From: Gammaproteobacteria bacterium
GTDB taxonomy: Bacteria > Pseudomonadota > Gammaproteobacteria > Magnimaribacterales > TMED112
Length of the DNA: 36,593 nt
Direction of reading: 5' to 3'
NCBI GenBank assembly: GCA_002690945.1
Contig: NZGL01000018.1
Span: 20,256 to 56,848 of the forward strand
Positions 1 to 36,593 of this stretch are shown piece after piece. Position numbers and translations under genes: made by a program. The notes below the pieces were generated by a model. That model was not told the origin of the DNA, made no database searches, and saw only the letters and a program-made list of their open reading frames with translations. Position 1 is the stretch's first letter; every line of letters starts with the position of its first letter.

Positions 1-822
1 AGCTATGCAAGTTATTGTTTAGATAATTGGCATAAAATTGATGCTGGTGAACCTGTGTCTCTTGATAATGTCGCTCTTAACTACAATTTCTTAGGAGGGA
101 TCGATGAGGACTGGTTTGTCACAATCCATGTATGCATTGAGAGTGAAGCCAAATTAGCAATTACCTCTGCTCTTGATATTGCAGTAGCTTTTGAAAATGA
201 CTCTATCGAGAAAAATTTTCTTGCACAAAAATTAACAGCTATTAAAGAGTCAATGATGGAGGTTAATCATATTTTTAGAAAGATGCCTGAAAAATGTGAT
301 CCATACATTTATTACCATAGAGTAAGGCCTTATATTTTTGGCTGGAAAAACAATCCCGATTTGCCTGATGGTTTAATTTATGAAGATTGCTTTGGTAATG
401 AACCGCAACTTTATAGGGGAGAAACTGGTGCTCAAAGCTCAATAGTGCCAACTTTAGATGCTTTATTTAATGTAGTGCATGAAAGAGATGAGCTTAGAGA
501 GTATCTCGATGAAATGCGTCTTTACATGCCTCCAGGTCATAGAGAACTCATAGAATACGTTGAGAATCATAGCAAACTTAAAGTTTTCATTAATGATAAT
601 GAAGATTTAAAACATATATATGACGACTGTCTTAAAGAGATTTCGATTTTTCGAACACAACATCTTCAATATGCAGCTGACTATATTCATAGTCAGAATA
701 CAAAAAGTACTTTATTTGGTTCTGGTGGATCAAAAGTTAGAGGTACTGGTGGAACACCTTTTATGAAATATCTCAAAAAACATAGAGATGAAACTGACAA
801 AAGCAAATTAGACCAAGACTAA
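1..822 (+). CDS. Indoleamine 2,3-dioxygenase family protein (5' truncated)
   Basis: This is a heme enzyme of the IDO family, which opens the indole ring of tryptophan to give N-formylkynurenine in the cytoplasm. The frame is open from base 1, so the start lies outside the window; a GTG at 55 is internal because residues before it (SYCLDNWHKID) match the IDO region ending in ANWKK. Visible family blocks, numbered from that GTG, are RPYIFGWKNNP (91-101), GAQSS (125-129), MRLYMPPGHRELI (154-166), the HLQYAADYI helix with the probable proximal heme ligand His203, and GTGGTPFMKYLK (230-241). About 273 residues are present against roughly 380-400 for the family. The gene ends in a 4-base overlap with a convergent gene. 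No other kynurenine-pathway gene is visible, so its pathway role here is open. Family assignment is secure; the exact substrate is inferred. Confidence 0.88.
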   Translation, partial: SYASYCLDNWHKIDAGEPVSLDNVALNYNFLGGIDEDWFVTIHVCIESEAKLAITSALDIAVAFENDSIEKNFLAQKLTAIKESMMEVNHIFRKMPEKCDPYIYYHRVRPYIFGWKNNPDLPDGLIYEDCFGNEPQLYRGETGAQSSIVPTLDALFNVVHERDELREYLDEMRLYMPPGHRELIEYVENHSKLKVFINDNEDLKHIYDDCLKEISIFRTQHLQYAADYIHSQNTKSTLFGSGGSKVRGTGGTPFMKYLKKHRDETDKSKLDQD

Positions 823-1328
823 AATTCTATAGTTATGCCTTTTTCTTCTTTCCAAGTAGCATAATCTTTTTTGTTTACCATATAGGACCAATGCAGTAGA
901 GATTGCTGAATTCTTCTACTTACATCTTGGCAATTTTTTAAACCGAATTCTGATGCATGGATTTTTGCGTAAATAATATTTTTCCACCTTCCATTAGGAC
1001 CACAAAATGCTGCCCATCTCTTAATCTGTCTTTCATCATCTTCATGTCTTCTGCCTAAAAAATATTTGCAATACCATTCAAACCATCCCCTAGGATCGTC
1101 TTTATGCATCCATCCAGCAGCCTCCCATTCTTCTTGTGATTGACCGGACTTAATTTTAAAAAAATTAACTTTTGTTTGATATTTATCAGACTTATAAAAA
1201 CTTTCATCTATATTTTCAAACCACTCTTCAGGAAAATCTTTATGATCAATTAATTCTGCAAAATAAGTGCCACCAAAGATACCTTTTTCAAGCATCTCCT
1301 TTGGTGTGAACATTGGATTAAATTTCAT
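819..1328 (-). CDS. Conserved-looking protein of unknown function
   Basis: I do not recognise this 169-residue protein. It has no signal peptide or membrane segment and is very rich in Trp, Tyr, Phe and charged residues. The middle, WFEWYCKYFLGRR followed by QIKRWAAFCGPNGRW (about residues 82-114), looks like a conserved core with invariant-looking Arg and aromatic positions. It is the last gene of the minus-strand operon that begins at 3373. Its start codon overlaps the end of the fatty-acid hydroxylase gene by 4 bases (ATGA type), so translation is probably coupled. A nucleic-acid or ring-binding role could be imagined from the aromatics, but nothing in the sequence proves it. Confidence 0.72.
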   Translation of the reverse strand: MKFNPMFTPKEMLEKGIFGGTYFAELIDHKDFPEEWFENIDESFYKSDKYQTKVNFFKIKSGQSQEEWEAAGWMHKDDPRGWFEWYCKYFLGRRHEDDERQIKRWAAFCGPNGRWKNIIYAKIHASEFGLKNCQDVSRRIQQSLLHWSYMVNKKDYATWKEEKGITIEF

Positions 1329-2161
1329 CTGCCTTTAGTTTTAGGAGGTCCAAAAAATATATTAAATGATTCTTTTATATTAGATGCCTTATTTAGATCC
1401 TTAAGGATAGAATTCCATTCCATTAAAGTTATTTTTATAGGATTAAATGTATTAACATTCTTTACCAGCCCATATCTAACACGTTCTTTTTCAAGCTCAA
1501 ATGTTCCAAACATGCGATCCCAAATGATAAATAGGTTGCCGTAATTCTTATCTATATATTGCTCGTTTGCGCCATGATGAACTCTGTGATGTGAGGGTGT
1601 ATTAAAGATCCACTCTAATGGGCCAAGCTTTTTAATAACTTGTGTATGGCCAAAAATTCCCCAGAGAGTACTAATTACACCTGCTACTGCAATAATAGTT
1701 GGATCAAGGCCTATTAAAGGCAAAATAATAAAAAATGGTATTTTTGATAATGGACCTAGCCAAGCCTGTCTAAACGAAACAGCAAAATTCATTTCTTCAC
1801 TTGAATGATGGCTCATATGTATAGCCCAAAGAAATCTACTTTTATGAGAAATACGATGATATATATAAAAGACAAGATCAATGAGAATAAAAGTTAATAT
1901 CCACATTGCCCATAAAGGAATTATTGAAGCTAAATCAAATAGCCTGAATTGATATAAATAGAAATGTAGGGCAAGTGTTAATCCTTTAATAGCAAAAACC
2001 ATCAAAATATTGCCAGTTAGAAGACCAATAGTACAAAGAGTGTCTTCCTTCTTGTAATAAGATGCATTTTGTAAGTTTGAAATAAGAACTTCAATAAATA
2101 TTAAAGCTAATATTATTGGAGCACCTACTGCATACACTTGCGTAACCGTAAGTTCAGTCAT
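1325..2161 (-). CDS. Sterol desaturase / fatty acid hydroxylase superfamily membrane enzyme
   Basis: This is a 278-residue integral membrane di-iron oxygenase of the superfamily that hydroxylates or desaturates lipids. The histidine clusters expected for the di-iron centre are present: HRISH (102-106), HMSHH (115-119) and HHRVHH (191-196), followed by GANEQYIDKNYGNL, typical of the bacterial branch. Hydrophobic segments lie near residues 10-30, 45-70, 78-100 and 145-170. The gene sits in a tight operon, 2 bases after the DUF4399 gene. The substrate (fatty acid, sterol-like lipid, carotenoid or alkyl lipid) cannot be told from the sequence. Confidence 0.88.
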   Translation of the reverse strand: MTELTVTQVYAVGAPIILALIFIEVLISNLQNASYYKKEDTLCTIGLLTGNILMVFAIKGLTLALHFYLYQFRLFDLASIIPLWAMWILTFILIDLVFYIYHRISHKSRFLWAIHMSHHSSEEMNFAVSFRQAWLGPLSKIPFFIILPLIGLDPTIIAVAGVISTLWGIFGHTQVIKKLGPLEWIFNTPSHHRVHHGANEQYIDKNYGNLFIIWDRMFGTFELEKERVRYGLVKNVNTFNPIKITLMEWNSILKDLNKASNIKESFNIFFGPPKTKGR

Positions 2162-2163
2162 GA

Positions 2164-2550
2164 TTAATTAACGATAACAATTATTTCTTCAGAAAATATA
2201 GGTTCGTTATGAGGTATATGTAAATAATTTCCCAATAGAAGTCTTAATCTATGAGCTCCTTTTTCGAGTGTAATTTCTGTTTCTGTTTGGCCAAGACCAA
2301 AATGAATATGGTTTTGATCAGCTTTAATTGGTAAAGACAAATCTTCTGGAAGGCCTGCATTAACTAACAAATGATGATGTCCCGTCTTCGGAATATCATA
2401 ACCTGCAGGAGCAACGCCAAAATTTGAGAGACCAAATTTAACTGTAAATGTACTAGATACAATGTCACCGCTTTTTGGTTCAATGAAATAAACTTCAGGA
2501 TTAGAATTTGCCAAGCCTGAAATTAAAAAAACTAATAATATTTTTTTCAA
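2164..2550 (-). CDS. DUF4399 family exported protein
   Basis: This 128-residue protein has a short N-terminal signal peptide (hydrophobic residues about 4-16, probable cleavage near ANS). The mature part matches DUF4399: a PKSGDIVSSTFTVKFG start, a GHHHLLVNAGLP stretch around residues 57-68, FGLGQTETEITLEKG, and a HRLRLLLGNYLHIPHN end. The clustered histidines could bind metal, but this is not established. It directly abuts the cupin gene upstream and is followed 2 bases later by the fatty-acid hydroxylase gene. It is probably periplasmic. Function unknown. Confidence 0.82.
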   Translation of the reverse strand: MKKILLVFLISGLANSNPEVYFIEPKSGDIVSSTFTVKFGLSNFGVAPAGYDIPKTGHHHLLVNAGLPEDLSLPIKADQNHIHFGLGQTETEITLEKGAHRLRLLLGNYLHIPHNEPIFSEEIIVIVN

Positions 2551-2970
2551 TTATTCCTCGGACTTAGATGCTCTATCTCTCCAACCAGGCTTATCAAAAA
2601 TTCTTAAATAAACTAACTGATCATGATCACTTTCATTTGCAACTTTTATGTAATCGCCCTCTTCAGCGAGAATTACATCACCAGTAGATAATGAGTACTC
2701 ATCTTTATGCATGATTCCTGCTGATGGATCATGTCCATGACCATCTTCGGTATTTGTGTATTCAATCACTTCCATAAGCCCTCGACCGGAAAGAATTACA
2801 TAAACCACTTCACTTTCCATTAGCCTATGTCCTACTGTCGATTTATTAGGCTCAATTACCGTTTTACTAGCTATTAATTTAGTTAGTAAATCATTTGACC
2901 AAACAGTATAATTTTCGTCTTTTTTTTCTGGTGTTCCACCAACTCTATAATTTACATATTTCTTTGCCAT
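2551..2970 (-). CDS. Cupin-domain protein
   Basis: This is a 139-residue single-domain cupin, small and without a signal peptide. The beta-barrel pattern is visible: EVVYVILSGRGLMEV (about 54-68) as the first cupin motif region, and a later GDVILAEEGDYIKVANES segment as the second. A His/Asp-rich loop (HGHDPSAGIMHKDE, about 78-91) between the motifs could contribute metal ligands. It lies one base after the NTF2-like gene and directly abuts the DUF4399 gene, so all are probably co-transcribed. It may be an enzyme or a small-molecule binding protein; the sequence does not decide. Confidence 0.78.
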   Translation of the reverse strand: MAKKYVNYRVGGTPEKKDENYTVWSNDLLTKLIASKTVIEPNKSTVGHRLMESEVVYVILSGRGLMEVIEYTNTEDGHGHDPSAGIMHKDEYSLSTGDVILAEEGDYIKVANESDHDQLVYLRIFDKPGWRDRASKSEE

Positions 2971-2971
2971 A

Positions 2972-3373
2972 CTACCTCCAAATTTCTGGTCTCATCAGAT
3001 GCTTTGTCATCACTGACTTCACTGCTTCCAATGCTTTTTCAGTTCTAATCATTACTTTCATCTCAGTAAATTTATTGTCCTCATTCCATTTAAACAGATC
3101 AACTCCATTAACTGCTACATCATCTATAGTGCACTCAAATTCTAGTACAGCATTGTGCTCATCTATGATTTGTCTTTTATAGCTAAAATTTTTTCCTAGA
3201 AAGGTTTCTGATGCTGCCATTAAATAAATAAAGCCCATATATTTCTCTTTACTTCTAAAAACAGCTGGAGAGAAAAATTCAAAGCTATCATCTAATACAT
3301 CATAGAGAATGTTAGGATCATTCTTTTCTAATGAAAGATGCCAAGCATCTACTGGGTGCAGTCTATTCTCCAT
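2972..3373 (-). CDS. SnoaL-like / NTF2-like protein
   Basis: This 133-residue protein has the pattern of the NTF2-like fold (SnoaL-like group): an N-terminal helix (AWHLSLEKNDPNILYDVLDD), then FEFFSPAVFRSKEKY, then alternating strands ending in FKWNEDNKFTEMKVMIR. Members bind small hydrophobic ligands or act as cyclases and isomerases. It is the first gene of the five-gene minus-strand operon and has a promoter immediately upstream (see 3383-3411) that would start the transcript within about 3 bases of the ATG. Its function within the operon is unknown. Confidence 0.75.
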   Translation of the reverse strand: MENRLHPVDAWHLSLEKNDPNILYDVLDDSFEFFSPAVFRSKEKYMGFIYLMAASETFLGKNFSYKRQIIDEHNAVLEFECTIDDVAVNGVDLFKWNEDNKFTEMKVMIRTEKALEAVKSVMTKHLMRPEIWR

Positions 3374-3382
3374 ACGCTTAGT

Positions 3383-3411
3383 AGAATATCTACGTTTTTA
3401 GAACTGTGCAA
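3383..3411 (-). promoter_or_regulatory. Promoter of the NTF2-like/cupin/DUF4399/hydroxylase operon
   Basis: On the minus strand there is a -35-like TTGCAC (3406-3411), a 17-base spacer and a -10-like TATTCT (3383-3388). The predicted transcript starts around 3376, almost at the ATG (3373), so the first gene would be leaderless or nearly so. GTAGA-ATA-TCTAC (3381-3393), a short palindrome, overlaps the -10 and could be an operator. Confidence 0.55.
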
Positions 3412-3430
3412 TATAATACATGAAGAAAGC

Positions 3431-4222
3431 TTACTTATATCTTCCTCCAGCCAAAGCATTTCCTATTGTCTTTATAAGAGATTTAGGAAACCACTTAAGA
3501 GTGGCAACTAAAAATCTATTTAATCCGCCAGTTATAATTACTTCTTTTCTTTTAAGCATGCCATTAATACTTTCCTTTGCTACATCATCAGCGCTCATCT
3601 TCATATAATTTGGAACTTTATCCATTCTTTCCTGAACACCACTTACTTCATGAAATTCAGTAATAGTAAATCCAGGGCATGCGGAGGTAGCAAAAATATT
3701 ATGTTTGTTGTATGCACCATTTAAAGCTTCTACAAATCTATTCATGAAAGTTTTAACTGGACCATAAAGCACTGCAAACTCACCAGAAGGTGGTGCGAAT
3801 GCAGCCATTGAAGATACAACCATAATATGTCCGCCTCCACGTTGTTTTAAATCATTTAAGAATAATTTAGTTAACATGATTACCGAAATACCTAAAACTC
3901 TTAAGCAATCTTCCTCATCATCAAGTGATGCTTCTTCAAGTCTTGTGTTTATTTGATAGCCTGCATTTAACATTAATATCGATATATCCAGATTTAATGA
4001 CTTTGTAAAATTGTAGATTGCTTGAGGAGCATTTTTATCTTTTAAGTCAGCAACAAAATAGTTTACTTTGACATTATATTTTTCATTAATTTCTTCAGAA
4101 ATTTCTCTTAACCTATGTTCTCTTCTAGCTACTAGTAGTAAATCATGGCCTTTCTCTGCCATTTGAACTGCTAAAGATTTACCAATACCTGCAGTTGGTC
4201 CTGTAATTAATACTGTACTCAT
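3431..4222 (-). CDS. Short-chain dehydrogenase/reductase (SDR) family protein
   Basis: This is a classical SDR oxidoreductase of 263 residues using NAD(P)H. The Rossmann motif TGPTAGIG is at residues 7-14, NAG at 86-88, the catalytic Ser in VVSSMAAF (about 137-138) and YxxxK at Tyr153-Lys157. I place the start at 4222 rather than the upstream in-frame ATG at 4264 because CAAAGGAG lies about 7 bases before it and because SDRs normally begin just ahead of the TG motif. This is one of the few genes here with a clear Shine-Dalgarno. Arg33-Arg34 after the second strand suggest NADPH preference. The substrate is unknown. Confidence 0.88.
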   Translation of the reverse strand: MSTVLITGPTAGIGKSLAVQMAEKGHDLLLVARREHRLREISEEINEKYNVKVNYFVADLKDKNAPQAIYNFTKSLNLDISILMLNAGYQINTRLEEASLDDEEDCLRVLGISVIMLTKLFLNDLKQRGGGHIMVVSSMAAFAPPSGEFAVLYGPVKTFMNRFVEALNGAYNKHNIFATSACPGFTITEFHEVSGVQERMDKVPNYMKMSADDVAKESINGMLKRKEVIITGGLNRFLVATLKWFPKSLIKTIGNALAGGRYK

Positions 4223-4264
4223 TAAAAACTCCTTTGTTGAGTCTAGTATAAATGAAGATTTCAT

Positions 4265-4475
4265 ATATTTTTAGAAATAACTTTGATTAAATAATATACA
4301 GATTGATCATTTTTTATACAAATGCTAAATTATTAAATTAAAAAACAAAAAAAAATTGAATTTTTTTATCGTCTGTAGGTCCCATTAAAAGCGGGTTTAA
4401 AAAAAAGATAAAAAAAAGTAGTATTTATTTCACTAAAAGTATTGCATTAAGTCGTAACACATTTTAAATTAGATC
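4265..4475. other. AT-rich intergenic region upstream of the RNA candidate
   Basis: I see no protein-coding sequence here. It is strongly A/T-biased, with A-runs and T-runs (for example AAAAAATTG AATTTTTT near 4350-4367) and a CCC/GGG mini-hairpin near 4381-4395. It must hold the promoter of the SDR gene, and it contains a promoter-like pair for the downstream RNA: TTGCAT (4442-4447), a 16-base gap, TTAAAT (4464-4469). Confidence 0.5.
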
Positions 4476-4702
4476 TTACCTAAAGATAACAAGATCAGGA
4501 AAGGAACTGCAGAACCAAGAATGAGAAAGTTATCATAGGAAGAGACCAGAAAGGTGAAAGTTCAAGGAAGGTCAGCATGCAAACGACCAAACTTGACCAC
4601 CGAGAGTAAAAGAGATCTTACTCAAGGATGCAGAAGGTAATCTCACTTTTGACACCTACTGATCTCGAATTAAAAAGAACTGAGCTTGCTCAGTTTTTTT
4701 TT
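4476..4702 (+). ncRNA. Candidate structured RNA with GGA motifs and intrinsic terminator, upstream of pheA
   Basis: There is a purine-rich, non-coding stretch of about 225 bases with a promoter-like element before it and a strong terminator at its end. Possible stems are GATAAC/GTTATC (4485-4490 with 4529-4534), AAGTT/AACTT (4558-4562 with 4590-4594) enclosing GGTC/GACC (4570-4573 with 4585-4588), and GAGA-TTAC/GTAA-TCTC (4612-4621 with 4637-4644). Five GGA triplets (4498, 4503, 4538, 4566, 4626) fall mainly in predicted unpaired parts, as in CsrB/RsmZ-type RNAs that titrate CsrA. It does not match the conserved cores of tmRNA, RNase P RNA, SRP RNA or 6S RNA that I know. It could be a free sRNA or a pheA leader/attenuator, because pheA starts 26 bases after the terminator. 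The 5' end is a guess. Confidence 0.5.
4678..4702 (+). terminator. Intrinsic terminator between the RNA candidate and pheA
   Basis: A perfect 8-bp inverted repeat, AACTGAGC-TT-GCTCAGTT (4678-4695), is followed by an unbroken T tract of nine bases (4694-4702). This is the clearest rho-independent terminator in the first half of the window. Confidence 0.9.
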
Positions 4703-4716
4703 CGTCTAAAAAACCT

Positions 4717-4722
4717 TACAAT
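4717..4722 (+). promoter_or_regulatory. -10-like hexamer directly before pheA
   Basis: TACAAT lies 6 bases before the pheA ATG, so a transcript starting there would be leaderless. No convincing -35 is seen; the T tract of the terminator occupies that position. If used, it would uncouple pheA from the upstream RNA. Confidence 0.35.
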
Positions 4723-4728
4723 CCTTGA

Positions 4729-5544
4729 ATGAAAATTTTCTATTTAGGTCCAGAAGGCACTAACTCAGACTTAGCTGCACGCAAAATATTTACAAATAAT
4801 GATGACTTTGTTGCTGTAGCTTCTATAGAAGATATTTTCGAGAAAGTTGCTTTGAGCCATTCTTACTATGGAGTGATACCGTTTGAAAACTCTTATCAAG
4901 GAGTTATCAATTCGTCTCTCAATTGTTTAATTGACTATGATCTTAAGATTACAAAAGAATATAACTTTAATGTTTCCCATATATTCTGCTCTTCTAATAA
5001 TGAACTTAATCCCAATGATGTAAAAAAGATCACCTCTCATCCTCAAGTTTTTGGTCAATGTAATAATTGGATCAGAAAAAATTATCCTAATGCTGAAAAA
5101 ATAGTCTCAACTAGTACTGCAGAAGCTGCTGCGAACGCAAAAGATGACTCTTCTATGTTTTGTATTGCAAATTCACATGCAGTCAAGATCTTTGGGTTAC
5201 ATGCACATGTAGCAGATATACAAGATAGGTCTGATAATAAAACAAGATTTCTTGTCATTGGTAAGATGATCGAAGATAAAGGTAAGACTAATAAAACTTC
5301 AGTGATGATAAACATAAAAGATCAACCAGGATCATTAATGAAAATTCTTAAGCCTTTTGCAGAGTTAGATGTCAATATGACTAGGATTGAAACAAGACCA
5401 TCAAGAAATAATATTTTTTTACATACATTTTTTATCGACTTTGAAGGATTCTATGAGGATGAGAACATACTAGAACTTCTAGATACACTTGAGGGAATGT
5501 CCGAAGAAATAAGAATAATAGGATCTTACGAAAGTCTTAACTAG
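4729..5544 (+). CDS. pheA: Prephenate dehydratase (monofunctional, with ACT domain)
   Basis: The enzyme converts prephenate to phenylpyruvate, the branch step to phenylalanine. The 271 residues hold the two-lobed dehydratase domain (1-180: FYLGPEGTNSDLAA at the start, YGVIPFENSYQGVI at 47-60, catalytic TRF at 172-174 within DNKTRFLVIG) and a C-terminal ACT domain (about 188-265, GSLMKILKPFAELDVNMTRI, with ETRPS as the Phe-binding ESRP equivalent). The N-terminal chorismate mutase domain found in the enteric P-protein is absent, so a separate mutase must exist elsewhere. It has no Shine-Dalgarno, and it stands 26 bases after a terminator that ends a structured RNA. Its stop codon overlaps the convergent hydrolase gene by 4 bases. 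Feedback control by phenylalanine through the ACT domain is expected from the family. Confidence 0.94.
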   Translation: MKIFYLGPEGTNSDLAARKIFTNNDDFVAVASIEDIFEKVALSHSYYGVIPFENSYQGVINSSLNCLIDYDLKITKEYNFNVSHIFCSSNNELNPNDVKKITSHPQVFGQCNNWIRKNYPNAEKIVSTSTAEAAANAKDDSSMFCIANSHAVKIFGLHAHVADIQDRSDNKTRFLVIGKMIEDKGKTNKTSVMINIKDQPGSLMKILKPFAELDVNMTRIETRPSRNNIFLHTFFIDFEGFYEDENILELLDTLEGMSEEIRIIGSYESLN

Positions 5545-6506
5545 TTAGCTTCAGAACTTCTTAGATGCTCTATTAACGGATCTGCTATAACTTCTAGTAC
5601 TGGCTCATCTATTAAATGTCGCATCTTTTCTACGGCAATAAATTTACTATTTGGAATTGATTGAGCGGTTTTTTTACCTTCATTAAAGGGAACTAAAGGA
5701 TCAAGCTTTCCGTGTATAACTAAGGTTGGAACTGATATTCTCTTCAGTTCATTAAATCTATTCTTATCAGCTAGTATTGCTATTAGTTGTCTAGAAAAGC
5801 CACTATCATTTGGGCTTCTTTCTATATTTTTTATTGCTTCTACTCTGAACTTATCTTCATCAATCACTACACCCTCAGAACTCAGTATTTGAAAAATTCG
5901 TAATGATCTATCTACTCTTTCTTCAATCGACTGTTCTTTAAATGATCTATTTTCAATAAGAGCTCTTAATTCTCCTTTAGGAGCATTACTAACATTAGGT
6001 GTTTCAGCCATCGAGGCGATAAGAACGTAGGATATAAACCTATCATTATTATCTGCAACCATTCTCTGAGTAATCATCCCACCCATTGATTGAGCTAAAA
6101 CATGAGATTTTTCAATTTCAAGCTCATCTAATACCGCAATGCCATCATTAGACATATCTGTTAACGAATAAACTGAGTAAATTGGTAAACCTAAATAGAA
6201 TTTTATGTAGTTCCAAATAAAATTTGGTTTTCCATATTCTTCAAAACTATGAGATAGCCCTACATCTCTATTGTCATAAACAATAGGTCTAAAACCATTA
6301 TCTCTAAACATATCAATTAATTCATCTGGCCAGAAGGTCAGTTGTCCTCCTAAACCTTGAACTAATAAAATTGGAGTGCCCTCTTCTGGACCATAATCAA
6401 TATAGTAAATTTCTATATCATCATTTTGTGCGTATCCATCACTTTCTGCATAAACGAATGAGGTAAAGAGAATTATTAATAAATATTTTATTTTGCCCAT
6501 AATCAA
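5541..6506 (-). CDS. Exported alpha/beta hydrolase
   Basis: This is a 321-residue alpha/beta-hydrolase with an N-terminal signal peptide (hydrophobic residues 6-18, cleavage likely after YAESDG or VYA). The oxyanion-hole region GLGG is at 51-54, the nucleophile elbow AQSMGG has Ser140, the acid is Asp269 in HGKLDPLVP, and the base is His297 in MRHL. It resembles esterases/lipases that act outside the inner membrane; the substrate is unknown. ATG codons at 6506 and 6500 are both possible starts. The gene is transcribed singly and is divergent from nnrD with a 30-base gap. Confidence 0.88.
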   Translation of the reverse strand: MIMGKIKYLLIILFTSFVYAESDGYAQNDDIEIYYIDYGPEEGTPILLVQGLGGQLTFWPDELIDMFRDNGFRPIVYDNRDVGLSHSFEEYGKPNFIWNYIKFYLGLPIYSVYSLTDMSNDGIAVLDELEIEKSHVLAQSMGGMITQRMVADNNDRFISYVLIASMAETPNVSNAPKGELRALIENRSFKEQSIEERVDRSLRIFQILSSEGVVIDEDKFRVEAIKNIERSPNDSGFSRQLIAILADKNRFNELKRISVPTLVIHGKLDPLVPFNEGKKTAQSIPNSKFIAVEKMRHLIDEPVLEVIADPLIEHLRSSEAN

Positions 6507-6522
6507 AAAACTATGAATATTT

Positions 6523-6528
6523 TATACT
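6523..6528 (+). promoter_or_regulatory. -10-like hexamer before nnrD
   Basis: TATACT ends 8 bases before the nnrD ATG. No Shine-Dalgarno lies between them, so a leaderless transcript is likely. It sits in the 30-base divergent gap with the hydrolase gene. Confidence 0.45.
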
Positions 6529-6536
6529 ATTAATTA

Positions 6537-7337
6537 ATGATAATTGATTTTGAATTTGAGGACGTTAAAAAGTTTTTACCAAAAAGGGCTATTAATTCTA
6601 ATAAATATGACTCTGGACAATTACTTATTATTGGTGGCGATGAAAAATACCCAGGTGCAATAATTTTAGCTGCTCAAATGGCAATTAAGTCAGGTGTTGG
6701 GCTGACATACTTATACACTAAAAGCCAAAATGTAATAAAAGTTCTTAAAGAATTTCCAGAAATAATAGTATTTGATAATCATGATAGATTAGCTGAAATA
6801 CTTTCAGATAATATTCCTATATTGGCGGGTCCTGGAACACTCAATAATAAGTGGACTCGAGAAACATATGATCTTATTAAGGATAAACCAATCACCACCA
6901 TTCTAGATGCTGCTTATATACAAGAAATAAAGTCTATTAACTTATTCACAACACAAATACTCTTGCCTCATGAAGGAGAAGCAGCAAAATTACTTAACGT
7001 GCCTTCATCTCATGTTAAAGAGGACCGCCTACGATCAGTTATTGAAATCAGCATAAAATATAATGCAGTTACAGTACTTAAAGGCCCTGGTACATTAATA
7101 TCTAATGGAAATGAAACTTTCTGTTGTATGAATGGGTCTACTGCATTAAGTACAGCTGGAACTGGAGATGTTCTAGCTGGTCTTATTGCCAGCTTCCTAG
7201 CACAGGGGTTGAACCCAATGAAAAGCTGTAAATTAGGTGTTGCACTACATGGTCATTGTGCTGAAAAACTAAACCTTAAATCTGGATTAATGCCATCAGA
7301 ACTAATAAATTTAATAAGAGGTTATATCAATCAGTAA
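6537..7337 (+). CDS. nnrD: ADP-dependent NAD(P)H-hydrate dehydratase (stand-alone)
   Basis: This is the repair enzyme that dehydrates damaged NAD(P)H hydrates using ADP (or ATP). The 266 residues have the ribokinase-like fold of the YjeF C-terminal domain: GQLLIIGGDEKYPGA (27-41), LAGPG (96-100), LLPHEGEAAKL (142-152), VLKGPGTLI (180-188) and the catalytic STAGTGDVLAGLIASFLAQG loop with GTGD at 208-211. In enterobacteria this domain is fused behind the epimerase NnrE; here it is alone, so NnrE must be separate or missing. It has no Shine-Dalgarno and a -10-like TATACT 8 bases upstream. Its 3' end overlaps the FTR1 gene by 7 bases. Confidence 0.92.
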   Translation: MIIDFEFEDVKKFLPKRAINSNKYDSGQLLIIGGDEKYPGAIILAAQMAIKSGVGLTYLYTKSQNVIKVLKEFPEIIVFDNHDRLAEILSDNIPILAGPGTLNNKWTRETYDLIKDKPITTILDAAYIQEIKSINLFTTQILLPHEGEAAKLLNVPSSHVKEDRLRSVIEISIKYNAVTVLKGPGTLISNGNETFCCMNGSTALSTAGTGDVLAGLIASFLAQGLNPMKSCKLGVALHGHCAEKLNLKSGLMPSELINLIRGYINQ

Positions 7338-8200
7338 TAAAACCTTCGCCACATTCTAATGCCAAATGCTAATGAAAAGATCCACGCAAATAGTTCAACA
7401 TAATTCGGATTTGAATTGTAACCAAAAAAACCTTTAAGAAATTCACCTATATAACCCTTATCGTACATAGGGTGATAATAAAGATCCTTAGATGAATCAT
7501 ATCTATAAAGAAATCCACCTTCAGGTATTTCAGGTGTTGGTGTCAAGATATCCCATGGCCTAGCAATATTCTCTTTCTCAATATAACCAGACTTTTCAAG
7601 ATACTCCTCTCCTTCATGTGTACCATAGGCAATCATGCCTGAAGCAAGAAATACTAATAACAAAGTCGTTCCTTTAAAAAACGGTCTTAGGTTAATTCTT
7701 TTCCCGCCTATAACAACTAAATAACCAATAATAATTGCTAATATTGCTCCTAGAGCAAAACCGGTATAGGAGAAACCATCTCCTCTATCTTGGCCCAAGA
7801 GCATTACGACTGTCTCGAACCCTTCTCTTAAAATTGAAAAGAAGACAACCCAAAAAACACCCCATGTAGACATTTTCAATGCTTTTTCCGTCTTTGATTC
7901 TAAATCTTTTTTATCTGATACATGTTTTGATAGCCAAAAGACTACATACCAAATTAATCCTGCAGCTGCATACATAAATAGAGCTTCAAACAGTTTTTCA
8001 TATCTTGTATCACCTGCAATTCCTTTAAGATAAACCACTAGAAATGCAACTAATATGCTTGCAAAAACAGATGCGCCTACGCCTAACCACAATTTTTTTA
8101 TAGCGTCGGTTAAGCCAGATCTTGATAGAAAACTATAAATGATCCCAACTATTAAACACGCTTCTAAACTTTCTCGAAAGACAATTATAAATTCATTCAT
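7331..8200 (-). CDS. FTR1-family high-affinity iron permease
   Basis: This is an inner-membrane iron permease of the FTR1/EfeU family, 289 residues with about seven hydrophobic segments. Both iron-translocation REXXE motifs are present: RESLE at 9-13 in the first helix and REGFE at 125-129. An Asp/Tyr-rich loop (YDSSKDLYYHPMYDKG) precedes the last helix. It is the last gene in the minus-strand run from 12907 but has its own promoter with a Fur box exactly between -35 and -10 (8208-8236), so it should be repressed when iron is plentiful. No EfeO/EfeB or multicopper oxidase partner is adjacent. Whether it imports Fe2+ or Fe3+ is unknown. Confidence 0.92.
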   Translation of the reverse strand: MNEFIIVFRESLEACLIVGIIYSFLSRSGLTDAIKKLWLGVGASVFASILVAFLVVYLKGIAGDTRYEKLFEALFMYAAAGLIWYVVFWLSKHVSDKKDLESKTEKALKMSTWGVFWVVFFSILREGFETVVMLLGQDRGDGFSYTGFALGAILAIIIGYLVVIGGKRINLRPFFKGTTLLLVFLASGMIAYGTHEGEEYLEKSGYIEKENIARPWDILTPTPEIPEGGFLYRYDSSKDLYYHPMYDKGYIGEFLKGFFGYNSNPNYVELFAWIFSLAFGIRMWRRFYY

Positions 8201-8207
8201 GGCCTAT

Positions 8208-8236
8208 ATATTAGTGAGAATGATTCTCATTTACAA
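8208..8236 (-). promoter_or_regulatory. Promoter of the FTR1 permease gene with embedded Fur box
   Basis: On the minus strand there is TTGTAA (-35, 8231-8236), a 17-base spacer and TAATAT (-10, 8208-8213). The spacer is almost entirely a perfect palindrome, TGAGAAT-G-ATTCTCA (8215-8229), the core of a Fur box. The -10 ends 7 bases before the ATG, so the mRNA is probably leaderless. Binding of Fur-Fe here would directly block RNA polymerase. Confidence 0.85.
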
Positions 8237-8242
8237 TAGAAA

Positions 8243-9184
8243 TTATCTAAAACTAAGTGAAATTATTTCACCTGGAAGAGGAGTAAAAAAATTAACTCTT
8301 TCATCTTCAAGAGAAAGTGCTTCAATCATATCTCTTGGCTCATAAGTGGGCTCTTGTGAAAAGTAAATATTTCCCCAATGAATGCCATAACTAGTTTTTA
8401 TATCAAAATCTAAACTTATCTGAACAGCTTCTTGTGGGTTTGCATGAACATCACTTTCAATTTCAGCTGGAAAGTAAGACCCAGTAGCTATAAATCCAAT
8501 ATCAATATCTCCTATTTTTTCTTTATAGGTTTTAAAATTTTCATCGTATGCTGAATCGCCAAGATGCAAAAAAGATAATTCATTAAAGCTTATAATCCAC
8601 CCTCCCCATAGACTTGCGTTTCTGTCAAAAAAACCACGCGCAGACCAATGTTTTGCAGGAATAAATGTCATGGAGAATGACTCTGATTGATCACTTTCCC
8701 ACCACTTAAACTCTTTGACATTATTCAGATAATTTGAAGTTAGTAACTTTTTATCACCTTGCGGTACATTAAAAATAATTTCAGGATTGTATTCCTGTAA
8801 TGTCTTAAGTGTAGGTATGTCTAGATGATCATAATGATTATGTGATATGAAGACATGATCAATTCTAGGCAAATCAGCTAGTTCAATCATTAATGGTATT
8901 CTCCTTTTGGGTCCTATAAAGCTAAAGGGTGAAGCCCTCATTGAAAATATTGGATCAAAAAGAATATTTTTGTCATCCACACTTAATAAAACCGTGCTTT
9001 GACCAAGCCATGTAAAATAGTTTGTTTTATTAGTTAGGTCTTCGTTAATTTTATAAAATTTTATTACTTCGTTGTCTTTTGGATCTAGTGTATTAAATAA
9101 AGATTTGTAATAGGTTTTTACATACAACCCAAACCCTGTAATAAAAATTATTAAAACTAAAACTATTAATTTATATGTGCGCAT
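8243..9184 (-). CDS. MBL-fold metallohydrolase (NAPE-PLD/UlaG-like)
   Basis: This is a 313-residue metallo-beta-lactamase-fold protein. An N-terminal hydrophobic segment (6-23) anchors or exports it. The fold begins FTWLGQSTVLLSVDDKNILF, followed by PFSFIGPKRRIP, which is typical of the NAPE-PLD/RomA-like branch. The metal site is HNHYDHLD with His115, His117, Asp119 and His120; HLGDSAYDENF and GIHWGNI supply later ligands. The family includes phospholipase-D-type and lactonase-type enzymes; the substrate here is not known. It follows the HupE-like gene by 2 bases and so belongs to the minus-strand run that starts with the DUF3604 gene. Confidence 0.88.
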   Translation of the reverse strand: MRTYKLIVLVLIIFITGFGLYVKTYYKSLFNTLDPKDNEVIKFYKINEDLTNKTNYFTWLGQSTVLLSVDDKNILFDPIFSMRASPFSFIGPKRRIPLMIELADLPRIDHVFISHNHYDHLDIPTLKTLQEYNPEIIFNVPQGDKKLLTSNYLNNVKEFKWWESDQSESFSMTFIPAKHWSARGFFDRNASLWGGWIISFNELSFLHLGDSAYDENFKTYKEKIGDIDIGFIATGSYFPAEIESDVHANPQEAVQISLDFDIKTSYGIHWGNIYFSQEPTYEPRDMIEALSLEDERVNFFTPLPGEIISLSFR

Positions 9185-9186
9185 TT

Positions 9187-10140
9187 TTAGATAATTGTTA
9201 TAAGCCTATCAATTAGCCAATACATTCCTATCCCACCGGTTGAATAAGCAACAAAATCATTTCTTTTATAAAAATTTAGTTGAAATAAGGCTTTTGCACC
9301 CCAAGCTAATATCAAGAGAACTCCTATGAATAAAAATTGAGCGACTTCAATTCCAATATTAAAAAAGAAAAGGTTGGCGATAATATTTTCATCAACAGCT
9401 ATCTCATCAAGGACCCCATAAAACCCAAAACCATGTATTAGACCAAAAAAAGCTGCGATATATGTAGAACCCTTGTTAGGTTCTGATGAATTCATTAATT
9501 TTAAAGATAAGGCAATTATGGTTAGTGCTATTAATGCTTCAATAGGTCTTTGACTAATAGAGAAGACTCCCAAATAAGCTAATGCTAATGTCAAGCTATG
9601 GCCCAATGTAAATGCGGTAATTGTCTTTATAAGACCAATAGAAGTTGTAGCCATTAGTGTGAACAAAAGAACTACAACTAAATGATCTAGACCACCAAAC
9701 ATATGAGAAACTCCCAACATAAAGAAGTTATTTGAGGGACTAATTTGATCAACATAGATCTTATTATTATTCAAACTTATGGTGCCAATGAGTCTTTCTT
9801 CCTGATCTATAGTGGAAACAAAAATTTCAACATTGGTATTTATCCCATCAGCTTCAATAAAAAATAATTGTCCAGTCCCACAACCCACGTCCCAACTAGA
9901 TATATAGTTTTTATTTGTGATCTGATACTTGTAGTTCGAGATTGAACTACATTCACTATTAACTGAGAGTTTTATGTCTTTAAAATTTGATAGCTTAGGT
10001 CTAATCCATGAAATCTTATAGTTAGATTGGTTATGTTCTTCTATTTGAATTTTTGATACAACAATCTCATGTGTATATGCGTGCCCAACTAAAAATATAA
10101 GAAAAAATAAATATCTTTTAGTCGTTATAAATAAGCTCAT
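9187..10140 (-). CDS. HupE/UreJ family membrane protein
   Basis: This is a 317-residue protein with a signal peptide (8-22), a periplasmic beta-rich domain (about 25-140) and a C-terminal membrane domain of the HupE/UreJ type. Diagnostic pieces are MFGGLDHLVVVLLFTLMATT, TAFTLGHSLTLALAYLG (the HxxT/S pattern of nickel/cobalt permease-like proteins), GLIHGFGFYGVLDEI and NIGIEVAQFLFIG. The family is linked to metal transport or to secretion of small molecules, without proof for this group. It starts inside the end of the PPIase gene (23-base overlap), so translation is coupled. The pairing PPIase-HupE next to a DUF3604 protein suggests a joint function. Confidence 0.85.
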   Translation of the reverse strand: MSLFITTKRYLFFLIFLVGHAYTHEIVVSKIQIEEHNQSNYKISWIRPKLSNFKDIKLSVNSECSSISNYKYQITNKNYISSWDVGCGTGQLFFIEADGINTNVEIFVSTIDQEERLIGTISLNNNKIYVDQISPSNNFFMLGVSHMFGGLDHLVVVLLFTLMATTSIGLIKTITAFTLGHSLTLALAYLGVFSISQRPIEALIALTIIALSLKLMNSSEPNKGSTYIAAFFGLIHGFGFYGVLDEIAVDENIIANLFFFNIGIEVAQFLFIGVLLILAWGAKALFQLNFYKRNDFVAYSTGGIGMYWLIDRLITII

Positions 10141-10843
10141 ATTTATCTCTTATTTTTAGAATATTCTCTTCATACATTTCTGTATTATGTGCGAGCATAA
10201 AATCGTTTAGAACATTCTCTTTTATATCTTCATAAGTAATTATTTTTTCTGGGTATATTTCTAAATCATAAATTTCATGCCATCCATAAGTTGAGCTTAT
10301 TCTTTTGTCTGTACTTTCTAATACTTTTTGAAAAAAGCCTGGGCCAAAATTACTATTAACTTTTAATTCAGATACCTCAGTAAAGGTAATTCCAGAGAAG
10401 AAAACATCAGTCTGGTTGCTATCTTTTCTTTTATAGAACCTATGAGAAAAAGAAATATTGAAAGGCTTTATATATTTAACGAGATTATCTTCGTAAAAAC
10501 TTTTTAGCTCATCTTCTGCTGGAACATAATTAAAAGCTTGTGTTTTTAAAAAATCGTTATATTTTTGTATTAAACGTCTTCGTACAATCTCATCATCTAA
10601 GTCAAAACCCTTTGATAAAGCTTCCTGATATAGAATTTCGTCTTCGTACCAACTTACTAAAAGGTTAGTTAATTCTGTATCATTTGGTTCTCTATCAAAC
10701 TGTAATTCGAAGGCTTGGTTTAGTTGTGTTAATAGCTGATCATCTACAGGAATTTCATTTCTATTATCTTTAGATAAGTTATCAATAATTACTAAAACAA
10801 CTCCTATAACTAAAAAAATAAGAATTTCTTTTATTCCTTTCAT
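10118..10843 (-). CDS. Membrane-anchored parvulin-like peptidyl-prolyl isomerase/chaperone
   Basis: This 241-residue protein has one N-terminal anchor (about 8-23) and a periplasmic part resembling SurA/PpiC. A helical N-domain is present (VDDQLLTQLNQAFELQF, then LVSWYEDEILYQEALSKGFD as in SurA-type chaperones), followed by a weakly conserved parvulin-like region (SFSHRFYKRKD, GPGFFQKVLESTDKRISSTYGWHEIYDLE). The parvulin active-site pattern is degenerate, so it may act as a chaperone for neighbours rather than as an isomerase. It lies 3 bases after the DUF3604 gene and overlaps the HupE-like gene. Function inferred from family and context. Confidence 0.75.
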   Translation of the reverse strand: MKGIKEILIFLVIGVVLVIIDNLSKDNRNEIPVDDQLLTQLNQAFELQFDREPNDTELTNLLVSWYEDEILYQEALSKGFDLDDEIVRRRLIQKYNDFLKTQAFNYVPAEDELKSFYEDNLVKYIKPFNISFSHRFYKRKDSNQTDVFFSGITFTEVSELKVNSNFGPGFFQKVLESTDKRISSTYGWHEIYDLEIYPEKIITYEDIKENVLNDFMLAHNTEMYEENILKIRDKYELIYND

Positions 10844-10846
10844 TTA

Positions 10847-12907
10847 TCAAGGCAATAAATGAATCGGTGACGACCAAGCTCTTTCTTGAATGGTTGTTGG
10901 ATAGTCTGATCTTGGTTCTACATTATTTCTTATAGCATCCCATGTTGACCATCGACATGTAGGATTTTCTAGAACCCTCACATAGTAAAAAGCTCTTTGT
11001 CCTGTTTTGTAAGTAGGATCCTTCCAAAATGTTTTCAATTCTGAAGCTCCAACTGAATTATCATAGCTGCAGTCCTCAATATTAACCATCGCTCCATTAT
11101 CAGGACATCTGTAACTGTCTTGGTTCACTTTCAGATCATCTGAACAAGCTACATCAAAGACAATTTCCTTCAAATCTCCATCTTCAACAAAACCTTTAAT
11201 AATTTGTAATCTTTGAAGCGGTGCACTATCGCTGTCTTGAACAGCCCATATGAAAAATTTAGGATCAGGTTTAGAGCTAGTATTTAGTACATCTGATCCC
11301 ATAGAGTGCCCTTTTTCGTAAAGATGTTTTACGAGTCCTTCATTGTCTATCATTCCCTCATTAAAATCATAGCCAGCAAAGAAACGAACTTTAATTCTAG
11401 GGCCAGTAGTTGCAAATGCTTCTTTTCTTCTTAATGCAGAGTAGATGCTTTCTCTAGTATTTTCTTCAGCCCAAACAGCAGCTAAACCTGAAGCACCATA
11501 AGAGATTGATGATGCATTAACATATTTTTTTCCATCAACTTCTGTAATGAAATCACCACCCGTAAGCTGACTTGTCTCCCTATCCAATAGTGCTTGAGTA
11601 GTCATAGGGATTGAACCTCTTAATTCTGGCGTACTATCAAGAAGCCCAACTTTTGCAAAATAATCTTCTTCATTAAAGGATGATGCTGCTGTATGTCCAT
11701 CTGTCGATCCAATAAAACCAAATTTAAATGGATTATCTTTGTCTTCTGATTCAAGCTTTAGTCCATTTAATAGAGCTTCTCGAACATAAGAACCACCCTC
11801 AACTTTTGATATTGTCATTGTCGCAACTTTCCAAGGCATAATTTCAAAATCTGCCCATTCATCATTTTTTGAGAGGGCTGGATGCGTATCTGATGTTCCT
11901 TTTACTTGTGTTATTTCTACTATTGGCTCATTTCTAAGTCTTTTAGATACGTACTCAGAATCAAATGGATTTCCATCAAAATCCTCCAATTTAAACATTT
12001 GAGCGCCAGAACCATTGGAATTATGTGGTATAGCCATGCTTTCTATTCCTTGATCTCTCAAGTCATCCATCCAGTCCCACAAATCTTCTGGGTCAAGTGA
12101 ATTCATCCTTGAGAAAGGTAGCTCTGGGTATCTGTTTCCATCACCTCTAAAGATTACATTTCGATGTAAATTATCCATCAAATCTGTCGAGCTTGTATAT
12201 TCGTAACCAACAAAAGTTGTAAAATTTCCTGGATCGTTGTGCCGGTCAGCCGCCTCTATAATGTCTTGCCATGCATCTCTAGATATTTGTACTAAATAAT
12301 TAGGGTCAAGTTTGCCTTGCATGACTGCTGCATTGGCAGCGAAAACATAACCAAGAAATGTGCCAGATCTATGGTCTAATGATTCTAGAGTTAAGTTTTC
12401 TGGGATATTTAGATCTCTCACAGTAGCACTGGATTCATTTTCATATAAAGGCGTCCCCTTGGTTGCTGCTTCTTTAACTATGCCTAAAAATAATCCATGA
12501 TCACTCACAACATAAAAATCTAATGGTTTTTTTAACTTCGTCTCAAAGCCTGCAGGGTGAAGGACCATACCTCCCTTAGCAAATCCATATGCATCATCAG
12601 GGGTTGCTGTTGTCCCAAATGAATAAGCATCAAATGAATAGGTCGTATGCACATGTGTATCACCAAATAAAGCAACTCGCTTTGATTGAGCGTCTAAATC
12701 TGAATTTATAAAAGCCTTTTCAGTCTGTATATCCCATGGTACCTCTGTTCGGGTAATCATGAATGAACTAGAATTAACATCAACACTAGGTAATCCAACA
12801 TTACTTGATACGAAGTCTGTATTTGTAGCTTGCTCTTCTGGATTATCTTCTTGTGTGAATGAAAAAAAAGAAACTAAAAGTAATAGAAAAATTCTGTTAG
12901 CTTTCAT
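10847..12907 (-). CDS. DUF3604 protein (exported, PHP-like metal-binding)
   Basis: This is a 686-residue protein with a signal peptide (MKANRIFLLLLVSFFSFT) and a full-length DUF3604 domain. The N-terminal FGDTHVHTTYS (81-91; HxH at His85 and His87), VVSDHG (Asp136, His137), a later IPHNSNGS and STDGHTAAS form the set of metal ligands typical of PHP-type phosphoesterases, which suggests a multi-metal hydrolase in the periplasm. Cysteines near the C-terminus (VACSD, YRCPDN, EDCSYD, PTCRW) could form disulfides. It is the first gene of a minus-strand run with a parvulin-like protein, HupE-like protein and MBL-fold protein. A TATAAT sits 6 bases before its ATG. The substrate is unknown. Confidence 0.86.
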   Translation of the reverse strand: MKANRIFLLLLVSFFSFTQEDNPEEQATNTDFVSSNVGLPSVDVNSSSFMITRTEVPWDIQTEKAFINSDLDAQSKRVALFGDTHVHTTYSFDAYSFGTTATPDDAYGFAKGGMVLHPAGFETKLKKPLDFYVVSDHGLFLGIVKEAATKGTPLYENESSATVRDLNIPENLTLESLDHRSGTFLGYVFAANAAVMQGKLDPNYLVQISRDAWQDIIEAADRHNDPGNFTTFVGYEYTSSTDLMDNLHRNVIFRGDGNRYPELPFSRMNSLDPEDLWDWMDDLRDQGIESMAIPHNSNGSGAQMFKLEDFDGNPFDSEYVSKRLRNEPIVEITQVKGTSDTHPALSKNDEWADFEIMPWKVATMTISKVEGGSYVREALLNGLKLESEDKDNPFKFGFIGSTDGHTAASSFNEEDYFAKVGLLDSTPELRGSIPMTTQALLDRETSQLTGGDFITEVDGKKYVNASSISYGASGLAAVWAEENTRESIYSALRRKEAFATTGPRIKVRFFAGYDFNEGMIDNEGLVKHLYEKGHSMGSDVLNTSSKPDPKFFIWAVQDSDSAPLQRLQIIKGFVEDGDLKEIVFDVACSDDLKVNQDSYRCPDNGAMVNIEDCSYDNSVGASELKTFWKDPTYKTGQRAFYYVRVLENPTCRWSTWDAIRNNVEPRSDYPTTIQERAWSSPIHLLP

Positions 12908-12913
12908 AAACTC

Positions 12914-12919
12914 ATTATA
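12914..12919 (-). promoter_or_regulatory. Consensus -10 hexamer of the DUF3604 operon
   Basis: On the minus strand TATAAT ends 6 bases before the DUF3604 start codon (12907), leaving no room for a leader. It overlaps the divergent cupin gene's ribosome-binding site AAGGAG (12918-12923 on the plus strand), so transcription of one may affect the other. Confidence 0.5.
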
Positions 12920-12930
12920 AGGAGATTTTT

Positions 12931-13452
12931 ATGAGAAGAATAGTTACTGGGCATGACAAAAATGGTAAATCCATTTTAACTTTAGATGGCCCTCCAGCTC
13001 GAAGCATAGGAGAAGAAGTAGGAGGCTTATATGAATTATGGAATACCGATGGAGAATCAGTTATATCTACAGACAATACAGATAGAGCAGATTCAGAAAT
13101 CCTGCTATGCCCACCTAAAAATGGGACAAAATTTAGATATTTTCAAATTAACCCATTACCTGAAGGAGTTCCTAAAGAAGTAATGGATCAAATAGCGCAT
13201 GATAATTTTTCACAAGTCGGTGCTGCTGATACTAGAGTCGATACTGAAAGACATCCGGCTATGCATAAAACTGAAACTATTGATTACATAATTCTATTAA
13301 AAGGTGATGTAACACTCTTAGTTGATAATGATGAGGTTGATTTACACCCTCATGATGTTGTTATACAAAGAGGAACAAACCATGCATGGGTTAATAAAGG
13401 AACTGAACCAGCACTGCTTATAGCAGTACTGATTGATAATAAGATATATTAA
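12931..13452 (+). CDS. Cupin-domain protein
   Basis: This is a 173-residue protein with a C-terminal cupin barrel. Motif 1 runs from HPAMHKTETIDYIILLKGDVTLLV (about 109-132), carrying His and Glu ligands, and motif 2 is DLHPHDVVIQRGTNHAWVNKG (about 136-156), with the final His. The N-terminal 100 residues resemble those of other small cupins often annotated as oxygenase- or decarboxylase-related. Start supported by AAGGAG 7 bases upstream, one of the few clear Shine-Dalgarno sites here. It is monocistronic and convergent with the lipoprotein genes. Substrate unknown; probably cytoplasmic. Confidence 0.82.
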   Translation: MRRIVTGHDKNGKSILTLDGPPARSIGEEVGGLYELWNTDGESVISTDNTDRADSEILLCPPKNGTKFRYFQINPLPEGVPKEVMDQIAHDNFSQVGAADTRVDTERHPAMHKTETIDYIILLKGDVTLLVDNDEVDLHPHDVVIQRGTNHAWVNKGTEPALLIAVLIDNKIY

Positions 13453-13459
13453 CTACTGT

Positions 13460-13765
13460 TTATTCAATTCTTTTAAAAACACCTGGATCTTGGTCTTCAG
13501 GTATGATTATTAAACTCTTACCTTTGATCTCAATTGAGGCATTCCAACCTCCAGTGCAACCAGCTGTAGTTGGGTTTTCTGTGTAGTCATCGATAATACA
13601 ATTAATTGGGGTTTCACCTGGTGTAGTTAAAGATAAAGATTCAGCATCAACTACTACTGTTATATCCATGCCTTCTACCGTACCTTCATAGGATCCATCA
13701 AAAAGATTTTTAGGTCCACATGCAGCAAGAATTAATAACGCAATTAATAAATATAAATACTTCAT
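13460..13765 (-). CDS. Small lipoprotein, tandem paralogue A
   Basis: This is a 101-residue lipoprotein with a signal peptide MKYLYLLIALLILAAC ending in the lipobox LAAC (Cys16). The mature part is a small beta-rich domain: FDGSYEGTVEGMDITVVVDAESLSL, a Cys pair (NCIIDD, GCTGGW) and SIEIKGKSLIIIPEDQ near the end. It is a clear paralogue of the next gene upstream: the signal peptides are nearly identical, the layout is the same and there is strong DNA similarity over the first 50 bases. A third, broken copy lies at 14170-14253. Function unknown. Confidence 0.75.
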   Translation of the reverse strand: MKYLYLLIALLILAACGPKNLFDGSYEGTVEGMDITVVVDAESLSLTTPGETPINCIIDDYTENPTTAGCTGGWNASIEIKGKSLIIIPEDQDPGVFKRIE

Positions 13766-13774
13766 GACTATTTT

Positions 13775-14125
13775 TTACTCTGAGACCCTTTCAAAAACAA
13801 TCTCCATATCAAAACCTTCAGGAGTTACTGTTAGAGTGTCACCTTCAACTTTTACTGTTGCCCTATCTTCAGTTCCATCATCGCTAATGCAAACATAGAC
13901 AGAAGTTGTTGAAAATGGATCTTCTATCACACATGGCTCATCGCCATCAAAGGAAATCAAATCACCTTCTACAGAAACAGGTGTGTCAAAACCGAAAACT
14001 TCACCTTGATAAGCACCCTCAAAAACATTCACTGGATCTGGTACAGGTTCTGATGCAGGCTCTTCTTCAGAAGGTCCACATGCAGCAAGAGTTAATAACG
14101 TAATTAATAAATAAAAATATTTCAT
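13775..14125 (-). CDS. Small lipoprotein, tandem paralogue B
   Basis: This is a 116-residue lipoprotein with signal peptide MKYFYLLITLLTLAAC (lipobox LAAC) and an acidic, Pro/Glu-rich linker (SEEEPASEPVPDP) absent from paralogue A. The domain repeats the same plan: FEGAYQGEVFGFDTPVSVEG, a Cys pair (CVIEDP, YVCISDD), and TVKVEGDTLTVTPEG before the end. A perfect 10-bp inverted repeat lies immediately before its ATG (14126-14151). The pair arose by tandem duplication. Function unknown; likely anchored in the outer or inner membrane facing the periplasm. Confidence 0.77.
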   Translation of the reverse strand: MKYFYLLITLLTLAACGPSEEEPASEPVPDPVNVFEGAYQGEVFGFDTPVSVEGDLISFDGDEPCVIEDPFSTTSVYVCISDDGTEDRATVKVEGDTLTVTPEGFDMEIVFERVSE

Positions 14126-14151
14126 AGATTAATTACAGCATTAATTAATCT
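14126..14151. repeat. Perfect 10-bp inverted repeat before the lipoprotein start
   Basis: AGATTAATTA (14126-14135) and TAATTAATCT (14142-14151) are exact reverse complements separated by 6 bases, abutting the ATG at 14125. It may be a 5'-UTR hairpin or an operator. It is A/T-only apart from one pair, which weakens the hairpin reading. Confidence 0.5.
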
Positions 14152-14169
14152 AGATTGAAATATAATTAC

Positions 14170-14253
14170 CTAATAATCTAATCTAAAAATCTCAGAAATT
14201 TGTCCTTCTGGTAACATTATTAGACTACTGCCTTTGGTCTCAAGTATAGATAA
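14170..14253 (-). pseudogene. Remnant of a third lipoprotein copy (3' end only)
   Basis: The minus-strand reading ILETKGSSLIMLPEGQ..IFRLDY-stop aligns with the C-terminus of paralogue A (SIEIKGKSLIIIPEDQ..VFKRIE) at about half of positions, including the KGxSLI.xPE core. An in-frame stop lies at 14269-14271 and no start, signal peptide or N-terminal part exists upstream; the tRNA-Glu gene begins at 14288. It is therefore a decayed tail left by loss of the rest of the gene. Confidence 0.7.
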
Positions 14254-14287
14254 AAGTCGATAGTGTCTCTATGCCATTAAGATAAAA

Positions 14288-14363
<76 letters not shown>

Positions 14364-14402
14364 ACATTCGCTAATTATAGTAATTAATTATATCTTTTAA
14401 AG

Positions 14403-15140
14403 CTATTTATCTTTTAGTTTTTTTTCAACTGCAGCAAGAAACCCTCTCATAAAATTTACTTCCATTTCGTCTAAACCGATTCGTGTAAAAAGTCTTTTGA
14501 TTCTTGCACCAATTTGTCTAGGATTTCCCTTATTGAAAACCTCTAATTTTTCAGCAACATCAGTAAAATGTTCAACTAGTCGATTGACATGATTTGCCTC
14601 TGCTAATGGAACGTCCCAGTGTTGGTTATTTTTAATTTCAGAATCTATAGCTCGACTAACTAATAACTCATAACATACAACTTGCACTGACATTGCTACA
14701 TTAAGTACTGGATAATCTTCATTAGCTGGTATGTGCACATGTAGATTGCACCTCTGTAACTCATCGTTAGTTAAACCTCTGTCTTCTCTACCAAAAAGTA
14801 TTGCAACAGTATTATTTTTGTTTGCTTCTGCAATTATTTTTGGTGAAGCGGAAATAATAGATTCATTAGGCCATGGAACTTTTCTGTCTCGCGATGATGT
14901 GCCAACAATTAAATTACAGCCATCTAGAGCTTCTTCAAGAGTATTGACTACTTGAACTGTATCAATTAGATCGCCTGCATTAGCTGCTAAAGCAGTGACT
15001 TCTTCAGATGGGAATTTTTTTGGACTTACTAAACATAAGTTACCAAAACCCATAGTTTTCATAGCCCTTAATGTCGACCCAATATTGCCTGAATTAGATG
15101 TTTCTATAAGAATAATTTTGACTTGCTTATTTAAACCCAT
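14403..15140 (-). CDS. trmJ: tRNA (cytidine/uridine-32-2'-O)-methyltransferase
   Basis: This is a SPOUT-class methyltransferase that methylates the 2'-O of nucleotide 32 in the tRNA anticodon loop using SAM. The 245 residues match TrmJ: IILIETSNSGNIGSTLRAMK (9-28), the SPOUT motif region ILFGREDRGLTNDEL (about 114-128), and HIPANEDYPVLNVAMSVQVV (about 135-154), which form the knotted SAM site; the C-terminal helical tail is also of normal length. It is divergent from suhB with 12 bases between start codons, an arrangement also seen in other gammaproteobacteria. The two genes must share a compact promoter region. Confidence 0.93.
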   Translation of the reverse strand: MGLNKQVKIILIETSNSGNIGSTLRAMKTMGFGNLCLVSPKKFPSEEVTALAANAGDLIDTVQVVNTLEEALDGCNLIVGTSSRDRKVPWPNESIISASPKIIAEANKNNTVAILFGREDRGLTNDELQRCNLHVHIPANEDYPVLNVAMSVQVVCYELLVSRAIDSEIKNNQHWDVPLAEANHVNRLVEHFTDVAEKLEVFNKGNPRQIGARIKRLFTRIGLDEMEVNFMRGFLAAVEKKLKDK

Positions 15141-15152
15141 AATATATTCACT

Positions 15153-15959
15153 ATGTCATTACCACCAATACTCAACAGAGCGTTAAAAGCAGCTTATGAA
15201 GGTGCAAATGAAATAATACACTTTAGCAAGAGAATTGATAATCTAGAGGTCATCAAAAAAGGCGAAAATGATGTTACCACTAATGTTGATAAGTACGTTG
15301 AGAATATTGTTTTTGATAACTTAAAACAACACTATCCTGATTTTGGGTATTTTGGAGAAGAGTCAGGTTTAGACGGCATAGATGAAAAAGAGTCATCTTG
15401 GGTCTTGGACCCTATTGATGGAACGAGAAATTTTGTTCATGGATATCCACATTATGCTTTATCGCTCGCTTGTTATAGTGAAGGCAAGGTTATCTGTGCG
15501 GTAATAATTGATCCTTTGAGAGATGAAGTGTTCTGTGCAGGCGATGGTACAGGATCTCTGTTAAATAATAAGCGTATTAGAGCCAATAAAAAAAATACTT
15601 TAAAAAATGCTTTCTTGTCTTCTGTTGGACACTCAAATCCCGAACAGAAATATGTCTACAAAGTTCTTGATACTTTTAAAGAACTTGAGAAATACAATGT
15701 AACAATTAGAAGATCTGGTTGTACAACGCTTGACTTAGCATATTGTGCTGCTGGTAGACTCGATGGTTTTTGGGGTCATGGTCTTAATCTTTGGGATAGG
15801 CTTGCAGGTCTGTATATAGCTCAAAGTGCTGGTGCTCTAATAGGTGATTTTACTGGGGAACCAGACACTTATAAATCTGATCATATGATTGTTGCTGGAC
15901 CTAAATGTTTTAAAGAACTAACAAGATGTGTTGCTTCAGGTTATCAGTCTAAAGAGTAA
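15153..15959 (+). CDS. suhB: Inositol monophosphatase family protein SuhB
   Basis: This is a Mg2+-dependent inositol-1-monophosphatase; in enterobacteria it also binds the rRNA antitermination complex. The 268 residues show GEESGLD (68-74), the metal site WVLDPIDGTRNFVHGYPHYA (83-102) and a C-terminal WDRLAGLYIAQSAGALIGDF metal/substrate motif. It has no Shine-Dalgarno. A -10-like TAATAT (15140-15145) lies 7 bases before the ATG, implying a leaderless mRNA and overlapping the trmJ start. Its last 16 bases overlap the convergent secF gene. Confidence 0.93.
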   Translation: MSLPPILNRALKAAYEGANEIIHFSKRIDNLEVIKKGENDVTTNVDKYVENIVFDNLKQHYPDFGYFGEESGLDGIDEKESSWVLDPIDGTRNFVHGYPHYALSLACYSEGKVICAVIIDPLRDEVFCAGDGTGSLLNNKRIRANKKNTLKNAFLSSVGHSNPEQKYVYKVLDTFKELEKYNVTIRRSGCTTLDLAYCAAGRLDGFWGHGLNLWDRLAGLYIAQSAGALIGDFTGEPDTYKSDHMIVAGPKCFKELTRCVASGYQSKE

Positions 15960-16855
15960 GATTCTTCAGGTTCATTTTTAGGTTTCTCCATATCTTTTTT
16001 TGATAAGTTAGTTGCAAGAAGAACTTTTACAACTATGAATATTGATGAGTAAGAACCAATAACAACGCCTATTGCTAATGCAAGACTAAAGTTCCTTAAA
16101 TCTTCTCCTCCAGCAACTAAAAGCGATATTAGAACCAATAAAGTTGTGAAGGAAGTTATAATTGTTCTTGCAAATACCTGATTAAGTGAATCATTAATTA
16201 ATACTTCCGAGCTGCCTTTCTTATTTTCATCAAGAAAATTTTCTCTAATTCTATCGGAGACCACAATAGAGTCATTCAATGAATATCCAACAATAGCAAG
16301 TATGGCTGCCAATACGGATAGATCGAAATCTAAACCAAATACAGAGAAAATACCAAGAATTATAAGAACATCATGAAATAATGCTGTAATAGCACCATAG
16401 CCAAATTTAATTTGAAAACGAAAAATTATATAAACCAATATAACCAACATAGCTACCAATATTGCTATACCGCCCTTATCTCTTAATTCTTCACCTATTT
16501 GAGGGAAGATTGTAGCTTCCATGACTACTTCTCCAAGGTAGTTATCTTCTTCTAACTGATTCTTTACAGTATCAACCGTTATATTAAGCTCAGAATCGCT
16601 TTGAAATGTAATTTTAACTTCATTGTCACTACCAAAAATGTTCACTTTAAAGTCAACATTTTCAATCTTTGAAAGACTTGATCTGATTTTAGGTAATTCT
16701 GCTTTTTGCTCGTATTTTAATTGCAAGGCAATTCCACCTGTAAATTCTTGCCCTAAATTAAGCCCTTTGAATAATAATGAGATACAAGCAATGAGAATAA
16801 GAGCTGATGAGGTGATAAACCCTAAATTATTGTATCGGACAAATGGGATATTCAT
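15944..16855 (-). CDS. secF: Protein translocase subunit SecF
   Basis: This inner-membrane partner of SecD uses the proton gradient to help pull proteins through SecYEG. The 303 residues have six membrane segments: one near 12-30, then a periplasmic P1-like domain starting at LGQEFTGGIALQLKYEQ (34-50), and five in the C-terminal half, including VGYSLNDSIVVSDRIREN, the family's signature. secF starts on the last base of the secD stop (TAATG overlap), so it is translationally coupled. It is the end of the queA-tgt-yajC-secD-secF operon. Confidence 0.96.
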   Translation of the reverse strand: MNIPFVRYNNLGFITSSALILIACISLLFKGLNLGQEFTGGIALQLKYEQKAELPKIRSSLSKIENVDFKVNIFGSDNEVKITFQSDSELNITVDTVKNQLEEDNYLGEVVMEATIFPQIGEELRDKGGIAILVAMLVILVYIIFRFQIKFGYGAITALFHDVLIILGIFSVFGLDFDLSVLAAILAIVGYSLNDSIVVSDRIRENFLDENKKGSSEVLINDSLNQVFARTIITSFTTLLVLISLLVAGGEDLRNFSLALAIGVVIGSYSSIFIVVKVLLATNLSKKDMEKPKNEPEESYSLD

Positions 16856-18690
16856 TAAATTTTGAGCTCCTCTACTCTTCTATATCCATAAATAAAATTA
16901 ACTAAAGATCTAGTAACTAAAATAGCCGTAAATATTGAAGTGACAATTCCAATACTCAATGTAACAGCAAAACCTTTGATTGGTCCTGTTCCAATTGCAT
17001 ACAAAATTAAAGCTACTAACAGGGTTGTAATATTTGCATCCATAATAGTGCTAAATGCTTTTGAGAATCCATTTCTTATTGCATTTTGAGGATCTACATT
17101 AGCTTTTAATTCTTCAGATATCCTTGCAAAAATTAATACATTTGCATCTACAGCCATACCAACTGTTAAAACAATACCTGCTATGCCTGGAAGTGTAAGT
17201 GTTGCTCCAACTGCAGACATGATGGCAGTAACTAATATTAGATTAGACATTAATGCGATATTTGCTGATAGCCCGAACAATCTGTATCTAATTAACATGA
17301 AAATAAATACCAATATGAAACCAATGATTACTGAATTTATACCTTTTTCTATGTTTTCTTCTCCTAGTGATGGTCCTATAGTTTGTTCTTCAACAAAAGT
17401 CATTGGAGCAGCTAATGCTCCTGCTCGTAATAGCAATGCTAATTCACTTGCTTCTTGGCTGCTGCCCAATCCAGTAATTCTGAAGCTTGTACCTAAAGTA
17501 TCTTTAATATTGGCATTACTAATAACCTGTTTTACTGGTTCTTTCGCTTGAATGACATTATCGTTTTCATCGAAATAGGTTTTAGTTTTTTCTTCAATGA
17601 GCAAGACACCTAGATTTCTGCCAATATTATCTTTAGTAGCATTTTGCATGGCTTTTCCACCATCTATGTCAAGGTTTATATTTACCTGTGGTCTGCCGTT
17701 TTCATCAAAACCACTTTGAGCATTAGTAACATTGTCTCCGGTTAAAATAATTACCTTTTCAAGAAATACTTTCCCTGGTTCGCTTTTAAACGAAAATTGC
17801 TCTTTTCTTAGGAAAATCTCGTCTGGTCTAGCTTGTAACCTAAATTCTAGATTAGCTGTTTTTCCGATGATCTTTTTAGCTGATGTTGAGTCTTGAACTC
17901 CAGGCAGTTCAACAACTATTCGACTTGTTCCTTGTCTTTGAACTATTGGTTCTGAGACTCCTAGTTCATTAACTCTATTTCTTAACGCGACTAAGTTTTG
18001 TTCAACAGCATAATCAATGATTTCATCAAGATATTCATTTGTATACTGAAGATTTATGGTATTGCCATTTTGGCTGATTGCATACTTACTGCCAGTCGTT
18101 ATGAAGTTATTTTGATCTAAATATTCCCGTGCTTGCACAAGGTTATTGGTATTACTAAAGGATAATTTCATTTCACTTCCTGTGCTTACATATGAAGCAT
18201 TAATATTTCTGCTTAAGAATTCTTCTACTAGTGATGCTCCTTCAGAAGATAATCTTTCCTCTGAATACCGTTCTGTATCTACTTCCAGCAAAAAATGTAT
18301 TCCTCCAGCAAGATCTAAACCAAGATTAACTGGTTTGCCACCAAGAGATCTGAGCCACTCTGGCGTAGATGGTTCAGAATTCAGAGCTATAATAAATTCA
18401 CCATCAGAATATTCTGCTAAAGTTCTTCTAGCTGCTAATTGATTTTCAACATCATCAAATATGATTTTAAGTGAATTCTCATCTAGCTCTATTTTTTCAA
18501 ATTCAATACTTTTGCTTTCTAATTCAGAGGTTACTGATTGAATAATGTTTGTATTAGGAACTGATGATGAAGCACCAAAAGCTACTTGCAATGCAGGTTT
18601 AGTTGGGTAGAAATTGGGCATAGCAAATATAATGCCAATAATTAAAACTGAATAAATCAGTCCTATCTGCCAATTTTTAAATTGATTCAC
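16855..18690 (-). CDS. secD: Protein translocase subunit SecD
   Basis: The 611 residues comprise an N-terminal membrane helix, the large periplasmic P1 domain (about 35-440; PVNLGLDLAGGIHFLLEVD and LRNRVNELGVSEPIVQRQG are diagnostic) and five C-terminal helices containing GSSQEASELALLLRAGAL, TLPGIAGIVLTVGMAVDANVL (split here by family position) and FSKAFSTIMDANITTLL. With SecF and YajC it forms the accessory complex driving late steps of protein export. Its start overlaps the yajC stop by 4 bases. The usual LGLDLRGG has Ala for Arg here, a minor variation. Confidence 0.96.
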   Translation of the reverse strand: MNQFKNWQIGLIYSVLIIGIIFAMPNFYPTKPALQVAFGASSSVPNTNIIQSVTSELESKSIEFEKIELDENSLKIIFDDVENQLAARRTLAEYSDGEFIIALNSEPSTPEWLRSLGGKPVNLGLDLAGGIHFLLEVDTERYSEERLSSEGASLVEEFLSRNINASYVSTGSEMKLSFSNTNNLVQAREYLDQNNFITTGSKYAISQNGNTINLQYTNEYLDEIIDYAVEQNLVALRNRVNELGVSEPIVQRQGTSRIVVELPGVQDSTSAKKIIGKTANLEFRLQARPDEIFLRKEQFSFKSEPGKVFLEKVIILTGDNVTNAQSGFDENGRPQVNINLDIDGGKAMQNATKDNIGRNLGVLLIEEKTKTYFDENDNVIQAKEPVKQVISNANIKDTLGTSFRITGLGSSQEASELALLLRAGALAAPMTFVEEQTIGPSLGEENIEKGINSVIIGFILVFIFMLIRYRLFGLSANIALMSNLILVTAIMSAVGATLTLPGIAGIVLTVGMAVDANVLIFARISEELKANVDPQNAIRNGFSKAFSTIMDANITTLLVALILYAIGTGPIKGFAVTLSIGIVTSIFTAILVTRSLVNFIYGYRRVEELKI

Positions 18691-19061
18691 TGTGATTCTA
18701 TGCTGTTAATAGTGCCTTTTGGCAACTTAGATGAAACAAATTCTTTTTGCATATTAATTGAAACATTTTCATTTAATTTAATGCTGATATATCTATCTTT
18801 TACATTTTCAACTCTGCCGACTAGGCCGGATGATGTCATAACTTCATCTCCTTTTTCTAACGAATCTACAAGAGTTTGATGTTCTTTTTGTCTTTTTTGT
18901 TGAGGTCTAATAGTTACAAAATATATAAACAAGAAAAAGGTTAAAAGCATCAAAAATGGCAAAAATGATGCTCCGCCTTCATCACCTGAGCCATCATTTG
19001 GTGGCACACAAGCACTTACTAGCACTAAAGTAACTAATACGGATAAATTTTTTATTTTCAT
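18687..19061 (-). CDS. yajC: YajC, Sec accessory protein (with an unusual lipobox)
   Basis: YajC is a single-span inner-membrane protein that associates with SecDF. The core is clear: a membrane helix (about 32-51), then VTIRPQQKRQKEHQ (50-63) and the SH3-like tail LEKGDEVMTSSGLVGRVENV (68-87). What is odd is the first part: MKIKNLSVLVTLVLVSAC ends in a lipobox-like VSAC (Cys18) followed by a Gly/Asp/Pro-rich linker, so the protein may be a lipoprotein with an additional membrane span. Typical YajC proteins simply begin with a short Gly/Ala-rich stretch. It overlaps secD by 4 bases and lies 4 bases from tgt. Confidence 0.92.
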   Translation of the reverse strand: MKIKNLSVLVTLVLVSACVPPNDGSGDEGGASFLPFLMLLTFFLFIYFVTIRPQQKRQKEHQTLVDSLEKGDEVMTSSGLVGRVENVKDRYISIKLNENVSINMQKEFVSSKLPKGTINSIESQ

Positions 19062-19065
19062 ACTT

Positions 19066-21218
<2,153 letters not shown>

Positions 21219-21239
21219 AGCATGTATGATAGCAATTAC

Positions 21240-21324
21240 GGGGATGTGGTGGAATTGGTAGACACGCGTGACTCAAACTCACGTGCCGCAAGGCGTAACG
21301 GTTCAAGTCCGTTCATCCCTACCA
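21240..21324 (+). tRNA. tRNA-Leu (anticodon CAA)
   Basis: An 85-base class II tRNA with a long variable arm. Acceptor GGGGATG pairs with CATCCCT (one G-U), U8 is in place, D-loop GGAATTGGTAGA, anticodon arm CGTGA-CTCAAAC-TCACG with CAA, variable hairpin TGCCGCAAGGCG, T-arm AACGG-TTCAAGT-CCGTT, encoded ACCA. Its last 22 bases are also the antisense of the rluC 3' end. Confidence 0.96.
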
Positions 21325-22214
21325 TCAAAAAAATTATATTTTTCTAATGATTTTACATGGATAGTTTTTTCTCCGTCCATAAAAGTTATCTCTTTTGCGT
21401 GAAGCATTAATCTTTTTGCTGTAGTTTTATTTTCTTTCAGAGCATACTTCTCATCTCCCAGTAATGGATATCCAGCATCAAAACAATGAAATCTGATCTG
21501 ATGGGTTCTTCCTGTGTAAGGTAAAGCTATGAGACTGGTAAAACCCTTATATTTCTTATTAACGGTAAATTTAGTCTTAGATTTTTTACCTGATTCTGTT
21601 TTTTTGACCTTTCTCTCAGATTGATTTGTTTTCTTTACTTCTAGCTCATTCTCAATGACCTTTAAATTTTCTGGCCAAATACCATGAACTACACATTCAT
21701 ATACTTTTTTTACTGATCTTTGCCTGAATTGTTTATGTATGTCTCTTAAAGCAGACATTTTTTTTGCTATTATGAGACATCCGCTGGTGCTTTTGTCGAT
21801 TCTGTGAGCTAAATTGAAGTTTTCCGAGTATTTATAAAGTTTTCTGACTATTTCAATGACACCAAAATTTAGTCCAGATCCACCATGAACAGCATAATTA
21901 GGTGGTTTATTTATTACAACGAATCTATCTGAGTCGTAAATTATAGATTTCTTGATTATCTCCATATGGCTTTCAAGGTTAGGAGACTCTGATAATTGAG
22001 CTTTAATGGTAAATTCTGGATAAGAAATTTTATCTCCCGCAATTAATTTATAATCAGGTTTAGATTTCTTTTGATTTACTTTAATCTTTGCCTTTCTAAT
22101 AGAGCTATATATTTTTGATTTAGGAAGATTCTTCTTAAATTTACTAAATAAAAAGTTATCTAGCCGACGCCCGCAATCATCATCACTTACAAGAAAAAAA
22201 CTAATTTTAATCAT
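21303..22214 (-). CDS. rluC: Ribosomal large subunit pseudouridine synthase (RluC-like)
   Basis: A pseudouridine synthase of the RluA family, probably acting on 23S rRNA. With the start at 22214 (303 residues) it has an N-terminal S4-type RNA-binding domain (RRLDNFLFSKFKKNLPKSKIYSSIR) and the catalytic domain with AHRIDKSTSGCLIIAK (catalytic Asp), KVYECVVHG and PYTGRTHQIRFHC. An in-frame ATG upstream at 22277 would add a hydrophobic 21-residue extension not expected in this family, so I prefer 22214, which also has a -10-like TATATT 10 bases upstream. It is divergent from rne, as in E. coli. The last seven codons run into the antisense of tRNA-Leu. Confidence 0.9.
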   Translation of the reverse strand: MIKISFFLVSDDDCGRRLDNFLFSKFKKNLPKSKIYSSIRKAKIKVNQKKSKPDYKLIAGDKISYPEFTIKAQLSESPNLESHMEIIKKSIIYDSDRFVVINKPPNYAVHGGSGLNFGVIEIVRKLYKYSENFNLAHRIDKSTSGCLIIAKKMSALRDIHKQFRQRSVKKVYECVVHGIWPENLKVIENELEVKKTNQSERKVKKTESGKKSKTKFTVNKKYKGFTSLIALPYTGRTHQIRFHCFDAGYPLLGDEKYALKENKTTAKRLMLHAKEITFMDGEKTIHVKSLEKYNFFDGRDERT

Positions 22215-22404
22215 TTTGCTGTAGAATATACCCACTAAGCTTACAGCTGAAATGAAAAAAATATACAAAGTAAGCAATAGAAAGATAAAAAAAACAAAAT
22301 GATAAGAACAATTAACAAAAGATTAATGGGTTTCAAAAATAGGAAAATTCCTGAAAAACTTCTGATTTAAATATTGTTCTTATCCTTTATTTATAAGGGA
22401 TACA
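22215..22404. promoter_or_regulatory. rluC/rne divergent region with rne leader hairpin
   Basis: This gap of 190 bases is A/T-rich. Towards rne it holds AGGAA-AA-TTCCT (22341-22352) and a stem-loop TATCC..GGATA (22381-22402) whose 3' arm contains the rne Shine-Dalgarno AAGGG (22395-22399), with a loop of A/T. The rluC-side -10-like TATATT is at 22225-22230 (minus). In E. coli the rne leader is the target of RNase E autoregulation. Confidence 0.55.
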
Positions 22405-24345
22405 ATGAAAAAAATACTAATTGATACAAATTCTATTAATGGCAAAAGAAGCGCATTAATAGACGGCGAAAAACTCATAGATTTCGATCTTGAGTTCGAA
22501 GGAAATAATTTCCAAAAAGGAAGCATACATAAAGGTAAAATTACCAAAATTGAAGGTAGTTTAGAGGCAATATTTGTTGAGCTAGGCTCATCAAGACATG
22601 GTTTTCTTCCTTTCAAAGAACTGTCTCCAGAATACTTTGACCAATCTAAATCTGGAATGGAAAGATTTAAGATTAAAGAAGGAGACGATATTGTCATCCA
22701 GATTGAGAAAGAAGAAAGAGTTAATAAAGGTGCAGCTTTATCAACTTATATATCTTTAGCAAGTAGGTTTATAGTTTTAATGACTAATCACCCTAGTGGT
22801 GGTGGAATCTCAAGAAGAATTCATGGAGAAGAAAGGGAGAAGGTAAAAAACCTTCTAGATTCTCTAGAAACTCCAGCTGGCATGAGCTTAATAATTCGTA
22901 CTGCTGGCATAGAAAAACCAATTGAACAATTATCTTGGGATTTAGAGTATCTAAAAAAACTATGGGTAGAAGTTGAATCAGCGATCAAATCCGCTAAAGC
23001 AACACAATTAATTTATGCCGATCAGAGTCTTATACAAAAAAATATACGAGATTATTTTAAAGAAGATATCGGCGAATTAATTGTCGATAATAGCGATGAT
23101 TTTGAGTCCGCAAAAACTTATGCAAATAAAATAATTCCTGATTTGGTAGATAAGATTAAGCTTCATGATGAAGATGTTCCACTTTTTGCAAGTTATGGGA
23201 TTGAATCAAAAATTGAATCTGCTTTTTCTAGGGAAGTAAAACTACGTTCCGGTGGCTCTTTAGTAATCGATACAGGAGAAGCGTTAACTTCAATTGACAT
23301 CAACTCTGCAAAATCAACTAAGGGTTCAGACATTGAAGAAACTGCACTTAAAACTAATCTTGAAGCTGCTTCTGAAATAGGCAAACAAGTTAAGTTACGG
23401 GATCTGGGTGGCTTGATAGTGATTGATTTTATAGATATGGAGGATCCAAAAAGCAACGAAAAAGTAGAAAAAGCTATGTATGCCTCAACCAAACAAGATC
23501 ATGCAAGGATTCAACTCGACAAAATATCAAAATTTGGTTTAATGGAAATGTCACGACAAAGAATTAAGCCTGCCTTGAATGACTTAATGGGTAAGACAGT
23601 ATGGGTAAGATCTGTGGCGTCTGTATGTGAATCTATCTTTCGGCTTATAACTGAGAAATCCATAAATAATAGATCTAGCATTCTTTTGCTTAAGGTTTCA
23701 CCGAATATCGCAAATGAATTATTAAATCGTTATAGATCGAATCTCGATCAAATAGAACAAAAATTTTCTAATAAAATAATGACTTTTATTGATCCTTACA
23801 AACAGAATGATAGTTATACAATTGAAATAAAGAAAAATGCATACTTTGATTATGAAAAGAATATGGAAGAATCATCAAAAGCTTTCCAAAATAGAACTAG
23901 CTATAACTTAAAAGTCCCTAAAAAACGTGCTAAGGCAATGGTTGAAGATGTTGAATTTAGAAATATGCCAAAAGCTAATTCTAATAAAAAGGGGTTGTTA
24001 GATTCATTATTTAATTTTTTCAAGGGAGAAGAGAAGCCTAAAACTAAAAAGCCTAGAAATAGAAGATATAATTCTTCAAAATCAAGGCCAAATGTTAGAA
24101 GGAATATGAAATCTAATAAGCCTAGAAATATACCGCGCAAACCATCTACAAATAACCCACATAAATCAAAAAGTAATGTGAAGGCTGTGCCTAAAAAACA
24201 AAGTGGTAATGTGAAGAACATTGTTAAAAAGACTAAGGAAAAGGTTGTGGATGATAATATTGGTAACAGAATTGAAGAACCAACTAGAAAGCCAACTAGA
24301 AAGCCAGTTACAAGAGCTAAAAATGACCCTAGATCAGGGAGCTAA
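22405..24345 (+). CDS. rne: Ribonuclease E/G family endoribonuclease lacking the zinc-link cysteines
   Basis: This is the main mRNA-decay and RNA-processing endonuclease. The 646 residues include the S1 domain (about 36-118, FQKGSIHKGKITKIEGSLEAIFVELG region), the 5' sensor, and the DNase I-like catalytic domain with Asp298 (SIDINSA) and Asp341 (VIDFIDM), 43 residues apart as in E. coli Asp303/Asp346. After RQRIKPAL (384-391) the CPxC zinc link expected near 400 is missing: the stretch reads MGKTVWVRSVASVCESIF, and Cys408 is the only cysteine in the protein. The tail has an amphipathic KGLLDSLFNFFKG (529-541), a likely membrane anchor, followed by a basic, low-complexity segment of about 100 residues, far shorter than the E. 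coli scaffold. Confidence 0.95.
   Translation: MKKILIDTNSINGKRSALIDGEKLIDFDLEFEGNNFQKGSIHKGKITKIEGSLEAIFVELGSSRHGFLPFKELSPEYFDQSKSGMERFKIKEGDDIVIQIEKEERVNKGAALSTYISLASRFIVLMTNHPSGGGISRRIHGEEREKVKNLLDSLETPAGMSLIIRTAGIEKPIEQLSWDLEYLKKLWVEVESAIKSAKATQLIYADQSLIQKNIRDYFKEDIGELIVDNSDDFESAKTYANKIIPDLVDKIKLHDEDVPLFASYGIESKIESAFSREVKLRSGGSLVIDTGEALTSIDINSAKSTKGSDIEETALKTNLEAASEIGKQVKLRDLGGLIVIDFIDMEDPKSNEKVEKAMYASTKQDHARIQLDKISKFGLMEMSRQRIKPALNDLMGKTVWVRSVASVCESIFRLITEKSINNRSSILLLKVSPNIANELLNRYRSNLDQIEQKFSNKIMTFIDPYKQNDSYTIEIKKNAYFDYEKNMEESSKAFQNRTSYNLKVPKKRAKAMVEDVEFRNMPKANSNKKGLLDSLFNFFKGEEKPKTKKPRNRRYNSSKSRPNVRRNMKSNKPRNIPRKPSTNNPHKSKSNVKAVPKKQSGNVKNIVKKTKEKVVDDNIGNRIEEPTRKPTRKPVTRAKNDPRSGS
24280..24303 (+). 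repeat. Two tandem 12-bp copies in the rne tail
   Basis: CCAACTAGAAAG occurs twice in a row (24280-24291, 24292-24303), encoding PTRKPTRKP near the RNase E C-terminus. It is a minor slippage-type repeat in a low-complexity basic tail. Confidence 0.7.
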
Positions 24346-25129
24346 TAGCTTTTTTGATTAGCTGATTTGATAGAGATGGTTCTGGAGGTATTTTGGGAAG
24401 ATCATTAGGTTTGAACCAAGATGCCTCTAAAATTTCATTTTCGTCTATTTGAACATCTCTAGATATTGCTTCTGCTTGAAAGGCCATCATTAATTGATTT
24501 GGAAAAGGCCAGGATTGGCTGCCAACATAATTGATGTTATTTATTTTAAGGCCAACTTCTTCAAATACTTCTCTTTCAACACATTCTTCTAGAGTTTCAC
24601 CTAGATCGACAAAACCAGCAATTGCAGTATACAAAGTCCTTATTTCGCTATTGTGCCTCACTAGCAAGATTTCAGTTCCATGCGTCAATATAACTAAGAT
24701 ACATGGTGACATTTTTGGGTAGTATTCTCTGGGACAACTATCACAAAATTTAGACAGATCATCTCGTATTTCACTCAGCTTATTTCCTGTTCTCGAACAA
24801 TAGTTTTGTTTATAAATCCAATCAAATAACTGGAATGATCTACTAACGATCATTAAGGACTCTTCATTTAGATATGGGTATAACTCTCTCTTACTTAAGT
24901 AAATTAGATCTTCATTATTATTATTTAATGCTCCTGTAAGAAAAACTGAATTACTTTCGACTTTAAAAATCTCAAATACTTTATCTTCTATATGGCTATT
25001 TAGATTATTGTGTATGAAACTTTTCTCTTTTTTATTAAAGAGTATCTTCTTGCTCTCGTTAATACTTACAATTAAATCATTTTCTTTAGGTGTTTGTTTT
25101 GTTGAAAAACTAGAAGTAAATCTTTTCAT
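24329..25129 (-). CDS. nudC: NADH pyrophosphatase / NAD-cap hydrolase NudC
   Basis: A Nudix hydrolase that cleaves NADH and removes NAD caps from RNA. I start it at 25129 (266 residues); the upstream ATG at 25225 would run through the divergent nhaB start. Residues 111-132 form the zinc-ribbon, but the first pair is Cys111-x2-Thr114 rather than Cys-x2-Cys; the second pair (CDSC, 129-132) is intact. The Nudix box GFVDLGETLEECVEREVFEEVGL is split around 172-194, and SQSWPFPN (204-211) is the NudC signature (usually SQPWPFP). The minus-strand -10-like TATACT (25134-25139) lies 4 bases before the ATG. The 3' end overlaps rne by 17 bases. Confidence 0.9.
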   Translation of the reverse strand: MKRFTSSFSTKQTPKENDLIVSINESKKILFNKKEKSFIHNNLNSHIEDKVFEIFKVESNSVFLTGALNNNNEDLIYLSKRELYPYLNEESLMIVSRSFQLFDWIYKQNYCSRTGNKLSEIRDDLSKFCDSCPREYYPKMSPCILVILTHGTEILLVRHNSEIRTLYTAIAGFVDLGETLEECVEREVFEEVGLKINNINYVGSQSWPFPNQLMMAFQAEAISRDVQIDENEILEASWFKPNDLPKIPPEPSLSNQLIKKAISSLI

Positions 25130-25133
25130 TGTT

Positions 25134-25141
25134 AGTATAAT
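25134..25141. promoter_or_regulatory. Overlapping divergent -10 elements of nudC and nhaB
   Basis: On the plus strand TATAAT (25136-25141) points to nhaB; on the minus strand TATACT (25134-25139) points to nudC. The two hexamers share four bases, so only one RNA polymerase could open this DNA at a time. Confidence 0.45.
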
Positions 25142-25160
25142 GTAAACGTTTAAAAGAGAA

Positions 25161-26630
25161 TTGGTTAGTACATTATTTAAAAGTTTCTTAGGGAATGCTC
25201 CAGATTGGTATAAATGGAGCATCATTGGTTTTCTTTTGTTGAACCCCTTCCTCTACTTTGGTCTTACTGATTTAGGTTATGACAGTGGTTTTATCATAGG
25301 GTGGCTACTTCTTTTGCAATTTATATATACCCTTATATTCTCAATACAATGTTACCCTCTTCAACCTGGTGGTTTGTTAGCATTACAGGTTCTATTATTA
25401 GACTTGACTCGACCAGATGATGTAATGCATGAAATTGAAGAAAGTCTTGGAGTCCTCTTATTGCTTATCTATATGGTTTCAGCAATTTTCTTTATGAAAG
25501 ATTTGTTAATGGTAATTTTTACAAAATTACTTAAAACAATAAGGTCTAAAACTCTCTTATCTTTATTTTTTGTGATCTCAGCAGCTTTTTTATCTGCCTT
25601 TTTAGATGCACTTACGGTAACAGCTGTATTAATAAGTGTGACTCTAGGTTTTTATAAAATATTTGAAAAGAATTTTAAAGAAAATAGAATTTCAGAATCA
25701 GAGTTTGATCAAGGAAAAGCGTTTTTAAGAGACATCATCATGCATGGTGTAGTTGGCACTGCTTTAGGTGGTGTCTGCACAATAGTAGGTGAACCACAAA
25801 ATTTATTAATAGCTCAAAAAGCAGGATGGGAGTTCATGGAATTCTTTTGGAGAATGGCTCCAGTTACAATGCCAGTACTTTTGTTTGGTTTACTTAGCTG
25901 TGTAATTATTGAAAAACTGAAAATTTTTGGTTACGGAGCGCAATTATCTGACACTTTAAGAAATAAAATCATTGATAATGCAAAAACGGAAGAAGAAAAA
26001 AGGACTGCTTTACAAAAATTACATCTTAATATTGAAGCATTATTGGGTGTAAGTTTAATATTTGCATTGGCATTTCACTTGGCTGAAGTTGGAATAATAG
26101 GATTATTCTTAATGGTTCTTCTAACTTCATTGAAAGGCATTACACAAGAACATCAATTGGGTGGTGCTTTCAAAGAGTCTCTTCCGTTTACCGCTTTATT
26201 GGTAGTTTTCTTCGTAATAGTTGCAGCTATCAAATCACAAGACTTATTTGATCCTGTTACAAGCAGCATCCTGAATGATGGTGTATCACAGGATTTGCAA
26301 GTTACGCTTTTCTTCCTTGCTAATGGTGCCTTGTCTGCCATAAGTGATAATGTCTTTGTTGCTACCGTTTACATGACTGAAATTGAGGATTTTCTTACAA
26401 AAGAACTCATTACTAGAGAACAATTTAATAATTTAGCAGTGGCCATTAATACTGGAACAAATTTGCCTAGTGTTGCTACCCCAAATGGACAGGCTGCATT
26501 TTTATTCCTTTTAACTTCATCTCTTGCTCCTCTTATTGGGCTCTCATATTTAAGGATGGTCTATAAGGCTCTCCCTTATACAATCGTACTTACTTCTGTG
26601 GGTCTTATCGCTGTCATTTACCTCATATGA
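25161..26630 (+). CDS. nhaB: Na+/H+ antiporter NhaB
   Basis: An inner-membrane sodium/proton antiporter for pH and Na+ homeostasis, of 489 residues with about 12 membrane segments. It matches NhaB throughout: FLGNAPDWYKW near the start, QCYPLQPGGLLALQ, AAFLSAFLDALTVTAVLISV, GTALGGVCTIVGEPQNLLIA and INTGTNLPSVATPNGQAAFL. I accept the TTG start at 25161 because alignment with the E. coli start (FLGQSPDWYK at about residue 13) leaves only a few residues before it, an in-frame stop (TAA) lies 16 bases upstream and no ATG precedes the conserved block. It overlaps dusA by 4 bases (ATGA). Confidence 0.95.
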   Translation: MVSTLFKSFLGNAPDWYKWSIIGFLLLNPFLYFGLTDLGYDSGFIIGWLLLLQFIYTLIFSIQCYPLQPGGLLALQVLLLDLTRPDDVMHEIEESLGVLLLLIYMVSAIFFMKDLLMVIFTKLLKTIRSKTLLSLFFVISAAFLSAFLDALTVTAVLISVTLGFYKIFEKNFKENRISESEFDQGKAFLRDIIMHGVVGTALGGVCTIVGEPQNLLIAQKAGWEFMEFFWRMAPVTMPVLLFGLLSCVIIEKLKIFGYGAQLSDTLRNKIIDNAKTEEEKRTALQKLHLNIEALLGVSLIFALAFHLAEVGIIGLFLMVLLTSLKGITQEHQLGGAFKESLPFTALLVVFFVIVAAIKSQDLFDPVTSSILNDGVSQDLQVTLFFLANGALSAISDNVFVATVYMTEIEDFLTKELITREQFNNLAVAINTGTNLPSVATPNGQAAFLFLLTSSLAPLIGLSYLRMVYKALPYTIVLTSVGLIAVIYLI

Positions 26631-27613
26631 GATTAAACGATCATAAATTTTGCATCGCTCCAATGATGAAAAAGACCGATCGTCATTTTCGTTTTTTAGC
26701 TCGTCAATTCACTAAAAAATCTATGTTATACACTGAGATGATTCACTCAAATGCGATATTAAAGGGAGATAAAGAAAAACTCCTTTCATTTAGTGGTATT
26801 GAACATCCAGTCGGCTTACAACTTGGTGGTTCAGATCCTGAAGCACTAGCAGAAGCAGCCAATATTGGTGAGACTTTTGGTTATGATGAAATAAATTTAA
26901 ATGTTGGTTGTCCTTCAAAAAAAGTAAAATCTGGAAATTTTGGTGTTTTCTTAATGAAAGATACTGAGCTCTTATGTTCATGCATAAAAGCAATGAAGAA
27001 AAATACTACAATTCCGTTAACCATAAAGTGTCGAATAGGTGTTGACCAGTTTGAGGGTGAGGATTACTTAAAAAGTTTTATTGAAAAAATAGCTGAAGCA
27101 GGAATATCACTATTTATCATTCATGCTAGAAAAGCTATTAGTGGATTAGATACAAAAAGAAATAGATCAATTCCTCCGCTTGATTACGACTTAGTTTATA
27201 AAATTAAAAATGCATTCCCTGAATTAAAAATAATTGTTAATGGTGGTATAGAAGATATGGAGAATGTAAAAATGCTGCTAGAGAGGTTTGATGGTGTAAT
27301 GTTGGGGAGAAAAATATACTCTGACCCAACCTTTCTACTAAATATTGATAAAGAAATATATTCACAAAATACAAACTTAGAATTTAATGCGGGAATAAGA
27401 GCTTTTATGACTTATATACTAAATTTATCTAATCCAAAGGACGTAAACCGATCCCTCAACCACTTATTACAGATAATAAGAAGAGTCTCACATACAAAAG
27501 ATATAAGAAGAAAGTTACTTTCTGGTCTTAATAATGAAAATATGGCACTGGAAGATGTCTTTATTGATTTTCAGGAAGATCTTCTTCAAAAAGTTCAGAT
27601 TCAAAATCTATAA
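26627..27613 (+). CDS. dusA: tRNA-dihydrouridine synthase (DusA type)
   Basis: An FMN enzyme that reduces uridines 20/20a in the tRNA D-loop. The 328 residues fit DusA: CIAPMMKKTDRHFRFLAR (9-26), INLNVGCPSKKVKSGNFGV with the catalytic Cys95, CRIGVDQFEGEDYL, HARKAISGLDTKRNRSIPPLDY (split by the D/E-rich run) and VNGGIEDMENVKMLLERFDGVMLGR. Its start overlaps the nhaB stop, so it is coupled to the antiporter gene. It ends in a 53-base overlap with the convergent mlaA gene, the longest such overlap in the window. Confidence 0.93.
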   Translation: MRLNDHKFCIAPMMKKTDRHFRFLARQFTKKSMLYTEMIHSNAILKGDKEKLLSFSGIEHPVGLQLGGSDPEALAEAANIGETFGYDEINLNVGCPSKKVKSGNFGVFLMKDTELLCSCIKAMKKNTTIPLTIKCRIGVDQFEGEDYLKSFIEKIAEAGISLFIIHARKAISGLDTKRNRSIPPLDYDLVYKIKNAFPELKIIVNGGIEDMENVKMLLERFDGVMLGRKIYSDPTFLLNIDKEIYSQNTNLEFNAGIRAFMTYILNLSNPKDVNRSLNHLLQIIRRVSHTKDIRRKLLSGLNNENMALEDVFIDFQEDLLQKVQIQNL

Positions 27614-28286
27614 GAAATTCATCTTCGACTTCACCATCTAGAACAAGATCATTTCTAGATTGCATATAAACAGCTTTAACAAATTCATATTTATCGCCGA
27701 CTATTAAATTTTCAGCGGCTAAGAGACGCTCTCTTGTTTCAATGACATCGAGAGTTGTAAATATTACTTTCATATCTGTCTCGTCAATTGCAAAGTTACC
27801 TGAAAGATACCAACTAGCAGGATAACCCATCAAATCCCTTAAAGTTGATGGTCCTACGAAAGGCACAAAAACATAAGGTCCATTATCTACTCCCCAGTAG
27901 CCAAGTGTTTGACCAAAATCTTCATCATGCCTCTCTAAACCAGCATTAGTTGCCACATCGAATATACCTCCTATACCAAGAGTTGTATTAATTAAAAATC
28001 TCACCGTATCCTGAAAGGCTAAATTAAACTTAGCTTGAAGAATCTGGTTAGCAATAGTATCAATTTCGGATAAATTGTTAAAAAAATTAGAGATTGATCT
28101 TTTTATGAATTTTGGAGTGTAGTCTCTATAAATTTCAGCCGTGGGTTTAAGAACAGCGCCATCAATTTCATCAAAGACCACAAAAACAACTCTATTGATA
28201 TCCTTGAATGGATCGTCATCTATTTCAGTATCTTCTTCTGGAAATATCACAAAACTCAGAAGTAGAATTAGAAGTATCTTTTTCAT
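27561..28286 (-). CDS. mlaA: MlaA (VacJ) family outer-membrane lipid-asymmetry protein, without lipobox
   Basis: MlaA removes misplaced phospholipids from the outer membrane and hands them to MlaC. The 241 residues fit the family: DPFKDINRVVFVVFDEIDG, FNLAFQDTVRFLINTTLGIGG, DFGQTLGYWGVDNGPYVFVPFVGPSTLRD split over about 120-150. The signal peptide (MKKILLILLLSFVIFPEED) has no cysteine, while MlaA is normally a lipoprotein, so this one is probably soluble or anchored otherwise. The acidic tail (EDEFLIDFESELFEEDLPENQ ends) is encoded in the antisense of dusA. The gene is divergent from metG with 34 bases between starts. No other mla gene is in the window. Confidence 0.9.
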   Translation of the reverse strand: MKKILLILLLSFVIFPEEDTEIDDDPFKDINRVVFVVFDEIDGAVLKPTAEIYRDYTPKFIKRSISNFFNNLSEIDTIANQILQAKFNLAFQDTVRFLINTTLGIGGIFDVATNAGLERHDEDFGQTLGYWGVDNGPYVFVPFVGPSTLRDLMGYPASWYLSGNFAIDETDMKVIFTTLDVIETRERLLAAENLIVGDKYEFVKAVYMQSRNDLVLDGEVEDEFLIDFESELFEEDLPENQ

Positions 28287-28304
28287 ACAAAGAAAAGTTT
28301 AATA

Positions 28305-28310
28305 TATAAT
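28305..28310 (+). promoter_or_regulatory. -10 element of metG
   Basis: A consensus TATAAT lies 10 bases before the metG ATG, with a weak TTCATA -35 (28282-28287) at 17-base spacing. The predicted start leaves only about 4 bases of leader and no Shine-Dalgarno. Confidence 0.6.
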
Positions 28311-28320
28311 TGCTCTAAAC

Positions 28321-29925
28321 ATGAAGTATTTAATAACAAGTGCTCTTCCCTATGCAAATGCGCCATTACATCTTGGACATATTTTAGAAATAATTCAAAC
28401 AGATGTTTGGGTAAGACATCTAAATTTAAAAGGCATAGAGGCTCATTATTTTTGTGCAAGCGATACTCATGGAACTCCTGTAATGCTAAAGTCAAAGGAA
28501 AAAAATATCACTCCAGAAGAACTAATAAAAAATATTTATGATATTCATAAAAGTACTTTTAAAAAATACAACGTTAACCTAGCTAATTTCCATTCCACAC
28601 ATAGTGATGAAAATGAAAAACTCACAACTGAGATATTTAAAAAAGCACTAAATAAGGGCTTTGTGTATACAAAAAAAATAAAGCAGCTATTTGATGATAA
28701 GGAAAATATGTTTTTGTCCGATAGATTTGTAAGAGGTGCTTGCCCTGCCTGTGGAGCAGCAGATCAATATGGAGATGCATGTGAAGTATGTGGTTCAACT
28801 TATGATGCATTAGATCTATCTGATCCTATATCTACACTTTCTGACTCAAAACCATCAATAAAAGAATCTGAACATTATTTTTTTAAACTGAATGAATTGT
28901 CTGATTACCTTAGTTCCAAAGTAGATGAGCTTTCTAACCAAAGCCCAATAAAACATAAGCTCAAGGAATGGCTTGATGGAGATTTAAAAGACTGGGATGT
29001 TTCTAGAGATGAGCCTTACTTTGGTTTTAAAGTGCCTGGAGAAGAAAATAAGTACATTTATGTATGGATGGATGCTCCAGTAGGTTATCTATCGTCCATA
29101 AAGAATTGGTGCGATATAAATAAATACAATTATGAAAAACTATTATCAGATAAAGACACCAAACTAGTACACTTTATAGGAAAAGATATTGTTTATTTTC
29201 ATTTGTTATTTTGGCCAGCAATGCTTCATGCAGCAGACATAGAGAATATAGAAGAAGTTTTTGTTCATGGATTTCTGACTATAGAGGGAATGAAGATGTC
29301 AAAATCACGCGGAAATTTTATACTTGCTGACAAAGCGCTTGAATATGCCAATGCAGATTTTTATAGATATTATCTATCTTCAAAACTCAATACTGATATT
29401 TCTGATATAAATTTCTCAGTTGATGATTTTGTACAAAAGATTAATAGTGATTTAATTGGCAAATATATAAATATAGCGAGCAGAACTCAAAACTTTCTTA
29501 CAAAACATAACAATTCCGAAGTTAAGCAAAACTGTCAAAATGAAACAAATAAATATAAAGATTTATATGCTGAAATTGTCAGCCAAACTAACGATAGAGA
29601 ATACTCAAAAGCACTAAAGAATATTATGTCAATTGCTGATGAAGCAAATGCATATATTTCATCTGCCGAGCCCTGGAGTAAAGCAAAAGAAGGCCAAATA
29701 GATGCTTGTATAGAAATATGTTCAGAATCCTTGAACCTCTTTAAGGATCTCACTATCCTTTTAAATCCATTTATCCCTAATATAACCGAGAGTTTATTTG
29801 AGATGTTAAACCTAAAACAAACAGATTATGACCAAATAAGCAAAGATAGTCTAAAGGAAGTAAGACCTTTTAAGGCAATCATAACAAGACTTGAAAAATC
29901 TGAATTTGAGGGAATACTTAACTAA
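28321..29925 (+). CDS. metG: Methionyl-tRNA synthetase, catalytic part (C-terminal domain split off)
   Basis: A class I aminoacyl-tRNA synthetase that charges tRNA-Met. The 534 residues contain the HIGH-like HLGH (17-20), the zinc site [18 protein letters not shown] (Cys141, 144, 154, 157), KMSKS (325-329) and the anticodon-binding helical domain. It ends at [21 protein letters not shown], the point where E. coli MetG continues through a linker into its tRNA-binding domain. That domain is the next ORF, 2 bases downstream in another frame, so the synthetase is made from two polypeptides. It has a -10 directly upstream and no Shine-Dalgarno. Confidence 0.96.
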
Positions 29926-29927
29926 TT

Positions 29928-30260
29928 ATGGACGAAATTAATATAGAAGATTTTATGAAAGTGGATCTTCGTATAGCAAGGGTAAAACAAGCTGTTGAAG
30001 TTCCTGAAGCAGATAAGCTTGTTAAATTAATTTTAGATGTTGGTGAATTAGGTGAAAAAACAGTTTTTGCAGGCATAAAAGCTGCATATAAATTAGAGGA
30101 ATTAATAGATAAATATGTTGTTCTAGTAAATAACTTAAAACCACGACAAATGAAATTTGGATTATCAGAGGGGATGATATTAGCAGCAGGCCCGGGAGGA
30201 GAAGATATATTTATGGTTGGGCCAGATGCTGGTGCAAAAGCAGGAATGAGAGTCAAATGA
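29928..30260 (+). CDS. Detached MetG C-terminal tRNA-binding domain (EMAP/Trbp111-like)
   Basis: A 110-residue OB-fold tRNA-binding protein corresponding to the C-terminal dimerisation domain of enterobacterial Met[17 protein letters not shown] (4-19), [42 protein letters not shown] (split around 70-95) and [11 protein letters not shown]. Trbp111-type proteins bind tRNA non-specifically and help the synthetase. It starts 2 bases after the metG stop and overlaps the next gene by 4 bases (ATGA), so all three are one operon. The division falls exactly in the linker of the fused form. Confidence 0.92.
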
Positions 30261-31285
30261 AAACAGACATAGTAGTCATTGGTGCAGGACCTGTTGGTCT
30301 TTTTACAGTCTTTGAAGCTGGATTATTAGGAATGAGGTGTACTCTGATAGATAATCTCGATAAACCAGGCGGCCAATGCGCTGAATTATATCCAGATAAA
30401 CCAATCTTCGATATTCCTGGAGTACCTTATCAAACTGGGCAAGAGCATGTTGATGCTCTTTTAAAACAAATAGAGCCATTTGAATACGACTTGTTACTAG
30501 AAGAAAGAGTTGAAGAGATAACTAAGAATAAAGAGCATTGGATTGTAAAAACAAACAGCAAAACAGAAATTGAATCTAAAAATATTTTTATAGCTGCTGG
30601 TGCTGGATCATTTGAACCAATAAAACCTACTCTTGAGAAAGATTTCTCTGTATTTGAAGATAAACAAATCTTTTATTCCATCAAAGATAAGAATATTTTT
30701 AAAGGTAAAAAGGTGGCGATATTTGGTGGTGGCGATAGTGCGCTTGATTGGACAATAGAATTAGAGAAAATAGGAGCGGATATCTCATTAATCCATAGAC
30801 GAGATGCTTTTAGAGGTGCTCCTGATTCAGAAATGCAAGTAAGAAAACTTGCTGAGGAGAAAAAAATAAAACTATTAACTCCATATATTATTAAAGACTT
30901 CAATAAAGGAGATAATATAAAAGATGTTGTACTTTTTAATTCAGAAACAAAAGATGACTCTACTATACCTGTCGATTACATACTCTTCTTTTATGGTTTA
31001 AATAAAAAACTTGGCCCCATAAATAAATGGGGTCTAGAATTATCTGGGAACAAAATAAAAGTAAATACTGAAACCTTCCAAACAGAACAAAAAGGAATTT
31101 TTGCAGTTGGCGATATAAACACTTACCCAGGAAAACTTAACTTAATACTGTCTGGTTTTCATGAAACAACCTTAGCAGTTCAAGAAGCGTTTAAAAGACT
31201 ACATCCTGGTGAAAGAGTACCATTTGGTTATACCACTTCTAGCAAAGATCTCCATGAGAAGCTTGGGTATAAAGATTCTAAATGA
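30257..31285 (+). CDS. Ferredoxin/flavodoxin-NADP+ reductase (thioredoxin reductase-like)
   Basis: A flavoprotein moving electrons between NADPH and ferredoxin or flavodoxin. The 342 residues belong to the TrxB-like FNR group (YumC type): FAD motif [17 protein letters not shown] (6-22), [26 protein letters not shown] motif [32 protein letters not shown], and [23 protein letters not shown] near the end. It lacks the CxxC redox pair of true thioredoxin reductases. Its stop codon lies in the Fur box upstream of bfr, and its start overlaps the MetG-domain gene. It may feed iron mobilisation from bacterioferritin (inference from position). Confidence 0.92.
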
Positions 31286-31296
31286 GAATCATTAGC
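31278..31296 (+). promoter_or_regulatory. Fur-box-like palindrome upstream of bfr
   Basis: CTAAATGAGAATCATTAGC matches the 19-base Fur consensus at 14 positions. It overlaps the stop codon of the reductase gene and lies just over 50 bases upstream of the predicted bfr transcription start, that is, above rather than over the core promoter. This placement fits activation better than simple repression. Confidence 0.7.
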
Positions 31297-31312
31297 AAAA
31301 TTTCATTTTTTC

Positions 31313-31341
31313 TTGATTTTTAACAACAAAGACACTATAAA
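31313..31341 (+). promoter_or_regulatory. Core promoter of bfr
   Basis: TTGATT (31313-31318), a 17-base spacer and TATAAA (31336-31341). The ATG is 6 bases after the -10, so the transcript should begin at or next to the start codon. Confidence 0.7.
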
Positions 31342-31347
31342 TTCATT

Positions 31348-31830
31348 ATGCAAGGGAACGGTAAAATCATTGACCACCTAAACAAAGTTCTATCAAATGA
31401 ACTAAGGGCCATCCACCAATATTTTTTACATTCAAGAATGCTCTCAGATTGGGGTTTAAATAGATTTGCTGAAACAGAATATGAAGAATCAATGGATGAA
31501 ATGAGACACGCTGACAAATTGATCCAAAGAATATTATTTTTAGAAGGATTGCCTAGCATGGAATACATGGGTAATGTTTATGTTGCAAAAAATGCTATCG
31601 ATGTTCTTCATTGTGATTTGAAGCTAGAAAATGAAGCAATTCCTGATCTAAAATCTGCCATAATGGCATGCGAAAAAGAAAAAGATTTTGTCTCTAGAGA
31701 TATGCTTCTCAAAATTTTAGAAAGTGAAGAAGAGCATGCTGACCATTTAAGCACTCAAATTGCATTAGTAGAAAAGGTTGGAGACGAAAATTTTCTACAA
31801 ACTCAAATTTCTTCAGCTTCTTCAGCTTAG
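31348..31830 (+). CDS. bfr: Bacterioferritin
   Basis: A 24-subunit heme-containing iron-storage cage. All 160 residues fit the family, and numbering matches E. coli: ferroxidase ligands Glu18, Glu51, His54, Glu94, Glu127 and His130, and heme ligand Met52 (DEMRHAD). It should therefore be an active heme-binding bacterioferritin. It has its own promoter with a Fur-box-like site upstream. It follows the ferredoxin-NADP reductase, a plausible electron source for iron release. No bacterioferritin-associated ferredoxin gene is adjacent. The 3' end overlaps grxD by 9 bases. Confidence 0.96.
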   Translation: MQGNGKIIDHLNKVLSNELRAIHQYFLHSRMLSDWGLNRFAETEYEESMDEMRHADKLIQRILFLEGLPSMEYMGNVYVAKNAIDVLHCDLKLENEAIPDLKSAIMACEKEKDFVSRDMLLKILESEEEHADHLSTQIALVEKVGDENFLQTQISSASSA

Positions 31831-32127
31831 TACAGAAGACAGCTCATCGTTTTCATGCATTTCTGTGACAATATCACAGCCGCCGATTAAATCACCGTCG
31901 ACAAACAACTGTGGAAATGTTGGCCAATCAGAAATTTTTGGTAGGTTAGCTCTAACCTCAGGGAACTCAAGCACATCAATATAACTAAATTCAACATCAT
32001 AAGAGAATAGTATTTGAGTAACTTTAGCTGAAAAGCCACATTGAGGTTGATAAGGTGATCCCTTCATAAATAATAGAACCTTATTTTCTGAAATCTGATC
32101 TTTTATATCGTTTATAACTTTATCCAT
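31822..32127 (-). CDS. grxD: Monothiol glutaredoxin
   Basis: A monothiol glutaredoxin that carries [2Fe-2S] clusters with glutathione and takes part in iron-sulfur delivery and iron sensing. The 101 residues match the Grx4/GrxD type: VLLFMKGSPYQPQCGFSAKV with CGFS at 30-33, YIDVLEFPEVRANLPKISDWPTFPQLF (split around 55-75) and GDLIGGCDIVTEM. The gene starts 8 bases inside the end of pdxJ and is co-transcribed with it. It sits next to bacterioferritin in a convergent arrangement, a theme of iron handling in this stretch. Confidence 0.95.
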   Translation of the reverse strand: MDKVINDIKDQISENKVLLFMKGSPYQPQCGFSAKVTQILFSYDVEFSYIDVLEFPEVRANLPKISDWPTFPQLFVDGDLIGGCDIVTEMHENDELSSVLS

Positions 32128-32863
32128 TTGTTACCTCTAAATATTTTTTTATTGTGTTGTTAAATCCATCAATCAATGATTCAGTTATTATTGCATGCCC
32201 GATTGAAACCTCGTCTATTAAATCTAATTTTCTTAACTCTGGCAAGTTCTTAAGATTTAAATCATGACCAGCATTTACCCTTAGACCAAGTTCTTTTGCT
32301 TTGTATGATAAATTTTTAATTTTCTCTACTTCTAGTTCAGTTTGATGACTATCATCCTCTAGTACTGCTTGAGCATATGGACCTGTATAGATTTCTATGG
32401 CATTTATATCTTTATTGGTAAGTAAATCTAAGTCTGAATCTGCATCCACAAAGATACTACATCTTGCACTATTTGATCTGACGTCGTTTGTTAAATTTAG
32501 GCTATTTACTTTTGTGATTTCCCAACCATGGTCAGAAGTAATTTGAGAAGTTGAGTCAGGCACTAGAGTTGTTTGTGTTGGCTTGTATTTTCTAACTATC
32601 TCCATAAAGCCAATATATTGTTTGCTCTCTCCTTCTAGTGGGTTACCTTCAATATTGAATTCTTTTGTATATTGATCTGTTATGTTCTTAATTAGCTCTA
32701 AGTCGCTATGTTTCATATGTCTTTCATCCGGTCTAGGATGGGCTGTAAGGCCAATTATGTCTTCATCTAGTGCTTTCTTAGCAAAATATTCAAGATCTGG
32801 CTGATGCCCTCCTCTGGAGTTTCTGAGTAAAGCAATTTTATTTAAATTTATACTAAGCTTCAT
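32120..32863 (-). CDS. pdxJ: Pyridoxine 5'-phosphate synthase
   Basis: PdxJ condenses 1-deoxy-D-xylulose 5-phosphate with 3-amino-1-hydroxyacetone phosphate to pyridoxine 5'-phosphate, the last step of the DXP-dependent vitamin B6 route. The 247 residues show LSINLNKIALLRNSRGG (3-19), GLTAHPRPDERHM (38-50), FNIEGNP, TTLVPDS, the EIYTGPYAQ loop and the RVNAGHDLNLKNLPEL phosphate-binding end. The N-terminal NKIALLRNSRGG differs from the enterobacterial NIDHVATLRNARG but fits the family's other branch. It is the first gene of the pdxJ-grxD operon. Confidence 0.94.
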   Translation of the reverse strand: MKLSINLNKIALLRNSRGGHQPDLEYFAKKALDEDIIGLTAHPRPDERHMKHSDLELIKNITDQYTKEFNIEGNPLEGESKQYIGFMEIVRKYKPTQTTLVPDSTSQITSDHGWEITKVNSLNLTNDVRSNSARCSIFVDADSDLDLLTNKDINAIEIYTGPYAQAVLEDDSHQTELEVEKIKNLSYKAKELGLRVNAGHDLNLKNLPELRKLDLIDEVSIGHAIITESLIDGFNNTIKKYLEVTNG

Positions 32864-32915
32864 ATTTGCTGTTGAATAACCAACCGTAATTAGGTTTATA
32901 TTATAATTTAAATGT

Positions 32916-32992
32916 GCGCTTGTAGCTCAGCTGGATAGAGCGCTTGGCTACGGACCAAGAGGTCGGGAGTTCGAATCTTCCCAGGCGCACCA
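32916..32992 (+). tRNA. tRNA-Arg (anticodon ACG)
   Basis: A 77-base cloverleaf: acceptor GCGCTTG with CAGGCGC, D-arm GCTCAGCTGGATAGAGC, anticodon loop CTACGGA (ACG, expected to become ICG), T-arm CGGGAG-TTCGAAT-CTTCCC, and encoded ACCA. It is the first of a tandem pair. Confidence 0.96.
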
Positions 32993-33040
32993 CGACCACC
33001 TGAGCAAAATCATATATAATTAACAGCTTTTAAAAGGTCT

Positions 33041-33117
33041 GCGCCTGTAGCTCAGCTGGATAGAGCGTCTGGCTTCGAACCAGAAAGTCGGGAGTTCGAA
33101 TCTTCCCGGGCGCACCA
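33041..33117 (+). tRNA. tRNA-Arg (anticodon TCG)
   Basis: A 77-base cloverleaf nearly identical to the preceding gene (68 of 77 positions): the T-arm and D-arm are the same, the anticodon stem has compensatory changes, and the loop CTTCGAA gives TCG. Acceptor GCGCCTG/CGGGCGC has a G-U pair. CCA encoded. It probably arose by duplication of the ACG gene. trhO starts 21 bases after it. Confidence 0.94.
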
Positions 33118-33124
33118 TTTTTTA

Positions 33125-33130
33125 TATAAA
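33125..33130 (+). promoter_or_regulatory. -10-like hexamer before trhO
   Basis: TATAAA ends 8 bases before the trhO ATG, right after the tRNA-Arg(TCG) end. No Shine-Dalgarno follows. A -35 would fall inside the tRNA gene. trhO may therefore be leaderless or read from the tRNA transcript. Confidence 0.4.
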
Positions 33131-33138
33131 ATTACATT

Positions 33139-34068
33139 ATGTTTAAAGTAGCGGCACTCTATAAATTTGCTCAAGTTGCAAAGCCTGAAGATCTGCAAAA
33201 GAAAATCAAGGCTAAGTTAAAGGAGCTCAATATCTATGGAACAATTTTAATTGGTAATGAAGGTTTAAATGGCACAATCTCTGGAAAAGAAAACGACTTA
33301 ATAAAAGCTTTAGATTTCATTAAAAAAATTCCTGGTTTCTCTGACTTAGATATCAAGCATTCTGCATCTATAGCCAAGCCTTTTATGCGTCTAAAAGTTA
33401 AATTAAAAGAAGAAATCGTCACCATCGGTGATAGATCTATCGATCCAGTAAATCAAGCTGGTAAATACGTTAATCCTTCTGAATGGAATGCACTAATAAA
33501 TGATCCAAATACTATACTTATAGACACTAGAAACGATTACGAGTATTCAATAGGCACATTCAAAGATGCTATGAATCCAGAGACTGAAACATTTAGAGAA
33601 TTTCCGCAATGGGTAAAGAAACAGAAATTTTCTAAGCAAGACAAGAAGAATAAAAATATTGCTATGTTTTGTACAGGGGGGATTAGGTGTGAGAAAGCAT
33701 CTTCTTTTATGAAATTAGAGGGTTTTGATAATGTTTTTCATCTTAAAGGTGGAATTTTAAAGTATTTAGAAGAAACGCCTTCAAATGAAAGCCTTTGGGG
33801 TGGTGAATGCTTTGTTTTTGATGATAGAGTGTCTGTGCAACATGATCTATCAGAAGGCACCTATGACATGTGCCATGGTTGTAGAATGCCAATCACAGAG
33901 AACGATAAAGAATCAGAACAATATGTTCGTGGAGTTTCCTGCCCAAACTGTTTTGACAGCAAAACATCTAAACAGGTTGAACGCTATAAAAATAGACAGA
34001 AACAAATAGATTTAGCGAAATCAAGAAACCGAAATCATATCGGGCCTAAAGAAGTGGTTAGAAAATAG
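33139..34068 (+). CDS. trhO: Oxygen-dependent tRNA uridine(34) hydroxylase (rhodanese-like)
   Basis: TrhO (YceA) makes 5-hydroxyuridine at the wobble base of tRNAs, the precursor of cmo5U. The 309 residues have the N-terminal UPF0176 ferredoxin-like domain (GTILIGNEGLNGTISG, 34-49), the rhodanese domain with TILIDTRNDYEYSIGTF (split about 125-141) and the active loop MFCTGGIRCEK (Cys178, Cys184), and a C-terminal cysteine cluster (MCHGC, CPNC) that may bind metal. It lies 21 bases after tRNA-Arg(TCG), whose U34 might be a substrate; this is only a positional hint. It abuts the convergent EamA-type gene with no gap. Confidence 0.93.
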   Translation: MFKVAALYKFAQVAKPEDLQKKIKAKLKELNIYGTILIGNEGLNGTISGKENDLIKALDFIKKIPGFSDLDIKHSASIAKPFMRLKVKLKEEIVTIGDRSIDPVNQAGKYVNPSEWNALINDPNTILIDTRNDYEYSIGTFKDAMNPETETFREFPQWVKKQKFSKQDKKNKNIAMFCTGGIRCEKASSFMKLEGFDNVFHLKGGILKYLEETPSNESLWGGECFVFDDRVSVQHDLSEGTYDMCHGCRMPITENDKESEQYVRGVSCPNCFDSKTSKQVERYKNRQKQIDLAKSRNRNHIGPKEVVRK

Positions 34069-34932
34069 TTATTTATCAGCTGCTTTCTGCTTGTTAGCAA
34101 AAAAGACTCCCAAGAATATAAGCAATGTGCCAATTATCTTATCAGCAGGGAACTGTTCGCCATCGTATGCTATTCCTAAAAAAATGCTAGATACAGGCAC
34201 TAGGTAGGTTACAAAAGAAGCATTTATTGGTCCTATTCTCTTAATTAATTTAATGAACAAAACATAGGCCAATGATGTATTGATTATGCCAAGTAAAGCT
34301 AAATAAACCCATGATGTAGAGGTTATTGTCGCCATTCTATCAGAGTAAAAAAATACGAATGGCAATAATACAATGGCTCCTACGATAATCGATCCCATAC
34401 CTATAAATGAATTGCTCATTCTTGCTGGAGTTTTTGATAAATAAACACCAGCTATTGCATAAGATAAAGAGGCTATTACACACAACATTGAAGAAAATAA
34501 ATCTAAGTTTCCAGATGGACCAACAAGTGAAAATAAACCTAAGAGACCGATTAAAACTCCTGTAAGCTTAAAATAAGAGAACTCTCCACGATACAAAGAA
34601 AATAATATTAAAGCCGTTAAAATCGGTACAGTAGCCTGTAATATAGATAAAGAACCTGGTCCCAGACTTAATGCTGCATAGGAAAAAAGAGTAAATGGTA
34701 AAGCTGTATTCAGTATACCTATTAATAAAAAGGGAAATCCATGGTCATAAAAAGAATATTTCTTCATCTTTAATATAAAGAATGGTGCAATAAATATTGC
34801 TGCAAGAAGCATTCTTAGGGATACAATTTGTAATGGTTCCAAACCATCCCTTACTAGAAGTCTTAAAAATAAAAAAGATCCGCCCCAAAGTATTGAGACG
34901 ATCAATAAAGTGGTAAAGTCTTTTAAGTTCAT
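34069..34932 (-). CDS. EamA/DMT-family transporter
   Basis: A 287-residue inner-membrane protein with ten hydrophobic segments in two five-helix EamA repeats: first ILWGGSFLFLRLLVRDGLEPLQIVSLRML (split around 14-43), second starting AIAGVYLSKTPARMSNSFIG, with INASFVTYLVPVSSIFLGI near the end. Members export amino acids, nucleosides or other metabolites, and the substrate cannot be read from the sequence. The next ORF upstream on this strand is the 54-aa SOS-box ORF, 65 bases away, so the transporter might be co-transcribed with it; no promoter of its own stands out. Confidence 0.88.
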   Translation of the reverse strand: MNLKDFTTLLIVSILWGGSFLFLRLLVRDGLEPLQIVSLRMLLAAIFIAPFFILKMKKYSFYDHGFPFLLIGILNTALPFTLFSYAALSLGPGSLSILQATVPILTALILFSLYRGEFSYFKLTGVLIGLLGLFSLVGPSGNLDLFSSMLCVIASLSYAIAGVYLSKTPARMSNSFIGMGSIIVGAIVLLPFVFFYSDRMATITSTSWVYLALLGIINTSLAYVLFIKLIKRIGPINASFVTYLVPVSSIFLGIAYDGEQFPADKIIGTLLIFLGVFFANKQKAADK

Positions 34933-34997
34933 ATTTATTTTGGATTAACTACTAATGTCGTAATAAAAGCGTAGTAATAGTAATTTAAAAATTAATC

Positions 34998-35162
34998 TTA
35001 AGAAAGCCTATTAAAAGCATTTTCAGCATTATTTATCTCTTTGAGATGGTTTAAAAAGTTCTGTGCTGAAGAATAGTCTGAATCGAAGTATTGAAATGCA
35101 ATTTTTTTAATATATGCATCATCTATTGGGTCTTTTAAAAAGTAATCAATCATTTCACTCAT
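34998..35162 (-). CDS. 54-residue ORF directly under a LexA-type SOS box
   Basis: A small ORF reading MSEMIDYFLKDP..AFNRLS, acidic, helix-rich in appearance and without cysteine, signal peptide or membrane segment. The start is ATG at 35162. A LexA-type box (35162-35181) overlaps a -10-like TATACT (35171-35176) only 8 bases from the ATG, so the gene would be leaderless and SOS-controlled. It has its own transcription unit: a terminator for the upstream gene lies at 35191-35219. I do not recognise the family. The next gene downstream is the EamA transporter. Confidence 0.6.
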   Translation of the reverse strand: MSEMIDYFLKDPIDDAYIKKIAFQYFDSDYSSAQNFLNHLKEINNAENAFNRLS

Positions 35163-35181
35163 ACTGTATAAGTATACAGTA
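35162..35181. promoter_or_regulatory. LexA-type SOS box
   Basis: TACTGTATAAGTATACAGTA is a near-perfect palindrome with CTGT-N8-ACAG, differing from the E. coli consensus (TACTGTATATATATACAGTA) at two central bases. It covers the -10-like hexamer of the small ORF, as expected for repression. Confidence 0.85.
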
Positions 35182-35190
35182 TTACTGAAT

Positions 35191-35219
35191 AAAAAAAAGG
35201 GGAAGTTTCCTTCCCCTTT
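35191..35219 (-). terminator. Intrinsic terminator of the TonB-dependent receptor gene
   Basis: The minus strand forms AAAGGGGAAG-GAAA-CTTCCCCTTT (35196-35219), a 10-bp perfect stem with a GAAA tetraloop, running into a T tract of eight (complement of 35191-35198). It lies 22 bases after the receptor stop codon. Confidence 0.93.
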
Positions 35220-35240
35220 CTTATTCGAAAGATTACTTAA

Positions 35241-36593
35241 TTAAAATTTCCAGTTAACACTTGCGGTTACCTGACGACCTACTGAGATAAAGTTGATCTC
35301 TCTATCGAAGACGTCATCTTCAGTACCATCATAGTCCATGAGGTTTGTGAAGTTTAGTCTTACTGTAAGATCATCTGAAGCTCTGTAGCCTAGACCACCA
35401 TTCCATACTGTATAACCTTTGTACTCACTTATTGGATTACCTTCGTAATCTAAGTACTCATCGTCATATTGTTGGAATTTATTGATCACACCACCAGACC
35501 TGGTGTTACCTTGTACGTAGGCATACCATTTGTCTTTGCTGTACTCAATACTTGTGTCATAGAACCACTCGTCATTACCGAATTCACCAGTGTAACTTTC
35601 AAGATCTTCTGGTTTACCAGATGCAGCACTTTCATAATATACTTCTTGATAAGCTCTCCATCTAACAGCCATTGAACCTAAGTCCATTGCTACGTTATCT
35701 CTAGATACGAATGATGCCATTTCAGCAAGATCGAAAGCAAAGTCTGCTTTCCATACGTATGTAGCAAAGTTAATTAAACCGGCGTTAACAAGTCCTGATT
35801 CGAAGTATATAACCTGACCATCTGCGTCTCTTTCAAATTTTCCGCAGTATTGGTTTGGATAATCTTCGAAGTCATAACATGCTTCCATGTTTTGTGTTAA
35901 AGAGAAGGATGTTACATAGTCCTCCAAATTAATTTTAATGTAGTCAACAGCAAATCTTAGATCGCCGAACACTGCATCACTAAACCAAGTTGGTACGTAA
36001 ACTAATCCTAAAGCTTCTGTTTCAGCTGTCTCGTTAAACAGATTTGGGTTACCACCAAATTTACCAGTAGCAGTTGCGTTAACTACAATACTGATGAAAT
36101 CAGGTGCTAGACCTGCAGCCAAACAGTTAGCTTCTCTAACATCTGGGTTTCTACCTAATCCTCTATTTCTATAGTCACATGGGTCGTTACCTGTGCTATA
36201 AGATGTTACCTGAGGTAAGAAAAGATCTCCTAAGTCAGGAGCTTTAATAGCTGTCTGCTCAGAATATCTAATTGTTAGGTCATCCATTACTCTCCAAGCT
36301 AAAGATGTTGATTCAACATCAAAACTACCTGAAGAAGAACTATCAATAGTTCTTCCAGAGAAGTCTGCTATTAATGACATCATGCCTGGTAAGGATATAT
36401 CGCCACCTATAATAGGAACACTAAGCTCCCAGTATTCTGCGTCAACTTCATAACCACCACCTAGTGAAGGTCTTGAGGCTGATCTTGTTAGCGCCATGTC
36501 CTGAATTGGTGAAGACTTATAGTCTCCTTGCTCTACTCTACCTTCATAACCAACAGCCATCTTAAGTTCACCAGCTGGTAATGACATAATGTC
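35241..36593 (-). CDS. TonB-dependent outer-membrane receptor (C-terminal part)
   Basis: About 450 residues of a TonB-dependent receptor beta-barrel. The gene runs off the window edge: the frame is still open at 36593 (DIMSLPAGELK), so the signal peptide, TonB box and plug are not visible. The barrel strands show alternating polar/aromatic pattern, and landmarks such as SLAWRVMDDLTIRYSEQTAIKAPDLGDLF (split) and FTNLMDYDG precede the final strand NWKF, ending in the typical aromatic C-terminus. Extracellular loops hold paired cysteines (DPCDYRN, REANCLAAG; EACYDF, QYCGKF). The substrate (iron complex, sugar or other) is unknown. Confidence 0.93.
   Translation of the reverse strand, partial: DIMSLPAGELKMAVGYEGRVEQGDYKSSPIQDMALTRSASRPSLGGGYEVDAEYWELSVPIIGGDISLPGMMSLIADFSGRTIDSSSSGSFDVESTSLAWRVMDDLTIRYSEQTAIKAPDLGDLFLPQVTSYSTGNDPCDYRNRGLGRNPDVREANCLAAGLAPDFISIVVNATATGKFGGNPNLFNETAETEALGLVYVPTWFSDAVFGDLRFAVDYIKINLEDYVTSFSLTQNMEACYDFEDYPNQYCGKFERDADGQVIYFESGLVNAGLINFATYVWKADFAFDLAEMASFVSRDNVAMDLGSMAVRWRAYQEVYYESAASGKPEDLESYTGEFGNDEWFYDTSIEYSKDKWYAYVQGNTRSGGVINKFQQYDDEYLDYEGNPISEYKGYTVWNGGLGYRASDDLTVRLNFTNLMDYDGTEDDVFDREINFISVGRQVTASVNWKF

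Follow-up and report, generated by a model that had tools for sequence, protein, structure and literature searches.

The window is a 36,593-nucleotide stretch of a SAR86 (Magnimaribacterales) genome, a draft in 29 contigs that is 79% complete; SAR86 cluster bacterium AG-349-I13 is among its close relatives from named collections. Its rne gene encodes RNase E in the wide sense (Table 1). The protein scores 429.9 bits against TIGR00757, the Rne/Rng catalytic-domain model (curated cut-off 325.95), 309 bits against Pfam RNase_E_G and 41 bits against PF20833, the RNase E/G small or 'thioredoxin-like' domain (cut-off 26.8); a Pfam search also detects an S1 domain, and E. coli RNase E is the closest relative of known structure (E 3e-131). 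We assign the protein to RNase E because the RNase G equivalog model PRK11712 stays far under its cut-off (265.4 of 594 bits) and because the gene has the divergent rluC neighbour of E. coli MG1655. The NCBIfam RNase E equivalog PRK10811 scores 517 of the 908 bits of its cut-off and covers residues 1–467 alone, indicating that an E. coli-like scaffold is absent.

Around the gene, an Rfam search of the upstream region found no rne 5′ element, and a tRNA-Leu (CAA; 21240–21324, + strand) overlaps the opposite-strand rluC reading frame at its 3′ end. Downstream lies a convergent gene for a NudC-like NAD diphosphatase (24329–25225, − strand), which overlaps rne by 17 bases. Its product has three of four zinc-ribbon cysteines (CSRT..CDSC) and gives no match to the ribbon model; among the four SAR86 families considered here (f1 to f4, the window belonging to f1), that model matches NudC in several f2 and f4 genomes and in some f1 genomes. 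The rne gene itself appears damaged in two relatives, by an in-frame TAA in one (L014, G012) and by a broken C-terminal part in the other (L017, G002).

Table 1 Features of the rne locus, in window coordinates.
Feature	Coordinates	Strand	Evidence or remark
rluC	21303..22277	-	Divergent from rne, as at the E. coli MG1655 locus
rne, RNase E of the SAR86 genome, 646 aa, without Zn-link	22405..24345	+	TIGR00757, PF10150, E. coli RNase E match
Large (catalytic) domain, residues 1–385: RNase H, S1, 5′-sensor and DNase I subdomains	22405..23559	+	DNase I part of AF2 model against 6x2d, rmsd 1.4
Catalytic Asp298 (E. coli D303)	23296..23298	+	
Catalytic Asp341 (E. coli D346)	23425..23427	+	
Shortened linker, residues 391–403, LNDLMGKTVWVRS, in place of Zn-link CPRCSGTG	23575..23613	+	pLDDT about 35 at 391–400; pN/pS 0.03
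Small domain, residues 404–480, with sole cysteine Cys408	23614..23844	+	PF20833; confident in AF2 model; pN/pS 0.06
C-terminal tail, residues 481–646, basic, predicted disordered	23845..24342	+	pLDDT < 50; pN/pS 0.19
Amphipathic helix 529–541, KGLLDSLFNFFKG, candidate membrane-targeting segment	23989..24027	+	Position conserved; low-confidence model helix 531–539

With E. coli MG1655 rne as the residue ruler of the alignment, the active site is intact. The E. coli catalytic residues D303/N305/D346 correspond to D298/N300/D341 and are invariant in all aligned rows, so that both catalytic aspartates named in a preliminary description of the sequence are in place. The 5′-sensor pair R169/T170 is R165/T166 here (Arg/Thr invariant in the alignment), and the S1 residues F57, F67 and K112 are F57, F67 and K108.

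The Zn-link is described as a conserved motif on which the tetramer and the full activity of E. coli RNase E depend. The window protein lacks the CPxCxGxG signature of the canonical Zn-linked tetrameric enzyme: RQRIKPAL is followed by RQRIKPALNDLMGKTVWVRSVASVCESIF, just as the preliminary description quoted it, and no CPxC stands at this point or anywhere else in the protein, whose only cysteine in 646 residues is, as also described there, Cys408. E. coli residues 395–421 (27 residues, including C404PRC407SGTG) align to 20 residues in f1, which bears out the reported shortening of the block and indicates that the motif was deleted and not moved. Cys408, conserved in f1 only, is neither a remnant of the CPxC nor half of a CxxC; it sits in the first helix of the small domain (model helix 404–421). 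A cysteine metal site elsewhere in the protein was rejected, given the single cysteine of the window protein and the lack of any in several f2 relatives. A non-cysteine site may exist in f3, where the linker contains a histidine (YDIEH).

The segment equivalent to E. coli 395–421 has a length that is fixed within each SAR86 family, at 20 residues in f1, 21 in f3 and 15 in both f2 and f4. Elsewhere the usual length is 27 residues, shared by 45 of 46 typical Gammaproteobacteria (the exception has 28), 9/9 betaproteobacteria and 7/7 alphaproteobacteria measured. The SAR86 linkers carry conserved aromatic or bulky residues, namely Trp400 in f1, RWTQD in f2 and f4, and YDIEHV in f3.

Beyond the small domain, the tail is far shorter than the enteric scaffold, as had been noted (646 residues in all versus 1,061 in E. 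coli), and the amphipathic helix proposed for residues 529–541 lies exactly there; each of the four SAR86 families has a comparable helix in a comparable position. In most f1 proteins the segment is found 146 residues past SRQR, and most f2, f3 and f4 members have one like it 134–148 residues past that motif. The helical moment of the window segment was reached by 27 of 200 shuffled tails and taken alone is not unusual; the conserved position is the better argument for a candidate membrane-targeting helix.

Loss of the Zn-link is order-wide in SAR86. CxxC is absent from all of the approximately 56 SAR86 RNase E sequences that we read directly, which span the four families. The gene was found in 154 of the 203 SAR86 genomes surveyed, including 40/40 of the good ones. 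Among those 154, each genome has a single rne, split genes apart, and a second RNase E/G was not found, barring one contaminant contig of the window's own genome; the same contig (C22 of G000) is the only full match to the Zn-link model. Some f3 genomes do score 26–31 bits against this model, at least as high as the most divergent true motifs, but among the matches listed all of these low f3 hits fall 6–7 codons short, and the motif's cysteines are missing from all 16 of the f3 sequences that we read.

In the other Pseudomonadota surveyed the motif is nearly universal. In a comparison set of 202 Gammaproteobacteria, each 85% complete or more, from which the window's own genome was left out, the C..C pair is kept in 194 of the 195 non-SAR86 genomes with the gene, as judged by model score with low scorers read individually. 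Three Gammaproteobacteria that are 86–99% complete (G131, G143 and G234) gave no RNase E/G match to the query. Among other Pseudomonadota, 294 of 298 genomes score strongly for the Zn-link model; the remaining four, whether or not they carry the gene, have congeners that score strongly. The sole exception among the 195 is G179, a reduced gammaproteobacterium with a 1.2-Mb genome, whose RNase E (L172) resembles that of SAR86 in lacking CxxC and has a linker of 19 residues. This linker differs in sequence from those of SAR86, and the G179 branch, although long and uncertain, falls away from SAR86, a placement that makes the G179 loss probably independent.

The one CPxC-type RNase E in the window's genome is a contaminant. 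Contig C22 (16.3 kb; L003) encodes an RNase E with CPHC in the gene order amidase–rne–M48, as in alphaproteobacterial loci, and its product is placed inside the alphaproteobacterial clade with full support. This type of RNase E is absent from all 60 SAR86 relatives examined, and the contamination estimate for the genome (2.3%) is consistent with C22 being foreign.

In the large-domain tree, SAR86 sequences form two firm clades, f1 with f3 and f2 with f4. The free tree leaves these clades apart, and a tree that unites SAR86 has a log-likelihood 8.9 better (p-AU 0.71). This pattern agrees with the SAR86 species phylogeny, in which four families fall in two pairs (PMC11582366); f1 would correspond to CHAB-I-7, an assignment drawn partly from branch length. 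A single loss predating the divergence of the families, with each main branch having its own linker type, would be the simplest history, although two separate losses within SAR86 may have occurred.

The altered junction is a maintained variant and not a decaying one. In close pairs within f1, for some of which synonymous sites are close to saturation, pN/pS is 0.06 for the large domain, 0.03 for the linker, 0.06 for the small domain and 0.19 for the tail; the CPxC-free linker and the small domain are therefore as constrained as the catalytic core. Within SAR86 families, identity is 0.80–0.85 in the small domain and 0.78–0.86 in the large domain, whereas across other Gammaproteobacteria the small domain (0.53) trails the large domain (0.71). 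At a large-domain identity of 0.70–0.85, the small domain reaches 0.75–0.82 in SAR86 and 0.54–0.62 in other Gammaproteobacteria, a comparison in which the pairs are not independent. Between SAR86 families, small-domain identity drops to 0.25–0.35, below expectation, f2–f4 excepted. Our reading of these figures is that the small domain would have been rebuilt early and strongly constrained thereafter.

The window's family also differs in the groove for structured RNA, whose residues have been defined for E. coli RNase E (PMC9841416). At E. coli positions 268, 270, 433 and 488, f1 has Ser, Gly, Asn and Ile/Val, each in 15/15 sequences, and the 5′-sensor residue Gly124 is replaced by Ser in f1 only. 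These groove residues are mostly kept in f2, f3 and f4, so that replacement is limited to f1. Two of the f1 residues, 268 Ser and 433 Asn, are the same as in an eight-fold E. coli groove mutant that fails to cleave a tRNA precursor (PMC9841416). With these residues replaced, substrate choice may differ in f1.

How would such an enzyme assemble? The principal dimer of the E. coli enzyme is held mainly by DNase I–DNase I contacts and dimers join through the small domains; both isologous interfaces consist of hydrophobic protein–protein contacts, and the zinc is common to two protomers at the junction (PMC2631609). We think it fairly probable, from the sequence comparisons, that SAR86 makes a zinc-free RNase E from which this clasp has been deleted and that assembles through its DNase I and small-domain contacts with no need of the metal. 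The CPxCxGxG clasp between the large and small domains has given way to a shorter linker, fixed in length and sequence and to all appearance free of metal; two protomers would still pair through their DNase I subdomains, and dimers through their small domains. The new linker would pack at the former zinc position through Trp400 in f1 and the Trp of RWTQD in f2 and f4, and the aromatic or bulky residues of each linker could pack on the two-fold axis. Several lines of evidence lead us to infer this mode of assembly, the packing of the linker and activity in the absence of zinc. With one RNase E/G per SAR86 genome, the variant without the Zn-link has to do the work, and its position as the sole such enzyme of the cell, together with strong selection, makes protein contacts the most likely means of holding the junction. 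A tetramer that is held together by artificial means is active even without the Zn-link (PMC12510024). Against this reading stand the divergence of the small domain between SAR86 families and the AF2 monomer, in which the large and small domains are confident and the linker is not (pLDDT about 35 at 391–400). A Foldseek search with this model ranks whole chains of E. coli RNase E first (best full-length chain, TM 0.67) at an rmsd of 14–17, a value at which the model is not informative on the relative orientation of the domains.

A real alternative, which we regard as rather unlikely, is that the tetramer has been lost, leaving a DNase I-linked dimer, or a monomer, of lower activity in which RNA binding is the only remaining task of the small domain. 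The preliminary description had likewise allowed for a different mode of assembly or a working dimer. When the Zn-link of the E. coli enzyme is mutated or deleted, tetramers do not form and activity is strongly lowered (PMC2631609), and the small domain contributes to the RNA groove (PMC9841416), so the constraint on this domain could reflect RNA binding. That same constraint speaks against an enzyme whose assembly stops at the DNase I dimer, and in f1 the small-domain groove residues are gone (K433N, R488I/V) while the domain remains tightly constrained, a pattern more in keeping with a role in assembly than in RNA binding.

Neutral erosion, in which a dispensable feature drifted away without replacement in a streamlined, fast-evolving order, seems improbable. 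SAR86 does combine small genomes with a fast clock (PMC11582366), and the reduced genome of G179 has also lost the motif. However, within each family the linker is fixed in both length and sequence, and linker pN/pS is 0.03. The motif is kept in other genomes of approximately 0.9–1.3 Mb (for example G412, G430, G541 and G531, as well as G191, read directly), so loss as an automatic result of a small genome is not supported.

Less probable still is zinc economy, the removal of structural zinc sites by a lineage of surface seawater, where zinc is scarce. The surface-ocean lifestyle and the incomplete ribbon of the neighbouring NudC would fit this account, but the ClpX zinc domain is retained in 20 of 21 good SAR86 genomes, MetRS and TGT of the same window retain their zinc ligands, and several f2 and f4 genomes keep the NudC ribbon; the first three proteins in particular leave general zinc avoidance unsupported. 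An artefact of misassembly, frameshift or contamination, a concern raised by the draft state of the window's genome and by the second RNase E on C22, can practically be dismissed, because all four SAR86 families lack the motif, single-contig genomes included, no other genome restores CPxC, and C22 is alphaproteobacterial by gene order and tree placement.

A broader proposal joins the two sets of changes: a metal-free junction would keep the tetramer without zinc and f1 would have given up the structured-RNA groove, altering both assembly and substrate recognition. We put this forward tentatively, as a combination more doubtful than the zinc-free assembly itself. If true, RNA decay in a common ocean lineage depends on a rebuilt RNase E. 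Abundant in the ocean, the SAR86 order as a whole depends on one RNase E/G that lacks the link, which indicates that the Zn-link is replaceable, and the SAR86 linkers offer natural material for asking what the tetramer is for. In the library searched, neither RNase E of SAR86 nor Zn-link loss in this group was the subject of any paper found. The closed genome of a SAR86 isolate is available (PMC11582366), making the question approachable in a living member of the order.

SAR86 RNase E is a known enzyme in a variant form shared by the whole clade. It resembles the catalytic half of E. coli RNase E (2BX2, 2VMK) in the D/N/D triad, the 5′-sensor Arg/Thr, the S1, DNase I and small domains, the candidate membrane-type helix and the rluC neighbour; the window protein differs in having no Zn-link, a linker 7 residues shorter, a tail about 420 residues shorter and several substituted groove residues. 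E. coli RNase G shares the catalytic fold and the absence of a long scaffold tail, but it keeps C404/C407 (PMC9841416), and the window gene order is of the rne type. Cyanobacterial RNase E likewise has oligomer parts reduced relative to E. coli, although by the reverse loss, with the Zn-link kept and the small domain absent (PMC10989914). Caulobacter RNase E reportedly binds no zinc in vitro (PMC12510024), yet it retains the CxxC cysteines, whereas SAR86 has lost the cysteines together with their loop.
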